Below are positions 1-64,000 of a DNA stretch of 64,000 nt, in pieces; position 1 is the first letter of the stretch; every line of letters begins with the position of its first letter. The notes under the pieces were generated by a model. It was not told where the DNA came from, made no database searches, and saw only the letters and a list, made by a program, of their open reading frames with translations. The stretch lies in NCBI RefSeq assembly GCF_007750395.1, contig NZ_CP036281.1:5789001-5853000 (forward strand), written 5' to 3'. The position numbers and the translations under genes are program-made. Origin of the DNA: Polystyrenella longa. Lineage in GTDB: Bacteria; Planctomycetota; Planctomycetia; Planctomycetales; Planctomycetaceae.

Positions 1-2474
1 GTACGCCACATCGCATTATAGGGTGTCCAGCCGCTTCCATCCCGGCGATGTAACGCTTGCACATAGCGATTCAGATGCTCACGGTGCTGCTCAAGATGGT
101 CATTCACCCGGTCCCATTCATTCTGAATCTCACCAGCGCGATTCAGCCAGGCATTATTCAGCTGATCCAGAAAACTTTTCCGCTCGGCTTTGTTCGAATG
201 GAGCTCCAGGCAAAGATCACCCAAACCATGTTCCCGTAAACGGCGATAGACCACATCCAGAGCGGCTGTCTTTTCGGCAACGAAGAGAACCGTTTTGCGA
301 GTCGCCAGGCACTGTGCAATCATATTGGCGATGGTCTGACTTTTTCCGGTTCCAGGCGGACCAATAATGACCAGGTCGTGGCCTTCCGCCGCTGCCATTA
401 CCGCTGCCAGTTGTGATGAGTCCGCCGGCAAGGGATGAGCCAGATCATGTGGCCGGTATCGCAGATCCATTTCATCACTACGCGGCATGGGAGAGGAAAT
501 GCCAGAGCTGAATTCCTTTTCAGGAGTAAAGACGAGATGCCGAATTAACCGATTCTCTTTTAATTGATCAAGCCGCTCCACCAGGTCCTTCCACATCAGA
601 TACTTGGAGAACGAGAACGTCGACAACGCCGTTTCCTCGATCACTTCGAACCCGGGCACATCCCGGATCGCCTGACGAACCTGTCGCATGACCAGGGGGA
701 CATCAATCCCATTCTCATCCTGAGGGAGTTCTCCTTCAAACTGAGAAATGTCTTTTTCAAAGTCCCGCTTCAGCAATTGAATCAGCGTCGCATTGAAACG
801 GACTTCCTCTTCATGGTGCGTCAGTTTGAAACCCGCCGACGCATTTTTTCTTTCCAGCTTGACGGGGACCAGCATCAACGGGGCTTTGTAATAACGACTT
901 TCATCTTCACGCCGCCGCCAGCGCAAAAAACCTATTGCCAGATAAAGAGTATTAGTTCCCCCTTCCGCCAGATCGTTTTTGACTTTTCGGTAGATTGCCG
1001 TCAGTCGACCACTCAATTCCCGTTCGGTTAAAGTCGAAGCAAGTTCATTTTTTTCCAGAGCGATGCGAGCGAATTCTTCATCCATGTCCCGATTTGTCTG
1101 TTGCAGGTGCAACTCCGAATCCCGCTCGCCATGGGGATTCATCTCGTCGAGAGAGATCAACTTGATTTTCGTTCCCGAAGCTAACCGGTCCTCCAGCAGA
1201 GGAATATTCTTGCAAAGAAACGGCACGACCAGTTGTGTCTCACGCAGATTCAACAGGCGATTGCGAAGTGACAAATCAAGCAGCTTCCGCTGCCACCGAT
1301 CAATTCGACTGTCGGGAGTCGTTGGTTTTTCATCCTCCTTTGGATTGATCGTATAATCTGGTGACCCCAATCCGGGAAACTTAGGCAATGCGGGAGCAAC
1401 ACGGGAAATTTGTTCTGCAGACGCCAGTTCGGAATCGTGAGAAGCGAGAGGGCGTACTTGCGCCATCCGGGCCCGTTTGATATCGATAGAAGCGACAAAC
1501 TTATGTTCTTCCGATTCTCGGATTTCGTAATCAGAACGCTGCATCGCTTCGTCGAAAGAAACGACTGATTGACTAGTCACCATCGTGGTTTCAAACAACA
1601 CCAATTCTCCTGATGTTCGTATTTTACGAACTTCAAGACAATCGGGCTCAATCAATCGATCCTGTGTGTCCTCAATCAGCCAGGCTCCAGCAAAGCAGTG
1701 ACCCCGCTGCATAATCACAATGGGGTGCAGGCCAATCGCCTCCAGCGCGGAGGCAAATAGAAGTGTACTGTCGAGACAGGTGGCCAGACCCTCTTTAAGA
1801 ACACGCGATGGACGACGAACCTTCTGGCCGACATCTTCAAAACTACTGGGGGGATTGGCATAGGTCAGGTTCTTCTCCGAGACCGCCGACCATAATGCAG
1901 CCACTTGCAGGAATGCCTTACCTGGATCTTGACTCTGGTAACCATCCAGGGCCGAGGAATGACCATGTTTGGCCAGAATCGCGCTGCTCGCTTTAAGCAA
2001 ACCGGCAATGGCGGGGTCGTTCGGCATCACAAAGGCCGCCAGGATTTCCGGCATGGAACGCATACCACCCCATTCGTCGCGGGCGAGCACCCGCACGGGG
2101 CGCCTGTTCTCGCACAACAGCTCATCCCGATGCTTCAACCGAAAGATCAGATCTCCCCGCTCGGCCTCGTTCAGGCCGGAAAGATAATTCCCTTCCATCT
2201 CCAGGTGTCGATCCCGGATCAGGTGAGTCCCCTTCCCTTCGAGCCGATCAATGACCCATTTCCGTGAGCGAGCGAACCCGGGGGTGATCTCCAGTTCCAG
2301 AACGAGGTCGTTATACGTCGTTTCTGTCGGATTCACGATCTCCAGCGACCGAATCAGCGGCACCGAATTCTGCCAAGAAGCGTAGTTGAGATAATCATTG
2401 ATATCGGTATCGATCCGAACTGAAACCGATTCATCCGGTGCCTGAGAAATAATATCGGTCCCATCGAGAGACAT
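1..2474 (-). CDS. DUF4011-type superfamily I helicase, Hhe-like anti-phage protein (C-terminus beyond window)
   Basis: The leftward frame is open from an ATG at 2474 to the window edge, about 824 codons without a stop. Around residues 215-250 there is a transglutaminase-like stretch (TCLDSTLLFASALEAIGL followed by GHCFAGAWL). Around residue 391 is the DUF4011 hallmark WQRKLLDLSLRNRLLNL. A Walker A, GPPGTGKSQT, lies near residue 704. Proteins of this layout usually continue with the helicase core and a Vsr/MTES-type endonuclease, the one-gene Hhe defence architecture; that part is outside the window, so the nuclease is inferred. It heads the defence cluster and is read in the same direction as the broken nuclease/helicase upstream, with about 200 bp between them. 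Confidence 0.8.
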   Translation of the reverse strand, partial: MSLDGTDIISQAPDESVSVRIDTDINDYLNYASWQNSVPLIRSLEIVNPTETTYNDLVLELEITPGFARSRKWVIDRLEGKGTHLIRDRHLEMEGNYLSGLNEAERGDLIFRLKHRDELLCENRRPVRVLARDEWGGMRSMPEILAAFVMPNDPAIAGLLKASSAILAKHGHSSALDGYQSQDPGKAFLQVAALWSAVSEKNLTYANPPSSFEDVGQKVRRPSRVLKEGLATCLDSTLLFASALEAIGLHPIVIMQRGHCFAGAWLIEDTQDRLIEPDCLEVRKIRTSGELVLFETTMVTSQSVVSFDEAMQRSDYEIRESEEHKFVASIDIKRARMAQVRPLASHDSELASAEQISRVAPALPKFPGLGSPDYTINPKEDEKPTTPDSRIDRWQRKLLDLSLRNRLLNLRETQLVVPFLCKNIPLLEDRLASGTKIKLISLDEMNPHGERDSELHLQQTNRDMDEEFARIALEKNELASTLTERELSGRLTAIYRKVKNDLAEGGTNTLYLAIGFLRWRRREDESRYYKAPLMLVPVKLERKNASAGFKLTHHEEEVRFNATLIQLLKRDFEKDISQFEGELPQDENGIDVPLVMRQVRQAIRDVPGFEVIEETALSTFSFSKYLMWKDLVERLDQLKENRLIRHLVFTPEKEFSSGISSPMPRSDEMDLRYRPHDLAHPLPADSSQLAAVMAAAEGHDLVIIGPPGTGKSQTIANMIAQCLATRKTVLFVAEKTAALDVVYRRLREHGLGDLCLELHSNKAERKSFLDQLNNAWLNRAGEIQNEWDRVNDHLEQHREHLNRYVQALHRRDGSGWTPYNAMWR

Positions 2475-2675
2475 CGTCTACTCCGCTGAAATTCAGTGCG
2501 TACTATAATGGTGTGCTAAAACGACACTACGGTACCACGACATCCGAGTCGGCTCAACGAGTAGTCGTGATGGTGTTGGAATTTTCTCATCGATTGCAGA
2601 ATCATGGGAATGATGGTTCCTGAATTCGTCGAGTGACAGTGATCGCAAGGAACTAGTGACTTCATCCAGAGACCA

Positions 2676-5600
2676 TTATTCTGCATGACTCAGAAGCCAG
2701 CAGTACAGATTCAATAATTCCATTTCCTTGATGGAATGACAGGGAGACTTCGCCAGTTTGGAGCTTCCCACAATGATGGTGAGGGTGCGTGCTCGAGAGA
2801 CTGCTACATTCAGTCGGTTGGGTTCCAGCAGAAACTCTGCTCCCCGTGGTGAGTCTTCTAATGTGGATGAGCACATTGAGATGATCACGACTTGGGCTTC
2901 CTGCCCCTGAAACTTATCCACGCTACCCACGCGATCAGGAACTCCGAACTGATGTTGAAGCCGGCGGACCTGCATATTGAACGGGGCAACGACGAGAATG
3001 TCCTGCCAATTCAGAGCGATCGATTTGCCGCCCCCAAAGGGCACCACCGGTAACCCCAGCAACTCAGAGATGATTCGACTGATAACGTCTGCCTCCTCGA
3101 AGCTGCTCTGAGTGTTTCCGGCATGTTCCACCGGTATGTACAGGATACCGGATTCTTTAGTGATCAACCCCCTGTACCCTTCCGGAAACACAATTCGCTG
3201 TTTGGCTGTATCGGGATGAGGATGCAATCGGTGCTCGTAGACGGCCTCAGATATAAAGTCACAGATGTGAGGATGCATCCGCCAGATCTGACTGAGAAAG
3301 ATGCCAAGATCACTTGGAATTGTGGCGTGCTCTCCCAGTAGATATTCCAGAGCGGATTTACCGCTATCACCAGGATGAGTTCCTTGTATCGGTTGAGCGA
3401 GCTGCATCTGATCACCGATCAGCACCATGTTCTTTGCTGCCAGCCCCGTAGCGACCACATTCGCCAGTGAAAATTGTCCGGCTTCGTCGATGAACAGGAA
3501 GTCAAAGACCCCTTCCAGTTCCGGGCGACTGAAAACCCAGGCCGTTCCCCCCATGACCATCGCGCCGTCTTTAACCACTGCTGCGGCCTCACCCGATGAA
3601 GAAATAGGGGTTATTCTTCCCGAGTTGATGAGCCAATCGTCTCCTTCACCCCTCACTTTGAACAACGGGAAGTCTTCCCCTGCCGCTGTAACCGCTTCAT
3701 GCACAGCCCGGAGCACGTTCAGAATAGCTTTGTGACTGTTGGCCGTTACTGCGACCTTTTTGTTTTCCTTCAGTAATTGCAGAATGGCCTGAGCCGCTGT
3801 GTAGGTTTTCCCTGTTCCGGGCGGACCCTGAATACACAATACTGATTGATCTAAACGGCTGATGGTAGCGATGACTGCGGGGACTAGATCAGTCTCTTCC
3901 GTAAGGATCGGACCGGAGAGATGCCCCTTAATTCGCGGGGGGCGGCGATGGAGCAGATCATCAACCGCACGTGACAGGACCGTTCCTTTCGACCAGGCTT
4001 CGACATAGCGAAACACGGCTTTCGCCAGCGTAGTGGAACTGACATGTTCGTCGGGAATCAGGCAGAGCGTTTCAGGAACCTCCGTGACACTCGGACCAAG
4101 TTTGATTTCGACCAATCCTTTTTCGGAGTCAAGATGTTCGATCACGGTTCTGATCGTGAGGTCATGTGAAAAAAAACACTTCGAGCCAACATGCAGCTTT
4201 GTGTTCTGGTCTGGAGCATACTGGTACTCGAAAAGGTGAGATCGCTTTATCGGTGTTTCTGGCTTCGAGGTGCGCTGGAGCCCTCCTAAACAGTCGAATT
4301 CGTCAATCAGTTCGGACTCACTCTTTTCATGCCAGTCAAACATCCGCCAGAAGACAGGTTTGTCTTCCCTCCAGTGAAACTCCAGTAACCAAGTGAGCAG
4401 CTGCTGGACTCGAGATTTTTCCTCGTCCGTAACCTTACCGGATTCGACTTCGTCCAGTAGATGCTCGGCCAATTGCTGAGTGGGATGGGTAAGATCACTG
4501 TCATTATTCTTTTCCGAAATACCCAGCCCGTCGGATCCAGCGTATGCGATCCCTGCTTTGCGTTGAATCTCGCGGAGCCAATTGGCTAGGAGCCAGGTGG
4601 AGTCACAGTCGACTTTGTTGTAGTCGCGAATCTCCTCCAGTATTTCAGACTCCCGCCAGTCCTGACTCTGACCACTCTCCAGCCACTGATGGTAGGCCAC
4701 CACCGATCCACCAGCCGTTGTGACTTCCCCTTCCCGGTTATCCATGTAGAGATGCTCTATATCCTTGAGTGAATAGCTGGGCGTTCCGACAATCAAACCT
4801 TGGCGTACAATTTTATAAAGGTCGATGAAGACCTGATTTCGTAGTAAATCATCCACCTCGCGTTCGCGTGTCGCATATTTCCCCATCAATCGACGCATCG
4901 CCGTCACTTCGTAAGGGGCGTAGTGGTAGATGTGCATTCCAGAATCAGTTTTCCAACGATCGTGAGTCCAGTCAATAAAGCGTTCAAAGGCTTTCTTTTC
5001 CTGCGGATCGTCATGTGCCCACCAGTCGGCGAACTTTAGCTCGTCCTGCTCCAGATGAGTCGCTCCCAGCAAATACTCCAGCCCACCTTCCCGATGGGGA
5101 TAGCCTTCAATGTCGAAAAAAATGTCGAGTGGAGACGCCGGAGGGAGCAGAGCCAGCCCATGCTGAGGCTGATTATCTGGAGACAACTGAACCTCATAGA
5201 GAGGTCGCAGCAGACGGTGAGAGTCGACTTGCAGTTGAGCCTGTTTCCTGAGCCTGATAAAGGTCGGCCGAGGAATTTCAGGCACCTCCTCCAGAGGAGA
5301 GGTTGCCAATTCAGTTAAGGTCTGGAGCCCGGCCGCTTCCAGCTTGGTGATCTGTGAACGTGTGATGTTGGCTACGCGAGTCAGATGGTCTGCTGCATCC
5401 AGAACTTGTTCAGCGAACGTGTTCCAGCGACCATAATTTCGGGAAGCTCCCGGGTCCGGAAAAGACTGAGCATTAAATCGGTTCTGGAACTTCAGGAAGG
5501 ACTGTTTCAGCTGACGATAGTAATGCAGGAATTGATTCGTTCGAAACCGGACCCGTTCGCCAGTCCCCAGTACCACTACAAATCCTTCAGGGCGGACTCC

Positions 5601-6159
5601 CTGCATGTGCTCCAGCATCTCCGAATAGGCACACAACTGAACTACGAAGTAAGCTTTGAACTACGAAGTAAGCTTTGGGGCTTCTCGCGAGCTTCGTGTC
5701 CCATATCTCGTAATGGTGTTCTCCCAGACTGGATTCTCCTCTCATACGGCACAGAAAATCGGCGAATCCGCCGAATGAGTCCAGTTCCAGTCGAGCCTGA
5801 AAAACAAAGTCCTTCCCCTGTTGCATCGTCGTGAGCGTTGTTGCCTGGTCAGTAGTGCCGGAATCGAGCTCTTCGATTGCGTAGCCTTGTTGCCGCAATT
5901 GTTCCAGAAACGCCTTCTCGTGTTCCAGTCCTTTTTCGGCAATTAACTTCAGTTCTTCGTCTTGTTCATCCGGTTCACAACAATCGATCAGCCTTAAGTC
6001 GACTCCCAGTGGAAGACCGTTTGCGTCCACAACCTCGCTGTTTCCACGCCGCCGTTCACAATTCCAACGCTCCATCCAGCTGCCAAACTCCGACTCGAGA
6101 AAGAGGGTCAGATCACTGGGCGAGAATTTCAGTGTTCCGGATTTCGTGTCGTAATACAT
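2676..6159 (-). pseudogene. TM0106-family RecB-like nuclease/helicase, frameshifted by a 19-bp tandem duplication
   Basis: Two adjacent leftward frames are halves of one protein of about 1154 residues. The N-terminal half (from ATG 6159) carries a PD-(D/E)XK RecB-like core, GGFADFL then YEIWDTKLARSPKAYFVVQ. The C-terminal half (about 986 codons, 5636-2676) starts at LCAYSEML, which is the rest of the nuclease Q-x-x-x-Y motif. It continues with an RNase H-like domain (PLDIFFDIEGYPHREGG) and a superfamily I helicase: Walker A GPPGTGKT, Walker B FIDEAGQ, motif VI NVAVSRAR. Removing one copy of the 19-bp repeat at 5639-5676 restores one continuous frame. As read, the first frame ends at 5587 with about 28 meaningless residues. 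The helicase half could only be made from an internal start such as TTG 5636. The damage looks recent, since no other lesions are seen. Confidence 0.85.
5639..5676. repeat. Perfect 19-bp tandem duplication inside the nuclease/helicase gene
   Basis: The unit gaactacgaagtaagcttt occurs twice back to back (5639-5657 and 5658-5676). Nineteen is not a multiple of three, so it shifts the frame exactly between the DTKLARSPKAYFVVQ and LCAYSEML segments of the encoded nuclease. Confidence 0.95.
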
Positions 6160-6265
6160 AGCGATAACTACTGTGTGAAATGAATTGTATCTGGAAGAAC
6201 TAAAGAACCGGTCATATGCTCAGCGAGAGTTTGGAATCGTTTAGATAATCTCACCTGCCTCAATT

Positions 6266-6946
6266 TCATGGCAGGAAATCCATCGCTGTTTGGGTAATCA
6301 ATGCCCAAATCTTGCGACGCCTCGGATACAGTTCAGCTAGATCAAAGGCCTGGCCACCCCGGCGATGCAGACGACCGCCTGTATCTAAACAGAGTAGGGG
6401 ATCCTTATCTCGTAAAATGAACCAGTAGTAGTATGGATTCGGTAATTGAGGATTGGGTGATCTAACCGTTGGCTCAGTTCGGTTTGAGGGAAACATATCG
6501 AACCAGTCGTCGTGTTGGCCTCCGTCGTCCCCGGAGGAATCGTAGAATCCCATGCGACATTCCCAGAAGTCACGCGAGGCGAGTGAACGAGTCAGTAGTT
6601 CTGCGATGTACCGAAAGCAAAGAGTGGAAGGAGATGACGCCGGTAGACGTAGTGGAATTTCTAACCGCATCGATATTGTAATTTCATCCAGATACCCTGT
6701 CGGATCACACACCATACGTTGCACCCAGTCGCCGTGACTTTCCTGATACAATCCGTGCAGACTTCCCGCCCGGTTGATATCGATCAATGATTGCTTAGGC
6801 GACTGGCGGTCGATCAAAGTCAGACAGTCGTACTGTCCTCCACCCGGATGCGTCTCCCATAGAAGGAACCGATCCGGAAACCGGCGCCAGAGTTCCGTCA
6901 CGATTCGCCAGGAGATGATTTCAAGGAGTTGTCGATCAGGATGCAT
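6266..6946 (-). CDS. Uncharacterised 226-residue protein with ETHPGGGQYDCL motif (possibly TY-Chap2-like)
   Basis: The start is ATG 6946, with an AGGA-like stretch further upstream. The N-terminus (WRIVTELWRRFPDRFLLWETHPGGGQYDCL, residues about 12-42, shown here in parts) matches a pattern I remember from putative peptide chaperones of the TY-Chap2 type, which occur in bacterial conflict operons; that assignment is from memory and tentative. The middle is rich in Trp, Arg and Tyr. The C-terminus carries FDLAELYPRRRKIWALI. No transmembrane segment or catalytic triad is evident. It lies between the broken nuclease/helicase and a set of very small zinc-ribbon and membrane proteins, all leftward, which suggests one transcription unit. 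Confidence 0.5.
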   Translation of the reverse strand: MHPDRQLLEIISWRIVTELWRRFPDRFLLWETHPGGGQYDCLTLIDRQSPKQSLIDINRAGSLHGLYQESHGDWVQRMVCDPTGYLDEITISMRLEIPLRLPASSPSTLCFRYIAELLTRSLASRDFWECRMGFYDSSGDDGGQHDDWFDMFPSNRTEPTVRSPNPQLPNPYYYWFILRDKDPLLCLDTGGRLHRRGGQAFDLAELYPRRRKIWALITQTAMDFLP

Positions 6947-6987
6947 AGGTTTCCTACTTCTTAAGGGAACTTCGAGACATCCGTGCT

Positions 6988-7059
6988 TCAGTCATCGGAA
7001 AAAATGCGGATGATAAACTCCAGGAACAAAACGATCATCAGCAATAGAATAATTTTCAT
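6988..7059 (-). CDS. 23-residue hydrophobic membrane peptide
   Basis: The ATG at 7059 is preceded by a strong ribosome binding site, GGGAGGA, at suitable distance. The peptide begins MKIILLLMIVLFLEFIIR and ends in an acidic FSDD before a TGA. It is a single predicted membrane helix. It sits between the zinc-ribbon gene and the ETHPGGGQYDC gene with the same orientation. The good Shine-Dalgarno sequence is the main support; there is no homology evidence. It could be a toxin-like or regulatory membrane peptide, or a chance frame. Confidence 0.4.
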   Translation of the reverse strand: MKIILLLMIVLFLEFIIRIFSDD

Positions 7060-7113
7060 GTTTCAGTCCTCCCGAGGCGATCGAGCCCACAAAGAGTAAA
7101 CGCGAAAGTATAA

Positions 7114-7443
7114 TCACGAGATCATGTATCTCTTCGGATCTTGAATGAATTTCCCTTGTTTGCATTTGGGGCAGGTTTCGCCTTCCAGTTCGAAACACTT
7201 TTTTCGACGCGAACTCTTACATCTGCGGCAAGTTTTTGGCTTTCCTTCGTCGACTTTGTATTTGCAACCGCAATCCATACAGAGGTGGGGGACATCCAAA
7301 CCCGTCGCCTCGTATCGTCGGGGGTCGGGATGGTAAACGTATTCCTTTTTGCCATCGAAACCCCTGATGTAAGGATCTCCCTCATCCCACGCCTCGATCT
7401 TGAAACCGCAGTGGTCACATTCAATTCTCTTTCCGTAAGCCAT
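7114..7443 (-). CDS. Zinc-ribbon protein, 109 residues
   Basis: Starts at ATG 7443 (a GTG three bases upstream is also possible). It has four Cys pairs: CDHCGF near residue 10, CMDCGCKYK near 56, CRRCKSSRRKKC near 72 and CPKCKQG near 91. This implies at least two structural zinc sites. No enzymatic motif is visible. Proteins of this kind are often adaptors or nucleic-acid binders in small operons. The neighbours on both sides are equally small leftward genes, one of them with another CxxC motif. Confidence 0.6.
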   Translation of the reverse strand: MAYGKRIECDHCGFKIEAWDEGDPYIRGFDGKKEYVYHPDPRRYEATGLDVPHLCMDCGCKYKVDEGKPKTCRRCKSSRRKKCFELEGETCPKCKQGKFIQDPKRYMIS

Positions 7444-7487
7444 CACCTTGTCCCTTAATGCATTTGTCTGGTTTGGAAGTTACAGGA

Positions 7488-7760
7488 TTAACCATTCATT
7501 CGATTGACGAGTATCCAGACCACGATTTGAGTCAAAATCAGTGCGAACAACAGAATTTCGACCCAAGTACTGAACCGCCCAGCCACAGGAATGTCGGAAT
7601 CGCGCGGTACAGGCTTCTCAAGTGGTTCAGATGAGAATCGGGGTGGCTCCCAGGGACGGAACTGGATCGATTCTGTCGGATACTCAAACTGAAACTGACA
7701 GGCAGGGCACTTGATAACTGCGCGGTTCGAAATGGGGAAACCTCCTCCGATTACTGGCAT
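7488..7760 (-). CDS. Small CxxC protein with C-terminal transmembrane helix
   Basis: Ninety residues from ATG 7760. The N-terminal part has one CPACQFQFEYP half zinc-ribbon, a proline-rich linker (residues 30-60), and then a hydrophobic helix (WVEILLFALILTQIVVWILV) near the C-terminus. The likely topology is a cytoplasmic N-terminus anchored by the tail. One CxxC alone could form a site by dimerising. Function unknown. The 294 bp upstream, to the next gene, hold no convincing gene. Confidence 0.5.
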   Translation of the reverse strand: MPVIGGGFPISNRAVIKCPACQFQFEYPTESIQFRPWEPPRFSSEPLEKPVPRDSDIPVAGRFSTWVEILLFALILTQIVVWILVNRMNG

Positions 7761-8054
7761 GGTGAGATGGCGAATGGAAAAAAAGTACGGGAGAGCAAAG
7801 GTTCTTTCGAATGCTTAACGTCGGTTCGCACTGGTGGCAGGTCTTATCCAACCGGGATTTAAGTCCCAATAGGTGCCCACTCCTGGCGGAACCGACTCGC
7901 TGCCCGATAGCCGGGCCTACTTCTCTCCCGCACATGTATTGCTACTCCCTGTACCCCTGCGACGAAAAGTTCTCTGCGGTTCAGGGGTGTTTGGAGGGAA
8001 TTGTGTGAAATAAATTGTTCAAGAATCACAGTGCTGGATACACTCAGATATCGA

Positions 8055-9119
8055 TTAGTATTTGCTAACTCCGTTTACATCTATCAAATAGTTTACTCGA
8101 AGACTTCTAATATCTTGGGCTTGCTCTTTAGTCACAAATGAGAAAGCTATGTATTCCAACTGGTCAAAACTATCAAAGATCTCAAGACCGAGTTTTTCTA
8201 TTTGGGGAGACCATCCTTTAATCGGTTTTCCCTTTTCCGATGCTGTCATCGCAAGATGAATACCGAGACTAGGCTTTTTCTTTGGGATTACTGCATTATC
8301 AACCAACGGCCTCAAAAGTGCTTTCTTGCTTCGGGCTATTCGTGTGATCATATCTCTCTTAGAATATATCGCGAGTGCGCCGCACAGAGCCTGAAGCAAA
8401 GCTTCGTCAATCTTTTGCGAATCTTTTGGAGCTTTGATCTCGAACACAGTAAAATATCCATTTTTCCGAACCGCCAAACCATCTGGTTTAATATAGTCAG
8501 AAAATCCTAGATTAAATTTATTGTCGAAACTCGACACCCCAAGGCTGAGTTCGTGCGAAATCAACGAGAAGTCAGTGTTCTTATTTTTAGTCTGGATGAT
8601 ATTTATTTTCTGTCGTTTACGTGAATTCTCCAGCAATTGCGATGACCATCCTACTCCAGTCTTTGCGTTGAATTTTGATTCAGCAGAGTCATTGTCCCAA
8701 TGATTGAACTGAACTTTCTCTTTGATACACGAGAACTTTGATATCCACTTCTTAATTAATACTCGCTTATTTTTCACATGACGATATTCATCTTTGAATT
8801 TATCTTGCAGACGACATTCTTTGGTAGGACTGGCTAGTCCAGACTCAATATTCCGTTGTCCAATCTCTTCTCGCCAGTGTTTGTGTGATTTAACATCTAT
8901 TCTGACATAGTAGTTGGCGAATTCCTGAAAGTTCTCTTCATGGGACAGTAACTCTTCAATTTCCTCAAGCGAATAATCACGAATCTTCTTGACCGAGTCC
9001 TTTGTGTAGTCGCGGAGGCATGTGCTATTACCTTTCTTCGTCAATAACAACCATGTCTTCGAGTTGATTTCAGGAATGTAGACCAGTCGCGTTCTTGGTA
9101 TTCGTGGCTTTTTCTTCAT
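8055..9119 (-). CDS. Putative PD-(D/E)XK-fold nuclease, 354 residues
   Basis: Starts at ATG 9119, six bases after the stop of the upstream metallo-beta-lactamase gene, so the two are probably co-transcribed. The C-terminal half carries FSDYIKPDGLAVRKNGYFTVFEIKAP (residues about 210-235, in parts). The Asp followed by E-x-K is the PD-(D/E)XK signature of restriction-like nucleases. The N-terminal half is lysine-rich and unrecognised. The gene is visibly richer in A and T than its neighbours, suggesting separate acquisition. Its substrate is unknown. Presence beside a beta-CASP enzyme inside a defence island makes a nucleic-acid-degrading defence role plausible (inference). Confidence 0.55.
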   Translation of the reverse strand: MKKKPRIPRTRLVYIPEINSKTWLLLTKKGNSTCLRDYTKDSVKKIRDYSLEEIEELLSHEENFQEFANYYVRIDVKSHKHWREEIGQRNIESGLASPTKECRLQDKFKDEYRHVKNKRVLIKKWISKFSCIKEKVQFNHWDNDSAESKFNAKTGVGWSSQLLENSRKRQKINIIQTKNKNTDFSLISHELSLGVSSFDNKFNLGFSDYIKPDGLAVRKNGYFTVFEIKAPKDSQKIDEALLQALCGALAIYSKRDMITRIARSKKALLRPLVDNAVIPKKKPSLGIHLAMTASEKGKPIKGWSPQIEKLGLEIFDSFDQLEYIAFSFVTKEQAQDIRSLRVNYLIDVNGVSKY

Positions 9120-9125
9120 GATTCT

Positions 9126-10418
9126 TTATACCTTCCACCATTCACCATCGTTCTTCAGTTCCACATTAACCGACAGTTGTGCAAACGCTTCGCGATCATC
9201 CAGGTGGATGGGGATGATGCGAGAGTCTGGAAATGCCGCGATGAATTGTTTCAGCTCGTCGACGGTCGCGTGGCCGGAGCTATGAATATGTGCCTGACGG
9301 ACGCCCAGGGAGCGAAGGTTGTCGAGACGAGTGGCCTCTCGCTCCTGCTTGAGGTAACCTGACCAGAGCGACGTAATCAGCGTTGCCCCTTCTAGACAGC
9401 GAGCACTAATCAGTTCCTCAAACATGGAACTGCGGCACAGCATCACGTACTTGGAGGGTGTCTCTTCCAGGTGTTCCGGGTAAACGCGATAGGGGCTGTA
9501 CTGATTGGAAATGTGGTACGCCTCGTTCTTTTTAATCTGACGACGCTGCGACCGAGGCAGATAAACAACAACGTCCTCTTTGCCGGGAACAGGAACGTCG
9601 TCTCGATTGACGGCGCGTAGAATCTCGGCCGTATACATGTCGAGCACCAGGGTGCGTCCGGTGATCCGACACGCTTCATAGACCGATACCACTCGGTCGA
9701 CATTCTGACTCGAACACCAGACGAGACCCATGCCGGGCGTCCGTTTGAACTCTTCCGCCATCGCCAGAGCCACAGACTCTTCATCCGGGTAACGGAATTC
9801 CTGCAGGTGACCGACCTGGGTCCCTTCGCAGATCAGCACATCAATATCGGGAGGAGGATTCAGGACGAGGTCGCGAAAATAGTGTGCCCCGCGGCCATGG
9901 GCGCGTAGATCGCCACTATAAAAGATTCGCTTGCCCTCCACTTCGATCAGGAAGCAGTAGCTGTCGTGGGCGGAATGATCGATACGCAGCGGTGTGATAG
10001 TAAACGGCCCCGCTTTCAGCACGTCGCCCGCCGAGTAGGGATGAATGAGCCCTTCGCCCAGACCGGAGTGAGACGTAAAGAGCTGGCTATTATTAAGAAT
10101 CCCCAGGCCTTCGGCCCCCATGTGCACCGAGATGGGTTGTCTGTCTTCTTCCTGAGTGATGAACGAGAGAAGACCGTAGTGGTCGGGGTGCGGGTGCGAG
10201 ATGAAGATGCCGCACAGCGAGCCATCCTGATTCTGAAGATCTAGATCGGGTGGGATGACGACATGGTCGTCATCATTCAAGGGCAGCCCTACGTCCAACA
10301 GAATCCGTGCATCGGCCGTTCTAATTTCAACACAGTTACCGCCAATCTCATGGCAGCCCCGGTGAATACGGCAACGAACGATGGATGTAGAAACGGACGC
10401 AGAGGGAGTTGAATTCAA
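9126..10418 (-). CDS. Metallo-beta-lactamase / beta-CASP-like hydrolase, 430 residues
   Basis: The metal-binding motif HPHPDH is at residues 75-80, followed by further ligands in RIDHSAHDS and YSGDLRAHGR. The C-terminal SSGHATVDELKQFI...IIPIH resembles the beta-CASP closing motif of RNase J and CPSF-type nucleases. The enzyme probably hydrolyses RNA or DNA phosphodiester bonds with two zinc ions. Length and order fit a stand-alone beta-CASP protein; no extra C-terminal domain is present. It is the first gene of a two-gene unit with the PD-(D/E)XK-like protein. Start is ATG 10418. Hydrolase fold is secure; nuclease activity is inferred. Confidence 0.75.
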   Translation of the reverse strand: MNSTPSASVSTSIVRCRIHRGCHEIGGNCVEIRTADARILLDVGLPLNDDDHVVIPPDLDLQNQDGSLCGIFISHPHPDHYGLLSFITQEEDRQPISVHMGAEGLGILNNSQLFTSHSGLGEGLIHPYSAGDVLKAGPFTITPLRIDHSAHDSYCFLIEVEGKRIFYSGDLRAHGRGAHYFRDLVLNPPPDIDVLICEGTQVGHLQEFRYPDEESVALAMAEEFKRTPGMGLVWCSSQNVDRVVSVYEACRITGRTLVLDMYTAEILRAVNRDDVPVPGKEDVVVYLPRSQRRQIKKNEAYHISNQYSPYRVYPEHLEETPSKYVMLCRSSMFEELISARCLEGATLITSLWSGYLKQEREATRLDNLRSLGVRQAHIHSSGHATVDELKQFIAAFPDSRIIPIHLDDREAFAQLSVNVELKNDGEWWKV

Positions 10419-10698
10419 GAAGGGACCAGTTTCGTTAAGAGAGGATGCGAAGGCTGGTTATTTCCTGTAGTAGAACCGACAGGAGTAATCCAGCATACCG
10501 GGTGGGACGATATTTACTATCCAACGGAAGATACTAAATAATGGATCACCAGAAATATTCAGTTCAAAGAAATAGGAGCTGAAGTTCTATCGAACACTGG
10601 AATAATTATGCACGGTGAGACTGACAGCACTGGGTCCGTGCCAATTCTGTTTCTCATGTTTTTCTGAAAAAATATTTCCCGAAAGACATCCTCAGGAG

Positions 10699-11739
10699 CT
10701 AACCATCATCAGAGTGCATCTCTATGCCTAGCTTGAGCTGCTGACGAAAGAGGTCCCGTAGTTCTGCCGGTTGAATGATTTCGACACGACCGGTCCAACC
10801 CAGGATCCAGGTCAGGATCTCATCCAGCCCGTCGACAGTGAATGTAAAAGTGGCAGAGCCATCTGAGTGGCGTTTGATCTGTTGAGTCGTATGCCAGTTC
10901 GTCTCGGAAACGAGCAACGCCGCTTCCGGATCGAATTTGAGTTCCACTTCGTAACTGGTCTCGCCACGAAAGACGGCCCAGGCATTGCCGAGGTAATTAT
11001 TGAGCTTGAAGTCCTCCGGAATTGAGGCGTTAAACTCGATCATCTTGAGCGACTTGAATCGCGCGACTCGATAGGTATGCGGTTTCGTCATCCCATCCGC
11101 GAGTCCCACGATATACCACGACTGCTTGATGAAACAGAGGCGATACGGTTCAATCTGCAGTTCAAAGTCCTTGTCCCGGTAAGGGGATCGATACAACCCG
11201 CGGATCTGTTTCCCCTTAAGTAATGCATGCTGCACGGAGCGAATCATGTCGTGGTGCTGACTGTGATCGGCCAGCTGCAACCCGAGGACTTCCACCAGCT
11301 CTCCCGCTTGGGCCAGTATTTCCTGCATTTCCTCATTCGTCGCCGCGAGGTTGATTGTCGTTGGCTCCGCTCCGTCGCTGATGTCGAGTCCGGGAACTTT
11401 GGTCGTCAGAGTCGCAATGGCCTGTCCCAGCATTTCCTCCGGCGTAAGGTTCACCACCGGAAAGACAAAGTCCGATCGCAGCCGATGACAACGTTCGCTC
11501 GCATCATAGAAGACGGGAATGCCCGCGAAATCCAATACTTTGAGATGTCGGCGAATCGTCCGCTCACTGCATTCAAACTCTTTGGCGAGTGCTGCGACAT
11601 TCCATCGCCCATTCCCCCGCAGCAGGTTGAGTAATTTCAGAATATCCGCCAGCTTCGCCGCCTGCCGAATCCGTCGATCCGCATCGGAGATGTGGGGATT
11701 GGGGTCAGAGTCGAAGATATCTTTATCCTTTTTTGGCAC
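10699..11739 (-). CDS. HTH-WYL-domain transcriptional regulator
   Basis: 346 residues. Residues about 30-75 form an HTH_11-type winged helix (LLNLLRGNGRWNVAALAKEFECSERTIRRHLKVLDFAGIPV, in parts). Residues about 180-250 are a WYL domain with the RGLYRSPYRDKDFELQIEPYRLCFIKQSWYIVGL core, followed by a WCX-type C-terminus. WYL proteins of this layout repress or activate defence operons in response to ligands such as nucleic acids (known for BrxR/CapW-type regulators). It is divergent from mcrB across 224 bp and lies downstream of no obvious co-operon gene, so it most likely controls mcrBC, itself, or both. Confidence 0.85.
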   Translation of the reverse strand: MPKKDKDIFDSDPNPHISDADRRIRQAAKLADILKLLNLLRGNGRWNVAALAKEFECSERTIRRHLKVLDFAGIPVFYDASERCHRLRSDFVFPVVNLTPEEMLGQAIATLTTKVPGLDISDGAEPTTINLAATNEEMQEILAQAGELVEVLGLQLADHSQHHDMIRSVQHALLKGKQIRGLYRSPYRDKDFELQIEPYRLCFIKQSWYIVGLADGMTKPHTYRVARFKSLKMIEFNASIPEDFKLNNYLGNAWAVFRGETSYEVELKFDPEAALLVSETNWHTTQQIKRHSDGSATFTFTVDGLDEILTWILGWTGRVEIIQPAELRDLFRQQLKLGIEMHSDDG

Positions 11740-11963
11740 GTTGGTATTCCTGATGAACGTGAAGGAGGACTAGTAAAACCGAATGTGTGGTTGTGAATAT
11801 CTCTAATGCCGGACAACAGTAGGTCCGGCGGTAAAGATGTTTCCCATTTGCGATTAGAAATCTGTTCGTGAGACTGTTGTTCCTAATGCAAGTATGGTTT
11901 ATATGAATACGACAATATTGCTAATAACACAACCAGTGATGCCTCTCCCGAAAGCAAAAGATC
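11740..11963. promoter_or_regulatory. Divergent promoter region between WYL regulator and mcrB
   Basis: 224 bp separate the two oppositely oriented starts. The mcrB-proximal half is AT-rich (tatgaatacgacaatattgc around 11902). No unmistakable -35/-10 pair or long palindrome stands out. The operator for the WYL protein is expected here by position only. Confidence 0.35.
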
Positions 11964-14243
11964 ATGCTCACCGAAGATCAGAAAAAGCATATTCTTGAAA
12001 AGTACAATGAACTCACTGGGAAAGGGGCCCTCCCCACGCAGGAGGAATACGAGAAGAACTACCGTCACTTTCGGGACCGGTTTGCACCGGAGCGACTTGC
12101 AGCCCTTGATGGGGAAGAACTACTCAACGTGATGCATGACTCAAAGACTCAGGACAGCCTTGTGTACTGGCTTGAGTTCAAGAAGGACGAAGAGTTCAAT
12201 AATCGGCTGTTCGGTGGGATCGGCGGCGGGAGCGCCATGAAATTCCGGCTGTTTCGCCGGAAAGAGACGGGAACCTGGCAGGGAGCGAACCAGTCGGGCA
12301 AACCCAAAGACATCACGTTGGAAGAGGCAATCTATATTGCCCGGCAGAATCGAGACCAGCTGCTCGCCGGTTGCAAACTTCTAGAAGCACTCCCCAAAGA
12401 CGATGCTTCCGATGAGGTATTCCTTGAGTTACAGAAACGAATAGACGAGCAGTTGCCAGATGTCGCGCATCTTGCATGGGCGCATAAGTACTACAGTATC
12501 ATCTATCCGGATAAGGTCGACAATTACCACAGTATCGAGTGGGAGCATTATATGCTGTTGAGGATGCTGCAACTTCCCCCTGAAGGCAACGGTCGCTTTC
12601 TATGTGCAGGACGTTTCATTTCCGCTGCTCAAGAAGTTGGTATTTCGATGAAGTACTTAACTGCGACGCTATATGAAGTCTACGGAGACCGCTATCGCTA
12701 CTGGCGTGTCGGCACTCGTAATGACAAGACCAACACCAGTCATTGGGAAATGATGGAGAAAAATGACTATGTTGCCATCGGCTGGCCTGAACTGGGCGAC
12801 CTTTCCTGGCTGGAGCCGAAGAAGGAGACCAGAGAGCGACTTCTCAACGAATTGCAGAAAGCTTTCCCTGATAAATCGGAAAGAAGCATTAAAATATCGT
12901 CCTCGCAGATTCGCAAGTTCATCCTGCAGATGAGCGAAGGAGATCTCGTCGTCGCTGCTGATGGCCAGCAGGTTCTCGGAATCGGAAAAGTAACAGGAGG
13001 TTACCAGTATCAGCCCGGGCTCGAATTCCCGAACCAGCGTCCCGTCGAATGGCTTAATCTGGAGAAATGGACGATGCCTCAGAAAAAAGAGGGATTAATG
13101 AGCACCGTTCGTGAACTTAAAAACCATAAGGAGAACCTCCGCGAGATCGAACGTCATATTCAAAAAGCCCCCACTATTATAGAACCCGATAACCGCATTC
13201 TACGGCGCATTCAGTCTGTACTGGAACGCAAAAGTCAGGTCATCCTGTATGGACCTCCGGGCACCGGCAAAACTTATTGGGCGATGATGGCCGCACGTGA
13301 TCTCGCTGCGAAATCAACATACGGGAAACGATTGCATGAGTTGAATGACGCCGAGAAAGGTGTCATCGATGGCAATGAACAGACTGCTGGGCAAGCCCGA
13401 ATCTGTTGCTTTCATCCAGCCTACGGTTACGAAGACTTCCTCGAAGGATTTCGCCCCACTACGATCAACGGACAAGTCAACTTCGAATTACGAGATGGCG
13501 TGTTCAAAGCCATCTGTAAAGAAGCCATTCAAAATAGTGAGCGCAACTATTATCTGATTGTGGATGAAATCAACCGGGGGGACATCCCGCGAATCTTTGG
13601 TGAGTTACTGACGACGCTGGAGAAAGACAAACGGGGAAAGAAGATCATTCTCCCCGTCAGCCAGGAACGCTTTGCTGTTCCACCCAATGTCTATCTCATT
13701 GGAACGATGAATACCGCGGATCGTTCGATTTCACTCCTGGACTCTGCACTTCGGCGTCGGTTCGGGTTTATCGAAATGATGCCCGACGGCTCTGTGCTTG
13801 CTGAGATGGCAATCAGAGGGCTCCCTCTCCGCGCCTGGTTCGAGGCACTCAATGACCGTATTCGTAAACACGCCGGTCGCGATGCCCGCAATCTCCAGAT
13901 TGGTCACTCCTACTTAATGCAGGGAGGCAATCCACTCAAAGACTTCGCCAGTCTAAAGAGAGCCATCCGCGACGATATCATCCCCCTGCTTGAAGAATAC
14001 TGCTACGAAGACTTTTCCACGTTGCGGGAGATACTGGGCAAACAATTGGTCGACGAGAACGAACAACAGATCAAACACGAATTGTTTGATGACGGTCAGG
14101 AAGAGAACCTTATCGCCGCTCTGCTCGATCCCTGTCCCGATATTATGTCCTCCACTGAGGCTGTCATTTCAGAACAGTCGGAAGAAGAAAATGACGATCT
14201 CGAAGACGACGATTCCACTGACGCGGAAACGAGTGCCGAATGA
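11964..14243 (+). CDS. mcrB: McrB-type GTPase of a modification-dependent restriction system, with EVE-like N-terminal reader
   Basis: 759 residues. The central part (about 240-375) has a PUA/EVE-like pattern, RYWRVGTRNDKTNTSHWEMM, then AIGWPELGDLS and VVAADGQQVLGIGKV, which in other McrB proteins recognises modified bases. The C-terminal AAA+ module has Walker A GPPGTGKT (near 430), Walker B YYLIVDEINRGDIPRIFGEL (near 530) and the McrB signature MNTADRS (near 575) followed by an RRRF arginine segment. The last 40 residues are acidic. It powers translocation for the McrC nuclease encoded by the overlapping downstream gene. Start ATG 11964. Confidence 0.93.
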   Translation: MLTEDQKKHILEKYNELTGKGALPTQEEYEKNYRHFRDRFAPERLAALDGEELLNVMHDSKTQDSLVYWLEFKKDEEFNNRLFGGIGGGSAMKFRLFRRKETGTWQGANQSGKPKDITLEEAIYIARQNRDQLLAGCKLLEALPKDDASDEVFLELQKRIDEQLPDVAHLAWAHKYYSIIYPDKVDNYHSIEWEHYMLLRMLQLPPEGNGRFLCAGRFISAAQEVGISMKYLTATLYEVYGDRYRYWRVGTRNDKTNTSHWEMMEKNDYVAIGWPELGDLSWLEPKKETRERLLNELQKAFPDKSERSIKISSSQIRKFILQMSEGDLVVAADGQQVLGIGKVTGGYQYQPGLEFPNQRPVEWLNLEKWTMPQKKEGLMSTVRELKNHKENLREIERHIQKAPTIIEPDNRILRRIQSVLERKSQVILYGPPGTGKTYWAMMAARDLAAKSTYGKRLHELNDAEKGVIDGNEQTAGQARICCFHPAYGYEDFLEGFRPTTINGQVNFELRDGVFKAICKEAIQNSERNYYLIVDEINRGDIPRIFGELLTTLEKDKRGKKIILPVSQERFAVPPNVYLIGTMNTADRSISLLDSALRRRFGFIEMMPDGSVLAEMAIRGLPLRAWFEALNDRIRKHAGRDARNLQIGHSYLMQGGNPLKDFASLKRAIRDDIIPLLEEYCYEDFSTLREILGKQLVDENEQQIKHELFDDGQEENLIAALLDPCPDIMSSTEAVISEQSEEENDDLEDDDSTDAETSAE

Positions 14244-15550
14244 ATGTATCACTCGCTGTGAAAATGGAGGAATGGCAATCGTGTGAACCGGAGCTGGAAA
14301 GTCCACTTCATGGACTGGCCTTGCGCGATCTCAATGCAGAAGCATCGGTTGTCGAAAAACTGAACAGTCAACGATTACTGAAACTGATTGAATTACGATC
14401 CGGCATCTCACTCCGTACATTTTCGTATGTAGGACGGCTCCAGATTGGCAATCTCAGGCTGACGATTCATCCGAAGATCAATGGGACCTCTTTGCTCCGT
14501 CTGCTCCGTTATGCTTATGGTTTTCGCAAACTGAAACTAATCTCTAACACAACGCATCTCACGGATGAATATGGATTTGAAGATCTGTTGATTGCACAGT
14601 TGCTCGTGGAAGCGGAAGAGTTAATCTCTCGTGGTCTCTCCCGGGCTTATCGGCGACAGGACGAACGACTTGCTTCACCTCGTGGCCGCATCAACTTGCA
14701 GCAGCTGGCGCGTGAGGCGGGGACAATCACGGCAACACTTCCCTGTCAGCATTTCCCGAGAGTCGAAGACATCCTGCTCAATCAAGTTCTGCTTGCCGGA
14801 CTACAATTGGCGGCACGCATGGCGAGCTTGAAAGATCTTCGCCGCGAAGCTCATCGGTTGATGGCTCAATTTGACGAGCAGGTCACCCGGATTAATCTGA
14901 ACGAGGTTCTGCTTGATCGGGCAGAGCATCAGCTCAATCGCATGACGACCGCCTACACCGCCTCACTCACAATTATCCGTACGCTTTATCAATCTCAAGG
15001 AATTCTGCTGGAAGGTACTCAATCGACGATTTCTCTACCCGGTTTCCTGTTTGATATGAACGCTTTCTTCCAGACACTCCTCTCCCGATTCCTGCGTGAC
15101 CATCTACCCCAATATACTGTTCGGGATGAACATGGTCTCAAGGGGATGATGCGGTACCTTCCCAAATACAACCCACAGCACCGCCAGTCACCCACCCCGC
15201 GGCCTGACTTCGCCATATTCCAGAATGGCCAACTCTTGACGCTCTTGGATGCCAAATACCGGGACCTATGGGAGAAACCCCTTCCGCGCGAGATGCTCTA
15301 CCAACTGACCGTCTACGCCATCAGTCAGCGACACCACCCCGCCAGTGCGATCCTCTATGCCACGACGAACCCCAATGCCCGCGAACAGCGTATTGAAATT
15401 ACCGACCCAATTTATGACCACCACCTGGGTCAGGTCTCCTTGCGACCCGTCAATCTCAACCGACTGGAAGAACTAATCTCCAGCGAGACTATCGCCAGCA
15501 GGAGAGAATGCGAGGAGTTGGCTTGCAGGCTGGTCTTAGGAGACGCATAA
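14240..15550 (+). CDS. mcrC: McrC-type nuclease subunit
   Basis: 436 residues; its ATG overlaps the mcrB TGA (ATGA), the usual translational coupling. The N-terminal part (FSYVGRLQIGNLRLTIHPKI) is the McrB-contacting region. The C-terminal part has PRPDFAIF then LLDAKYRDLW (about residues 315-345), the PD-(D/E)XK core of the McrC family (PF10117). It cleaves DNA when McrB meets modified sites. Length is typical. The operon ends here; 110 bp further on an insertion-sequence relic begins. Confidence 0.93.
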   Translation: MNVSLAVKMEEWQSCEPELESPLHGLALRDLNAEASVVEKLNSQRLLKLIELRSGISLRTFSYVGRLQIGNLRLTIHPKINGTSLLRLLRYAYGFRKLKLISNTTHLTDEYGFEDLLIAQLLVEAEELISRGLSRAYRRQDERLASPRGRINLQQLAREAGTITATLPCQHFPRVEDILLNQVLLAGLQLAARMASLKDLRREAHRLMAQFDEQVTRINLNEVLLDRAEHQLNRMTTAYTASLTIIRTLYQSQGILLEGTQSTISLPGFLFDMNAFFQTLLSRFLRDHLPQYTVRDEHGLKGMMRYLPKYNPQHRQSPTPRPDFAIFQNGQLLTLLDAKYRDLWEKPLPREMLYQLTVYAISQRHHPASAILYATTNPNAREQRIEITDPIYDHHLGQVSLRPVNLNRLEELISSETIASRRECEELACRLVLGDA

Positions 15551-15663
15551 AGTTCACTCGTTACTTGAGTGATCAATTGATTTTGAAATCCTTGTTCTTT
15601 TAATATTCTGGGAAAGAGATTATCCGAAGATAGAGAGCGAGCAAGATTCTAAAAGCGAACAAC

Positions 15664-15945
15664 TGACCTGCCCCCCATGAATGACACCAGTCACATGACT
15701 TAGTGTTCGACTGTATCAGGCGGATAGAGCAGTTTCGTTTCGGGCACCGGCGCTCGATAGCCTAGGGAACTGTGTGGTCGGATCGTGTTGTATTCTTTTC
15801 GCCAACGCTCGATCAAAACTTTCGCTTCCAATAACGTATTGAAGATCTCACCATCAAGCAATTCGTCTCGCAGCTTGCCGTTGAACGATTCATGAGAAGT
15901 ATGAAATCTGAGTGCCTGAGAAAGATGATCTTCTTCGGTCAGCAC
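15664..15945 (-). mobile_element. IS3-family insertion sequence relic: one end plus transposase C-terminus
   Basis: The leftward frame encodes only the last 81 residues of an IS3 OrfB: SFNGKLRDELL (containing the final Glu of the DDE triad) and IRPHSSLGYRAPVPE. The sequence tgacctgcccccc at 15664 resembles the terminal inverted repeat of such elements. The upstream two thirds of the transposase and the other end are missing, so it is dead. Confidence 0.8.
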
Positions 15946-15946
15946 T

Positions 15947-16120
15947 CATTCGCACGCGATGAAGGAATACGTTTCTCACTATCACTCCGAACGAAATCAC
16001 CAGGGATTGGATAATCAGTTGATTGAACCTGATGAAGAAGCCGGATGTATCGCAGGTAAGATCGAATGCCGAGAACGCTTCGGAGGGTTGCTCAAGTATT
16101 ACTACCGCGACGCTACTTGA
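15947..16120 (+). mobile_element. Second transposase/integrase relic (C-terminus only)
   Basis: A rightward frame from about 15947, with an ATG at 15959, reads MKEYVSHYHSERNHQGLDNQ and ends RFGGLLKYYYRDAT before TGA 16118-16120. This is the C-terminus of an integrase-core (rve) transposase of the kind common in planctomycetes. It begins one base after the IS3 relic and in the opposite direction, so two broken elements are fused at this point. No upstream catalytic domain is present. Confidence 0.7.
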
Positions 16121-16383
16121 ATCAGCCTAGAATAGATGTCGATCCTCGTGTTGTGATTCTCTGCTATCGTTGCGCTAGGATGGTTATATTCACGTTGAAT
16201 CTGATAGCAGCGTTCAGGTCGCGAAACGAATCTCGTTCGAAATCCGCCACTCTCCAGAGATATAACCGATTGGAATCACTCGTTTTCAACGTCGGTTGAA
16301 TATTTTTACGATACGGGATTGCGGTTATCAAATCCATAGTTTCGCCTTGTGTCTTCATTCAGAATCAGGTTTCCGCTTTCCCA

Positions 16384-19300
16384 CTACGCACCAGTCTGCG
16401 GTTGCAATGATGACAGGGTTCGGAACAATGCGTTGATCACAGTCTCTTTGCCAGCGAATAACTTGTCGGGGCCGCCGGCGTGCAGGTTGCTAAATGGTGG
16501 TTCGTACAGAGCCGACGCATCCATCACTCCGCGGGCGGTGAGCTGGTCGATCACCAGTTCGACAAACCGGATTTGCTGCGGCGAGAGGCTGCGGTCGTTC
16601 AGGAACTGAGAGAACGCCGTCTGGGCCGCCGCGCGGTCCATGCCGACGAGGCTGCGGACGAAGTAGGCCAGTGAGGGAGCTTCACTCTTGGCGAGCAGGT
16701 CGGACAGCAACGTCTCGCCATCCTCTTCACCAATCTCAACGAGGGTCGCTTCCAGGGACTTCAGATCCTCTTCTGTTAACGGCTGGTTGATCCGCAGACG
16801 GTGAATCACCACATCGGTCAGGTGGTTACGCAGATAGTCGTTGACCTTCTTGGCGTATTGAGCACCGGTCATCTTCGGAATGACGATGGTCTGATCTTCC
16901 CGCACGCCGAGCACCTCGTCCTGGAAGTCGGTGTAGACGATCTTGCGTTTCTTCCTGTCGAGAAAGGGAACAAGTCCCCGCAGCCGTAACCGCAGGTCTT
17001 CCAGTACCGCCAGATTGATCCCCTCCCAGAAGCCGCTGTCCTGCACGGCGGCGAGAAACTCGAGCTGGGCGGCGACAGAGGGAATCGCCCCCTTCTCTTC
17101 CAACAGCATGGCGATCTCGATCACGCGCTGGCGATGCTTCTCGAATCCCCCCTCGTCGATCTGCACCAGAGCGAGTTGCATCCGGAGGGCCATCAGATCG
17201 AACAGACGCGACTCGATTTCATCAGTGGCGATCTCGGATGGCAATTCGGCCACCTCACTTTGCAGAGTTTCCCGATCGCTTTCGCTGAGATCGTCCCAGG
17301 CGTCGCGATTCTGAAACCGTTCCACCATCTCCAGGTGCATCCGCACTATGAAGTTCTCCCGGTTCATCGCCGCAACCTCGCCATGCAGGCCGTCGGCCAG
17401 CGAAGCCCGTAGCTCGGAATCCGGATCCAGTTCAAGGCTCTTCTGCACGTAGCCGAGCAGCACGACCCGGGCGCGGAATAGTCGGGTTCCCAGGGGGGCG
17501 CTGTTGCTGGAGTTGATCCCTTCGGGATTCTCTTTGAAGAAATCGAAGTTGAAGCAGAAGTCGAAGACCCGGAAGTCCTGCTTGTCGTCCTCCGGACCGA
17601 ACAGGCCAGGACACAGACGCGTCCCGCGGCCGATCATCTGCCAGAACTTGATCTTGGAGTAGACCGGCTTGAAGAAGACCAGGTTGGCCACCTCGGGTAC
17701 GTCGATCCCCGTATCCAGCATGTCCACCGAAATCGCGATGTGCGGGGCCTTCTCCTTCTGCGAGAAGTCATCGATCAGGCTTTGCGGGTACTTTGCATAG
17801 TTGTCGATGATGCGGGCGAAGTGACCGGCGTGGTGCGGATAGTGGTGGTTGAACCGCTCGTAAATGTAGGACGCGTGATCGTGATTCCGGGCGAAGATGA
17901 TCGTCTTGGCCAGTCGGTCGCCCCCCTCCACCTTGTGACCATGCTCCATCAGGTACTGCAGCACCTTGTCCACCGTGTCCTGGTTGAACAGCCAGCTGTT
18001 GATCGCCGCCGCGTTCACCCGGTCCGGCAGCGTGCCCGGTTCCACGTCGTCTCCCCAGTCGAGACTCTCCCATTGCTCCTTCTCTTCGTCGGTCAGTTTA
18101 TCGTAGTCGATCCCTTCCCGCGGGAACTTCATGTCGACCTGCTGCACGCGGGGCGGGACGAGAAAACCATCCGAGACCGCCTGCCCCAGTTCGTAGGCAT
18201 CCGTCGGTACACCGGGCTCCAGGTCGAACAGGTCGTACGTGTTCTTGTCGACTTCCTCGCGGGGCGTGGCCGTCAGGCCGACCAGCAGCGAGTCGAAGTA
18301 GCGGAAGATTGCGCCGTATTTCTGGTAGACCGAGCGGTGGGCCTCGTCGATGATCACGAGGTCGAAGTGCCCTACTCCGAACCGGGCCTCGCCTCCTTTC
18401 GTCTGGTCGATCATTCCCATCATCGTGGGATAGGTGCAGACGTAAACCCGCCCCTCGGTCTCTTTCTCGGTCACCAGGTTCACCGGGCTCGACTCCGGCA
18501 GATGCGCCTTGAACGCGTTGCACGCCTGATTCACCAGGGAGACCCGGTCGGCCAGGAACAATGCCCGTTTCACCCAACCGGCCCGCTGCAGGACATCGAC
18601 CAGGGCAATCGCCGTCCGGGTCTTACCCGTACCGGTCGCCATCACCAGCAGGGCTTTGCGACGCGCGTCGGTGAACTGCTTGAAGATGCTGCCGATGACT
18701 CGCTTCTGGTAGTACCGTCCCGCGATCTCGTCTTTCACCCCGGCCACGGCGAGTTCCTGCCGCTGCGATCTGCGGAGCATCAGACGGGAGAGCTCGTCCT
18801 TCTTGTAAAACCCCGCCACCTCTCGGGGGGGATAGGTTTTATCGTCCCACATCCAGGTCTTATAGCCGTTGGTGTAGAAGATGATCGGTCGCTGACCGTG
18901 CTTCTGCTCCAGGCAGTCGGCATACAGTTTCGCCTGCTGCTGACCGACCTCGGGATCGGCAGTCGTCCTCTTTGCTTCGACCACCGCCAGCGGCTTGCCG
19001 TCGTCCCCCCACAGGACATAATCAACGTAACCGGTCCCTTTGACGTTCGGCATGCCGGTGACTTCGTATTCCCGGTCGCGGGACTGGTCCAGAGGCCAGC
19101 CGGCCCGCCGCAGTTCGACATCGATCAGATACTGGCGGGTTTCCGCCTCGGCGTAATCGTGCGGGTCGGCCTGCTGTTCGGTGGCAGCACGGACTTCGGC
19201 CAGTTGCGCTCGCAGGGCCTGTAGTTCCGCATCGAGTTCAATGCGCTCCTGCTGCTGTTTGAGGGTCGCCTCGTTCTGCTCGGTCAGCTGCTTTTCGAGG

Positions 19301-19767
19301 GACTCCAGTTCTTTCCGGGGGACCACCTCACCGGTGGGGGGCGCTTTCGGCACCTGCTGATCACTCCAGGCCGTTTCCTGAGCCGCGGCGGCCGGTTTGT
19401 AGGTGCGGACCAGCCAGTGGCAGACGTGGTGTAGTTCCCGGACCACCTGCAGGGCGTCGTACTGGCGGACCGGTCGTTTATTATGGACAGCCTGGTTGCC
19501 CACCCTTTGAATCACTCGGGCCTTCTGAAAGACCGCCTCGGGCAGCAGGTTCTGGAAACTCGTGTTGTGCAGCAGTGCCCCGAGGTTCCGGTCATACGGC
19601 ATCCGTAGCCCGGCATCGTGTTGATAGAGCCAGTGGACGATCGCCTCCAGCGTGAACCGCGCATGAAAACAGGCCGCGCGGGGATCCCCCATAATGTGAC
19701 CTTCCGCCTTCGTGGCGGATTCCGCAATGGCTCGGAAGTCGTTCGGCAGGAAGGCGAAGTTGCTCAT
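16384..19767 (-). CDS. hsdR: Type I restriction enzyme R subunit (DNA translocase/nuclease)
   Basis: 1127 residues. Residues about 15-115 form a DUF4145-like domain (ACFHARFTLEAIVHWLYQHD). A coiled stretch follows (150-200). An HsdR_N nuclease has the GYVDYVLWGDDGKPLAVVEAK core (Asp then E-x-K). The helicase has MATGTGKTRTAIAL, IIDEAHRS, GLTATPREE and IGRGTRLC, and an EcoEI-type C-terminus closes the protein. It cleaves unmodified DNA after translocation, in a complex with HsdM and HsdS. The start overlaps the upstream gene stop by four bases. Complete, no lesion seen. Confidence 0.95.
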   Translation of the reverse strand: MSNFAFLPNDFRAIAESATKAEGHIMGDPRAACFHARFTLEAIVHWLYQHDAGLRMPYDRNLGALLHNTSFQNLLPEAVFQKARVIQRVGNQAVHNKRPVRQYDALQVVRELHHVCHWLVRTYKPAAAAQETAWSDQQVPKAPPTGEVVPRKELESLEKQLTEQNEATLKQQQERIELDAELQALRAQLAEVRAATEQQADPHDYAEAETRQYLIDVELRRAGWPLDQSRDREYEVTGMPNVKGTGYVDYVLWGDDGKPLAVVEAKRTTADPEVGQQQAKLYADCLEQKHGQRPIIFYTNGYKTWMWDDKTYPPREVAGFYKKDELSRLMLRRSQRQELAVAGVKDEIAGRYYQKRVIGSIFKQFTDARRKALLVMATGTGKTRTAIALVDVLQRAGWVKRALFLADRVSLVNQACNAFKAHLPESSPVNLVTEKETEGRVYVCTYPTMMGMIDQTKGGEARFGVGHFDLVIIDEAHRSVYQKYGAIFRYFDSLLVGLTATPREEVDKNTYDLFDLEPGVPTDAYELGQAVSDGFLVPPRVQQVDMKFPREGIDYDKLTDEEKEQWESLDWGDDVEPGTLPDRVNAAAINSWLFNQDTVDKVLQYLMEHGHKVEGGDRLAKTIIFARNHDHASYIYERFNHHYPHHAGHFARIIDNYAKYPQSLIDDFSQKEKAPHIAISVDMLDTGIDVPEVANLVFFKPVYSKIKFWQMIGRGTRLCPGLFGPEDDKQDFRVFDFCFNFDFFKENPEGINSSNSAPLGTRLFRARVVLLGYVQKSLELDPDSELRASLADGLHGEVAAMNRENFIVRMHLEMVERFQNRDAWDDLSESDRETLQSEVAELPSEIATDEIESRLFDLMALRMQLALVQIDEGGFEKHRQRVIEIAMLLEEKGAIPSVAAQLEFLAAVQDSGFWEGINLAVLEDLRLRLRGLVPFLDRKKRKIVYTDFQDEVLGVREDQTIVIPKMTGAQYAKKVNDYLRNHLTDVVIHRLRINQPLTEEDLKSLEATLVEIGEEDGETLLSDLLAKSEAPSLAYFVRSLVGMDRAAAQTAFSQFLNDRSLSPQQIRFVELVIDQLTARGVMDASALYEPPFSNLHAGGPDKLFAGKETVINALFRTLSSLQPQTGA

Positions 19768-20696
19768 TCCGGATCTCTGTAAACAATGCTCAGGTCAATC
19801 TGGTCTGTCAAATAGGGGACGAAGCCCAGTAGCAAAATCGACACACCAATCATATCGCGCATATCAATGGCGCGTACGGCATTCGACCTGGTTCCCCCAT
19901 GGCGAATCCCAGGGTAATCACAGGTAAACTTGTACAGGTTCTTCATCGCCTCGCAGAGGCTTGCGTGGGGCCAGGTTGTTAAGTCACTGCAGATGGCACC
20001 GATAGTTTGCTTCGAAGTATCAGGGTGTAAAGATGCAAGAGCTTCCAAGAGATTGACCTGTTTAACCATGCAACTCCGGATCCGGTTCGGTGTTGGGCCG
20101 GACCGCAAGTCCGAAATAGTCTCTTCGAAATCATCCATCAGCTCGTGAAGATGGGGATCTGTTTTGCATATCTCCTTGATACGCCGAACGAGCGAAGCAC
20201 ATATCCCAGGCAGGGTTGGGCACACTCTGCATGGTTGATGAATCTCATATCGCAAGCTGTACTTTTCAATGAAAGATTTCAGCAGGATCAAATACCGGGA
20301 CGCCAGTAGTTCATCGAACTCACAGAACACGTCATATGCTCGCTCAAGGAAAAGAGTGGCGGCCGATTCCGATCGGAAATCCGTTGCATATATTTTTTCA
20401 AAAGACTCTGCTGCTCGGCTAGGATCACTTGCGATCTCTGCAAGGTTGATAGCGCGGCGGGAAACATTGCCTTCAGCGTCGTAAACGTCCGAGGTCAATT
20501 CATCTCGAAAAGATTTGAATGCCGCTCGATACAGGTCTGAAAACAAGTCATCGTGATGTTCATAATCTTCCGGAAACTCATACCCTGCGAGCAAGATACT
20601 CTGGTCGATTGGGAGTTCCATAGTGGGGTCGTGGGCGGGAAGCCAAATTTCTCGCCATGTCGCAGGCCAAACGGCCAACAATTCACCTCTCATCAT
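19764..20696 (-). CDS. Unknown 310-residue protein embedded in the type I R-M operon
   Basis: It lies between hsdS and hsdR and overlaps both by four bases, so it is translated as part of the operon. No domain is recognised with certainty. Residues about 150-175 contain CRVCPTLPGICASLVRRIKEIC. The C-terminus reads LYKFTCDYPGIRHGG then NAVRAIDMRDMIGVSILLLGFVPYL, which has the RxxxxH-like and helical character of abortive-infection or HEPN C-terminal domains (weak resemblance). There is no signal peptide; one hydrophobic helix may be buried or membrane-associated. By context it may regulate the HsdR nuclease or act as a suicide module when restriction fails (inference). Confidence 0.65.
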   Translation of the reverse strand: MMRGELLAVWPATWREIWLPAHDPTMELPIDQSILLAGYEFPEDYEHHDDLFSDLYRAAFKSFRDELTSDVYDAEGNVSRRAINLAEIASDPSRAAESFEKIYATDFRSESAATLFLERAYDVFCEFDELLASRYLILLKSFIEKYSLRYEIHQPCRVCPTLPGICASLVRRIKEICKTDPHLHELMDDFEETISDLRSGPTPNRIRSCMVKQVNLLEALASLHPDTSKQTIGAICSDLTTWPHASLCEAMKNLYKFTCDYPGIRHGGTRSNAVRAIDMRDMIGVSILLLGFVPYLTDQIDLSIVYRDPE

Positions 20697-21850
20697 ATCT
20701 CCCCTTTGAATGCGCGGGATTGTAAAGAGGCGAAGAGGGCGTGCAGTTCGGCGAGGTGGGACCGCATCCGTGCCTTCTGCTGCTCGACCGTTTCGACGAT
20801 TGTGGCGAAGCGACGTTGGAGATCAAGCGGCGGCACAATGATAGGAATACTGTTGCAGTTCGTTTTGTTCAGATACGGAAGGGTTGTCTGCGTCGCCCGT
20901 CGCTTCATCCACGGCTTTTGGAAAGGAAGGCAGAAAGTAAGAAACTGAGAGTTGATTCTTTCGCCGCATTGAAACGTATGCAGTTGTTGGTTAACAACTA
21001 AATCACAGCCAGCAATTGAAGAGATTCCAAGATCGCCAACGCAACTGATGATCACACTTCCTTTAGGTATGACCCTCGCTCGAACTTCATCAATTTCCTG
21101 CTCACTCAGGCCAATGACTTTTGGTGAGTGGGAGGTGACCGCTAAATCCATGAGATCATCAGTGGTGATCCATGGCGTTGTCCCAGTGAAAGATTTTGGT
21201 TTGTCACGCCCTGGTACAATACAGCCTGTTACATCGCCGACAGTGCATTCCTCCCACCCCATCGGATTGGTAGCAGGGTTGCCGAACATGTCGAGGAAGG
21301 TGGATTGGAGGAGGGCGTCGAGCTGGGCGATCGCCTCGCGGCGTTTGGCCCGCAAGGCGTCCGCCGCATCCAGAATCCCCGCAATCCGCTTCTGCTCGGC
21401 GAGCGGCGGGAGGGGGATTTCCAATGATTCAACGATCGCCTTCGAAATTTCTTTAAATGTTGCGCCTCGCCCTGCCTGCTCAACGCGCGTGCGGTTACAC
21501 CGAAGCCACCAGTAAAGATAATCCGACGATACGGAAGTTTTTCTCGGAACCAGATTTTTGAATCCTTGGTTTGTACACACGGGCATTCTATTTATAGCAA
21601 CCAGACCAATCGGTGCTCGCGAACTTAGCAAAATCGACCCTGCGGGAAGCATCTTGAGTGAGCAGCTCCGAAACCCGTCGGCAGTGATTTTGCGAGGCGT
21701 GTCATAAAGATATTTACCATCGTTATCACTGAGATCCTTGGGAGTCGCCCATGCTATGTCACCGTCCCAATATGCTGGCGTCCCTGTCTTGGGGGTCGCA
21801 CCTGAGACTATCTCGCACACGTCGCCGAGCCTAGTTTGGGGCCAACTCAT
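20693..21850 (-). CDS. hsdS: Type I restriction enzyme specificity subunit
   Basis: 385 residues with the two-target-recognition-domain plan. The first domain starts LGDVCEIVSGATPKTGTPAYW and ends at the conserved IPLPPLAEQKRIAGILDAADALR helix. The second starts VGDVTGCIVPGRDKPKSFTG and ends PPLDLQRRFATIVETVEQQKAR (segments quoted in part). These domains set the two halves of the bipartite recognition sequence; the conserved helices act as spacer and contact HsdM. Start ATG 21850 overlaps the hsdM stop. No truncation. Confidence 0.93.
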   Translation of the reverse strand: MSWPQTRLGDVCEIVSGATPKTGTPAYWDGDIAWATPKDLSDNDGKYLYDTPRKITADGFRSCSLKMLPAGSILLSSRAPIGLVAINRMPVCTNQGFKNLVPRKTSVSSDYLYWWLRCNRTRVEQAGRGATFKEISKAIVESLEIPLPPLAEQKRIAGILDAADALRAKRREAIAQLDALLQSTFLDMFGNPATNPMGWEECTVGDVTGCIVPGRDKPKSFTGTTPWITTDDLMDLAVTSHSPKVIGLSEQEIDEVRARVIPKGSVIISCVGDLGISSIAGCDLVVNQQLHTFQCGERINSQFLTFCLPFQKPWMKRRATQTTLPYLNKTNCNSIPIIVPPLDLQRRFATIVETVEQQKARMRSHLAELHALFASLQSRAFKGEI

Positions 21851-23331
21851 CCGATCATCCCCTCCATTTCCTTCCGTCCCTCGGCGATCTCCTCCTCCAG
21901 TTTCGCCAGCCGCTGGAGAATCTCCTGCGGAGGATCATGCTCGACCGCTTCGTATTCAACTTCCTTGTAGCGATTAATGGAGAGATCGTAGTCTTTACCG
22001 GCGATTTCGTCTTTCGGGACCAGAAAACTCGGCTCCGTCCGTTTCCGTTTTTTCTCCCCTGTTTGGTTCTGCCAGCGTTTGAGGATGTCGGGGAGGTTAC
22101 TTTTGTCGGGTTCCGGTGTCCGTTTGTCGTCTCGTGAAAAACCATCGGACTGCATGTCGTAGAACCAGACGTGGTCGGTGCCGCCCGAGTTGGTCTTCGT
22201 GAAGATCAGAATCGCGGTCGAAACACCGGCGTACGGTTTGAAGACCCCCGACGGCATCGAGATCACCCCGTCGAGCTTCTGATCCTCAACCAGGATTTTC
22301 CGCAGCGCCTTGTGCGCCTTCGACGACCCGAACAGCACCCCGTCCGGCACAATCACCGCCGCCCGTCCCCCCGTCTGCAGCAGTCGCAGGAACAGGGCCA
22401 GGAACAGGAGCTCCGTCTTTTTCGTCTTGACGATCTGCTGCAGATCCTTGGCGGTCGACTCGTAGTCCAGACTGCCGGCAAAGGGAGGATTCGCGAGCAG
22501 GAGCGAGAACCGCTCGGCATCGTCCAGATCGGACTGGGCGAGCGAATCGCGATAGCGGATGTCGGGGTTTTCGACACCATGCAGGAGCATGTTCATGCTG
22601 CCGATACGAAGCATGGTGCTGTCAAAGTCGTAACCGTGGAACGTGCCCGAGTTGAACTTCCTCCGACTGGTTGCGGTCTTATAGATAGCGTCCCCGTGAT
22701 GCTCTCGCAGGTATTCCGATGCCGCGATCAGGAAACCGGCCGTGCCACAGGCCGGGTCGCAGATCGTATCCTTCGGTGTCGGGGCGGTCATGTCCACCAT
22801 CAACCGGATGATATGCCGCGGCGTCCGAAATTGTCCGTTCTGTCCCGCACTGGCAATCTTGCCGAGCATGTACTCGTACAGGTCCCCCTTCGTGTCGGCA
22901 TCCGCCATGTCGATACTGTCAAGCTGGTCGACCACGTTCGCCAACACCCGCGGGGTCGGCATCATGAAGATAGCGTCCTTCATGTGGTGGGAGTAGGTCG
23001 AATCCCCCTCCTCTTCCGCACCCCCATTGCTGCCCAGGGTCTTGATGAAAGGAAAGACATCGTCCTTCACCGTAACATACATCGTCTCCGGAGCCGTCTC
23101 CTTGAACCGCGACCAGCGCAGGTGGTTCTGCTTCTTATTGAAGATCGGATCCTCAATCGGCTTGCCGGTACGATTAGATTTGTGTTCCTGCAATGTATGC
23201 AGCTCGTCCAACCGCTTGATGAACAGCAGATAGGTCAACTGCTCAATAACAGACAGCGGGTTCGAGATACCACCCGACCACATCGTGTTCCAGATGCTGT
23301 CAACTTTGGATTTCAATTCGCCAGTGATCAT
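21847..23331 (-). CDS. hsdM: Type I restriction enzyme adenine methyltransferase subunit
   Basis: 494 residues. The N-terminal HsdM_N domain (IWNTMWSGGISNPLSVIEQLTYLLFIKRL) precedes the N6_Mtase domain. The latter has NGQFRTPRHIIRLMVD, motif I DPACGTAGF (about residue 195) and catalytic motif IV NPPF (about 275). It methylates adenine with S-adenosylmethionine and, with HsdS, protects host DNA. First gene of the leftward hsdM-hsdS-orf310-hsdR operon; ATG at 23331. Confidence 0.95.
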   Translation of the reverse strand: MITGELKSKVDSIWNTMWSGGISNPLSVIEQLTYLLFIKRLDELHTLQEHKSNRTGKPIEDPIFNKKQNHLRWSRFKETAPETMYVTVKDDVFPFIKTLGSNGGAEEEGDSTYSHHMKDAIFMMPTPRVLANVVDQLDSIDMADADTKGDLYEYMLGKIASAGQNGQFRTPRHIIRLMVDMTAPTPKDTICDPACGTAGFLIAASEYLREHHGDAIYKTATSRRKFNSGTFHGYDFDSTMLRIGSMNMLLHGVENPDIRYRDSLAQSDLDDAERFSLLLANPPFAGSLDYESTAKDLQQIVKTKKTELLFLALFLRLLQTGGRAAVIVPDGVLFGSSKAHKALRKILVEDQKLDGVISMPSGVFKPYAGVSTAILIFTKTNSGGTDHVWFYDMQSDGFSRDDKRTPEPDKSNLPDILKRWQNQTGEKKRKRTEPSFLVPKDEIAGKDYDLSINRYKEVEYEAVEHDPPQEILQRLAKLEEEIAEGRKEMEGMIG

Positions 23332-23957
23332 ACGAGGGGTTTAAGTTTTCTATTAACTACATGGAAATAACACGGACTGCCACAACGCCCTACCCGGCCT
23401 TCCCGGGGAACAGCTGCTGGTAAAATACTCACAAACTCTACCATACCAGACACGCCCGCGAAAGCATCGCACGGGGCGGGTACAAGATCGGGAGTGGAGT
23501 CAACCTTCGTGAGAAAATCGAGAACCGCAGCAACGCATCGACAATGAAATCCTCCCCCTACAATTGGTGAGTACCTCCATCAACCCAATCAATCGCGTGC
23601 ATGTTCCGAAAGTCCTGCCTACGCGGTCTACAATGCCTTCGCTACTGAGGCATCTTTCATGGTGGGCTCGAGCCCCTCATCGATTACCCCTCTTTCGGAT
23701 CGAGAATCCGTACCATCATCAGGTTGACGACGCTCCGCGGGGTGTAGAGCTGCCCTGCTTTTTGATGGTCGCGTCTGCGAACTTCTTGATGAGGTACTCC
23801 TACGACTGCCCCAGGATATCGGACTGGGATCGTCTCGAGTAAATGAAGAGCGATCTTTTTGACGGACTCCTTTCAAGAAACGACCTCACGATCTGACAGA
23901 AATCCTCTGAACTTTGCAATCGATTACAAAATCATGACATCACCTCAGGCTTAGCAA
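23332..23957. other. Non-coding gap upstream of hsdM with the hsdM relic
   Basis: 626 bp. Apart from the relic at 23685-23832 I see no gene. The hsdM promoter should lie in the AT-rich bases just above 23331. The remainder is probably further decayed restriction-modification DNA. Confidence 0.5.
23685..23832 (-). pseudogene. Decayed fragment of a second, unrelated HsdM
   Basis: Read leftwards, the sequence gives SQSDILGQS-stop-EYLIKKFADATIKK, then after a one-base shift KAGQLYTPRSVVNLMMVRILDPKEG-stop. This is the DVLGxAYEYLIxKFAD...KxGEFYTPRSVVxLM segment of a different HsdM subfamily from the intact gene next door. It carries an internal stop, a frameshift and no flanking domains. Confidence 0.75.
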
Positions 23958-24872
23958 TCAAAGGTCTTCTGAATCAAAGTAATCGATATCAATCTTCTTT
24001 ACCTGGTAACTACGGGCAATCGAGACACCGACATTGTGTTCGATCATCAACTGACAGAGCTGCAGACCATCAATTAGCACAATCTTACGTTCAATTCGAT
24101 CAATGTAATCAAGAGCATCCTTTGAGAACTTGCCTGTCGTGATTAAGACACCTTTGCGAGCTCTGAACCCCTCCATGCTTCCCGCAAATGCCTGCACGAG
24201 AGGCCGACCAACAGTCCCCTGCCATCGCTTCGCCTGAATACAGACAAGATCGAGTCCCAGCTTGTCTTCTTTAATCACTCCATCGATACCACCATCCCCC
24301 GACTTTCCTAAAGCTTGGCCAGCATCCTTAACGGACCCTCCATACCCCATGGCCACCAGCAGGTCTACAACCAATTGCTCAAAGAACTGAGGAGAACAGC
24401 TCAGTGCTTTCTCCAGTAGATCACTCGCCAGAGAATCCCGGAGTAGTCTATCCGCAGTCTCCAATGCTTCTTCCGGAGTCTCATCGGAAGCAGAGTCTTC
24501 CTCCGCCGACTCATCAGTGGCAGTCGTCGAAGTCTGTTTAAATTCATTAAACGAATCGTACTGAGCCAGTACTGTGGTGTTGATCTCACCCGAGTGAGAC
24601 TGAAGTAACTTCAGTCCTTCGTCAGTTATCTTCGAGACTCCTCTCACGGGGCTATCTACTAATCCTGCTTTTTTCAAATAGGTTTTAGCCCAGTGGGTAC
24701 GATTCGAAATAATCGTCTGAGTATTACTGGGAAGGAGTTGCTGACGTTCTGCCGCAGTCAAAGTAAAGTGATCTGCGATCCGTTCCACGAGATCTCGCAT
24801 ACGATACGATTCCCCATCGGAAATCATCTCGAGTAAGGGACGCATGCATTTCTGGTAATTGGGTATGGCCAT
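23958..24872 (-). CDS. mrr: Mrr-type restriction endonuclease
   Basis: 304 residues. Residues 1-95 are the Mrr_N winged-helix domain (YQKCMRPLLEMISDGESY... AKTYLKKAGLVDSP). An acidic linker covers about 110-150. The C-terminal Mrr_cat domain has the FFEQLVVDLLVAMGYGG helix, GDGGIDGVI (active-site Asp) and LVCIQAKRW (Q-x-K), the Mrr variant of the PD-(D/E)XK site. It would cut modified or foreign DNA (type IV restriction). Own transcription unit; start ATG 24872. All expected residues are present. Confidence 0.92.
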   Translation of the reverse strand: MAIPNYQKCMRPLLEMISDGESYRMRDLVERIADHFTLTAAERQQLLPSNTQTIISNRTHWAKTYLKKAGLVDSPVRGVSKITDEGLKLLQSHSGEINTTVLAQYDSFNEFKQTSTTATDESAEEDSASDETPEEALETADRLLRDSLASDLLEKALSCSPQFFEQLVVDLLVAMGYGGSVKDAGQALGKSGDGGIDGVIKEDKLGLDLVCIQAKRWQGTVGRPLVQAFAGSMEGFRARKGVLITTGKFSKDALDYIDRIERKIVLIDGLQLCQLMIEHNVGVSIARSYQVKKIDIDYFDSEDL

Positions 24873-25489
24873 AATATCTTATGTGTTCTAGTCAGAGATA
24901 TAGAATTCCAGAGCCTTCGTGACACACTGAATTTTGCAGAAATCGTCAATGTCGCTCAAGTTTTTTTATTTTCCTCGTTTTTTTCCAGCCACGTATTACT
25001 GCGTTAAATTGAACTTTCGACGGAGTGCACAAACGAATGAGGCTCCTGGGCAGGGAACTGTTTGCTATTAGAGGATATGACACTTAGAATCAGAGATCTA
25101 ATCCTGATCCATTCTGATTCTAAGTGTCATATCCAAGGCACCTGGCGCCAAGCACCGTTTTTCATCTATTCTTCGATGCGCCCTCCCAAGTTCTGCTACC
25201 TGTGACCTGCCCATTGCGTTCTTCTAGAACTGCGTCAGGCATAAAGCAGCGAAACCGCAGTTGTCTTACTTATCCGCCGCTCACTCGGCTCTTTTAATAC
25301 TGCGGAAACTGTCCGGCTATTTGCACCCATACGTTGTCACTCATCGAATAGGAAAAGTCTAAAGGAGACGTCCTTTCGCAAATGACCAATCAGTTTACCA
25401 AACTTGGCACAGTTCGAGAATCAACGGTAGACAGAGGGTGATTATAAAATGAGATTCTTGCACATGGATAGGAATCCGAATTCCTTACG
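24873..25489. other. Intergenic region with a long inverted repeat
   Basis: 617 bp without a supported gene. It contains T-rich stretches near 24960-24990 and the inverted repeat at 25073-25134. No recognisable transposase or tRNA is present. Confidence 0.5.
25073..25134. repeat. Perfect 22-bp inverted repeat with 18-nt spacer
   Basis: Arms 25073-25094 and 25113-25134 are exact reverse complements (left arm begins GGATATGACACTTAG). The spacer is 25095-25112. No T-run follows on either strand, so it is not an ordinary terminator. It could be a miniature element, recombination site or protein-binding palindrome. Confidence 0.9.
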
Positions 25490-26341
25490 TTACGTTGAAA
25501 GAACGAAACTCCATACCTGTTTTCTAATCACTAACTTTTGTAGTCGCTTGCAAAGTTCAGCCACCGCGTTTCGGGCGTCTTCGCGATGTTCTTTCCGGAT
25601 CCAGAATAAGTATCTCAGGTCTTGCCAGGTGTTCTGGTCGATGTGATCCAGTAGCGGCGTCGGAGGACCGAACGGGCGGAACGTGATGCGACCACCAGGG
25701 ATCTCTTGCAGGATCTTGTAGTCTTGCTTGCAGATGCGATCGTTGAAGTCCTCGTAGTCGAAGTCCGTCTTCAGGTCGAGCCAGTTCTCGACTCTTGCGA
25801 ACGCCAGACAGTATTCGTCTTCGGCACCAGCAGGAACCGCGTTAGTCGCCGCTTTCACTTTGTCGAAGACAGACTTCACCATTTTTCGCATGTGGCAGAA
25901 GGGACAAAGTTTGTACTGACAGAAGTTCTTGTAGTCTCCATGCAATGCCGTCTTGATCGTCGGGCTAGGACACTTACCAACCTTGGCTCTAGTGCCGCCG
26001 AGCATTCTCACCAGATTCCAGATTTCATAGTACCGGCGAATCCAGTGAGTGTTGACACCTCTGAGACGCTGGGGCTCAGTCATCATCTTGCCGTGCTTGT
26101 TCGTCAGGGTCATGAAGTCCTCCCCCAGGAACGTGGCAAACGCTGAGTGATGATAGAGATTGGCTCTTTCGTTACTGATACAGTCGATCTTCTTGGCAGG
26201 GTCGTAGATCGTGTATGCCAGAGCATCGGGATTCTTGAGATACTTTCTCGCCTTACCGGGTTTCCTTTTCCACTCCGAATGCCACTCAGCTGGTTCGTAA
26301 GGATGGGGTTCAACAGGGTCTTTAATTTGAAATTCGTACAT
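25490..26341 (-). CDS. Cys-rich protein of unknown function, possibly replication-initiator-like
   Basis: 283 residues from ATG 26341, chosen because AAGGAG lies just upstream; the frame stays open further upstream but without a better start. The centre has CQYKLCPFCHMRKMVKSVFDKVK (quoted in parts), a CxxxxCxxC cluster like the zinc motif in some rolling-circle Rep proteins. I do not see a clear HUH motif or catalytic Tyr context. A PRF-like C-terminal domain (WQDLRYLFWIRKEHREDARNAVAELCKRL) is helical. The 1.6 kb non-coding DNA upstream would fit an old plasmid origin. Function unresolved. Confidence 0.5.
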   Translation of the reverse strand: MYEFQIKDPVEPHPYEPAEWHSEWKRKPGKARKYLKNPDALAYTIYDPAKKIDCISNERANLYHHSAFATFLGEDFMTLTNKHGKMMTEPQRLRGVNTHWIRRYYEIWNLVRMLGGTRAKVGKCPSPTIKTALHGDYKNFCQYKLCPFCHMRKMVKSVFDKVKAATNAVPAGAEDEYCLAFARVENWLDLKTDFDYEDFNDRICKQDYKILQEIPGGRITFRPFGPPTPLLDHIDQNTWQDLRYLFWIRKEHREDARNAVAELCKRLQKLVIRKQVWSFVLST

Positions 26342-27978
26342 AGCTCTCTCCTTTCGAGGTAGTGTACATCGTCTTGCTAAAAAAGTTACGTCACAAAGTT
26401 GCACGTATCTGCATGCTGTATCCCATACTCATATCTTCGTATGGAATACTATATCTAGTTCTCATTCACTTCGTTCATTCGAACGTCTAACACTCCGCTT
26501 CGCTTAACTTATAACAGCGGCATTCTCGCTCCGCTCGGCGCCGCTGTGGAAAACCCCCAAAGTTAGGTCGCCAACCGTAAAAGGTGGAAGACCGGTTTTC
26601 GAGACGAGATTTGAGAACCTAGCCGAGCCCTGACACGAATCTAGCCGAAACTTTGACCTCGACACAGCTCACAGGCTCGCTGTCATGCGATCGCCACCTG
26701 AGACGACCACTCTATCGAGTTCAAAACCGGGACCTCACAGAGCGGCTCTGAGGAGTTTTTCATTCTGGACGATTTCAGACCCAAAAATAGTGTACGGAAG
26801 AGTAGTCAAATTCTCATTTTTTGAGGGTATACATTATAAATAACAAAAGACTTTTTCCCGGAGCCCCTGAAACGGGCTAATTTGGGCCAGATTTGACGCT
26901 GTACAAACTAGTGTAAATAATCTGCTACCTGGTTAGCCCGATTTGACGTAAGTATGATTAGACACCCTAAAAGTGGTGTTGTTTTAGCTGCATGTACACT
27001 TCACAGAAGATCACAATGAACAATATTTATTTTGAAGAATTCATGAGATTTTTGTTCACTTGAATCGATACCTTCTGGAGAGCCAGTGATGGCCGTGGTA
27101 TCCGGGGTGTGGTACTTTCCCGTAAGTGGGCTCCTATGGTCGAGCATGCTCTGATTCCCAGGGACGGGTAGAGAGCCCACACCCAGGAGATATTGGGCTC
27201 TACATATTTCCCTCTCGCTATCTCCAGACGTAGTTCTAGCGGTTGGCTTTCCTACGCTAAGAAACGCCAAGTATCCTTAGCACTTCTCATAACGTCTCCC
27301 GAGAGCAATGACGCAGTTCTGTAGTCGGTCTTATCAGGAGCAATCACTCTTGTTAAATGGAGACCGCTGAGTAACCGTCCGAGCCTCCTCACAGGTCGAT
27401 AATCCCATCGTTTTGAATCACGAATTTGCCTTATTTCGGTTCAGCAAATCGCTTTGAAGTTTTTTTTCAAAACTTGTGACTTTTCTCGAGTTGAAGAACG
27501 AAGCACAAGTTGGGTAATAGACTTAACCGGTGGCCTTGAGCGTCTTAGAAGGGGATCGTGATACACGACTGTGAAGAAAAAACGATGTTTATAACGAGAT
27601 CAGCCCCTGAATACTTGACCTGAAAAAAACGTGTACGTTTTCCACTCCCGACCCAGACACACCACCATAATGCACTGTCTCACAACAAGTTATGAGTATT
27701 TTCAATGTTTTTATGGTTTGATTATTCGCTAACCTTTTTGATTCTCGATTCTGTTCCAGAGAATGTTTATTTTTCTTCCTCGTTCTAAACTTTTTCCGTC
27801 CCGCCACAGTACTTATTAGACATATTTGAACCTAAATAACGGTTCCATTTGTGTCATATAACATGCACCAGACACGCTAGCTATCAGCAGTTACTGATAG
27901 CTAAAAAAAACTCAAGGGAGCCCGAGTCATTCGATTCGGGCTCCCTTTTTTTATTCCTCACTTTACGAAAGGAACCTC
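26342..27978. other. 1.6-kb region without a supported protein gene
   Basis: It holds short alternating direct and inverted repeats. Examples are a GGCTAATTTGGGCC / GGTTAGCCC pair with twice-repeated GATTTGACG near 26875-26950, and a GC hairpin followed by TTTTT near 26741-26760. The right part (27420-27850) is strongly AT-rich. Leftward frames of 70-90 codons exist but look random. It may be the origin or control region of a former plasmid, or an uncharacterised RNA locus. Confidence 0.4.
27914..27952. terminator. Bidirectional rho-independent terminator
   Basis: Stem AAGGGAGCCCGA (27914-27925) pairs with TCGGGCTCCCTT (27936-27947), followed by a T-run. An A-run precedes it, so it should work on both strands. 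It shields the downstream cassette from upstream transcription. Confidence 0.85.
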
Positions 27979-28347
27979 ATGTCCCACATCGTGCAGATCA
28001 AAACGGAAGTACGGGAACTGGCCTCCATTCAGGCCGCCTGTGTTCGTAACCGATTAACGGAGCCGGTACACGGAACCGTCCAGCTCTACAGCTCCGCAGC
28101 AACCGGGTGGCAGGTCCAGCTGCCCGACTGGAGATATCCCGTCGTTTGTCATACCGACACGGGCCAACTCAGCTACGACAACTACGAAGGACGCTGGGGT
28201 GACCCCGTGCACTTGAATTCCTTCCTCCAGTCGTACGCGGTGGAACAGACCCGCCGCATTGCTCGACGTCAGGGGTACTCCCTGACCGAACAGCGGTTGT
28301 CCGACGGGTCGGTCAAACTCCTACTGCAGACAGGAGGTGTCGCTTGA
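27979..28347 (+). CDS. DUF1257 (Ycf35-like) protein
   Basis: 122 residues, ATG 27979 after GAAAGGAAC. The start MSHIVQIKTEVRELASIQAAC and the block VQLPDWRYPVVCHTDTGQLSYDNYEGRWGD (in parts) are the hallmarks of DUF1257, the family of chloroplast and cyanobacterial Ycf35. The biochemical role is unknown. It is followed by a DUF2997 gene overlapping by four bases and then a Ycf46-like ATPase, a grouping I know from cyanobacteria and planctomycetes. Here it sits beside an integrase. Confidence 0.85.
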   Translation: MSHIVQIKTEVRELASIQAACVRNRLTEPVHGTVQLYSSAATGWQVQLPDWRYPVVCHTDTGQLSYDNYEGRWGDPVHLNSFLQSYAVEQTRRIARRQGYSLTEQRLSDGSVKLLLQTGGVA

Positions 28348-28535
28348 AACAGATAGAAATCATTGTCAGTCCGGAAGGGAGTTCCCGGGTTGTTTCCCGG
28401 GGTTACCAGGGAAGTGGTTGTCAGGAGGCGACCCGGCAACTGGAAGCTGCTCTCGGTAAACGACTGACCGAAACGTTAACTCCCGAGTTTTACTTAACCA
28501 TCAGTAACCCGTCCGAAACGCAACAGCGGCAGTGA
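28344..28535 (+). CDS. DUF2997 protein
   Basis: 63 residues starting at TTG 28344, whose last two bases are in the preceding stop (TTGA overlap). The pattern KQIEIIVSPEGSSRVVSRGYQGSGCQEATRQLEAALG (in parts) matches DUF2997, the habitual partner of DUF1257. Likely translationally coupled. No catalytic motif; probably a small binding partner. Confidence 0.8.
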   Translation: MKQIEIIVSPEGSSRVVSRGYQGSGCQEATRQLEAALGKRLTETLTPEFYLTISNPSETQQRQ

Positions 28536-28591
28536 GCCAGTGCTTACGGTCGCTGTTCGTTTGGGACGGGTTCTTTTTTAAAGGAGAGTTC

Positions 28592-30064
28592 ATGACACTC
28601 ATTCACCTGCGAGAGTACATCGATGCCTGTTTTACCGGCATCTGGATTGAGACAGACGAACCGGACGAAGCGATTCAGGAAGTGCGGCAACTGTCTCAGA
28701 CAGCCGACTGGACATTGTCTGTCTGGGATATTGCCAATGGCTTTGAAGCGAGTGACGGAAGCGAAGCGGCCGATCCTCTAGCTGCCCTGGATCTGTTCGG
28801 AACACATGCGTCCCACACCGGGACCAAACTGTTGATCCTGCGGAACTTTCATCGGTTCCTGGGATCCCCCGAACTGCTTCAGAAGTTGAGTCATCAGCTG
28901 ACGACGGGCAAACACCAGCGGAACTTCGTGCTGATCGTCGCTCCGGTGGTTGATATCCCGGTGGAGCTCCGGAAACAGTTCCTGATCCTGCAGCACGAGT
29001 TGCCCACCCGGGAGAAGCTGCTGGAGATCGCGACTGAGATCGGGAGTCAACCGGGAGAGTTACCTGAAGGAGATGAACGGGAGCAACTGCTCGATGCCGC
29101 CAGTGGCCTGACTCGTCAGGAAGCGGAAGCGGCGTTTGCGTTGTCTCTCGTCCGGGAAGGGAAACTTTCCCCGGCGTCGCTGTGGGAACTCAAGACGAGT
29201 CAGCTCAAACAGAACGGGTTACTGGAACTTCATCGGGGTCAGGAACGGTTCGCTGACCTGGGAGGACTCAACACGTTGAAGGCGTTCTGCGAGCGTACCT
29301 TGCGGACTCGATCGGCTAATTCTCTGGCGAAACCAAAAGGAGTGCTCCTTCTGGGAGTTCCCGGCACAGGCAAAAGCCAGTTTGCCAAAGCCCTGGGCAA
29401 TGAAACCGGACGTCCGACGCTGCAACTCGACATTGGTCGGTTGATGGGCAGCCTCGTGGGGGAATCTGAAAAGAACATCCGACAGGCGCTCTCCATTGCC
29501 GAAGCGATGGCCCCCTGCATTCTGTTCATTGACGAAATCGAAAAAGGGCTCAGCGGAGTTCAATCAGGCCAGGTCGGTGACAGTGGTGTCTCCACGCGAT
29601 TGTTTGGTTACTTCCTGACCTGGCTCAACGACCATCAGTCCGACGTGTATGTGATTGCGACGTGCAATGACATCTCCCGGTTACCGCCGGAGTTCAGTCG
29701 GAGTGAGCGTTTCGATGGTCTGTTCTTTCTCGATCTACCGGTTCAATCCCAGCGGGAGCAGATTTGGTCCCAGTATCTGGAACGGTACCAGCTGGACGTC
29801 TCCCAGACTCTTCCAGATGATCAGGAGTGGACAGGAGCGGAGATCAAGTCCGCCTGCCGGTTGGCCGCTTTACTGGGGGTCTCAGTGACTGAGGCGGCAG
29901 AACATGTCGTTCCAGTCGCCCATACGGCCCGGGAAAAAGTGACGCAGTTACAGCAGTGGGCCAGTGGCCGCTGTCTGTCGGCCGAACTACCAGGGCTCTA
30001 CCAGCAGAGGTCTGCTTCACAACGACGACGTGCCCGGCCTGAGGGGGATCCCGCTCTCAACTAA
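28592..30064 (+). CDS. Ycf46-like AAA+ ATPase
   Basis: 490 residues. The ATG at 28592 is preferred over an upstream in-frame start because AAAGGAGAG lies 5-8 bases before it. The N-terminal 230 residues are the Ycf46-specific domain (ETDEPDEAIQEVRQL, LILRNFHRFL). The AAA module has FADLGGLNTLK, Walker A GVPGTGKSQFAKALG, Walker B CILFIDEIEKGL, sensor 1 VIATCND and the arginine-finger region SRSERFDGLFFLDLP. It probably remodels a protein or nucleic-acid complex with the DUF1257/DUF2997 partners. The C-terminal tail is basic. Confidence 0.9.
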   Translation: MTLIHLREYIDACFTGIWIETDEPDEAIQEVRQLSQTADWTLSVWDIANGFEASDGSEAADPLAALDLFGTHASHTGTKLLILRNFHRFLGSPELLQKLSHQLTTGKHQRNFVLIVAPVVDIPVELRKQFLILQHELPTREKLLEIATEIGSQPGELPEGDEREQLLDAASGLTRQEAEAAFALSLVREGKLSPASLWELKTSQLKQNGLLELHRGQERFADLGGLNTLKAFCERTLRTRSANSLAKPKGVLLLGVPGTGKSQFAKALGNETGRPTLQLDIGRLMGSLVGESEKNIRQALSIAEAMAPCILFIDEIEKGLSGVQSGQVGDSGVSTRLFGYFLTWLNDHQSDVYVIATCNDISRLPPEFSRSERFDGLFFLDLPVQSQREQIWSQYLERYQLDVSQTLPDDQEWTGAEIKSACRLAALLGVSVTEAAEHVVPVAHTAREKVTQLQQWASGRCLSAELPGLYQQRSASQRRRARPEGDPALN

Positions 30065-30108
30065 TCTGCGTATGCCCTTCTGACTTATTCTCAATTAATT
30101 TCACACGA

Positions 30109-30159
30109 CCCGCGATCGGTCTCTCTGTATCAGAGAGTACCGCTGGCGGGTTTTCTTTT
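30109..30159 (+). terminator. Three-tier hairpin terminator
   Basis: Nested pairings CCCGC/GCGGG, CGGT/ACCG and CTCTCTG/CAGAGAG are followed by TTTTCTTTT. It separates the ATPase gene from the coiled-coil gene, whose own GAAAGGAAT ribosome binding site follows. Confidence 0.8.
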
Positions 30160-30179
30160 GCCACTACGAAAGGAATTAC

Positions 30180-31145
30180 ATGATCAGTGTATCCTCAATC
30201 ACCCCTCATTCCATTACCAACTCGGACGAACTGCGGACCCAAATGGGGGCGGTCCGGTTATCCGTTCACTGGCTGGGCACGAGCAAGACGCTCCCGGCAT
30301 CCCAGCAGGCGGAAGCGGCGGCGACGTTCGGCGCCAGCCGGGAGTATCTCTCGGCCCGTAAGAAGCTGATTGATACGCGGCACCCCGCTTATCGTCAGGT
30401 GAGTTCCATCCGGACCCGGATCGTCTCTCTCTGGAAGGGAATGACCGTTCCCTACCCCGATCCCGGTATACGACTCATTCGTCGTGACCGAATTGAAGTC
30501 TTCGAATCGGAGGTGCAGCAACTCCAGGAGGAGCTGCAGACAGCCGTAGAGCAACTTGAACGAGAGTTCGGAGAACTCAAAATGATCGCGCGACAGCGGC
30601 TGGGAGAACTCTTCAACGAAGAAGACTACCCCAATCGGCTGGAGAACCTGTTCCGCATAGAGGTCGAGTACCCCAACGTCGAACCACCGAACTACCTGCA
30701 GCGGCTGAATCCGGAAGTTTACGAGGAAGAATGCCGCCGTATCGAAGCCCGGTTCGAAGAAGCGCTGGAACTGGCGGAAGAATCCTTTCTCCAGGAGTTC
30801 CAGCAACTGGTGACGCATCTCTCGGAGCGATTGTCGGGAGAGACCGATGGGAGACCTAAAGTCTTCCGCGACTCGGCCCTCACCAACCTGACTGAATTCC
30901 TGCAGCGATTTCGCCAGCTCAACATTCGTTCGAATGCCCAGCTGGAAGAGTTGATTGATGAAGTACAGGAAGTGACGTCCGGGCTCTCAGCTCATCACCT
31001 CCGAAGCGATCGCACGGTGCGGGAAACGGTCCGTGGTCAGTTGGAACAAGTGGGAGAAGTCTTGAGCGATCAGCTCGAACTCCGACCCCGGCGTCAGATT
31101 GTCCGCTCTCACTCCCGGGAGGAGGTGACGAGTGATGCAACTTAA
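30180..31145 (+). CDS. Coiled-coil protein of unknown function, 321 residues
   Basis: The ATG at 30180 follows GAAAGGAATTAC. Residues 20-110 contain VRLSVHWLGTSKTLPASQQ and DTRHPAYRQVSSIRTRIVSLW, reminiscent of DUF3150-type proteins found with AAA ATPases in mobile elements (weak recollection). Residues 105-150 and 180-220 are charged heptad-like helices (EVQQLQEELQTAVEQLEREFGEL, in parts). No enzyme motif. It belongs to the DUF1257/AAA cassette and may be the structural or substrate partner of the ATPase. Confidence 0.6.
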   Translation: MISVSSITPHSITNSDELRTQMGAVRLSVHWLGTSKTLPASQQAEAAATFGASREYLSARKKLIDTRHPAYRQVSSIRTRIVSLWKGMTVPYPDPGIRLIRRDRIEVFESEVQQLQEELQTAVEQLEREFGELKMIARQRLGELFNEEDYPNRLENLFRIEVEYPNVEPPNYLQRLNPEVYEEECRRIEARFEEALELAEESFLQEFQQLVTHLSERLSGETDGRPKVFRDSALTNLTEFLQRFRQLNIRSNAQLEELIDEVQEVTSGLSAHHLRSDRTVRETVRGQLEQVGEVLSDQLELRPRRQIVRSHSREEVTSDAT

Positions 31146-31386
31146 AGTGCAACCGGACGGCACCATTCACACGCTGTATCAGGACGACATCGATCTTTCT
31201 TCTCTTGGCCAGACAGAGATCAAACGGGGCTCCCATGTGGAACCGAATGAGGACGCGCACTGGGTGGCCGACTTGGCTCCAGTACAGGGACCAGAGCTTG
31301 GTCCCTTTCTCAATCGGGCCGACGCTCTGAATGCGGAACATCGCTGGCTGGAAACGTTCTGGCTGCCCGCTGTGATCCGAATCTGA
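31135..31386 (+). CDS. Small conserved protein, 83 residues
   Basis: The ATG at 31135 overlaps the end of the coiled-coil gene (GTG 31132 also possible). The block SHVEPNEDAHWVADLAPVQGPELGPF resembles short proteins common in planctomycete and phage genomes. The last 25 residues are aromatic (ALNAEHRWLETFWLPAV). Function unknown; co-transcription with the upstream gene is clear. Confidence 0.6.
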   Translation: MQLKVQPDGTIHTLYQDDIDLSSLGQTEIKRGSHVEPNEDAHWVADLAPVQGPELGPFLNRADALNAEHRWLETFWLPAVIRI

Positions 31387-31415
31387 ATTCACGCTTTATC
31401 AAACTCAGCACACAA

Positions 31416-31446
31416 ACCGGCTTCGAACTCGAGGCCGGTCTTTTTA
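31416..31446 (+). terminator. Rho-independent terminator
   Basis: ACCGGC (31416) pairs with GCCGGT (31434-31439), extended by a TCGA/TCGA pair, then CTTTTT. It ends the cassette transcript. Confidence 0.8.
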
Positions 31447-31493
31447 TGCGCTGAGAAAACAATCTAACTCTCTTTTTACAATGGAATAAACCC

Positions 31494-31709
31494 ATGACAC
31501 AGACTGAACTGATTCATGAGATCGCTCGACATACGGGTGAATCCCAACGCACGATTTCTAACCGTGGTTTTACGCTGCTTGTTCCAGAGTTACCTGAGGA
31601 CAACGATCGGGAACCATTCGTTGTTGACTGGGACAGAACACAGGCAAGTCGCCAGATACCACTCACACTGTACCGCTCAAGCAGGATTCTGAATCCTGAA
31701 TGGGCTTGA
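31494..31709 (+). CDS. Small unknown protein, 71 residues
   Basis: ATG 31494. The N-terminal 25 residues (MTQTELIHEIARHTGESQRT) could be one helix-turn-helix, as in DNA-binding HU or repressor starts. The remainder, with NDREPFVVDWDRTQ, is unrecognised. It has no strong ribosome binding site. It lies between two terminators with a 45-residue membrane peptide gene. Confidence 0.45.
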   Translation: MTQTELIHEIARHTGESQRTISNRGFTLLVPELPEDNDREPFVVDWDRTQASRQIPLTLYRSSRILNPEWA

Positions 31710-31727
31710 TAAAGGAGACGTCTTCAG

Positions 31728-31865
31728 TTGCTTGATTTGATCATACTTTGTGTAGGTGCTTATGTCGCTTACGGGATCATCCAGGAGATTCACAGTTCCT
31801 CAACTACGTCCTCTAAACGCCCGCAACATCGCCCTCGATGTCCGTGTGGCCGACGAAGGCGGTAA
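31728..31865 (+). CDS. 45-residue membrane peptide with Arg/Cys-rich tail
   Basis: The start is TTG 31728 behind a good TAAAGGAGA site. A hydrophobic helix (LLDLIILCVGAYVAYGIIQ) is followed by a Ser/Thr linker and the basic tail RPRCPCGRRRR. The terminator begins six bases after its stop, which supports it as a real last gene. Function unknown. Confidence 0.45.
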   Translation: MLDLIILCVGAYVAYGIIQEIHSSSTTSSKRPQHRPRCPCGRRRR

Positions 31866-31871
31866 TCCTCC

Positions 31872-31908
31872 AAGGCCCTCCCGAACGTTTCGGAAGGGCC
31901 TTTTTTTA
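31872..31908 (+). terminator. Rho-independent terminator
   Basis: AAGGCCCTCCCGAA pairs with TTCGGAAGGGCCTT (one mismatch) across a CGT loop, then seven T. Confidence 0.9.
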
Positions 31909-31976
31909 GCTATTAGAAACAGATAACTACCATTCACGTAATTTCAGATAATGAATTTGCAAACGTTTGCAAATTC

Positions 31977-32285
31977 TCACTGAGATGGTGGCGGTAAATC
32001 ATTAAACCGGGGGAGGCTCATCATTAAATGGTAAGCCTCATCGGTCCTCCTTAAAGGAGGACGACCAAGCGGTCCCGTCGAGACGGTTCGATTCATCTCG
32101 AACTCCTCCGCATCACTCATGCGGATACGAAATCGAGGACGACCTGATTGTGGATTTGAAGAAAAGTCCATCGCTTTTAATTCGCCGGAGCGAATCCAAC
32201 GGATGATCTTTTCCGGCTTAACGCCCCAGAGACGGGCCAACTGCGGAGGTGTGATGAAGTGATCTTCGTCGTTTTGTTTATTCAT
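31977..32285 (-). CDS. Helix-turn-helix (excisionase/MerR-like) DNA-binding protein
   Basis: 102 residues from ATG 32285 (a TTG nine bases upstream is less likely). ITPPQLARLWGVKPEKIIRWIRSGELKAMDFSS is the first-helix and recognition-helix pattern of the HTH_17/excisionase family. It is followed by RPRFRIRMSDAEEFEMNR. The tail is Pro/Arg-rich. Candidate directionality factor or regulator of the integrase module; leftward and single-gene. Confidence 0.7.
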   Translation of the reverse strand: MNKQNDEDHFITPPQLARLWGVKPEKIIRWIRSGELKAMDFSSNPQSGRPRFRIRMSDAEEFEMNRTVSTGPLGRPPLRRTDEAYHLMMSLPRFNDLPPPSQ

Positions 32286-32695
32286 AATTATCAATCCAAT
32301 CTTGAATTACTTCATCATAACACAAGATTGAAGTTGGGAGTCTAAACGAGACCAAGTGGTCGCAAGCAGACTGTTGTCGAACAGTTCAAGAAGTGATCCG
32401 TTGATCGAGTAGGATGACCAACATTGATTGTTTTAAATCTCTAAAAATTGATTAGAGCCAAATTTTATTTGAAAATTTCCTCTCGATCAACATCCTTTGT
32501 TTTATGTGTTATTTCGGAAACTTTGAGTTTGAATAAGCATAGCGTTACTTAAAGCTTGTCTTCACGTCACACAAGATTTCGAGACTGATATAAAATCGAC
32601 TATTGATGAAGAATGTCTACTGGATTTTGTAAAGAAGCCTTCCTCCATTTCACTTCCGAACTATCAATCTATCTTTTTCCAATGTGGGAGAAACA
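32286..32695. other. AT-rich control region between two divergent HTH genes
   Basis: 410 bp with no gene seen. It must contain the promoters for both HTH genes. No strong palindrome was found by eye. Confidence 0.4.
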
Positions 32696-32944
32696 ATGCT
32701 ATATACGGTACAAGAAGCTGCCGAAAAATTGAGCCTGAGTCCGGCCTGTGTTTACAACATGGTAAACACAGGCACGATTCCCCATCGACGAATCGGCGAG
32801 AAGAGAACAACAATTCGGTTTACCGAAGAAGACCTGGAGACCTATCTCGAAAGCTGTCGTCACGGCACGGTCGAGAGCATGCCTGAACAAAGCAAGCCGC
32901 GCCGCAGTACGGCACGGCCTGTTTTAAAGCACCTGAAGTTCTGA
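32696..32944 (+). CDS. Helix-turn-helix excisionase-family protein
   Basis: 82 residues from ATG 32696, preceded by GGGAG. LYTVQEAAEKLSLSPACVYNMVNTGTIPHRRIGE is a textbook HTH_17 excisionase motif, followed by IRFTEEDLETYLESC. It ends six bases before the 3' end of the convergent integrase gene, so it is the natural excisionase candidate for that enzyme. A perfect 12-bp hairpin lies inside the gene. Confidence 0.75.
   Translation: MLYTVQEAAEKLSLSPACVYNMVNTGTIPHRRIGEKRTTIRFTEEDLETYLESCRHGTVESMPEQSKPRRSTARPVLKHLKF
32744..32773. repeat. Perfect 12-bp hairpin inside the excisionase-like gene
   Basis: GCCTGTGTTTAC (32744-32755), a six-base loop, then GTAAACACAGGC (32762-32773). It covers the codons of the recognition helix (ACVYNMVNTG). 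It may be an mRNA hairpin or an autoregulatory binding site. Confidence 0.85.
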
Positions 32945-32949
32945 AAAGA

Positions 32950-33942
32950 TCACGAAGCGTTTTGCAACTGCTGTCTCAAAAATGTCGGGTTCTGAGAAAG
33001 GTGCTGATAGACCTTGCCTAACATCGTAGTGTCCCGATGGCCCATTAACTGTGCCACTGTGATTCCATCGACACCTTTTTCAAGCATCCGTGTGGCGAAA
33101 GAGTGTCGGAAGTTGTAGAGACAGAGCTTCTCTCCTGTTTTCTTCTGGATCCTGTTGAAGCGGCAGTTCACCGCTGTCGGCTTCCAGGGATTACTCTCTG
33201 TGTTTCGCAACAGATTCCCTTCCGGATGCAGAAGTCGATAACGCTCGCTGATTTCCCAGGCAACTTCATTCAAGTAGATAACACGAACTTGCTTTTTCCC
33301 TTTCGCTTCTTCGCGAGGGAAGACCCAGCGTCGATTCTGCAAATCAATGTGGCGAGCTTCGACCCGTAGTAACTCCTGCGGTCGTGCTCCCGTCTCCCAA
33401 GCGAGCGTCAGTAGGTCGCGAAACTCCTGATCTTTTACCAGAGACAGAATGTGAGCGTACTCCTCATCCTTCAGGATACGCTCGCGGCGGCCTCCCGGTG
33501 GTTTCTCCAGATGCATGATCGGATTTTGATCAATATGACCAGATTTGAGTGCCCAGTTGAACGCCCGTTTAATGGTGGTTATCAGTCCACGCCGATGTCC
33601 GTCGGACCAGGTTGGGTTGGAGTCAACCCACCGCTGCACGTGAAAAGGTTTGAGCTGATGCACCAGCAGATCGGGGTGCATGGACAAAAAGGCCTGCAAT
33701 CGTTCCCGGTAATAGACAAACGTGGCCTCGGAGCGATTGTGGAGAGTCCACTCCAGAAACTGGTCACAAATGAACGCAACCGAGTGGCAGTCGACTTCGA
33801 CTCGCGGAAATTGGGCCATCAGCTCGTGATACTTCTGGAACGCGAGCGTTTCGTCCTGAGCGAGACGGTATTGTTTTCCGCGAATCTGGACGTACCAAGT
33901 CTGGCGGTCCTTGCGGAAGAAGGGCTTAGGTTGACGGGGCAT
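32950..33942 (-). CDS. Tyrosine recombinase / integrase
   Basis: 330 residues, ATG 33942. The N-terminal arm and core-binding domains cover about 1-150. The catalytic domain has box I TGARPQE (Arg near 187), a beta-hairpin Lys in EEAKGKKQVR, box II LYNFRHSFATRM (Arg 279, with Tyr in place of the usual first His) and GHRDTTML, and the nucleophile in KVYQHLS (Tyr near 312). It would integrate and excise an element at the tRNA-Lys site about 190 bp upstream of its start. Its position left of the half-site suggests it belongs to the left-hand element rather than to the prophage. Confidence 0.92.
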   Translation of the reverse strand: MPRQPKPFFRKDRQTWYVQIRGKQYRLAQDETLAFQKYHELMAQFPRVEVDCHSVAFICDQFLEWTLHNRSEATFVYYRERLQAFLSMHPDLLVHQLKPFHVQRWVDSNPTWSDGHRRGLITTIKRAFNWALKSGHIDQNPIMHLEKPPGGRRERILKDEEYAHILSLVKDQEFRDLLTLAWETGARPQELLRVEARHIDLQNRRWVFPREEAKGKKQVRVIYLNEVAWEISERYRLLHPEGNLLRNTESNPWKPTAVNCRFNRIQKKTGEKLCLYNFRHSFATRMLEKGVDGITVAQLMGHRDTTMLGKVYQHLSQNPTFLRQQLQNAS

Positions 33943-34002
33943 TAAAAAACCTCCCAGCTAAAGGAAACAAAAACGTACAGCTGGAAGCCGAGAGGCTTTC
34001 GA

Positions 34003-34034
34003 ACTCCCCGGTCAGCTCTAACTGATCGGGGAGT
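34003..34034. repeat. 13-bp hairpin in the integrase/att interval
   Basis: ACTCCCCGGTCAG and CTGATCGGGGAGT pair fully (one G-T) across a six-base loop. There is no T-run of four or more directly after it. It could be a terminator for rightward transcripts or a structural element of the attachment region. Confidence 0.7.
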
Positions 34035-34090
34035 CTTCTATTGTATCCGCAGGTTGCAAACTCTGACAAATAAGTCTGACAAACGGGTAA

Positions 34091-34125
34091 TAAAAAAGCA
34101 CCAAACGTCGTAAGTCGTTTGGTGC
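34091..34125 (-). terminator. tRNA-Lys terminator
   Basis: Read leftwards, GCACCAAACG pairs with CGTTTGGTGC (34098-34107 with 34116-34125) and is followed by six T. It stands six bases beyond the tRNA 3' fragment and in the same orientation. Confidence 0.85.
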
Positions 34126-34130
34126 CATAG

Positions 34131-34172
34131 TGGAGGCGCAGGGACTTGAACCCTGGACCTACGGATTAAAAG
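34131..34172 (-). other. attachment half-site: 3' part of a tRNA-Lys(TTT) gene
   Basis: Leftward sequence CTTTTAATCCGT, then the T-arm CAGGGTTCAAGTCCCTG and acceptor half CGCCTCCA. This is the 3' 42 bases of a tRNA-Lys from the anticodon loop onward. The bases before it do not pair with the anticodon or acceptor stems and no D-arm is present, so the tRNA is incomplete. This is the classic duplicated core left by integration into a tRNA gene. CCA is not encoded. Confidence 0.85.
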
Positions 34173-34383
34173 TTAGGTTTCGAGTGTTTGCTCACGTTGA
34201 ATCATACCGGGGCAAATAGAACGCTATAGGCGTAGAGTCTACTCGTCAGCCTCCGACTTGCTTAGTCAGGTCGCGCCACATTGACAGTTTCCGTTGCGCT
34301 TCCGTTGCGCCTCGACAGAAAAAGACGGTTCAAGAACGTGCGACGTGCTGTGACCAGAAACAAAATTAAAAAAGCGGAAAGTT

Positions 34384-34438
34384 TTTCAACCGCATTCAAC
34401 CCTGTTTCAACCGCACTCAACCCGGTTTCAACCGCATT
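34384..34438. repeat. Tandem 21-bp repeats near the attachment site
   Basis: Two full units (TTTCAACCGCATTCAACCCTG and TTTCAACCGCACTCAACCCGG) and a 13-base partial third. Each unit contains TTCAACC-type half repeats in the same orientation. The position, 200 bp from the half-site and upstream of an excisionase-like gene, fits integrase arm sites, Xis sites or iterons. Confidence 0.8.
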
Positions 34439-34544
34439 GAGAATAACGACCATTCTGGCGTGAATCGAACCCTCCGTCGTGCTCTTTTCTGATCTGAAAT
34501 TGTGTGTATAAATTGCTCATCGTTAATCAAACGAGGAGTTAACA

Positions 34545-34769
34545 ATGAGCACAACAAGTATGAAAACACCTGAGGAAATACATGGCTATGAGTTTGGCTG
34601 TGAAGGTGTGGTTCCAATCAAAGAGGCCGCAAAGATAATTGGGGCCAGTCTTCACACAGTTCGTCGTCGAGTCGATGAAGAACAGCTTCGAATGGGGAAG
34701 GATGGATCTCGCAGAACGGTCATCTGTCGCCGCTCAATTCGCGAATACTTACGTTCTATTGAAGTCTAA
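34545..34769 (+). CDS. Helix-turn-helix protein, excisionase-like
   Basis: 74 residues from ATG 34545, preceded by GAGGAG. VVPIKEAAKIIGASLHTVRRRVDEEQLRMGKDG is an HTH_17/MerR-like DNA-binding motif. It is the first rightward gene of the prophage side and the repeat array at 34384 lies directly upstream. It could be Xis or an early regulator. Confidence 0.7.
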   Translation: MSTTSMKTPEEIHGYEFGCEGVVPIKEAAKIIGASLHTVRRRVDEEQLRMGKDGSRRTVICRRSIREYLRSIEV

Positions 34770-34856
34770 AACATATCGACGCCTGGCTGGCGGTTTACCT
34801 ACCTACGAAGACCCAGGCCGCTGGCCAGGCTCCAAAGCATTTCATCGAGCAAAAAC

Positions 34857-35216
34857 ATGACGGAACAAATCATCAAGTACACCTGCCGATATCGAATGGA
34901 TAGCGGAAGCACTAAATACTTTGAGCATTTGCTCTTTCAGGTCGATCAATTCGAGGATCATTTTCCGGAAGGCGAAGAGCCGCCTGAACTCAAAGAGCTA
35001 AAAGAAATCATCCTTAAATCACCGGGAAAACTGTCCTGGTGGAAAACACGAGTCCGCGAAGGAATCAGTTGGGTGGAATTAATTCCGACACCGTTATTCA
35101 ATCGCTACTTGAGAAAACTCAGAAGCTATTCCCCCTCGCGCGGCAACCTTGACACCATGTCGGTGAAGGACGCCGGAGCCCATTCGCAGGATGCGAGCGA
35201 GGGGCGGTCTCCTTGA
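34857..35216 (+). CDS. Unknown phage early protein, 119 residues
   Basis: ATG 34857. An acidic middle (EDHFPEGEEPPELKELKEII) and a Trp/Arg-rich block (KLSWWKTRVREGISWVELIPTP, in part) are visible; no known domain. The last 30 residues overlap the start of the terminator stem region and may be poorly conserved. The gene is followed at once by a strong hairpin. Confidence 0.5.
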   Translation: MTEQIIKYTCRYRMDSGSTKYFEHLLFQVDQFEDHFPEGEEPPELKELKEIILKSPGKLSWWKTRVREGISWVELIPTPLFNRYLRKLRSYSPSRGNLDTMSVKDAGAHSQDASEGRSP

Positions 35217-35221
35217 CGGCG

Positions 35222-35255
35222 CACCCGGGAGGTTACCGAGCAGGCCTCCCGGGTG
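35222..35255 (+). terminator. Hairpin terminator
   Basis: CACCCGGGAGG (35222-35232) pairs exactly with CCTCCCGGGTG (35245-35255), followed by TTTGATTT. A stable stem with a weak T-tract. Confidence 0.65.
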
Positions 35256-35330
35256 TTTGATTTCGCTGATTTGAAAAACAACCACTACCTTCTGCGCCCT
35301 CCGTGCGCGCTGTTCAGGAGCAAAACGAGC

Positions 35331-35738
35331 ATGAGTATTGAATCACTAACACCAAGACAAAAAGAGATTTTCGATTTCATCGTCGACTACAAGGCTGAGA
35401 AGCAAAGCAGTCCTTCGTTCCGGGAGATCGGTAAACGGTTCGGTATCGGATCCCCTAATGGCGTGGCCTGTCATCTGAATGCACTGGAGAAGAAAGGGCT
35501 CATTACACGCTTCCCAGGCGAAGCTCGCGGAATCAAGGTCAACGTCGATCTGCCTGAAAACAAATCCCCAATACTTGAAGCCCTGGATAAAGGGTTTGCC
35601 GTCCACATCTCCAACGGACGGAAGGGATTCATCGCCTCGTTAAGTCGGATGAACCCGAATGAGCCTGCCGTTATTGCTTTCGGCGACACGTTCAGAAACT
35701 GCATCGCCGACATCGCTGAAAAGCTCAAGCCATTTTGA
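35331..35738 (+). CDS. LexA-type DNA-binding protein without peptidase domain
   Basis: 135 residues. ATG 35331 was chosen because the protein then begins at the LexA winged-helix start, SIESLTPRQKEIFDFIVDY, after TTCAGGAGC. REIGKRFGIGSPNGVACHLNALEKKGLITR is the LexA recognition helix-turn-helix. The remaining 65 residues have no Ala-Gly cleavage site or Ser-Lys dyad of S24 peptidases. It may bind host LexA or SOS boxes, or act as a phage repressor, without self-cleavage. Confidence 0.8.
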   Translation: MSIESLTPRQKEIFDFIVDYKAEKQSSPSFREIGKRFGIGSPNGVACHLNALEKKGLITRFPGEARGIKVNVDLPENKSPILEALDKGFAVHISNGRKGFIASLSRMNPNEPAVIAFGDTFRNCIADIAEKLKPF

Positions 35739-35742
35739 CCAG

Positions 35743-35801
35743 CCCGGTCGGTCGTGTTTGTTACACCCTTCTCCATGGGTCCTCTGGCCGGCCGGGTTTT
35801 T
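35743..35801 (+). terminator. GC-rich hairpin terminator
   Basis: CCCGG at 35743 and CCGGG followed by TTTTT at about 35792-35801 close a branched hairpin. A GAAAGGAATC ribosome binding site for csrA follows. Confidence 0.6.
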
Positions 35802-35827
35802 AAATCACCTTACTGAAAGGAATCAGC

Positions 35828-36007
35828 ATGTTAGTTCTGTCACGCAAAAAGGATGAGGTCATTCGAATCGGTGACAACATCACCTTAATGGTGGTCGATA
35901 TTCGTGGCGACAAAGTCCGCCTGGGAATCTCTGCCCCGAAGGACGTCACTATTCATCGCGAAGAAGTTTACCAGGCAATCCAGGATCAAGAAGGAGAGGC
36001 AACGTGA
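35828..36007 (+). CDS. csrA: CsrA translational regulator
   Basis: 59 residues, ATG 35828 after GAAAGGAATC. MLVLSRKKDEVIRIGDNITL opens it, then VRLGISAPKDVTIHREEVYQ with the RNA-binding residues of the CsrA dimer (Leu4, Arg6, and Arg in HREE). It binds GGA motifs in mRNA leaders and blocks or activates translation. The gene overlaps the ParB-like gene by four bases (GTGA). A prophage copy could redirect host carbon metabolism or control phage messages, whose leaders here are rich in GGA. Confidence 0.93.
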   Translation: MLVLSRKKDEVIRIGDNITLMVVDIRGDKVRLGISAPKDVTIHREEVYQAIQDQEGEAT

Positions 36008-36765
36008 GTCCGATAGACGCCTACAAATTCTCACAGGCAATAATCCCTTTAAGCGACATCACGACTGACGCGGGGACGCAGATGCGTGAATCGCTCAATC
36101 AGGAAGCGATTGCTGACTACGCCGCCGCGATGAAACGGGGGATCAAGTTTCCGGCCATTGTATGTCTGTTCGATGGCTCCACCTATTTTCTGGTGGATGG
36201 GTTTCATCGGTACTGGGCGGCGAAAGAGGCCAAGATGAGCCAGGTCGACATGCTCGTTGCTGATGGTTCCTTGCGGGATGCCATGCTGCTGGCCGCGTTG
36301 GTCAATCAGGAACATGGTGTCCGTCGAACCAATGCAGATAAACGCAACGCGGTGTACCACGTGCTCACTCATGACGACTACCGGGAAACTTCCAGCCGTG
36401 AGATTGCCTTACTTACTGGGGTCTCTCACACATTCGTGGACAAGATCAAAAAGAAGCTGGACCCGGCAACGTTGCCACCCGAAGAGATTCCCCCCGAACC
36501 CAAATCGATTGTCAAGAATACGCCTCGGGAGCATGCAGACCCGGAAGCGGAAACCCGCCCGGTCTCTTCGAAGACGAAAGCCAAAACCAACAACAGCAAA
36601 GAACCGGATCCCGAAGAGGGAGATCGCAAGCTATTGAATATCCGGAATGAGCTGCTGGCCTCTGTACGTGGGGTTATTGAACCCGAAACCGATGAGGTCC
36701 GCAAAGCGTCTGGCTACGTTCTGATCGAAATCGGGGAATCCCTGCTCGAAGGCGAGGACATCTAA
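36004..36765 (+). CDS. ParB/sulfiredoxin-fold protein with HTH
   Basis: 253 residues from GTG 36004, overlapping csrA. The ParB N-terminal fold is visible as MRESLNQEAIADYAAAMKRG...KFPAI and the nucleotide-binding box VDGFHRYWAAKEA. The helix-turn-helix is SSREIALLTGVSHTFVDKIKKKL. A Pro/Lys-rich linker and a C-terminal helix follow. Such proteins act in segregation or transcription control. Its coding sequence contains a copy of the GGCAACGTTGCC palindrome (36475-36486), like those upstream of later genes, so it is a candidate binder of that site. Confidence 0.8.
   Translation: MSPIDAYKFSQAIIPLSDITTDAGTQMRESLNQEAIADYAAAMKRGIKFPAIVCLFDGSTYFLVDGFHRYWAAKEAKMSQVDMLVADGSLRDAMLLAALVNQEHGVRRTNADKRNAVYHVLTHDDYRETSSREIALLTGVSHTFVDKIKKKLDPATLPPEEIPPEPKSIVKNTPREHADPEAETRPVSSKTKAKTNNSKEPDPEEGDRKLLNIRNELLASVRGVIEPETDEVRKASGYVLIEIGESLLEGEDI
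36475..36486. promoter_or_regulatory. GGCAACGTTGCC palindrome (copy 1, inside ParB-like gene)
   Basis: A 12-bp perfect palindrome flanked by CCC and ACCC, with the same core as the intergenic copies at 39021, 41004 and 41515. Confidence 0.6.
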
Positions 36766-36839
36766 ACCAAAAGGATTTCGCTACCCGGCCAGGGACGGCC
36801 ATTTTTTTACAAACATTAACTGTTCAGGAGTTATTGACG

Positions 36840-37283
36840 ATGGCATCGAAAAACATTCTCACCCATGGTGATCTGCTCAAAGCGGGCAATCACGTTGCAC
36901 AGAACATCCCCGCCATTGAGGAGATGAAAAACTATCGCGACCTGTCTGAATTCCTCACGGAAAAGATGGATCGAGAGATCAGCGTAAATAACGCGAAATC
37001 GATTCTCGCGGCGGTGCAGGAATCAGGCGTCGAGATTCACGCCTTCGGTCAGCAGAAGCCCGGAGAGACGGCCAGTGACGAGATGATGCGTGAGCTGATC
37101 AAGTCCAATCAGAACCTCATGAAGTCGAATTACGCCCTGATGGACACCCTAAAAAAACTGTTTCCTCAGCCCGCCCCTAAACAGGTCAACGCGGAAGAGT
37201 ACGCAGCTTTTCTTAACGGTGAGCCGAAAGAGCCGGGCGTGTTGCCTGGAATTCTCACCACATCAGATCCATGCGTTTCTTAA
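36840..37283 (+). CDS. Unknown phage early protein, 147 residues
   Basis: ATG 36840 after CAGGAGTTA. Mostly helical: GDLLKAGNHVAQNIPAIEEM, then a segment like a small regulator domain (LSEFLTEKMDREISVNNAKSILAAVQESGVEI, in parts), a coiled stretch SNQNLMKSNYALMDTLKKLF and a flexible tail. The middle resembles transcription co-factor or anti-repressor proteins only in general character. Function unknown. Confidence 0.55.
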   Translation: MASKNILTHGDLLKAGNHVAQNIPAIEEMKNYRDLSEFLTEKMDREISVNNAKSILAAVQESGVEIHAFGQQKPGETASDEMMRELIKSNQNLMKSNYALMDTLKKLFPQPAPKQVNAEEYAAFLNGEPKEPGVLPGILTTSDPCVS

Positions 37284-37333
37284 AGAGGTTCTCACCTCAT
37301 TGGTAAATCACACTTCCCTATCAAGGAAACCTG

Positions 37334-37870
37334 ATGATGGTCACTGCTGTCGATCGATGCCACATTATCACGCGATCAGGTCATTTAGTGGACCTGTTTC
37401 ACATGCAGCCCGAAGACATTCGTCTGGAGGACGTCGCTCACTCACTGGCCATGAAATGTCGGTTCAATGGGCATAGTCCCGAGTTCTATTCGGTGGCTCA
37501 ACACAGCGTCATTGTCTCCATGAATTCGAAGTTCCCTCAAGCAGCTTTATTGCATGATGCCGCTGAGGCTTACTTGACGGATATGGTCCGGCCGCTCAAG
37601 CGTCATTTCCCAGAGCTTATCGAAATGGAAACGAGAATGCTCCAGGTGATCGCTGAGCGATTTGACGTCCCTTATGAAGAGATCATGTCGGAGGAAGTGC
37701 GGGAGTGGGATGACCGCGTGCTGGTGGCGGAATACGAAGACTTTTTCGGAGCCCGTCCACCAGGCATGGAGCAAGTCGAGCGGCTGGGTGTCGACTCCAT
37801 CATCCCGCTCCCGCCCAAGACAGCCAAGGCGTTGTTTCTCACGAAGGCGGATTTTCTCGGCCTGTCTTGA
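37334..37870 (+). CDS. HD-domain phosphohydrolase (YfbR-like 5'-deoxynucleotidase)
   Basis: 178 residues, ATG 37334. Metal ligands are visible in VAHSLAMKCRFNGHSPEFYSVAQHSVIV (H), ALLHDAAEAYLTDM (HD and D), and the C-terminal VLVAEYEDFF. The pattern SVAQHSVIV...LLHDAAEAYLGD is typical of phage and host YfbR-like nucleotidases that dephosphorylate dNMPs. In a phage it would adjust nucleotide pools during replication. Confidence 0.85.
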   Translation: MMVTAVDRCHIITRSGHLVDLFHMQPEDIRLEDVAHSLAMKCRFNGHSPEFYSVAQHSVIVSMNSKFPQAALLHDAAEAYLTDMVRPLKRHFPELIEMETRMLQVIAERFDVPYEEIMSEEVREWDDRVLVAEYEDFFGARPPGMEQVERLGVDSIIPLPPKTAKALFLTKADFLGLS

Positions 37871-37949
37871 TTCCCAATTGTTTCCACGTTCGTTCCGCAA
37901 TGGCTCGGAAGATTTACAGAACAGAGTAAGAAAAGGAGTGGTGTTTCTG

Positions 37950-38996
37950 ATGGCTGGTAACTGGATCAAAGTGAACTGCGACTTAGCGACGACGCCCGAA
38001 GTACTGATGATGGCGGATCAACTCGACAGTGATGAAGACATGATCGTCGGCAAACTGATTCGTCTGTGGTCCTGGTTCGACACGCATACCGAGGACGGCA
38101 GCTGCGAAAAGATTTCCGTCAAGTTCATTGACCGTCATGTCCGCCTGGAAGGTTTTGCTAAAGCCATGATGGAAGCGGGTTGGCTCTGTGAAAACAAGGG
38201 TATTGTCAGCCTCCCGAGCTGGGAAGAACACAATGGCGAGACCGCGAAACGACGCGCCAAAGACAACAAACGGAAGGGTCAGAAATCGCCCGCCTCCAAG
38301 AAGAATCCGAAGTCGGTCCAGAATGATTCCGAAAACATTCCAGACGAACGCGGAAACATCGCGGAAGAAATGAAGAACAGAATAGAGGAGAATAGAATAG
38401 ATAAGAATAAAGAAGAGAAGAATAAAAAACCTGCTGCTGCACCTCAAAGGAGCTCTCGACAGCCGGACGAATATCCGCCCCCAACCTGGGAGCAGGTGCA
38501 GCAGCAGCTTATTGATTTTGGGGTTCAGGCGGTTAACCCGCTGGTGAAACAGGCACGGGAATCTTACACGCCCGCCCAGGCCATTGCCGTGATCGGCTAC
38601 GCCCAACTGCACAAGTTCGCCCCCAACCTGCTGTACTCGCGGATGATTAACACTCCCGGGAAATCTCCCCTCGAACATGGCTGGCCCCAATCGAAAAAGC
38701 CGACCGCATTCACAGAGCATCGCTACGCCGCCCAGCAACGAGCACAGGAAGCTTCGAAGGCCCAAGCCGACCGAGAGGAAGCGGAGAAAAAACAAAAGCA
38801 TCAGGCGCAACGTGAGAGGCTGGAAGAGCAATTCGGGAAACAGTTGGACTCCATGTCCGAAGAGACCCGCAATGACTTGCTTTCCAAGAGCCATCGACAC
38901 GATCTGATCAAGTACATGACACCCGACATCAGACGCTTCAATCAACTCACTGCGTTGTTCGAGCTTTCCAAGAATCAAGCCGCCGCTTCACGCTGA
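37950..38996 (+). CDS. Phage replication protein (winged-helix, O/DnaD-like)
   Basis: 348 residues. ATG 37950 is preferred because AAAAGGAGT precedes it and the protein then starts MAGNWIKVNCDLATTPEVL, the usual opening of this family; the frame is open further upstream but overlaps the HD gene. Residues 1-90 are a winged helix. Residues 95-150 are basic and low complexity (RRAKDNKRKGQKSPASKK, then an EEN/KN run). Residues about 180-240 form a DnaD-like block (YTPAQAIAVIGYAQLHKFAPNLLYSRMI). A coiled coil ends it. It probably recruits helicase to the phage origin. Confidence 0.65.
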   Translation: MAGNWIKVNCDLATTPEVLMMADQLDSDEDMIVGKLIRLWSWFDTHTEDGSCEKISVKFIDRHVRLEGFAKAMMEAGWLCENKGIVSLPSWEEHNGETAKRRAKDNKRKGQKSPASKKNPKSVQNDSENIPDERGNIAEEMKNRIEENRIDKNKEEKNKKPAAAPQRSSRQPDEYPPPTWEQVQQQLIDFGVQAVNPLVKQARESYTPAQAIAVIGYAQLHKFAPNLLYSRMINTPGKSPLEHGWPQSKKPTAFTEHRYAAQQRAQEASKAQADREEAEKKQKHQAQRERLEEQFGKQLDSMSEETRNDLLSKSHRHDLIKYMTPDIRRFNQLTALFELSKNQAAASR

Positions 38997-39020
38997 TCCT
39001 CGGTCGTGAAATCAATCTCC

Positions 39021-39034
39021 TGGCAACGTTGCCA
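39021..39034. promoter_or_regulatory. TGGCAACGTTGCCA palindrome (copy 2)
   Basis: A perfect 14-bp palindrome in the gap just upstream of the small membrane gene at 39066. Confidence 0.65.
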
Positions 39035-39065
39035 CCAACCCCACCAACAACCGGAAGGCCAAAAG

Positions 39066-39239
39066 ATGCATCTCAGTTTTTATTTGATTTTCATATCGGT
39101 GATCGCCGTCGGGGCTTTTGTTCGAACGTTCTGGGTTGAGCGGGCGTGTGACGAGCGGATCGACAAAATCGTCAAGGAAATTTACCAACTCGAAAACCAG
39201 ATCGCCGGAAACCCGCGACCTCAACAGGAGAAAACATAA
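39066..39239 (+). CDS. Small N-terminally anchored membrane protein
   Basis: 57 residues from ATG 39066, with GGAAGG before it. One transmembrane helix (LSFYLIFISVIAVGAFVRTFWV) is followed by a charged helix (ERACDERIDKIVKEIYQLENQI). An upstream in-frame GTG at 39006 would put 20 unrelated residues across the palindrome, so it is not used. It ends immediately before the MazG-like gene. Confidence 0.55.
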   Translation: MHLSFYLIFISVIAVGAFVRTFWVERACDERIDKIVKEIYQLENQIAGNPRPQQEKT

Positions 39240-39611
39240 GTGATTGAAGTCAACCGAAACATGACGATGGATGAACTCGTGAAAACGATCCATGAAATTC
39301 ACGCGAACTGGTGGATTGATCTGGAAACAGGAAAACGCAAAGAACGCAACGTAGGTGAATTGCTTTGCCTGGTACACAGCGAGATCAGTGAAGGGATGGA
39401 GGGTCATCGCAAAAACCTGATGGACGATCACCTTCCCCATCGTTCCATGATCGAGGTCGAGCTGGCCGATGCGTTGATTCGCATTATGGATATTGCTGGT
39501 GGGCTGAACCTGGATCTTCCAGGGGCAGTCATTGAGAAGCTGATTTACAACCAGCAACGGGCAGATCACAAACTCGAAAAACGCCGCAAAGAAGGCGGGA
39601 AAGCGTACTGA
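39240..39611 (+). CDS. MazG-like nucleotide pyrophosphohydrolase
   Basis: 123 residues from GTG 39240, directly after the preceding stop. The segments LLCLVHSEISEGMEGHRKN and MIEVELADALIRIMDIAGGL (in parts) carry the ExxE...ExxD metal site of the all-alpha NTP pyrophosphatase fold. It likely removes non-canonical or excess dNTPs, or signalling nucleotides, during phage growth. It overlaps the next gene by one base. Confidence 0.8.
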   Translation: MIEVNRNMTMDELVKTIHEIHANWWIDLETGKRKERNVGELLCLVHSEISEGMEGHRKNLMDDHLPHRSMIEVELADALIRIMDIAGGLNLDLPGAVIEKLIYNQQRADHKLEKRRKEGGKAY

Positions 39612-39943
39612 TGTCAATCAACAGCAGAGCCAAGGGCAAGCGTGCAGAACTCGCACTGAAGAACGAACTAAACGTCATTTTTGGAACTGACTGCCGACGT
39701 GGTCAACAGTTTTGCGGAGCCAGTGGTGATGCTGATGTAGTGGGGATTGAAGGTGTCCATATCGAGTGCAAGCACGTTGAGGCTCTCAATATTTTCGAGG
39801 CCATGAAGCAAGCTGAGCGAGACGCCAGGAGTGGCGACACTCCTATCGTCTGTCACACCAAGAATCACAAGCCTTGGCTAGTGACATTGAACCTGGATGA
39901 ACTGCCTGACCTGGTCAGGAAGCTTGCTCCGTTTGTGGATTAG
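39611..39943 (+). CDS. Holliday-junction-resolvase-like PD-(D/E)XK nuclease
   Basis: 110 residues, ATG 39611 (TGATG overlap). KRAELALKNELN supplies the first Glu. GDADVVGIEGVHIECKHVE gives Asp and E-x-K; the following helix EAMKQAERDA and DTPIVCHTKNHKPW complete the small resolvase fold. It probably resolves branched DNA before packaging. Length is normal for phage enzymes of this type. Confidence 0.8.
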   Translation: MSINSRAKGKRAELALKNELNVIFGTDCRRGQQFCGASGDADVVGIEGVHIECKHVEALNIFEAMKQAERDARSGDTPIVCHTKNHKPWLVTLNLDELPDLVRKLAPFVD

Positions 39944-40267
39944 TGGTGCTTATTAAACAACGAAGCAAAGACCTGGTTATGTCCTAAAACTCAACCTGAA
40001 AGAGAGTGTAACGGGGACCGCACTTATGAACCGGACGTTTCTCGCTGTGTGAGGCAGAAGAGGATCGGACCAAGTAGCCCCCTGCAAAGGCAGTATTTAA
40101 CTACCTCATATTGGGAGGATGGAACAATGTGAACTGCACCTACGGTTAGTGGTTTCCCGCTCTTAAAACCTACGTGCTGGTGCGAGGCCAGTCAGAGGCC
40201 ACTGTGGATGGCTCGACCGGGTGAGAGGCCCGGATTTATTTACCGAACGAATAGGAAGGATAGAGAG
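39944..40267 (+). ncRNA. Candidate structured RNA or long leader
   Basis: 324 bp between co-directional genes with no convincing frame. Unlike other gaps here it is long and GC-balanced, with several local pairings: GAGGCAGAAG region, CCCCCTGCAAAGGCAG, CGAGGCCAGTCAGAGGCC and CCGGGTGAGAGGCCCGG. It could be a phage non-coding RNA or a regulatory 5' leader for the zinc-ribbon gene. No known RNA family is recognised. Confidence 0.3.
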
Positions 40268-40528
40268 ATGGCTTACTGTGAAACATGCTCACGGGGTCTT
40301 AAGCGATGGCAAAGTGAAGGGCAATGCACTAGCTGCTCGGATGAGTACGAAAGCGAAGACTGTGTCCGTTGTCCGCATTGCGGCGAAAAGAGGCACGTTG
40401 AGCCTGAGTGCTTTGAAAACATCGGCGACGAACAATGCCACGAGTGCGGCCATGAATTCGCAGTGGAGATTGAGTACACCGTAACCTTGACTAGCCCACC
40501 CCGGATCAAGAAAGAGGTGCAATCATGA
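40268..40528 (+). CDS. Zinc-ribbon protein, 86 residues
   Basis: ATG 40268. Four Cys pairs: CETC, CTSC, CPHCGEKRHVEPEC and CHECGHEF, i.e. two zinc ribbons. Acidic overall. Likely a small DNA- or protein-binding phage regulator. It belongs to the run of tiny early genes with separate ribosome binding sites. Confidence 0.65.
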   Translation: MAYCETCSRGLKRWQSEGQCTSCSDEYESEDCVRCPHCGEKRHVEPECFENIGDEQCHECGHEFAVEIEYTVTLTSPPRIKKEVQS

Positions 40529-40652
40529 GTGCGGCTTCGGATGGGCAAGCAATCCATACGTGTGGGCCGTGTCTTTCAAGGTGATCGAGGTTAAGAACTA
40601 ACTCGGTCGGAACGTATCTAACACTTATTCAACAACGGAAACGGAGAAACCA

Positions 40653-40937
40653 ATGGTTCAACTGAACATCAAAAAACCAGTCTCAGTGGAAGCGAAAACA
40701 CTGAAGGTTCACCTCAAAGTTCGCGACGAAATGGGGTTCTCCATTGAGGATCAGGACGGCAAGGAAATCTTCGACCGCGAAGATGGATACGTGCCGGACT
40801 TTTTTCCTGGCGAGCACTACGGCGACTACCTGATTCTGGACATTGATATCGACACCGGCAAGATCACCAACTGGGAAGTCCCGTCAGCGGACGATCTCCA
40901 GAAGTTGATTAATGGTGATGATGATGACGACGAGTAA
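40653..40937 (+). CDS. Unknown acidic protein, 94 residues
   Basis: ATG 40653 after CGGAGAAACC. Beta-rich (VEAKTLKVHLKVRDEMGFSIED... YGDYLILDIDIDTGKITNWEV, in parts), ending in an acidic tail NGDDDDDE. No recognised domain. The upstream gap carries the TTATTCAACAACGGAAACGGAG leader pattern shared by later genes. Confidence 0.6.
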   Translation: MVQLNIKKPVSVEAKTLKVHLKVRDEMGFSIEDQDGKEIFDREDGYVPDFFPGEHYGDYLILDIDIDTGKITNWEVPSADDLQKLINGDDDDDE

Positions 40938-41003
40938 ATGATGTTTATCTTCCGGGTGCAATTCGATCTGAGTGAATTGTATTTCGGGGGACTTTTATAC
41001 AAC

Positions 41004-41017
41004 TGGCAACGTTGCCA
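41004..41017. promoter_or_regulatory. TGGCAACGTTGCCA palindrome (copy 3)
   Basis: A perfect 14-bp palindrome 18 bases before the start of the two-helix membrane gene, next to its ACGGAGGAA ribosome binding site; binding there could block translation or transcription. Confidence 0.65.
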
Positions 41018-41035
41018 CTAACGGAGGAATGAAGG

Positions 41036-41242
41036 ATGTCTGGAAACACAAGTAGCGCCTCTGGCGGAATCGGAGTATTTGGTTTGCTGGGTGTGGTGTT
41101 TGTCACGCTCAAGCTGTGCGACGTGATTGACTGGTCATGGTGGTGGGTGACTGCTCCGCTCTGGGGGCCGTTCGCATTCGGCCTATCAGTTATGTTCGTG
41201 GCGTTTATCGCTTATTGCGGTTACCGACTTGTTCGCGGGTGA
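41036..41242 (+). CDS. Two-helix membrane protein, 68 residues
   Basis: ATG 41036 after GGAGGAATGAAGG. Two hydrophobic segments, GVFGLLGVVFVTLKLCDVI and LWGPFAFGLSVMFVAFIAYCGY, flank WSWWWVTAP. Short phage proteins with this W-V-T-A-P-L-W-G-P pattern occur in several tailed phages. Holin or superinfection-exclusion roles are possible; not determined. Confidence 0.65.
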   Translation: MSGNTSSASGGIGVFGLLGVVFVTLKLCDVIDWSWWWVTAPLWGPFAFGLSVMFVAFIAYCGYRLVRG

Positions 41243-41284
41243 TGAATAAACGGTAGGTACTTAACAACGGGAGGAGAACGAAAA

Positions 41285-41494
41285 GTGAGAAGTGAATACA
41301 GAGGCTGGCTGAAAGATGGACTCGATTTTGAACTGCCCGAAGGCGGGTACATGGTCTACGCAAGTCGCCGAAAAAGTTTCAATGAACGCGAGAAGATTAC
41401 GGAGGTGTCTGGCCGTGACCTCGATTCTTTGATCGAATTCCTGATTGGTTGCCGGGAGCGGATCAATCTGAACGACGCTCCGACGGATGAATAA
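41285..41494 (+). CDS. Unknown small protein, 69 residues
   Basis: GTG 41285 after GGAGGAGAAC. Sequence YRGWLKDGLDFELPEGGYMVYASRRK then DLDSLIEFLIGCRERI; mixed alpha/beta, no known domain. One of a series of single tiny genes with individual leaders. Confidence 0.5.
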   Translation: MRSEYRGWLKDGLDFELPEGGYMVYASRRKSFNEREKITEVSGRDLDSLIEFLIGCRERINLNDAPTDE

Positions 41495-41514
41495 ATAAAG
41501 GTGAGTAATCTTCC

Positions 41515-41528
41515 TGGCAACGTTTCCA
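41515..41528. promoter_or_regulatory. TGGCAACGTTTCCA near-palindrome (copy 4)
   Basis: Matches the 14-bp palindrome at 13 of 14 positions, upstream of the 59-residue gene at 41561. Confidence 0.5.
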
Positions 41529-41560
41529 ACAATTAAACATTCAAACAAGTGAGGTGAGTT

Positions 41561-41740
41561 ATGGCTACTTTTATCAAACTAACGGAAAGCTGCGGCGATC
41601 CGCTGATCATTAACTCTGAAGTGGTTGCGTACGTTGACGTTGACGACGATGGGGATAGCCGAGTCTACAAAATCGGAGACGATGAGCCGTGGATGGTCAC
41701 GGAAGATGTTTTAGACATTATCTCACAGCTCGGTATCTGA
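41561..41740 (+). CDS. Unknown acidic protein, 59 residues
   Basis: ATG 41561 after GTGAGGTGAG. FIKLTESCGDPLIINSEVVAYV, then VDDDGDSRVYKIGDDEPWMV, and DILDIISQL-like end. A short beta-rich protein of unknown role, of a type often found in phage early regions. Good start site and coding character. Confidence 0.55.
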   Translation: MATFIKLTESCGDPLIINSEVVAYVDVDDDGDSRVYKIGDDEPWMVTEDVLDIISQLGI

Positions 41741-41791
41741 AGACCAGCGACAGATACCGGTAACTTATTCAACGAAGGAGGGAAATTGCTG

Positions 41792-42271
41792 ATGTACTTG
41801 ATTGATTCTTTATGTCCATCCGGCGGGATGGGTGGGCACGGGTTTACGATCCATCTGTCTCCTGAATTCCGGGATGCGGTTAAATCAAGCGGAATCGGCC
41901 AGCCACAAGTCGATCACGTACTGAAAAATTACGGTGACGAATGGGCGTCGAAATGCGGGCTGCTGCATAGGTACGACCCTAATAGGCGCCGACTGAGTCA
42001 TAGGTTTGTCTCGTCGGGCACGATCCCGTCTGATGAGGCAAGTTGTCATCACGGCATTACTATTAGATGGGGCGAATGGGGACCGGAACATATCACAGTC
42101 CCCGGTAATGCCTGCGGGCTTGACATCGACTCATGCCCTTCAGTTTACAGGGGTGGGAGAATTCTTCTACCTCACAATGTCGATCACTGGGGGCAGGTGA
42201 ACTTGCTGTTGATTGTCTTTTGTTGGTTCGCCCATTCAGTTGCGCTGCAGAATAGTGTCAACGACGAATAA
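41792..42271 (+). CDS. Unknown protein, 159 residues
   Basis: ATG 41792 is 9 bases after AAGGAGGG; the in-frame TTG at 41786 is too close to it. Has GGMGGHGFTIHLSPEFRDAV, a His/Cys-containing middle and a hydrophobic C-terminal helix (VNLLLIVFCWFAHSVAL) suggesting membrane attachment. No family recognised. Confidence 0.5.
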   Translation: MYLIDSLCPSGGMGGHGFTIHLSPEFRDAVKSSGIGQPQVDHVLKNYGDEWASKCGLLHRYDPNRRRLSHRFVSSGTIPSDEASCHHGITIRWGEWGPEHITVPGNACGLDIDSCPSVYRGGRILLPHNVDHWGQVNLLLIVFCWFAHSVALQNSVNDE

Positions 42272-42301
42272 AGTGCATGTATTCAACATGGAAGGGATGA
42301 G

Positions 42302-42598
42302 ATGCAGTATTTCAAAAATGTAGTTTGCCCGGAGTGTGGTATCCGTACTTTGCTTGACGGGAATGATCACGACTGCCAGTTCTCGAAAAACATACGGGAT
42401 TCATCTGATGCTCAGGACTCCTTGATTCAAACATCAGTTGGGATGATCTTATCAGTCAGTGAAGTCGTCGAGCAATCTTTCAGGATTCTCTATCCTGACA
42501 AGCCTGTCAACAACTTGGCGCCCTCGTTCATGTGTAATGGGGACAGGTCTATCGAGGATGCACTGAGGCGGGCCAGAAGAATGATGACCAGTGAATAA
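42302..42598 (+). CDS. Unknown protein with one CxxC, 98 residues
   Basis: ATG 42302 after GGAAGGGATGAG. N-terminal VVCPECGIRTLLDGNDHDC could bind one zinc; the rest is helical and ends RRARRMMTSE. Overlaps the next gene by eight bases. Confidence 0.5.
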   Translation: MQYFKNVVCPECGIRTLLDGNDHDCQFSKNIRDSSDAQDSLIQTSVGMILSVSEVVEQSFRILYPDKPVNNLAPSFMCNGDRSIEDALRRARRMMTSE

Positions 42599-43037
42599 CA
42601 GGGACTTCTTTTACATGACCATAAAACGAATGACGCGAAATGGCCTCGTCAAATCTGACTTTCCAAAAGGGGAGCCAGTCCGCTTTGAGGCGATTATCGA
42701 CAGCGGTTGCGGCTGGGAATTCGACGCACCGCTGCACTTCTGCAAGCCGTTTCATCGGTACTGCATCGTCACGAGCGTGTGCAACGCGACCATTGAGGAC
42801 AGGATCGAGCGGTTTATGATCGACCTGGACATCCACGGTTACGTGGAAGGGGATCACGATACCTGGCCGTATGACAACGCTCAATACATCAAGGGTCTGT
42901 TTTATCGTGCCAGAAAAGCCAAGGTACGTCGGGGGGTCTCCTACTTCGCATGTGACGTGATCGTGCGGAAGTGGGGAAACGAAGACGAATGCGTCGAATA
43001 CGACGTGGAATGGGTCGCGACGAACGACGACGAATAA
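42591..43037 (+). CDS. Unknown phage protein, 148 residues
   Basis: GTG 42591, inside the end of the preceding gene. Contains IIDSGCGWEFDAPLHFCKPFHRYCIV and several Trp, Cys and His positions. Ends acidic (VATNDDE), a feature shared with other small genes here. No domain recognised. Confidence 0.55.
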   Translation: MNNRDFFYMTIKRMTRNGLVKSDFPKGEPVRFEAIIDSGCGWEFDAPLHFCKPFHRYCIVTSVCNATIEDRIERFMIDLDIHGYVEGDHDTWPYDNAQYIKGLFYRARKAKVRRGVSYFACDVIVRKWGNEDECVEYDVEWVATNDDE

Positions 43038-43078
43038 CTATAACTGCCGGATATTTACCGGCGAGAAAGGGGAAGATT

Positions 43079-43375
43079 ATGGATTGGCAACCGTATTCGT
43101 TAGTTACAGATCGGGCCTACATAGCAAAAGCTGACGGCATCGTGTTCCTCATGGTCCGAACAGAAGTTGGGTATAACTGTAGGGACACAGTTTATATCAC
43201 CGTCATCCCGACAGATGGTGTTGAGCGAACGAATTACCAACGATCAACAGTTCGTGCAGACTTTGCCAAGGCCAGAGAGTATTGTTCGCGGTATTCGGAA
43301 GTGTGGAACGCCATTCAAGAACAGAAGCGAAAATTTCCAACATTGGGGCCAATGGTGTTCCCAACAGGTAAATAA
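43079..43375 (+). CDS. Unknown protein, 98 residues
   Basis: ATG 43079 after GAGAAAGGGGAAG. Beta-rich N-terminus (WQPYSLVTDRAYIAKADGIVFLMV), then a helical part with FAKAREYCSRYSEVWNAIQEQKRKF. Function unknown; the gap before it repeats the GCCGGATATTTACCGGC mini-hairpin. Confidence 0.5.
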   Translation: MDWQPYSLVTDRAYIAKADGIVFLMVRTEVGYNCRDTVYITVIPTDGVERTNYQRSTVRADFAKAREYCSRYSEVWNAIQEQKRKFPTLGPMVFPTGK

Positions 43376-43386
43376 ACTGCCGGTAT

Positions 43387-43863
43387 ATGTGCAAGGAGAT
43401 GGGTAAGATCAACCTGATTGAACAGATCAAAGATACCGACGAAATGATCCGCCGATTAGAACTGACACAATCAGCTAATCTTGTCCGTGAGTTATTGCAG
43501 GCAAACATCGATTCACTCAAGAAAAGGAGGAGCAAGTTGTGGGCTGAGTACCTGGGAGGAGATGTGGCTCTGGTGTTCAGCCAGATATTCGCCTCCACCA
43601 CTACATCTCGTATCACCTGGTTGTACCGACAAATCTCAACCAATGCGATGATCGCTACAATTAGATGGAGGCGCGTTCGAGAAGTTTGGCGCCGTATTCC
43701 CAGAAGTTGTTGTGAACCTTGCGCGATCGGACGATCTCAGCGAGGAACCATAACTGTCCCTCTTGGAGGGGATCGAGGCACAGGAGATATTTGCCGTTCT
43801 CAAGGTAATTGTGGTAGAGAAAACCGACGCCACCGCGTGAGAGATTACGTGACCAGACAGTAA
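43387..43863 (+). CDS. Helical protein, uncertain 3' part
   Basis: ATG 43387 (43399 also possible). Residues 1-60 look real: INLIEQIKDTDEMIRRLELTQSANLVRELLQANIDSLKKR, a coiled helix. From about 43600 the composition turns into Arg/Cys/Gly-rich noise and lies opposite the PilZ gene from 43661 on, so the frame there is probably fortuitous. The gene may have lost its end when the leftward cargo was inserted. Confidence 0.4.
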   Translation: MCKEMGKINLIEQIKDTDEMIRRLELTQSANLVRELLQANIDSLKKRRSKLWAEYLGGDVALVFSQIFASTTTSRITWLYRQISTNAMIATIRWRRVREVWRRIPRSCCEPCAIGRSQRGTITVPLGGDRGTGDICRSQGNCGRENRRHRVRDYVTRQ

Positions 43864-44056
43864 AGCTGGTGTTTTCTGCTGCTTCGCCTGCCCGACTCTC
43901 TGAATCCGCCGAGAAAACTGTCATTCTAGTTCGATACGAGACTCGTGGATATTCTCGTTTCTGACTGTGATGACCACGCATTTTGTCACTCCAGCGGTCA
44001 AGCATGTCCAAGATTTCGATGGCTGTCTTATCTAAAAGTATTGGCGATTCATCCAT
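43661..44056 (-). CDS. PilZ-domain protein
   Basis: 131 residues, ATG 44056. The Arg box KREYPRVSYRT precedes FTVWSRNLSRGGVGFLYHN, the RxxxR and (D/N)xSxxG pattern of PilZ c-di-GMP receptors, here with Asn in place of Asp. No output domain. It is leftward among rightward phage genes, thus a likely lysogenic-conversion (moron) gene that could alter host c-di-GMP signalling. Binding activity is not certain because the second motif is a variant. Confidence 0.65.
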   Translation of the reverse strand: MDESPILLDKTAIEILDMLDRWSDKMRGHHSQKREYPRVSYRTRMTVFSADSESRAGEAAENTSFTVWSRNLSRGGVGFLYHNYLENGKYLLCLDPLQEGQLWFLAEIVRSRKVHNNFWEYGAKLLERASI

Positions 44057-44351
44057 GGATTTCCTTTACAAACTCAGCAAGTCAGATCCCAAGAAGTGTG
44101 GATTGTGAGAAGCCAACTATTGAGACGAATGTCTATTTAAAGAGAGGTATTTACCTCGGAAATTTACAGGATCAACAAAAGGACGTCAAGGTCTTATTAT
44201 TTAAGTGAGATCTAGCTCGATCAGAATTGCAGATAAGTCATTCTCAAAATCAACTTTTAAAAATCTCAATGTTCGTTGAGGATTATGTCCCAGATTCAGA
44301 CGACTTGTCTGCGGATGTTGAATAACTATCGCATACATGCAGGAGGTAACT

Positions 44352-44639
44352 ATGGGGAGAGCTTACAACATGTACGGTGAAGAAATCGAGATCCATCAAA
44401 AGTGCAGGTGTCTTGTCGGGCCGAAGCAGGAGGGCGAGCCACCGAAGGACGGGAATCAAATATGGGCCAAATTCTCATGGTCAGAACAAGCCGTCATTGT
44501 GCGGTGGGATAGCGACATTCAGAGTTACGAAGGAACTCAAGGGTGCTGGATGGAGGAGAGTCGCCACTACTGGCACTATGACCCCGATTGGTGGGCACCG
44601 ATCAACTGGGAAGCGATTAACGGAAAGGACGGTGGATAA
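44352..44639 (+). CDS. Unknown Trp-rich protein, 95 residues
   Basis: ATG 44352 behind a very strong AGGAGGTAAC. Contains IHQKCRCLVG, FSWSEQAVIVRWD and HYWHYDPDWWAPINWEAI; eight or more Trp. Rightward early-region style. Not recognised. Confidence 0.6.
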   Translation: MGRAYNMYGEEIEIHQKCRCLVGPKQEGEPPKDGNQIWAKFSWSEQAVIVRWDSDIQSYEGTQGCWMEESRHYWHYDPDWWAPINWEAINGKDGG

Positions 44640-44677
44640 TGAGAGAATGATTAGCTGGCTGGCTGATTGCCTTGGGG

Positions 44678-44827
44678 ATGAAGCTGGTAAACAAAGAAAA
44701 GCATGTGACTGTAACAATTTCAGATCGCGATGTTTCTTATGATGTCGCGTGGTACTTAAACAGAATGGATAGCGTAAATGAATACAAAGTCGATCAAGAC
44801 GGTCAGGAAGTCTCAGCCCAAACCTAA
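44678..44827 (+). CDS. Possible 49-residue protein
   Basis: ATG 44678 to TAA 44827. KLVNKEKHVTVTISDRDVSYDVAWYLNR reads like a small beta/alpha protein; the ribosome binding site is weak (CTTGGGG). Fills the gap between two supported genes in the same direction. Confidence 0.35.
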   Translation: MKLVNKEKHVTVTISDRDVSYDVAWYLNRMDSVNEYKVDQDGQEVSAQT

Positions 44828-44929
44828 ATCTTGCAAGGGTGGTGGTTGGGTTCAGCGACTTGGGAAATGGTCTCGGTGTAGGTGCATTAACTGCTGGATG
44901 TAAACCAGCAACGGAAAGGACGGTGAGAA

Positions 44930-45223
44930 GTGAAAGTCTACCTGGATGACGAACGACCAACACCGGACGGGTGGGTCTCCGCAAGATGGCCGGAAGACGT
45001 GATTTCGCTTTTGAAATCAGGACGTGTTACTCACATCAGTCTCGATCATGACCTCGGTGACGATAAGCACGGAACGGGGTATGACGTGCTGAAGTGGATA
45101 GAGCGTGAAGTCGCGACAGCCAGTTTCGACCCGCCGGAAATCAGCATCCATACAAGTAACGTCTCTGCACGACAGAAGATGCAGCTTGCCGTGAGTAGCA
45201 TCAAGCGTTTCACAGGTAAATAA
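44930..45223 (+). CDS. Cyclic-phosphate processing receiver (cREC) domain protein
   Basis: 97 residues from GTG 44930. KVYLDDERPTPDGW and THISLDHDLGDDKHGTGYDVLKWIE are the two Asp/His blocks of the stand-alone receiver-like domain (PF20274) associated with processing 2',3'-cyclic phosphates. In phages it may take part in RNA end repair or nucleotide signalling. No kinase or ligase is encoded nearby in the window. Confidence 0.7.
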   Translation: MKVYLDDERPTPDGWVSARWPEDVISLLKSGRVTHISLDHDLGDDKHGTGYDVLKWIEREVATASFDPPEISIHTSNVSARQKMQLAVSSIKRFTGK

Positions 45224-45230
45224 GTTTCAT

Positions 45231-45491
45231 TTATTCTGGGCCGAGATCAACGATTCCGTTTTTGATCATAATTTTCATCACGTGAATAAGCATTTCACTC
45301 TTGTCGTCAGGACTTATGTCGAACATCGCGTAGGGGAAATCGTCATTGTCTGTCAAAAAATTCGAATGATAAATACTCTCGACACTTGCCTTTTTAAGCA
45401 TTTCGTCAAATTCAAATGCATCACGCTGGGGGATTAATACTTTTCTCTCATCAAGTAAACGTAGGCGATAAGTCACAAAGTCGTCTGCCAT
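45231..45491 (-). CDS. Unknown protein, 86 residues
   Basis: ATG 45491. Helical, acidic: FVTYRLRLLDERKVLIPQRDAFEFDEML... DDKSEMLIHVMKIMIKNGI. First of three leftward genes that interrupt the rightward early region. No domain recognised. Confidence 0.5.
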   Translation of the reverse strand: MADDFVTYRLRLLDERKVLIPQRDAFEFDEMLKKASVESIYHSNFLTDNDDFPYAMFDISPDDKSEMLIHVMKIMIKNGIVDLGPE

Positions 45492-45602
45492 GATATTTCT
45501 TCAGTTTTAATTATTGGGAGCTAAAAGTGACCAAAAAGCCCCGCCTTTCGGCGAGCCCAGAGTTCCTGAGTTTTCGGCTTCTCTAGGTACATGTGCTGAT
45601 AA

Positions 45603-46184
45603 TTAGATGAAAGTAGGTTCGCAGATTAACAGCTCCAATTCCTGATCTGATAACGGAGGGTCGTTGCTGATGGAAAAGTCAGGCCTTAGTTGTTGGTATT
45701 CCTTAACATCCTGTTTGAAGGCGTTGATAAATCTTTCGTGTTCGCTTTCTCCATGTTCTTTGACAGAGTCGGACAAATGGCCAATCGCCGCAGAAAGAAG
45801 GTTATAACCACATTCGTCTGGTTGTCTTGGGTCTTTTGCTCCCGGAGGTGTCGAGATAATTGCATACGGGAATTTGAAAAGAACTCCAGCAAAACGCTTG
45901 GCACCTTGGCAATATTCGTCTGCAAAATAACTGAACATCAACGCGTGTTGCGAAAGGGGCAGATTCTCCCTGTGTGACAAAACTTCTTTGTGAATCTCGG
46001 AGAAATTCGGTTTGCTGTTTCCGGGTGACGAGACAAGCTCAAGGAAAGCTCGAGAATTCGAGTTAATTATGCCCGACAGTTCCTGGTGGAACGCCAGGGG
46101 GCTAATCTCTCGATTAAAACAATTGAGACAAACAGCGACTGCACAGCGGGGTGAGATACTTTCGATCTCTTTGAAATCAGACAT
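45603..46184 (-). CDS. Unknown protein, 193 residues
   Basis: ATG 46184, with GGAA before it (read leftwards). Helical; features are CAVAVCLNCFNREISPLAF, ALMFSYFADEYCQGAKRFAGVLFKFPYAI and a Ser/Glu-rich C-terminus. No transmembrane span is certain. It has its own direction and composition, AT-richer than the phage core, as expected for cargo such as a defence or exclusion gene (inference). Confidence 0.5.
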   Translation of the reverse strand: MSDFKEIESISPRCAVAVCLNCFNREISPLAFHQELSGIINSNSRAFLELVSSPGNSKPNFSEIHKEVLSHRENLPLSQHALMFSYFADEYCQGAKRFAGVLFKFPYAIISTPPGAKDPRQPDECGYNLLSAAIGHLSDSVKEHGESEHERFINAFKQDVKEYQQLRPDFSISNDPPLSDQELELLICEPTFI

Positions 46185-46301
46185 GGCAATTCCTTCCGTG
46201 AATTTATAGTTACATCCTGAGACATGAAGTTATTATAACACACGCCCCTTTATGTAGTACAAGAACTATTTTTAGAAATATCCTGTAAGAGACTGGCGAG
46301 G

Positions 46302-46520
46302 ATGAGCATGAATGAAGAGAAGTCACCGTTCTTGATGAAGGGGCTCTTTTGCTTTCTGGGGATGCTGGCCATTGTCATGGCGTTGATGATTGGGGCCTTC
46401 TGGGTTGGGTACTTTTCCGGAAGAGAAGAAGCGCGGCGTGAGGCCGAGGATGCTGGTGCCGGGGGCTATAACGACGATGGCAACGGCGGCGTCACTTGGG
46501 AATGGCACGGCGCGTTTTAA
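46302..46520 (+). CDS. Small membrane protein, 72 residues
   Basis: ATG 46302 (46308 also possible). One transmembrane helix, GLFCFLGMLAIVMALMIGAFWVGYFSG, then a Glu/Arg and Gly/Asp tail. Its last bases overlap the convergent TnpB relic. Unknown role. Confidence 0.5.
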   Translation: MSMNEEKSPFLMKGLFCFLGMLAIVMALMIGAFWVGYFSGREEARREAEDAGAGGYNDDGNGGVTWEWHGAF

Positions 46521-46649
46521 AGATTCGCCGAGACAGGCGTTATAGACCTGGCGAGCTGCCTCAAACCGCGCACGGAGTTTCTTTGCCTGCTTCCCCGTGG
46601 GAAGGACTTCCAGTTCCGTGATAAAGGATTTGGTCGATGCGCGTGCCAT
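46512..46649 (-). pseudogene. TnpB (IS200/IS605 OrfB) N-terminal relic
   Basis: From ATG 46649 the leftward frame reads SFITELEVLPTGKQAKKLRA then FEAARQVYNACLGESLKR, the start of TnpB-type RNA-guided nucleases, for about 46 residues. It then runs into unrelated sequence. The RuvC and zinc-finger parts are absent. It abuts the PIN-like gene stop and marks an insertion/deletion scar. Confidence 0.7.
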
Positions 46650-46650
46650 T

Positions 46651-48024
46651 TTATTCTTTGTTGGTAAGTACTCTTCTTAGAACGAGGTTTATTTCCTGAA
46701 CAATTACCTCCGAACGAAACAGATCCTGCTGAACAGCTATCATTATCTTTTCAAACGCTACTGAATTAGCCATATCTTCTATCTCTTGTGCACTGAGTTC
46801 TTTAATATTAAACAGAATTTTTTGTAAGGAGATTTGCGCTACACTTAAACGAACATCATCAATCAGCTCGCCAGCATCTGAATTGCGTATGCGATTTATT
46901 AGGCCATTCATTTTGAGAACTGCATGCCTGAATTGATTGCTCGTCATGACATCAATGAACTGCTGGGTATCTTTAGGCAGTTTTTGAATCTTCTTGCAGT
47001 AACTCAATAGTTCTAGGCCTGTTGCAAGATCATCGATGTTGAATTCAGTGATCTGCGAATGGAGTCTAGAATCATTTATATGCTTAGCCTGTCCAATGAC
47101 TTCATCTTCGGCTCCTCTTATCTCCAAAAACGACTCGTAATTCACCATCTGAAAGTGGCAGTGGCATCGCGAGTAGAACTCATATGTGAGCTCCTCTCGG
47201 GCACCCAGGCTGGCATCTTGAGCTTTGATCGTCCAGTCCAATTTCACATCATTAGAAACAAATACTATGTTCTTTTTTTCTATTTCTCCTATTTGAAGTA
47301 TTGTTTTCCAGATGATTAAATCACCAACACCATCGTCAATTTTTCCTTTATCTTTGAAGCCGGGCGGAATACTGTGACGTATTCTCCAGTCCAAGTCTGC
47401 TTGGATCGCCTTACCCGGTTCCTCACAGTCTATGATGTTTTCTCTATCAAAGGTATTTGCAAACAGATCGCTTACCTGATCTTTCCAGTCCCAATTCACT
47501 AACTGATCTCTGATCTTGATCAAAATACTCTTGAAATTCTCGACTTCCTTAGAGTAATTATTTCGTAGTTCTTTGCATTTTTCGCGGCTCTTCAGTAATT
47601 CTGCATACTCTTTCATGTGCTCAAGCATGGGAACATTTAAATTTGGAACCGACTTCACGTCATCGATCCCTGGTAGACCTGAGATTTCGTTATATATTTG
47701 GTCATATACCTTTATCAATCTATCCTGCCGGTGTCGCGCATATTCACGAGCGACCATTGCTGGAATGAAAATCCGGTTTTCTTTTTTTAAATTCGAGAAG
47801 ATTTCCCTAATTTTATTTATCGATTTCTTTCCGAACAGATGTGTGTCCAATAAAACGTTGGCGTCCAAAACGAAAAGGCAATCTTCATTCAACTCCGTAA
47901 GATGTTTCGCTCTGTGCTGAAAGACGCTCTGCGCATCTGGGAACACTTGGTTGAGATAAAACAAGTCGTTTCCCTTAGACGATTTAAACGTTGTGAGGTC
48001 TGATTTCTCTGGAGTATTCGTCAT
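46651..48024 (-). CDS. PIN-like domain nuclease
   Basis: 457 residues from ATG 48024 (an in-frame TTG at 48066 would add 14 residues). CLFVLDANVLLDTHLFG carries the first PIN Asp; FIPAMVAREYARHRQDR gives the Glu; GVGDLIIWKTILQIG and NIVFVSNDVKLDW supply the later Asp residues. This is the PIN_8 (PF18476) type found in toxin and anti-phage contexts, probably an RNase. Residues 330-457 are helical and unassigned. AT-rich and leftward; likely prophage-borne defence cargo. Confidence 0.8.
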   Translation of the reverse strand: MTNTPEKSDLTTFKSSKGNDLFYLNQVFPDAQSVFQHRAKHLTELNEDCLFVLDANVLLDTHLFGKKSINKIREIFSNLKKENRIFIPAMVAREYARHRQDRLIKVYDQIYNEISGLPGIDDVKSVPNLNVPMLEHMKEYAELLKSREKCKELRNNYSKEVENFKSILIKIRDQLVNWDWKDQVSDLFANTFDRENIIDCEEPGKAIQADLDWRIRHSIPPGFKDKGKIDDGVGDLIIWKTILQIGEIEKKNIVFVSNDVKLDWTIKAQDASLGAREELTYEFYSRCHCHFQMVNYESFLEIRGAEDEVIGQAKHINDSRLHSQITEFNIDDLATGLELLSYCKKIQKLPKDTQQFIDVMTSNQFRHAVLKMNGLINRIRNSDAGELIDDVRLSVAQISLQKILFNIKELSAQEIEDMANSVAFEKIMIAVQQDLFRSEVIVQEINLVLRRVLTNKE

Positions 48025-48512
48025 TGAGTCTGTCCGTAGAGATGTACGTGAATCAATTGTCAGCAAAACACGGGGAGCGGCAGTTGTGAGTTATCCGAAT
48101 ACTTGCGGATATATAAGCATAGCCATTCAACCAGAAAATCTAAACCATATGGGTGTGGTAAAAGGTATTGATAGTGACTTTTCCGTCTAGATGAGAGTTA
48201 ACTCCGCCAAATGCAAGCGACGATCTATTAATCGAGTCATGTCGTCACTCTTTAGTATTTGTTAATCGATGAGATGCGGACGAATCAGGATCTGATCTTC
48301 TAAATAGTTATTGACAATCAGATCTGATCCGGTAAAGTTGCAAGCGTAACAAACCAATGTAGAGGACCCTTAGGGGAAATCCGCATTGGTTTTTTGCATT
48401 GGTAGACAACATGTCTGCAGTTAATAACACAATCTATAGCCCGGCCAGTGCGCGTTCCTGAACAACGCGTATTGGTGCGGGCTTTTTTCGTTCGTTGAGT
48501 TTGGGAAGTGTG
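48025..48512. other. Intergenic region between the PIN-like gene and the late operon
   Basis: 488 bp with no supported gene. The left half is AT-rich and should hold the PIN gene promoter. The right half contains short repeats (ATTGGT-type, 48353 and 48388) and ends with the terminator at 48438-48488. Confidence 0.45.
48438..48488 (+). terminator. Rho-independent terminator
   Basis: AGCCCG at 48438 pairs with CGGGCT before TTTTTT at 48479-48488; an inner GCGCGTT/AACGCGT stem stabilises it. It insulates the following membrane/protease genes. Confidence 0.75.
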
Positions 48513-48836
48513 ATGGCCGCTGAAAGCGATATTGAAGCACGAATGCGGCAAATTGGTGATCGGGTTACGACTGCCGAAGGGGAGATACGCCGGCTCGATG
48601 AACGGGAAACCAATCGACATGCGGTGGCTCAGGGCACGATTGATCGTCACGAGAGACGCATCGACGAGCATGAAGTCTGGCTGGATGGGGACAACCAATA
48701 CCCGGGTATCAAATCGGACTTGTCGAATCTTAAAAGTCAAATGCAAAAACTTTGGTGGATGCTGGGAGCCTTCTTCGCGGCGATGGCGACGGCGGTTGTT
48801 GGTGTCCTCGTTCAAAACTTTTCAGGAGGTGACTAA
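48513..48836 (+). CDS. Coiled-coil protein with C-terminal membrane helix (XhlA-like)
   Basis: 107 residues from ATG 48513. Heptad-like helix MRQIGDRVTTAEGEIRRLDE...HERRIDEHEVWLD, then LWWMLGAFFAAMATAVVGVLVQ as a C-terminal membrane anchor. Layout matches hemolysin XhlA/holin-associated phage proteins. The ATG of the protease gene overlaps its stop, so the two are coupled. Confidence 0.6.
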   Translation: MAAESDIEARMRQIGDRVTTAEGEIRRLDERETNRHAVAQGTIDRHERRIDEHEVWLDGDNQYPGIKSDLSNLKSQMQKLWWMLGAFFAAMATAVVGVLVQNFSGGD

Positions 48837-50584
48837 TGAGGTCATCAGAGCATTCAAAAGAGTTGGCCGGGAACGGTCGTTTTATTGTTTTCAGTGTGGT
48901 GGGCGTCATTCTGATTCTGGCGTTGGCGGTGGCTCACGCTAAGGCGGGGCCGCCTGATCCGTGGGTTCGAATGACCAAGCCAAGTGGCTGCAGTGGTGTT
49001 GTGTTTGCCGCTTCTAAGGAAAACGGAATCTGGTTACAGACCTGTCGGCATTGTGTGACCGAAAAACAGGTCGTCTCTTTCCGCTTCTTCAAAGATGGGC
49101 AGGCGAGTCCCCCTGTCGATGGCGTGTGCGTTGCGCATCACCATACGGCTGATATTGCGATTTGCTGGGTGGATGCCTCGCAGCTTCCAGAGCTACCTCA
49201 ATTTGTGGAAGTGATCAAACCGAAGGATGGATTACGAGTCGGACAGACGGTGTATACGGTGGGGAGTTTTGCGGGGGGGACGACTGCTCCAGCTTTACAG
49301 AAGACGGTGATTCGTTCCATCGAAAACAACGGATACGATATCACGCTCGATGAAGGTTGCTGGCACGGTCATTCGGGTGGGCCGGTAGTGACGGTCGAAT
49401 CGGAAGGAGCCCCGCCGAAGCTGGTCGGGCCGGTCTGGGGATTCCGGGGACAGAAGCCGGGGGTTTCCCTGGTGACAGGACCGGAAGCGATGCATGACCT
49501 ACTGGCTGAGGTACGCAGGCAGGCTCAATTCTCTGTGCTCGACAACGTGGAGCGTACAGAAGACTCCACTTCCGCCATTGAACGCCCTCGGCTCTATGTG
49601 TACGGCAATACGCCTGCCTTTGATGCCAAGGTCACCTCCAGCAACCTGAACCAGTTCTTTGAGCTGGTCTATACCGATCAGAGTTACGTCGCTTCCGCGA
49701 AATCGCCGGTGGTGTGGTGGACCGACAAGCGGGGAAAGGTGAGGTATCACGAATCGGCTGATGACGTGGAACACCTGGTACGGTCTTACAACATGACGGT
49801 GGATGAACAGGCTCAATGCCCGAATGGGTATTGCCAGCCTCAGCAGCCGATCCAGCCACAAGTGCAATTGCCATCACTCCCGGTGGAAGGTTGGGGTTCG
49901 AAGTGGCAGGGGCTCACGAATCCGACTCCCCCACCACCGACGACGCAACCTGTGATTCCTGATACGACCGAAGCTGATCGATTGCGACGGGAACTGATGG
50001 AGGCACAAAAGGATTTGCGCGACGCGGAACGGGAGCGGGATGACCTGAAAGCGAATCTGGACGAACATCGAGAACAATCGTTTGAGGATCGACAGGATCT
50101 CGAAGTAGCAAAGCGGGAACTGAAGCGAGTGGAATCCGAACTCGATGACCTGGAAAAACTCCGAGTGAAACAAGACACCCGCATTGAGGGGCTTGAAGAG
50201 GATAATGAATCGCTTGAAGAACAATTAATGGAATCAAAAAAGGTCCCCCCTCCCCTGCAAACGGATAGTTCTTCACTCGCTGGGGCAGAAGCGAGCGGAA
50301 ACTTATCGACATTGGAAACCGCTTCCCAGAAGGTTCAGAAGCACAAGGAGGAACAGCGGGAAATGCTGTCGACCGCCAAAGTGTTGTCGACCGTGGGTGT
50401 CGATCCGGAAGTGCTGGAAGAAGTCCCCCAGAAGATCGATGAAGCGGTGAGCCTATGGGTCTGGTTCCGGGATCACTGGCTGGAGGCGTTGATTGCTTTA
50501 GTGCTGTTGATTGTCGGCGGCAATAAGGGAGTCAACGTGGTCGCTGAGAAAAAGGCGGCGGCCAAGATTCCGGCAAAAACATAA
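48836..50584 (+). CDS. Membrane-anchored trypsin-like serine protease with coiled coil
   Basis: 582 residues. Transmembrane/signal helix at 16-36 (FIVFSVVGVILILALAVAHA). Trypsin-like domain at 45-235 with the triad His72 (TCRHCV), Asp106 (HTADIAICW) and Ser180 (GHSGGPVV). A Pro/Gln-rich hinge near 335-375 is followed by a long charged coiled coil (about 378-470) and a second hydrophobic helix (LEALIALVLLIVGGNKGV) near the C-terminus. The protease domain therefore probably faces the periplasm, tethered at both ends. Such a protein in a phage late region may act in lysis, host-envelope remodelling or exclusion; none is proven. Confidence 0.8.
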   Translation: MRSSEHSKELAGNGRFIVFSVVGVILILALAVAHAKAGPPDPWVRMTKPSGCSGVVFAASKENGIWLQTCRHCVTEKQVVSFRFFKDGQASPPVDGVCVAHHHTADIAICWVDASQLPELPQFVEVIKPKDGLRVGQTVYTVGSFAGGTTAPALQKTVIRSIENNGYDITLDEGCWHGHSGGPVVTVESEGAPPKLVGPVWGFRGQKPGVSLVTGPEAMHDLLAEVRRQAQFSVLDNVERTEDSTSAIERPRLYVYGNTPAFDAKVTSSNLNQFFELVYTDQSYVASAKSPVVWWTDKRGKVRYHESADDVEHLVRSYNMTVDEQAQCPNGYCQPQQPIQPQVQLPSLPVEGWGSKWQGLTNPTPPPPTTQPVIPDTTEADRLRRELMEAQKDLRDAERERDDLKANLDEHREQSFEDRQDLEVAKRELKRVESELDDLEKLRVKQDTRIEGLEEDNESLEEQLMESKKVPPPLQTDSSSLAGAEASGNLSTLETASQKVQKHKEEQREMLSTAKVLSTVGVDPEVLEEVPQKIDEAVSLWVWFRDHWLEALIALVLLIVGGNKGVNVVAEKKAAAKIPAKT

Positions 50585-50595
50585 GGGCTGAGTTG

Positions 50596-50706
50596 ATGAG
50601 CGGGCTGCGAGAAATCTTGTCTTCGCTGGGATTGTTTGTCGTGGGCGTGATGCTTTGGCTCACGTTCGCGATTTTGATTCATTACTGGATTGGAGAGGGA
50701 ATTTGA
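50596..50706 (+). CDS. 36-residue membrane peptide, holin-like candidate
   Basis: ATG 50596, twelve bases after the protease stop. GLREILSSLGLFVVGVMLWL continues into TFAILIHYWIGEGI, nearly all membrane helix. Its place between the protease and another membrane protein suggests a holin/spanin-like set. The next gene starts two bases after its stop. Confidence 0.5.
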   Translation: MSGLREILSSLGLFVVGVMLWLTFAILIHYWIGEGI

Positions 50707-50708
50707 TC

Positions 50709-50933
50709 ATGGGAATTGTGGTCTTTATTGTGCTTTCGATTCCGCTGGCGGTGATGGTCACTGTCTGCAGGAACGTGGCCTTGAGGAATGAAGAACTGAA
50801 GATCGAAAACGGGCAACTTCGCGTCGCCCTGAAGCCGTTTGCTGATTATCACGAAGCGGGCCAGCCTGGCCATTACACCATCAGCAAGCGGGTGTTTGAA
50901 GATGCTCACGAAGTGCTCAGCCTTAAGGAGTGA
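50709..50933 (+). CDS. N-terminally anchored small protein, spanin-like candidate
   Basis: 74 residues from ATG 50709, nine bases after TGGAGAGGG. Transmembrane helix VVFIVLSIPLAVMVTVC, then a charged helix RNVALRNEELKIENGQLRV and a soluble tail. Topology like an inner-membrane spanin subunit, though short. Lysis role is an inference from layout only. Confidence 0.5.
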   Translation: MGIVVFIVLSIPLAVMVTVCRNVALRNEELKIENGQLRVALKPFADYHEAGQPGHYTISKRVFEDAHEVLSLKE

Positions 50934-50936
50934 CGA

Positions 50937-51935
50937 TTGGCGACTGAATCGCTGACAATCAATTCGAATGTCAACACGCTGTGGAGTGTTTACGATTACA
51001 CCAACATCACAGCTTCTGGCGGTGGCACGGCCATTGCTAACCGGTTAGATGATAACAAGGGCCAGCAGTGGAGCACGTCTGCTCCAGTGGCTGAAGGAAC
51101 CGTAACGCAGGTCGATATTGATGTTCGGCATTACTGGGATGACGATGCAGAGAATGTTGTCAAACCCATCGAAGTAAAGATTCGGATCGGCGGTGTTTGG
51201 AGTTCGGCACAGACGATCAACACGAGTGCCAGCGGCTATGCTTACACGATGGCCACCTTCACTGGTTCATGGCCCAGCGAAGGATTTATTGACTTTGCGT
51301 TTGAGATTAAGCCGGGGTCAATTAGCAACTCGGAGTCTTATTTTGTAGATCACGTCGTTGCACCACTCCTGACCTACACCGCCTACGGGGAACACACGAA
51401 AAAGGTTTTCGGGTTAGGCGAATCAGACAACACTGTTGGAACCATCGCGTGGAACTCACCGACCAACATCTACACCAGCAACGACCTGTTTGCAGCAGCT
51501 CCCGGACTCGGTACGGCAACACTCAGCGAATACTTGAAAGCAACCACGTTGGGCTACGCACTGGCCGGAAAAACGATTCTGGGGATTCAATTGGTCCTCG
51601 AACGGCAAACGAACATTGCCACGATGATCGACAATTCGATCCGACTTTGTAAAGCGGGGACGCCGGTCGGTGACGACAAAGCGACAACGACCCCTTGGCG
51701 AAATGGGGCTGACCGATTCGACATCTACGGGGGGCCTGCTGACCTGTGGGGCACGACCTGGGCTATCGACGACATCAACAACAGCGGATTCGGGGCGTTA
51801 ATTTCCGCCAAGACAATAGCGGGTAACGGGGTGGCTCGAGTCGATTACGGTTACTTCCGGATCTTCACTGAGGATGCTCCCCCTTCGTTCATTCCCGCAT
51901 GGGCTGTTAACGCTAACAGAATGATAGGTGCGTAA
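50937..51935 (+). CDS. Phage structural (tail/fibre-like) protein
   Basis: 332 residues starting at TTG 50937 behind AAGGAGTGACGA. Gly/Thr/Ser/Asn-rich beta sequence, e.g. ITASGGGTAIANRLDDNKGQQW and FIDFAFEIKPGSISNSESYF, without catalytic motifs, as in phage fibre or adsorption proteins. Its stop overlaps the next start by one base. Precise role not determined. Confidence 0.6.
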   Translation: MATESLTINSNVNTLWSVYDYTNITASGGGTAIANRLDDNKGQQWSTSAPVAEGTVTQVDIDVRHYWDDDAENVVKPIEVKIRIGGVWSSAQTINTSASGYAYTMATFTGSWPSEGFIDFAFEIKPGSISNSESYFVDHVVAPLLTYTAYGEHTKKVFGLGESDNTVGTIAWNSPTNIYTSNDLFAAAPGLGTATLSEYLKATTLGYALAGKTILGIQLVLERQTNIATMIDNSIRLCKAGTPVGDDKATTTPWRNGADRFDIYGGPADLWGTTWAIDDINNSGFGALISAKTIAGNGVARVDYGYFRIFTEDAPPSFIPAWAVNANRMIGA

Positions 51936-53008
51936 TGCCAAAGAAAAACACAGCCTTTTATTGCTCAGCAGAACTGATCAGTAAGACCGATGGCTCGCCA
52001 GTTGAGACAGGTACGACGACAGTTTACGTGCGCCAAGACAATGGCTCTCAGGCGACCTCTACCAACTCGGCAACCCATAAGGGAAACGGAGAGTGGGAAG
52101 TTTTGCTGACAGCAGCAGAGATGAACGGGAATGTCGTCAATGCGGTGTTTGTCAATTCAAGTGCGGTGAACACAAAGCTTCTGATTGAGACGACGACGAA
52201 CACGACAGCGGATCTGGCGACAACGTTGGTTGATGTGCTCGCGGATACAGGAACAGACATCCCAGCGGCCATTGCTGCCCTGAACGACATCAGTGCGGAA
52301 GATGTTCGTACTGAGATCGACAGTAACTCCACTCAGTTGGCGTTGATTCTGGCTGATACAGGAACGGATATTCCCGCATTGATTGCAGCACTGAATGATC
52401 TCTCTACCAGTGATCTCACCACCGCACTGGGTGACATCACGACAGCCGTGGAGACCGACATTCCTGCACAGATCACCGCGTTGGATTCAGTCACTCCGGA
52501 AGCAGTGGTCACGGCGATGGAGGAGAGTGGAACAAAACTCTCACTGATCAAGATCGATACGACAGCGATCCTGGAAGATACAGCAACAACGATTCCAGAC
52601 CTGTTCGATGACATCCCCTCATTGTCTGACTTCACTGCGGGAGTGGTCACTGTGGTGAGCCCTGTCACATCGACGGGACTGGTTGAATTGGAAGAGGGAG
52701 ATGATTACCACGCTGACGAATCAAGGGCCTTGAACTTCATTCAGCCAGAGGGAGCATGGCCTGATCTAACAGGGGCATCCATTGTGTTACGTGCAGCGAA
52801 AGGACCAGCCCGCATCAGCAAGGCAGGCAGTGTCGTTCAGGCAACAGGAGCTGGGCAAAAAGTGCGAGTAGAACTGACGGCTGCGGACATCGGAAACACT
52901 ACAGGCAAGGAGTGGGCTTACAAAGTCGCGGCCACATTGAGCAATGGCAGGACGGTCACCTTGAAACGGGGGAGGCTGGATGTGGTGGCCGACATTCCTG
53001 CCCCGTGA
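51935..53008 (+). CDS. Tail-associated protein with internal repeats (BppU-like start)
   Basis: 357 residues, ATG 51935. The N-terminal 90 residues (FYCSAELISKTDGSPVETGTT... GEWEVLLTAAEMNG) resemble the N-terminal domain of upper baseplate or adaptor proteins. Residues about 95-210 repeat a 35-40-residue unit with LADTGTDIPAxIAALNDxS. The C-terminal domain (ALNFIQPEGAWPDLTGASIVLRA) is a BppU-like beta sandwich. Likely part of the adsorption apparatus. Confidence 0.6.
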   Translation: MPKKNTAFYCSAELISKTDGSPVETGTTTVYVRQDNGSQATSTNSATHKGNGEWEVLLTAAEMNGNVVNAVFVNSSAVNTKLLIETTTNTTADLATTLVDVLADTGTDIPAAIAALNDISAEDVRTEIDSNSTQLALILADTGTDIPALIAALNDLSTSDLTTALGDITTAVETDIPAQITALDSVTPEAVVTAMEESGTKLSLIKIDTTAILEDTATTIPDLFDDIPSLSDFTAGVVTVVSPVTSTGLVELEEGDDYHADESRALNFIQPEGAWPDLTGASIVLRAAKGPARISKAGSVVQATGAGQKVRVELTAADIGNTTGKEWAYKVAATLSNGRTVTLKRGRLDVVADIPAP

Positions 53009-53089
53009 CGGTGGTGTACATGACAGTGTACGGCGTGTCAAGATGGGTGACCTGGAGGGGTCGGGAGCGGGTCCTTTGGGGGCCAAAAT

Positions 53090-53122
53090 ACCCGGCGGAG
53101 TCCGACTCACTCCGGGTTTTTT
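53090..53122 (+). terminator. Rho-independent terminator
   Basis: ACCCGG (53090) pairs with CCGGGT (53112-53117), followed by six T. It lies between the fibre genes and the terminase operon. Confidence 0.8.
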
Positions 53123-53270
53123 GTCCAAATGGGGGGTGAAAGGGTGGTTCTTCTTCCTCCTTGGGAGGGGGTGGTTTTGAGGGTTTCAGGAGGGGTGTGA
53201 CATTGCTGCTGGAAAAGCGAAAACGGCCAAAGGGAAGAGTGCCAGACGGAGTCCGGAGGAGAAGCCTTTT

Positions 53271-53780
53271 GTGGTTCCTCGGCTGGATGATGTCGCTAAC
53301 TTTGCCGGGGTGTCGAAGCGGACGGTACAGGAATGGATTGCCCGGGGATGCCCTGGTCGACCGAAACATTACGACCTTTCCGAAATGGTGCAGTGGGCTC
53401 GCGAACATGTGTGGGTGCCTCGGCGGACGGCGGCGAAAACGTTTGAAGAAGATGGTGACCCCCTGTTGTCTGATGGTGGGACGGGTTCGGTCTGGCTGGA
53501 AAAGTATCGTCACGAAAAGACACTTGAGGTCCGGGCGAAACGTCTTCGAGATATGGGCGAACTGGTGGCGACCAGTGAGATACAGGATGGATTGAACGTG
53601 CTCAGTAATGTCATTCGCCAGGCGGGTGAATTACTGCAGCGGACTCATGGCGAAGAAGCCTATGAGATTCTGGAAGAAGCGATAATCGAATTCGAGACAC
53701 AGGCAGAGGAATTATTCGGTGATAGCGACCGGGCGGCGAAACTCATTCATGGCACCGAGGACGAAGACGCCCTGGTTTAG
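53271..53780 (+). CDS. Terminase small subunit (Nu1-like)
   Basis: At least 169 residues from GTG 53271. PRLDDVANFAGVSKRTVQEWIARGCPG is the Nu1 winged helix-turn-helix; WLEKYRHEKTLEVRAKRLRDMGELV and the following helices match the Nu1 assembly domain. It binds cos/pac DNA and recruits the large subunit. The frame extends upstream to about 53202 with a basic segment (GKAKTAKGKSARRSPEEKP) and a fine AGGAGGGG site at 53190, but no ATG/GTG/TTG in frame there. The true start may thus be the ATT at 53202 or this GTG. Confidence 0.8.
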   Translation: MVPRLDDVANFAGVSKRTVQEWIARGCPGRPKHYDLSEMVQWAREHVWVPRRTAAKTFEEDGDPLLSDGGTGSVWLEKYRHEKTLEVRAKRLRDMGELVATSEIQDGLNVLSNVIRQAGELLQRTHGEEAYEILEEAIIEFETQAEELFGDSDRAAKLIHGTEDEDALV

Positions 53781-55719
53781 GCAGTTGTCCCAGCGGTCCC
53801 GTGCGCCCCGCCTGCGGCCGATGGGCCAGTTCGCGGAAGAAGAGATCGTGATTCCCGATGGCCCTTACGCCGGACGGCGGTTCAGCTGCAATCGACAACC
53901 CTTCAGTCGACTCTGGTTTGATGCGGTGGACTCGGGGAAGTGGCGACGGCTGGCGGCGACAGGCCCTCAGCAATCCGGGAAGACACTCGACTGCTTTATC
54001 ATTCCGATTCTCTGGCACCTGTTTGAATTCAAAGAGACAGTGCTGTGTGGCGTGACGTCGATGGCGATGGCCAAAGAGAAATGGGAGATTGATATCCTGC
54101 CCGTTATCCGGCGGTCGCGTTATCGGGACCTATTGCCACGTTCGGGGAAAGGATCCCGGGGTGGTCAGGTCGACATGATTCAGTTCGAACATGGGCCGGT
54201 CCTGAAGTTCGTGACTGGGGGTGGTGATGATAAATCTCGATCCCACTTTACGAGTCGGGTGCTGGTGGTGACCGAAGTCGATGGACTGGATGAATCAGGT
54301 GCGACCAGTCGTGAAGCTTCCAAGCTCAAGCAGATGGAGGGGCGAACATCGGCCTATGATGACCGGGCCCGGATTTACCTGGAGTGTACTGTTTCGACAG
54401 CAGAGGGAGCGATCTGGCAGGAGTACCAGCGAGGAACCCAATCACGCATTGTGATGCCCTGCCCTCACTGTCATGCGTGGGTCACTCCTGAACGTGATGA
54501 CCTGGTGGGATGGCATGAGGCGGAACACGAACACGCGGCCAAGCAGTCGACGCAGTTCAGTTGTCCTGAGTGCGGAGAATGCTGGACCGAAGAAGAACGA
54601 GCCCAGGCGAATCAGGAATGCCGACTCCTGCATCGGGGTCAGTCCCTCAATGAGGAGGGAGAGATCGAAGGAGAGCTCCCCCCGACCGACACGCTCGGCT
54701 TTCGCTGGAACGCGGCGAACAATCTCTTTGTTTCCGCCGGTACGGTCGGGGCGCGAGAGTGGCGTGGGTCGAATCAGCTTAACGCCGATGAGGCAGACAA
54801 GGAGCTGTGCCAATGGGTTTGGGCGATTCCGCCGAAGCCCTTATCGGAAATCCTGAACCCGATTGAAGAGTCGGTCCTGCGGGGGAAAGTGATCTCGCTG
54901 CAGAAACTGTTTACTCCACCGGAAACGACGATGGTGACGGTCGGGCTCGACATCGGCAAATACTTCCTGCATTACGTGGCCATGGCCCTCACCAGTGGGG
55001 GGAGATTCCACATTGTCGACTACAACGAGATCAAAGTGCGGCACGAAGGGAAACTCTACAAGGACGCCCTCCCCGAAGCATTGAATCACTTCAAAACAGA
55101 GACGGTGGATTTAGGCTGGGTCAACGCGGATGGACAGCCGATCTACGCCGACCGCATCTGGATCGACTCGGGTTACTGGGAATCGACCGACCTGGTCTAT
55201 CAGTTCTGCCGCGACCAGGGGGCCCGCTGGCAACCCATGAAAGGCTACGGTTTTGCTCAGGAGACCAAGCAACAATACAACCAGCCGAAATCGACCGGAG
55301 CGACGGTCTCCTACATTGGTACCAACTATCACCGCAGCTGGTTATCTAAGAAACGAACGCACCTGATGGAGGTGAACTCCGACTTCTGGAAAAGCCGGTT
55401 CTGGCAACACATTCTGACCGATCCCCGTAACCCGGGCTCACTCACGATCTGTGATGGAACCGTGCAGGACCATCGGTATCTTTTCAAACATTTGATGGCG
55501 GAAGAAGAACGGGTCGAATTCATTCCTGGCAAAGGGGAGAAGAAAGTCTGGATCCAGCGAGGCCGGAACAATCACTACCTCGACGCAGGATACATTGCGA
55601 CGGTCGCGATGGATTACAACGAACATTGTCGCCAGGTACAGATTGCGGCGCCTCCACCTCAAACAACCTCTCCATTGCTTAATCCCTACGGACAAGCGTT
55701 TTCTATTCTCGATCGATAA
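53749..55719 (+). CDS. Terminase large subunit (GpA family)
   Basis: 656 residues; ATG 53749 overlaps the small subunit. The ATPase has Walker A GPQQSGKTLD (about residue 74) and Walker B RVLVVTEVDGLDE (about 180). A zinc-binding insert has CPHCHAW and CPECGECW. The nuclease half contains VGLDIGKYFLHYVAMAL and later WIDSGYWE and the YIATVAMDYN end. It cuts concatemeric DNA and drives it into the prohead. Full length for the GpA family. Confidence 0.92.
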   Translation: MAPRTKTPWFRQLSQRSRAPRLRPMGQFAEEEIVIPDGPYAGRRFSCNRQPFSRLWFDAVDSGKWRRLAATGPQQSGKTLDCFIIPILWHLFEFKETVLCGVTSMAMAKEKWEIDILPVIRRSRYRDLLPRSGKGSRGGQVDMIQFEHGPVLKFVTGGGDDKSRSHFTSRVLVVTEVDGLDESGATSREASKLKQMEGRTSAYDDRARIYLECTVSTAEGAIWQEYQRGTQSRIVMPCPHCHAWVTPERDDLVGWHEAEHEHAAKQSTQFSCPECGECWTEEERAQANQECRLLHRGQSLNEEGEIEGELPPTDTLGFRWNAANNLFVSAGTVGAREWRGSNQLNADEADKELCQWVWAIPPKPLSEILNPIEESVLRGKVISLQKLFTPPETTMVTVGLDIGKYFLHYVAMALTSGGRFHIVDYNEIKVRHEGKLYKDALPEALNHFKTETVDLGWVNADGQPIYADRIWIDSGYWESTDLVYQFCRDQGARWQPMKGYGFAQETKQQYNQPKSTGATVSYIGTNYHRSWLSKKRTHLMEVNSDFWKSRFWQHILTDPRNPGSLTICDGTVQDHRYLFKHLMAEEERVEFIPGKGEKKVWIQRGRNNHYLDAGYIATVAMDYNEHCRQVQIAAPPPQTTSPLLNPYGQAFSILDR

Positions 55720-55726
55720 GGACTTG

Positions 55727-55993
55727 ATGATGACGGAAGTATCAAATTACGAACTGGCAGAACTGACGATTCCCGTTTCCCCGGAAGCTAATCAAAACAA
55801 GTATCTGTCCCGACATGTGGACGTGCAGGTCAAGACTCCGGAACAACGACGGGCCTTGCGGCAACTCATCGACGGACTTGATGCATCGGGCGAACGATTG
55901 AAGTCTGGCCGTCGGGTGCAGTCGGGTGCGGATGCGTTTCGGTGGATTCTGGAGAACATTTCCATGCCAAACGCGAACAAAATCGATGCGTAA
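55727..55993 (+). CDS. Unknown small protein between terminase and portal, 88 residues
   Basis: ATG 55727 (55730 equally good) after ATAAGGAC. EVSNYELAELTIPVSPEANQNKYLSRHVDVQVKTPEQRRALRQLIDGL suggests a small DNA-binding or connector protein; it ends with a helix AFRWILENI. Not recognised. Confidence 0.6.
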   Translation: MMTEVSNYELAELTIPVSPEANQNKYLSRHVDVQVKTPEQRRALRQLIDGLDASGERLKSGRRVQSGADAFRWILENISMPNANKIDA

Positions 55994-56079
55994 ACGGGGT
56001 TACGGTCGATACGGAAGATACGGGTCCGGAACCCTGAAATAATTCTTCAAATGTTTGGCGAGAGCGACATACTGCGACC

Positions 56080-56376
56080 ATGTCGACTCTCACATCAGCC
56101 AGCACGTACGCGGAAGTCATTGCCGCTTACAAGGACAACGCCTCCTACGCGGAAGACAATTCCGTGACGAAGGCCCGCGCGTTTATTACGGCGTGTCGGT
56201 TTCTGCTGCTGATGATGCCGGGCCGTTCTGCCAAGGGGCGACAACAGGAGATTGAGTTCACCCAGAACCTGCAAGCAATCAAGGCCGAACAGAAACAGGC
56301 CTCGAACTGGATGCAGGCCCGGGCGTCCGCCAATAGCCAGTACCACTACGCCGACTTATCTGATTTCCGGAATTAA
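56080..56376 (+). CDS. Head-completion-like protein (gpW-like), 98 residues
   Basis: ATG 56080. Helical: SASTYAEVIAAYKDNASYAEDNS, KARAFITACRFLLLM, EIEFTQNLQAIKAEQKQASNWM. Size and position directly before the portal match head-completion protein gpW of lambda-like phages. Assignment rests on context as well as pattern. Confidence 0.65.
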   Translation: MSTLTSASTYAEVIAAYKDNASYAEDNSVTKARAFITACRFLLLMMPGRSAKGRQQEIEFTQNLQAIKAEQKQASNWMQARASANSQYHYADLSDFRN

Positions 56377-56379
56377 TTC

Positions 56380-57933
56380 GTGGTCGCATCCAGCCAGTAT
56401 CGTTCGCTCTTCTCCGCCGCTCAGGCGTTTGATGAACTGCGCTCGGATTACGACATGGTGCGATCTACCCGGTTTCAGCGTCGTCGTACTGGAGTCTCTG
56501 GAGTAGGCCGGAATGCCGACTTCCACTATCGATCTGAGTCTGAATATCTCCGTATGACGGAGATTGCCCGCGACATTGCCCGCAATGATCCTGTCGTCGG
56601 GCAGGGAATCCGGCGACTGACAAACAACGTCATCCAGAACGGGTTCAAAGTGGATCCGCAAACGGGCGACAAAGAAGCGGATAAGATCCTCAAAGAGGCG
56701 TGGGAGAAGTGGGCCGGCAATCGAGCCTCCTGTCACGCGGCCCGCAAGTTTACCTTTCGCGAGATTGAACGAATCGGTTTTCAGCATATCGTCACCGATG
56801 GTGATTCGATTTGCCTTCCTCTGGATACGGGCAAGCTGGAGACGATTGAGAATCATCGATTGCGAACTCCTCATCGAACACAGCGCCCTGTCGTGCATGG
56901 GATCATGCTGGATGAAATGGGAGGACCGACCGAATACTGGCTGACAAAAGACAATCATTCTCCGTACCAGAACATTCAGAAGGTGAGCGATATTAAACGA
57001 TATCCTGCCTTCGATGAACATGATCAGCCTCAAGTCTATCACCTGCACTACCCGAATCGGTTTACCCAAAACCGGGGCGTCACGGCCCTGGCTCCGATTG
57101 GCAATATTGCCGGGATGCATGACGACGTGCAGTTTGCCAAGCTGGTTCAGCAACAGATTGCGAGTTGCTTTGCGATCCTGCGGGAACGGGGGCCCGAATA
57201 CGAATACGCGGAAGGTCAGACGACTCCAGTCACGGATGCCGATGGCCGGACCATGGCGAAGTTTGCTCCCGGGATGGAGTTTATTGGAGCCAAGGGGGAG
57301 ACGCTCAAAGGGTTCTCTCCCGACATTCCGAGCCCAACATTCTTTGACCATGCTCACATGCTGCTAACTTTCATCGCAATCAACCTTGATCTGCCGGTGA
57401 TGCTGTTGCTGCTCGACCCGAGTCAGACCAACTTCAGCGGCTGGCGTGGGGCGATGGATCAGGCGAAGCTCGGTTTCAAAGCGTTCCAGCAAGGGTACAG
57501 CGAGCGACTGCATACCCCCGCTTATCTCTGGAAAGTGACTCACTTCCTGCAGGAGAACCCCAGACTCCAGCAACTGGCGATGAAGCAGGGAGTCAACATT
57601 TTCGGACACTCCTGGTACTTCCCCTCCTGGCCTTACATCGAACCGGTGAAGGACACCACGGCGAACAAACTGCGGGTCGAATCCTTTCAGGCCAACACAC
57701 GCGGACTGCTGGCCGAGCGTGGTGTTGATTACGACGAGTTTGTCGTTGAACGAATCGAAGACAATGCGAACTTCCTCTCTCTGGCGATTCAACGCGCCAA
57801 AGAACTATCCGAGGAACATGGGGTCGACGTCGACTATCACGAATTACTCAATATCCCTGCCCCTCAGAACGTAAAGGTCGTGGTTAACGAAAATGGAAAC
57901 GAACAACCTGCCAGCGATAAGCCCACTGACTGA
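56380..57933 (+). CDS. Portal protein (lambda gpB family)
   Basis: 517 residues from GTG 56380. YLRMTEIARDIARNDPVVGQGIRRLTNNVI, TGDKEADKILKEAWEKWA, and FIAINLDLPVMLLLLDPSQTNFSGWRGAMDQA (quoted in parts) are standard blocks of lambda-family portals. It forms the dodecameric DNA channel. The 3' end overlaps the protease gene by about 40 bp, in another frame. Confidence 0.93.
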   Translation: MVASSQYRSLFSAAQAFDELRSDYDMVRSTRFQRRRTGVSGVGRNADFHYRSESEYLRMTEIARDIARNDPVVGQGIRRLTNNVIQNGFKVDPQTGDKEADKILKEAWEKWAGNRASCHAARKFTFREIERIGFQHIVTDGDSICLPLDTGKLETIENHRLRTPHRTQRPVVHGIMLDEMGGPTEYWLTKDNHSPYQNIQKVSDIKRYPAFDEHDQPQVYHLHYPNRFTQNRGVTALAPIGNIAGMHDDVQFAKLVQQQIASCFAILRERGPEYEYAEGQTTPVTDADGRTMAKFAPGMEFIGAKGETLKGFSPDIPSPTFFDHAHMLLTFIAINLDLPVMLLLLDPSQTNFSGWRGAMDQAKLGFKAFQQGYSERLHTPAYLWKVTHFLQENPRLQQLAMKQGVNIFGHSWYFPSWPYIEPVKDTTANKLRVESFQANTRGLLAERGVDYDEFVVERIEDNANFLSLAIQRAKELSEEHGVDVDYHELLNIPAPQNVKVVVNENGNEQPASDKPTD

Positions 57934-59263
57934 TCTGAACGTGCCTCACATGGACCAATACTTCGGTGTCTGGGTCATGAAAGAGGATGTTCTGAAGCAG
58001 GCGGTGAATCGTGCCAATGGAATGAATCTGAAGGTGCATGTGGAGAGTGCCCGTGGTGAGCAGGCTGCCGAGCCGAATGCGGCTGTGCGTTCTGACTTTC
58101 CAGTTCACAAAGGGGGAATTGCCCAAGTCACGATCAGTGGCACCATGATGAAGTTTTCCAGTTCCATGTCTTCCAGTACTTCGACCGTGCGGGCGCGTCG
58201 ACAAATCCGAGCTGCCGCTAATGATGAGGAAGTCCAGGCCATCCTGTTATCGATTGACTCTCCTGGGGGAACGGTCTCGGGAACCAAGGATCTGGCAGAC
58301 GACATTGCCGCTGCCGCGAAACGAAAACCGGTCTACGCCTTCATTGAGGACCTGGGAGCCTCTGCTGCTTACTGGGTAGCGAGCCAAGCCACCAAGGTTT
58401 ATTCGAATGAAACGGCCCTGGTGGGATCGATTGGCGTCTTCTCCACGATTTACGACTACTCCAAGCAGGCGGAAGAGCTGGGAATCAAAGTTCATGTTGT
58501 TCGAGCGGGCCAGCACAAAGGGGCTGGTGTTCCGGGAACGGAAGTGACTGAAGAACAGCTGGCCGAATGGCAGAGCATTGTAGACACCTATTACGACCAT
58601 TTTGTGAATGCCGTCGCGACCGGCCGGGCGATGAACGCCAGTCAGGCTCGCCAGTTGGCAGATGGAAGAGTGCACATCGGCAAGGCGGCCCATGATCTGG
58701 GACTGACGGACGGTGTGCGAACCTATGACGAAGTTTTGGCCGAAATGCGTAGCGGGGGTGGTTCCCGACGAGCACAGGCCGCGGATACGACTCAGAAGGA
58801 ATCGAAACCGATGAGTAAATCAACTGACACGAACGAAACGACGGCTACTGCGGCCAGCGTGAAAGAGTTGCGTGCGGCCTGCCCCAAAGCAGACGAAAAG
58901 TTTCTGCTGGAACAGCTCGAGCAAAACGCCACTCTCGAAGCGGCTCAGCAGAACTACATCCAGCATCTGGAAGCGAGCCATGAAACATTGGCAACCGAAA
59001 ACCAGACCCTGAAAGCGGAAAAGGAAGAGCAGGAAAAAGAAGCTGCGAAATCCAAAGACGCCAAGACGGGAGTGGGAGCCCTGGGTAACGGGAAGGCGAG
59101 TGCGGCGGGTGACGACGATGGGGACCCGGCGGCAGCCTGGAAAGCGGCGATTAATGAGAACGTCGCCAAAGGAATGTCTCGTGAGCGTGCCACCATGGAG
59201 GCGAATCGCCAGAACCCTGGGTTACGTGAAGCGATGTTAGCGGCGGCTTCGAGCAGCAAATAA
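57893..59263 (+). CDS. Prohead S49 protease with fused scaffold domain
   Basis: 456 residues. SppA/ClpP-like domain at about 70-290: ILLSIDSPGGTVSGTK forms the oxyanion strand, GASAAYWVASQATKVYSN contains the catalytic Ser and GSIGVF follows, with a Lys in VRAGQHKGAG. From about residue 300 the protein changes to a charged, Gln/Glu-rich coiled coil (LEQLEQNATLEAAQQNYIQHLEASHETL), the scaffold. A good internal start at 58811 would give the scaffold alone, as in lambda C/Nu3. Confidence 0.9.
   Translation: METNNLPAISPLTDLNVPHMDQYFGVWVMKEDVLKQAVNRANGMNLKVHVESARGEQAAEPNAAVRSDFPVHKGGIAQVTISGTMMKFSSSMSSSTSTVRARRQIRAAANDEEVQAILLSIDSPGGTVSGTKDLADDIAAAAKRKPVYAFIEDLGASAAYWVASQATKVYSNETALVGSIGVFSTIYDYSKQAEELGIKVHVVRAGQHKGAGVPGTEVTEEQLAEWQSIVDTYYDHFVNAVATGRAMNASQARQLADGRVHIGKAAHDLGLTDGVRTYDEVLAEMRSGGGSRRAQAADTTQKESKPMSKSTDTNETTATAASVKELRAACPKADEKFLLEQLEQNATLEAAQQNYIQHLEASHETLATENQTLKAEKEEQEKEAAKSKDAKTGVGALGNGKASAAGDDDGDPAAAWKAAINENVAKGMSRERATMEANRQNPGLREAMLAAASSSK
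58811..59263 (+). CDS. Nested scaffold protein (in-frame internal start)
   Basis: ATG 58811 lies ten bases after AGAAGGA (58794-58800), in frame with the protease gene, at the exact border between the S49 domain and the coiled-coil tail. Product of 150 residues starting MSKSTDTNETTATAASVKEL. Its separate synthesis is inferred from the lambda C/Nu3 precedent. Confidence 0.45.
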   Translation: MSKSTDTNETTATAASVKELRAACPKADEKFLLEQLEQNATLEAAQQNYIQHLEASHETLATENQTLKAEKEEQEKEAAKSKDAKTGVGALGNGKASAAGDDDGDPAAAWKAAINENVAKGMSRERATMEANRQNPGLREAMLAAASSSK

Positions 59264-59337
59264 CGGCTGACGTAACTGGTCGCGTTCCAATTCATATGTG
59301 AATCAAATTTCAAAAACCATTTTAGGAGATAGTCACC

Positions 59338-59724
59338 ATGACTGTTTCAGGAAACAACAACGGCAACTTGCAGACATTTACCGCTGGTGGTGCTATTCCC
59401 AAACATGCACGGGTGAAACTTTCTTCCGGCAAGCTGGCTGTAGCAGGAATCGCGGATCGTGATATCGGATTTGCGGAGGTCGAAGCTTTTGCTGACGGCG
59501 ACAAGATCGCTGTGCGATTGCGGTCTGCTTCAGGCATTCAGAATGCTATCGCCGCAGAAGCCTTGGCGGAAGGAGCGGACGTTTACACTGCCGCCTCCGG
59601 AAAGGTGGCAGACACCGCCGCAAGTACCGCCTTCCTGCGTGGAACCGCTCTGGCACCTGCAACCGCAGATGGCGACATCATTCCGATTCTGCCCTATTCC
59701 CCTGTGGGTGAAGCAAACTCCTGA
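59338..59724 (+). CDS. DUF2190-type capsid decoration/cement protein
   Basis: 128 residues, ATG 59338 after TTAGGAGATAG. LQTFTAGGAIPKHARVKLSSGKLAVAGIADRDIGFAE and a regular beta pattern (VYTAASGKVADTAAST) fit DUF2190 capsid cement proteins, which precede the major capsid gene in many tailed phages. It stabilises the expanded capsid. Confidence 0.8.
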   Translation: MTVSGNNNGNLQTFTAGGAIPKHARVKLSSGKLAVAGIADRDIGFAEVEAFADGDKIAVRLRSASGIQNAIAAEALAEGADVYTAASGKVADTAASTAFLRGTALAPATADGDIIPILPYSPVGEANS

Positions 59725-59794
59725 TCTCGTGATCTGAGGTTCGTCCACTTCGTTTCAAAGCAATCCGTTAATTATTTATTAAGGAGTTGGAGCT

Positions 59795-60757
59795 ATGCCC
59801 AGCCCGTCTACAGCAGAAGCAACCCCCCGGCCTGACCTGGCGGGCTCGCTGATGGAATTTGACCTGGCCGCCAACAACGCTGGCGCTGCTGGAACAAAAG
59901 TGTTTCCGGTGTTGCCTGTCGGCAAAAAGTCGGCAGCTTTCAAAAAGATTCCCCTGAAACAGTTGTTGCAGTCTCAGGAAACGTCTCGCACTTCGCGTGC
60001 AAATTATAACCGTGGTGATTTCACCTACACCAAGGACCAGTACAGCTGTGAAGAAAACGGCTGGGAGGAACCGGTCGACGAAGATGAAGCCGAAATTGTT
60101 GGCGATTACTTTGATGCCGAAGTCGTCGCAGCACAGCGAGCCCAGAGCTTTATTGTCCGCAACCAGGACAAGCGAGTTGCTGACCTGCTGTTCAACGCGA
60201 CCACTTTCACCAGCCAGAAAACGGCAGCAACTCAGACGTTTGACACCAAAGCGAGTGCGACTCCCATTGCGGATATCAAAGCGGCGTCCCTGGCTGTTCG
60301 TGATCAGTGCGGCTTGATGGCAAACACAGTCATCATTCCCTATGTGACACTGACGCATATGTTGGAGACCGACGAAGTTGTCGAGCGTCTGAAATTCAGT
60401 GGTCATACCGACCCGAAGAATATTCAGGTCTCGGCACTCGCTGCTCTGTTCAATCTCAGCAACATCGTTGTGCCGGGAATGATTCAGAATACAGCAAACG
60501 TTGGACAAGCGGAAAGCCTGTCTGATGTCTGGTCCTCTTCCTATGTGATGGTTTGTCGAACGGCGACGTCGATGGACATCAAGGAACCCTGTATTGGCCG
60601 CACCTTCCAATGGCGTGGAGCGGGCGGCGAATACGGAACCATCATGGAAAGCTACTGGGAAAACCAGACTCGCTCAACCGTGGTTCGTTGTCGCCAGGAT
60701 ACCCACGAGAAGATGCTGATTCAGGAAGCTGGTCACCTGATTACCGGGGCGATGTAA
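59795..60757 (+). CDS. Major capsid protein
   Basis: 320 residues, ATG 59795 after AAGGAGTTGGAG. RANYNRGDFTYTKDQYSCEENGWEEPVDEDEAE, VVAAQRAQSFIVRNQDKRVADLLFN and MLIQEAGHLITGAM (parts) match HK97-fold capsid proteins of the phage E-like class. Strong ribosome binding site and a terminator right after it are typical of the most highly expressed late gene. Confidence 0.9.
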   Translation: MPSPSTAEATPRPDLAGSLMEFDLAANNAGAAGTKVFPVLPVGKKSAAFKKIPLKQLLQSQETSRTSRANYNRGDFTYTKDQYSCEENGWEEPVDEDEAEIVGDYFDAEVVAAQRAQSFIVRNQDKRVADLLFNATTFTSQKTAATQTFDTKASATPIADIKAASLAVRDQCGLMANTVIIPYVTLTHMLETDEVVERLKFSGHTDPKNIQVSALAALFNLSNIVVPGMIQNTANVGQAESLSDVWSSSYVMVCRTATSMDIKEPCIGRTFQWRGAGGEYGTIMESYWENQTRSTVVRCRQDTHEKMLIQEAGHLITGAM

Positions 60758-60791
60758 GACACCTGAGACCTGCCTGTGTCGATGGTTGTGT

Positions 60792-60824
60792 GCCCGGGCT
60801 CCTGAGGGGGCCTGGGCTATTTTC
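60792..60824 (+). terminator. Terminator after the major capsid gene
   Basis: GCCCGGGCTCC faces GGGGGCCTGGGC with a TGA loop, followed by TATTTT. Mismatched but stable; probably partial, lowering expression of the connector genes. Confidence 0.55.
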
Positions 60825-60858
60825 TAAAACAACTTAACCCCAGAAATGAGGTGATCTA

Positions 60859-61275
60859 ATGCGTGTCTTTGAATGGGGTGACCTTCACCAGATCGATTCC
60901 AAAGAAGTCATGGCGGCAATTGAAACGGTGGGTGGCGAGAGTAAACAACACCCGAACGCCAATCTGGACGAAGCTGATATTCCGTTGCTGGAAAAACATT
61001 TTGGGATCGATGGCAAAACCGTCACTCCATCACCGACTCCGCCCAACGAGAAGGCAACGGCACCACCACAGAAAAATGCCCCTCCTGCGACAAAGGCTGT
61101 TGATAAATCGGACTTTATCACCCATGACATCGTGCTCAAACAGCAAATGAACTTGGGGAAACACAAACTTCCCAAAGGTGCGAAGATTGCTGAAATCACG
61201 ATGCGAGCTGATGTGGACATCTACTTCCTTGGTGACGCCCTGCACTTCAATAAAGCGGGAATCGCGCCTGAGTAA
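60859..61275 (+). CDS. Unknown protein after major capsid, 138 residues
   Basis: ATG 60859. An N-terminal helical part (GDLHQIDSKEVMAAIETVGGE, DIPLLEKHFGID), a Pro/Thr/Ala linker (about 55-85) and a C-terminal part with DIVLKQQMNLGKHKLPKGAKIAEITMRADVDIYFLGD. In this position phages encode head fibre or connector proteins. Not assigned. Confidence 0.6.
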   Translation: MRVFEWGDLHQIDSKEVMAAIETVGGESKQHPNANLDEADIPLLEKHFGIDGKTVTPSPTPPNEKATAPPQKNAPPATKAVDKSDFITHDIVLKQQMNLGKHKLPKGAKIAEITMRADVDIYFLGDALHFNKAGIAPE

Positions 61276-61289
61276 CCACTGAGTGAACC

Positions 61290-61646
61290 ATGATTGATCA
61301 CGACGAACTCTTCCTCGAACTCGGTTTTCCGGCTCTCTCCGAGCATATGGGGGCGTCGGTCACTTACCACTATGTTGACGGCGGTTCGGCAACAGCAACG
61401 GCAGTGATCGGCGAGGAAGAGGGAGAGAATCGGCAAGGTCAGTATCACGAGACAGTCGAACAAGTCCTGCACTGTGTGTTTCAGCGAGCGGACTTGCGGG
61501 AACTGCTGCAGCAAGGGGACTACCTGGACTATGACAGACGTCGCTGGTCATTCGTCAAAGTGGTTGATCGAACCAGCACGGTGTTAACTATTCAATTCAA
61601 AGCGAGCGACATTCGCCAGACAGGAATGCGGACGAAGGGATTATGA
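61290..61646 (+). CDS. Head-tail joining protein
   Basis: 118 residues, ATG 61290. DGGSATATAVIGEEEGEN... and DYDRRRWSFVKVVDRTSTVLTIQFKASDIRQTG (in parts) is a small beta-barrel of gpFII-like connector type. The order capsid, connector, completion, tail tube supports it. Overlaps the next gene by four bases. Confidence 0.65.
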   Translation: MIDHDELFLELGFPALSEHMGASVTYHYVDGGSATATAVIGEEEGENRQGQYHETVEQVLHCVFQRADLRELLQQGDYLDYDRRRWSFVKVVDRTSTVLTIQFKASDIRQTGMRTKGL

Positions 61647-62158
61647 GTACCACCGACCTGACAGGACCATTCGCCATTGCCGTCGCCAAGCTGCGACGCA
61701 TGCTGTCGTTGTCGACAACGTTTCAGCTGGCGCGTGGGGTGGTCAATGAGCAGGATGCTCTCTCGTTTATTCATACCCGCGATTATCGCATGAATCCGGA
61801 ACGTCCTCTGGGGATTGTGCATCCGGGTTCGACGTTTGGTTATCAGAAGGTTTCCGGCGGGGCTCAGTATCAGCTGCAACCGCATGGAGTGGTGGAGCTC
61901 TATCTTTCCATCGATGTTCCGGCGGAGTATCAGAACGACGAAATCCAGGCGGACCTGTTCGCCGCAGACTACTTCTCCAACATCATCACCGACATTGCGG
62001 CACTTTCGGCGGCGGAAGATCCGGAAAGCGACACATCCCATCTGGACATCACCAATGCGGACCTGTCGTTCTATGCGTGTACCGACAAAGAGGACTGGCC
62101 CACGATTGGTCAGTTCTACTTCGCCTACATCCTCTTTCAGTGGGGGGGCGAAGGATGA
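61643..62158 (+). CDS. Head-tail adaptor / neck protein, 171 residues
   Basis: ATG 61643, overlapping the preceding stop. FAIAVAKLRRMLSLSTTFQLARG, HTRDYRMNPERPLGIVHPGSTFGYQKV and VVELYLSIDVPAEYQND are consistent with a tail-completion or minor tail protein. Assignment by position; family not certain. Confidence 0.55.
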   Translation: MSTTDLTGPFAIAVAKLRRMLSLSTTFQLARGVVNEQDALSFIHTRDYRMNPERPLGIVHPGSTFGYQKVSGGAQYQLQPHGVVELYLSIDVPAEYQNDEIQADLFAADYFSNIITDIAALSAAEDPESDTSHLDITNADLSFYACTDKEDWPTIGQFYFAYILFQWGGEG

Positions 62159-62640
62159 TTGTGTTCAACTTCCAAGTTTCACGAAAAGGGATCGCCCGAA
62201 AGTCGTACAACCGGTCTTTCCGGGAAGAGTTCAAAAACACGCTGCTGTATGCGGTTCAGTATTGGCACGAGAAGATTCTGCCACGTCACTTTTACGTTTC
62301 AGCTCATGGAAAATACCGACATCAGCGGCGTGATGCGGAGTGGGTGCAGAACAAGCGGAAAAAAGGCCGGGGGCAGGGAAAGTTCATCGACCTGTTGTTC
62401 AAAGGCACGGCACGGCGATGGTTGACCCATAACCCTCAGTATTCGGCAACTTCCCGGCTGGGCAAAGTCAAGATGGAGGCCCCGCCCTACTTTGTGAAAC
62501 CCAACGAGAAAAACCCAGGCAGCCAACCTGACAAAGTGGCCGAACTCAAACTGATCACTCGGGATGAGCGACAGGAGATGGCAAAACGGATTCATAAGCA
62601 CCTCATTCGGCAAATCAAACAAGCGGAGAAAAAGAGATGA
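62155..62640 (+). CDS. HK97 gp10-like tail component, 161 residues
   Basis: ATG 62155 overlaps the previous stop (ATGA); the frame is open further upstream inside that gene. Strongly basic with VQYWHEKILPRHFYVSAHGKYRHQRR and RRWLTHNPQYSATSRLGKVKM. Size, charge and place before the tail tube gene match gp10-like tail-completion proteins. Confidence 0.55.
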   Translation: MIVFNFQVSRKGIARKSYNRSFREEFKNTLLYAVQYWHEKILPRHFYVSAHGKYRHQRRDAEWVQNKRKKGRGQGKFIDLLFKGTARRWLTHNPQYSATSRLGKVKMEAPPYFVKPNEKNPGSQPDKVAELKLITRDERQEMAKRIHKHLIRQIKQAEKKR

Positions 62641-63560
62641 CAATCAGTCGTTTAGACCTCGTGGAATTCCCCGGTCCAGTTTACGTCAAACAGATTACGA
62701 ACCAGGACTGGAGCTCGGGCATTCAAAGCATGATGGGGTACTCCGGAGGCTCGATTGTGCCGACGTTCGGTGCCCATGAAATGCAGATTCCGGAAGTTAC
62801 TTTCACGACAACACAACTGGCCACGCTGCTCGGGTTTACCGGCCCGCGAGGGGTCGCGTTCGCCTCGGCAGTGAATACCTACCAGAAACTGGCAGGAACC
62901 GTCGGGAACGTGGCCCGGCTGACGGCGTCTCACCAGCGAGCCCAGATGACTGCCGGACTGGTCTATCTTCGTAGTCTGGAATTGAACAATCAGAATTCCG
63001 GTACTGCTGAAGTGGCGATTGTCTCCGTGTACGACGGGTCGAATGATCCGATTGTGATTACGGGATCGGTTGCCCTGCCGACATCGATAGAGGACACCGA
63101 ACATTTCCGATCCGGGCCGGTTTACATCAACGGAAGTTCGGTCGCCGATGTGACGCGCGTGCGGTACGAAACGGGGATCGAAATCTATACCCAGAATGAT
63201 GGCGATTCGATCTGGCCCGATTTGATTGCGATCGAGAAGTTTGAACCCACGATCACGATTGAATCGACGGCCGTGTCGGCCTTTGCCGGGACAGGGATCG
63301 ATGGTCTGGCCCTTAACGGCAGTACCGGGGTCATTGCCTACGGTCGTAAGCGAACCAACAACCAGGCGGGAGGTGTGGCCTTTGTCAGTGGCGCGACGGG
63401 CCAGCACATCAGTCTGGCCGGCCTGAATGGTCGCTATTTTGTTTCCGATCTCAGTGGCAACGGTGCCACGCCGATCAACACCTCGATTCGCTGTGAGCTG
63501 ACAGGGACGGATGACGAAGACTCCATCGTTACGGTCAGCACCACAGCGACACTCCCGTAA
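62637..63560 (+). CDS. Major tail (tube) protein
   Basis: 307 residues, ATG 62637 overlapping the preceding stop. SIVPTFGAHEMQIPEVTFTTTQLATLLGFTGPRGVAFASAVNTYQKL and a long beta-rich C-terminus (SLAGLNGRYFVSDLSGNGATPINTSIRCELTGTDDED, in parts) with an added Ig-like region. It fits a tail tube subunit. No sheath gene is seen, favouring a siphovirus, though the window ends soon after. Confidence 0.7.
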   Translation: MTISRLDLVEFPGPVYVKQITNQDWSSGIQSMMGYSGGSIVPTFGAHEMQIPEVTFTTTQLATLLGFTGPRGVAFASAVNTYQKLAGTVGNVARLTASHQRAQMTAGLVYLRSLELNNQNSGTAEVAIVSVYDGSNDPIVITGSVALPTSIEDTEHFRSGPVYINGSSVADVTRVRYETGIEIYTQNDGDSIWPDLIAIEKFEPTITIESTAVSAFAGTGIDGLALNGSTGVIAYGRKRTNNQAGGVAFVSGATGQHISLAGLNGRYFVSDLSGNGATPINTSIRCELTGTDDEDSIVTVSTTATLP

Positions 63561-63570
63561 CAGGTCCAGA

Positions 63571-63771
63571 ATGATGACAGAGAAAACCGAAGCAGAATTA
63601 TTCGAAGAGCAGGTCCAGCGGCGAGCGGAGGACAGGCACCTGACTTTGAAACAGGCTCGGGAACAATTGCGGCAGGAAGCGGAGCAGGACGCGATTCAGG
63701 CGACCCTGAAAGCGGCTCATGGTTCCAAAGCAAAACCGGAAGCGAAACCGAAAACAGCCAGAAAGAAATAA
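63571..63771 (+). CDS. Small tail-assembly-like protein, 66 residues
   Basis: ATG 63571 (63574 also possible). Charged helix TEKTEAELFEEQVQRRAEDRHLTLKQAREQLRQ and a Lys/Ala/Pro tail ending KKTARKK-like. In this place phages encode tail assembly chaperones; no frameshift signal was identified. Confidence 0.5.
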   Translation: MMTEKTEAELFEEQVQRRAEDRHLTLKQAREQLRQEAEQDAIQATLKAAHGSKAKPEAKPKTARKK

Positions 63772-63775
63772 CCTG

Positions 63776-64000
63776 ATGGCAGGATTCATGTACTACTTTC
63801 CCGGCCTCAGTCGGGATCAATTACAGTCAGCTCCTGAGTTGATGCAAGAGCGAGGCGTCGACCGGGCGTTACGGGATCTGTATGCCGATTGGAAACCGAC
63901 CCACAACGTCATTCTGATCGAACCTCCGAAAGGGCCTGACGGGGGTCGGGGAACTTGGGTGTATGCCTTGCCTCCTTCGGGAGACGTGCCCCGCTCGACC
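63776..64000 (+). CDS. Phage protein cut by the window end
   Basis: ATG 63776, open to the edge, at least 75 codons. It begins MAGFMYYFPGLSRDQLQSAP and continues with ERGVDRALRDLYADWK and IEPPKGPDGGRGTWVYALPP. Part of the tail operon; not recognised. Confidence 0.65.
   Translation, partial: MAGFMYYFPGLSRDQLQSAPELMQERGVDRALRDLYADWKPTHNVILIEPPKGPDGGRGTWVYALPPSGDVPRST

Follow-up and report, generated by a model that had tools for sequence, protein, structure and literature searches.

The genes for Ycf35 and Ycf46 are conserved in plastids, and the Ycf46-type AAA+ ATPase is present in cyanobacteria as well as in plastids. To our knowledge, neither protein has a settled mechanism, and we know of no function for the DUF1257, DUF2997 and DUF3150 families. 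The accessible text of PMC5940233 assigns no function to Ycf35 and Ycf46. In Synechocystis, members of the DUF1257 and DUF2997 families occur together in the cluster duf2997-ycf35-fed7, which includes a ferredoxin according to the available part of PMC4284462. Among the AAA+ proteins, MoxR paired with a VWA protein is a known kind of chaperone and co-chaperone, as described in the section of PMC7824862 at hand. Much of the literature on DUF2997, DUF1257 and Ycf35 concerns plastid genomes, and a search on DUF3150 retrieved no paper. In the accessible portions of the literature on Ycf46, Ycf35, DUF1257, DUF2997 and DUF3150, no description of the cassette reported here was found, consistent with the claim of a sequence-only reading of this DNA that the system is undescribed.

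The cassette lies in a 64,000-nt stretch of Polystyrenella longa NZ_CP036281.1 (the window, in whose frame all coordinates are given), with the following features:

27914..27947, + strand: terminator-like hairpin (15 pairs, then a T-run) located 31 bases ahead of the first gene
27979..28347, + strand: DUF1257 (Ycf35-like) protein, 122 aa (family alignment; Pfam below the curated cut-off)
28344..28535, + strand: DUF2997 protein, 63 aa (Pfam, E=1.5e-13)
28592..30064, + strand: Ycf46-like AAA+ ATPase, 490 aa from ATG (frame open from GTG 28532)
30180..31145, + strand: helical protein, 321 aa, DUF3150 fold (fold and homologue comparison)
31135..31386, + strand: SM84, small conserved protein, 84 aa (frame also open from GTG 31132)
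31416..31439, + strand: terminator-like hairpin 3' of the fifth gene (weak evidence, the region having 8 such sites vs 6.5 in shuffles)
31494..31709, + strand: SM71, sixth conserved small protein, 71 aa
32684..32944, + strand: HTH_17 protein (Pfam, E=2.2e-15)
32950..33942, - strand: tyrosine integrase adjoining the copy of the tRNA-Lys 3' end and external to the neighbouring prophage (Pfam and repeat mapping)
34129..34173, + strand: tRNA-Lys 3'-end copy, 45 bp, left end of the prophage (second copy at 79955-79999)

The four co-directional genes recognised in the sequence-only reading are all present and intact at 27979-31145, the first two overlapping by 4 bases. Its range (27979-31386) also covers SM84, whose open frame overlaps the helical gene by 14 bases, and ends before SM71. 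The cassette is thereby bigger than had been described, with six genes rather than four. All six were found in 45 of 54 testable loci, and the order DUF1257-DUF2997-ATPase-helical gene was kept in each of the 69 planctomycete loci holding all four. SM84 was found in 86/93 loci and the SM71 family in 70 of the 79 with enough downstream sequence; searches for SM71 in the genome's second copy and in the same-genus locus L051 did not find it. Among the window copy, the second P. longa copy and a copy from the same genus, dN/dS was 0.04-0.27 for the five genes compared, which are therefore real and under purifying selection. A terminator-like hairpin within 160 bases 5' of the cassette occurred in 8/68 loci (rate 0.000 in mononucleotide shuffles), and the one at 27914..27947 is possibly an attenuator or insulator. 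A promoter scan gave 3 sites with 3.1 expected, and an Rfam scan of 26500-34300 gave nothing at gathering scores.

The Ycf46-like ATPase (Pfam AAA, E=2.6e-28) has a single intact P-loop, located in the C-terminal half, where the AAA domain retains Walker A, Walker B and its arginine residues (motifs GVPGTGKS, ILFIDEI and IATCN; R390 and R393 near-invariant in the alignment). The N-terminal half has no P-loop, a P-loop pattern being present there in 1 of 25 aligned proteins, and aligns co-linearly with phage and cyanobacterial plasmid relatives, including a Pseudanabaena plasmid homologue with 34% identity over 92%. Against PHROGs the protein matched phrog_8638 over residues 28-496 (E=3.4e-88), and its closest PDB relatives are CDC48/p97-type AAA proteins. 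The designation "Ycf46-type" is given by resemblance. As for MoxR-VWA modules, the cassette does not group with them: the best family was classical AAA, AAA_5 scored 21.3 bits vs 22, and none of the cassette proteins matched VWA.

Of the small partners, the DUF2997 protein scored well above the Pfam cut-off (50.8 bits vs 24.1), while the window DUF1257 protein remained below its curated one (E=0.01, 16.5 bits vs 22.2). A family alignment supports its putative DUF1257 membership by uniting the planctomycete proteins with plasmid and phage proteins annotated as, or matching, DUF1257; the viral relative in L181, which aligns with them, matches the Pfam family at 8.6e-8. The AlphaFold model of the DUF1257 protein had a pLDDT of 87.9, and neither it nor the helical protein gave a PDB fold match at E<=0.001. 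SM71, SM84 and the c2 family had no match at E<0.001 in PADLOC, NCBIfam, Pfam and PHROGs, and PDB profile searches with the helical family, DUF1257, the TOPRIM-like family (see below) and c2 returned nothing at E<0.05.

The fourth gene had been read as a coiled-coil partner. The partner gene is indeed there, and its product is better called a DUF3150-fold protein: it shares its fold with an annotated phage DUF3150 protein (BFVD A0A6J7WV52, E=1.2e-15, TM 0.71/0.77), and its plasmid homologues carry the DUF3150 annotation. The Pfam DUF3150 cut-off was not reached, with one of 19 family members matching (E=0.043) and no match for the window member; Pfam tallies for this family largely reflected coiled-coil noise. 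In planctomycetes, plasmids and phages, DUF3150-family genes adjoin those of Ycf46-type ATPases; elsewhere their neighbours are MoxR and VWA genes. The MoxR-DUF3150-VWA modules of Synechococcus phage MinM2 and Paraburkholderia pPHS1_P resemble the cassette in having an AAA+ gene near a DUF3150-family gene on a mobile element. However, their AAA protein belongs to another clade, and a VWA-like protein takes the place of DUF1257 and DUF2997. Compared with the cyanobacterial cluster, the planctomycete cassette has a DUF3150-fold protein, SM84 and SM71 in place of the ferredoxin, and is mobile.

The cassette has a patchy distribution, being present in 29 of 392 planctomycete genomes, and the copy number per genome ranges from 0 to 6. 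Recombinase linkage was counted for 29 copies in 12 complete or near-complete genomes. A recombinase lay within 10 kb of 12 copies, with 1.14 expected and none of 4000 simulations reaching that number. The second copy in the P. longa genome sits inside a 25.7-kb tRNA-Ser island with an integrase and a 19-bp repeat; it is cargo of an integrative mobile element, within att repeats and by the integrase. The mobility proposed in the sequence-only reading is thus backed by the patchiness, the multi-copy state, the recombinase excess, the tRNA island and the plasmid and phage relatives, and the integrase it placed close by is the one at 32950-33942. What that reading had set against its own proposal, a cassette fixed in the chromosome and unlinked to mobile elements, is not what was observed. 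That the cassette is an ordinary host chaperone operon, brought near mobile genes by chance drift, would fit the 16/29 copies with no recombinase within 20 kb; the recombinase enrichment over the simulations, together with the patchy distribution and the island and plasmid copies, disfavours this explanation, and we consider it hardly credible. These recombinase-free copies also count against the mobile reading itself, as does the genome G009, whose copies are each other's nearest relatives, indicating amplification within one lineage.

At the window copy, the HTH_17 protein would be excisionase-like, judging from its size and place. No left att repeat was found within 54 kb leftward in 45-, 20- and 16-base comparisons. 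The cassette is not part of the neighbouring prophage, since it lies outside the pair of att repeats, each of 45 bp, at 34129-34173 and 79955-79999; an integrase is located at 78712-79845, just inside the right repeat.

Related modules were found on plasmids and in phages. A Nitrospirota plasmid carries AAA, DUF1257, DUF2997, DUF3150 and SM84 homologues in a row, in a gene order that deviates, as it does in the viral contigs L178 and L182. Among nine IMG/VR contigs with the helical gene, profile searches recovered the ATPase in 8, DUF1257 in 7, DUF2997 in 6 and SM84 in 5; six of the nine had a phrog_2 match. The mycobacteriophage corndog group has a Ycf46-like ATPase (28-29% identity at 89% query coverage), but no DUF1257 or DUF2997 was found nearby by profile (Catdawg locus L091). 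In Dylan, of this phage group, the AAA-ATPase gp95 directly precedes gp94, which was equated by its length of 275 aa with BFVD S5YZA3, whose match to the DUF3150 fold is weak (E=8e-4, TM 0.31/0.35). In the five annotated phages viewed for this purpose, the displayed surroundings of the module include genes for ligase and exonuclease, ParB and Ku, DnaB (two phages) or primase. The sequence-only reading had named defence, replication and partition as possible functions. No partition genes were recognised by eye among the recurrent flank clusters listed for the loci, but two plasmids and mycobacteriophages have ParA or ParB genes close to the module, so that a role in partition is conceivable.

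These phage relatives, two of which have the ATPase after lysis-region genes, bring to mind the virion-assembly role proposed for the MoxR-vWA pairs of jumbo phages in the available part of PMC7824862, and the cassette could be a phage-derived chaperone of that kind, kept as a remnant in islands. We regard this as very unlikely, given that the other three phages have the module amid DNA-metabolism or unnamed genes and that the window cassette is outside the prophage and under purifying selection.

DNA-processing genes recur as neighbours of the planctomycete loci and favour a role of the cassette on DNA. A beta-clamp homologue (PDB profile, E=5.8e-9) was found downstream in 25/59 loci, and was not found in the other 34 or beside the window copy. 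A TOPRIM gene resembling Gabija GajA is inserted strictly between DUF2997 and the ATPase in 10/70 loci and lies anywhere upstream of the helical gene in 12/70. Six of its 11 members match GajA positions 397-480, which we take to be the TOPRIM part (best E=4.1e-6); unlike in GajA, the inserted protein is stand-alone, and it was not found beside the window copy. Moreover, a PD-(D/E)XK nuclease cluster occurs near 4 loci and a DNA ligase in an insert cluster of 3.

Such neighbours would also suit the main rival, an undescribed anti-phage or anti-plasmid defence, in which the AAA+ machine would sense or capture complexes of invader DNA, with the action left to an accessory nuclease, be it TOPRIM, PD-(D/E)XK or the restriction enzymes nearby. 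Indeed, the window copy is flanked on the left by a defence island (McrBC, type I RM, Mrr), type I RM genes related to those of the window are found no more than 2 kb from the cassette at L063, L065 and L070, and a Geminocystis plasmid has DUF1257, DUF2997 and an AAA gene amid ATP-binding, RloB and DUF4007 genes. The patchy, multi-copy distribution fits as well, and N6_Mtase was found within 10 kb of 4/29 copies vs 0.22 expected, but within 5 kb of none of the 29. There is no constant effector, and phages and plasmids themselves carry the module, which suits element biology at least equally. On balance, we consider defence possible and unlikely.

With PADLOC 2.0.0, the cassette proteins match no system's models beyond the AAA domain (IetA; weakly TRIP13 and others), so the cassette is not a known PADLOC defence system. 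The AAA domain matches IetA models with up to 67 bits; IetAS, however, pairs its AAA protein with an S8 (subtilisin-like) protease and differs in its N-terminal half and other partners. Membership in IetAS was rejected, since Pfam scans of the cassette proteins and their neighbours (a subset of the window ORFs) revealed no S8 protease.

The ferredoxin of the cyanobacterial DUF2997-Ycf35-fed7 cluster (in the consulted part of PMC4284462) points in another direction, namely to a chaperone that would mature a protein bearing a metal or cofactor, comparable to CobS/CobT or to that cluster itself, with mobile carriage being incidental. The accessible text of PMC8651126 interprets viral CobST as a cobaltochelatase, plasmids of Rhodococcus and Paenibacillus have 4Fe-4S genes after DUF2997, and a radical-SAM-like gene (c17, named by eye) adjoins a second cassette type. 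A CusA/CzcA-type metal-efflux gene (c7, named by eye) lies near 4 loci. Inspection by eye of the listed clusters that recur around the six-gene cassette, however, revealed no recurrent metal-cofactor enzyme, and those close recurrent neighbours to which a name could be given act on DNA, which makes this alternative quite improbable.

Overall, the cassette is best explained as a mobile-element AAA+ machine remodelling DNA-bound complexes, to which we give a probability of about 45%; the observations behind it are the content and order of the genes, their conservation and the selection on them, the mobility of the cassette, the match to the DUF3150 fold, and the clamp and TOPRIM genes that recur next to it. 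Judging from its AAA family, the Ycf46-type ATPase is probably ring-forming, and it would pull a protein client using ATP. DUF1257 and DUF2997 would be its fixed small partners, the DUF3150-fold protein a scaffold or adaptor selecting the client, and SM84 and SM71 accessory subunits; we infer that these proteins form a complex. Its client would most likely be a DNA-bound complex (clamp, replication, recombination or nuclease), belonging to the element itself or to a competing one.

Other carriers of the ATPase-DUF1257-DUF2997 triad have 4Fe-4S proteins, ferredoxin or Hsp70, which counts against a DNA client and means that the engine can serve non-DNA clients as well. It is conceivable, if doubtful, that mobile elements share Ycf46-DUF1257-DUF2997 as a general AAA+ engine that can be swapped between them. 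With a DUF3150 adaptor, this engine would seize and remodel replication or clamp complexes on DNA, and phages, plasmids and islands would use it in conflicts with one another or to replicate themselves; the chloroplast ycf35 and ycf46 would then be domesticated survivors. The DUF families and Ycf46 in one recurring island order, with plasmid and phage relatives and a DUF3150 family common to the MoxR-VWA modules, lead to a testable adaptor-engine hypothesis, and the cassette may mark a defence or inter-element conflict system absent from PADLOC 2.0.0.

The four genes reported by the sequence-only reading, coding for DUF1257, DUF2997, a Ycf46-like ATPase and a helical protein, are present and intact on a single strand of the window, which spans positions 5,789,001-5,853,000 of a 6.1-Mb genome in a single contig. 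With the gene that follows them, they are arranged as listed here.

27979-28347, same strand as the other cassette genes, DUF1257 gene
28344-28535, same strand, DUF2997 gene
28592-30064, same strand, Ycf46-like AAA+ ATPase gene
30180-31145, same strand, gene for the 321-aa helical protein
end at 31386, same strand, gene for the 84-aa protein SM84

A sixth small gene (31494-31709; 71-aa protein, SM71) is, judged by sequence, a member of the set, because its family recurs at the equivalent position in other genomes; it was not found in the second cassette copy of the same genome. The window DUF1257 protein scores 16.5 bits, below the Pfam cut-off of 22.2, and its putative family placement goes through its relatives. 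Among three close copies, dN/dS was 0.04-0.27 across five genes. A terminator-like hairpin lies ahead of the first gene (27914-27947), and a similar one was seen 5' of DUF1257 in collected loci L032, L069, L062, L053, L134, L045 and L035. The gap from hairpin to first gene is 30-31 bases in three scored loci of the window's genus, and the substitutions between the window and L032 still allow pairing via G-T pairs; the hairpin is a possible attenuator.

A set of 59 genomes, comprising that of the window and its relatives, yielded DUF2997 in 28, with copy numbers from 0 to 7, and all six genes were visible in 28 of the 56 stretches retrieved around these hits, the window's own excluded, many of which end at contig ends. 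Further loci came from scanning for the helical protein (80 kept of 233 confirmed), from one plasmid and from viral contigs (nine loci); all together gave 117 non-redundant loci, and 108 served for counts of order and content after the plasmid and eight viral loci were set aside. The first four genes had an identical order in all 69 of the 108 loci possessing them. The ATPase stood upstream of the helical gene in 79/89 loci with at least 2.5 kb of upstream sequence, and DUF1257 and DUF2997 each in 63/74 with at least 4.5 kb; SM84 was found in 86/93 and SM71 in 70/79. Where DUF1257, DUF2997 and the ATPase were all present and the downstream sequence was long enough (54 loci), the complete set occurred in 45. 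Inserts between the ATPase and helical genes reach 7.2 kb, and long inserts may have pushed some absent genes past the fetched flank. One 5.5-Mb genome (G009) has seven DUF2997 loci (L052, L054, L056, L057, L067, L068 and the apparently decayed L077), and its six compared helical genes are mutual nearest relatives.

The helical gene was matched in 29 of 392 planctomycete genomes (19 of 266 genera), with at most six copies in a genome; 23 of these genomes belong to the window's family or class, and three of the six beyond that group gave partial matches only (E of 7.7e-19 or weaker). Linkage to integrases was counted for 29 copies from 12 complete or near-complete genomes: 12 had a tyrosine or large serine recombinase no more than 10 kb away vs 1.14 expected from random placement, a level reached in 0 of 4000 simulations, with same-genome copies not independent (three G279 copies are close relatives, and those of G009 mutual nearest), the weakest integrase matches unlisted, some genome sizes rounded and one integrase on the second contig of G363 omitted. 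Counted per genome, this was 6/12, and 16/29 copies had no recombinase within 20 kb. For N6_Mtase, 4/29 copies had one no more than 10 kb away, where 0.22 would be expected, but no copy had one at 5 kb or less.

The second copy (genome position 1,740,681 on) sits inside a 25.7-kb island bounded by two copies of a 19-bp direct repeat, one starting from position 1,721,354 and the other in the 3' end of a tRNA-Ser, with a tyrosine integrase and, at the opposite end, a serine recombinase. To the right of the window cassette begins a prophage with 45-bp att repeats at 34129-34173 and 79955-79999, the latter at a tRNA-Lys. Another integrase (32950-33942) lies outside the prophage on the cassette side, adjoining the tRNA-Lys end copy; the left end of its element was sought and not found.

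1,745,708-1,746,940 (genome frame), tyrosine integrase of the second-copy island
53719-55719 (window frame), GpA-type terminase of the prophage
78712-79845 (window frame), the prophage's own integrase

The prophage (34129-79999) looks complete and extends past the window's right edge. A short open frame directly upstream of the second copy (genome 1739719-1740114) has a relative in the N-terminal portion of the prophage trypsin-like gene (window 48836-50584). To the left of the window cassette lie Mrr, a type I RM system and McrBC, the last consisting of an AAA_5 protein and McrC within 2676-24872; this defence-rich stretch also holds an RNase_H_2/AAA_12 helicase protein, TY-Chap2 and a metallo-beta-lactamase RNase-like protein. 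Between Mrr and the cassette, the protein encoded at 25490-26404 matches Rep_1 (replication protein) weakly, at E=0.023.

The AlphaFold model of the helical protein (19-row alignment, pLDDT 82.9) matched predicted viral DUF3150 proteins at E=1.2e-15 (TM 0.71/0.77). A weak match (E=8e-4, TM 0.31/0.35) was to a mycobacteriophage Dylan protein, which from its 275-aa length we equate with gp94, the gene following an AAA-ATPase; no PDB match was obtained at E<=0.001. Plasmid homologues carry the DUF3150 annotation, and the window protein fails the Pfam DUF3150 model. A Nitrospirota plasmid has consecutive AAA, DUF1257, DUF2997, DUF3150 and SM84-homologous genes, the AAA gene leading. Phage Tunturi_3 holds within 5 kb an ATPase (233 bits), a DUF3150-like gene (131 bits) and weak DUF2997-like (28 bits) and SM84-like (25 bits) genes. 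Nine IMG/VR contigs carry the ATPase (8/9), DUF1257 (7/9), DUF2997 (6/9) and SM84 (5/9), with a deviating order in L178 and L182. Six of the nine match phrog_2, the terminase large subunit, which also gives matches in 11 of the 14 bacterial and archaeal genomes used as controls; three match Terminase_6N, two above the cut-off. L175 is close to chromosomal copies and may be a provirus.

In cyanophage MinM2 and plasmid pPHS1_P, a DUF3150-family gene has a MoxR or AAA-domain ATPase on one side and a VWA-like gene on the other. AAA, DUF1257 and DUF2997 genes are clustered with varied partners on Paenibacillus, Pseudanabaena, Geminocystis and Planktothrix plasmids, as are AAA and DUF2997 on a Rhodococcus plasmid, with no DUF3150 annotation within the stretches inspected on any of these. 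A second cluster type in 3 of the 56 stretches (L041, L073, L084) lacks the helical gene and comprises a radical-SAM-like gene (c17, identified by eye) with a Ycf46-like ATPase, a DUF1257-like gene (DUF1257 match at E=0.0021 in L041) and DUF2997.

Several families recur as neighbours. A downstream protein of ~450-530 aa, whose profile significantly matches beta clamps of DNA polymerase III (E=5.8e-9), occurs in 25/59 loci with at least 5 kb downstream, c2 (no assigned function) downstream in 12/44 with at least 6.5 kb, and a serine recombinase upstream in 11/57. A protein matching part of GajA, which we take to be TOPRIM, lies between DUF2997 and the ATPase in 10/70 loci, and a cluster of related PD-(D/E)XK nucleases came from four of the first loci. 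In the window, no member of the clamp, c2, serine-recombinase or TOPRIM family was detected. Also seen were a CusA/CzcA-type metal-efflux gene (c7, by eye) in the stretches of L038, L049, L061 and L081, DUF6878 as insert or neighbour in L043 and L045, DUF6915 in L043, L045 and L050, and ThiF/E1-like genes (ThiF named by eye) near L038, L043 and L045.

A search of the available literature found no publication on DUF3150. The consulted passages of PMC4284462 (which covers cluster g, DUF2997/Ycf35), PMC5940233 (plastid gene losses), PMC5874918 and PMC10954446 (Ycf46 merely within a superfamily label), PMC7824862, PMC8651126, PMC7159879 (no Ycf or DUF1257), PMC10907252 and PMC12839542 (no Ycf46, DUF1257 or DUF2997) do not describe the cassette.

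The C-terminal half of the Ycf46-like protein contains its one intact ATPase site, and the nearest relatives of this protein are CDC48/p97-type protein-remodelling motors; Synechocystis Ycf46 was reportedly tied, in one report, to CO2 use. The ATPase would form a ring motor whose fixed partners are DUF1257 and DUF2997, while the DUF3150-fold protein would be an exchangeable adaptor. We assign the adaptor role to the DUF3150 part and that of the engine to the other three proteins because DUF3150 is shared with separate MoxR-VWA modules, and the three with clusters from plasmids and cyanobacteria where DUF3150 was not observed. The neighbouring genes suggest that the clients of the cassette are on DNA. 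The cassette may act in the replication of the element that carries it, or in attack and defence among elements.
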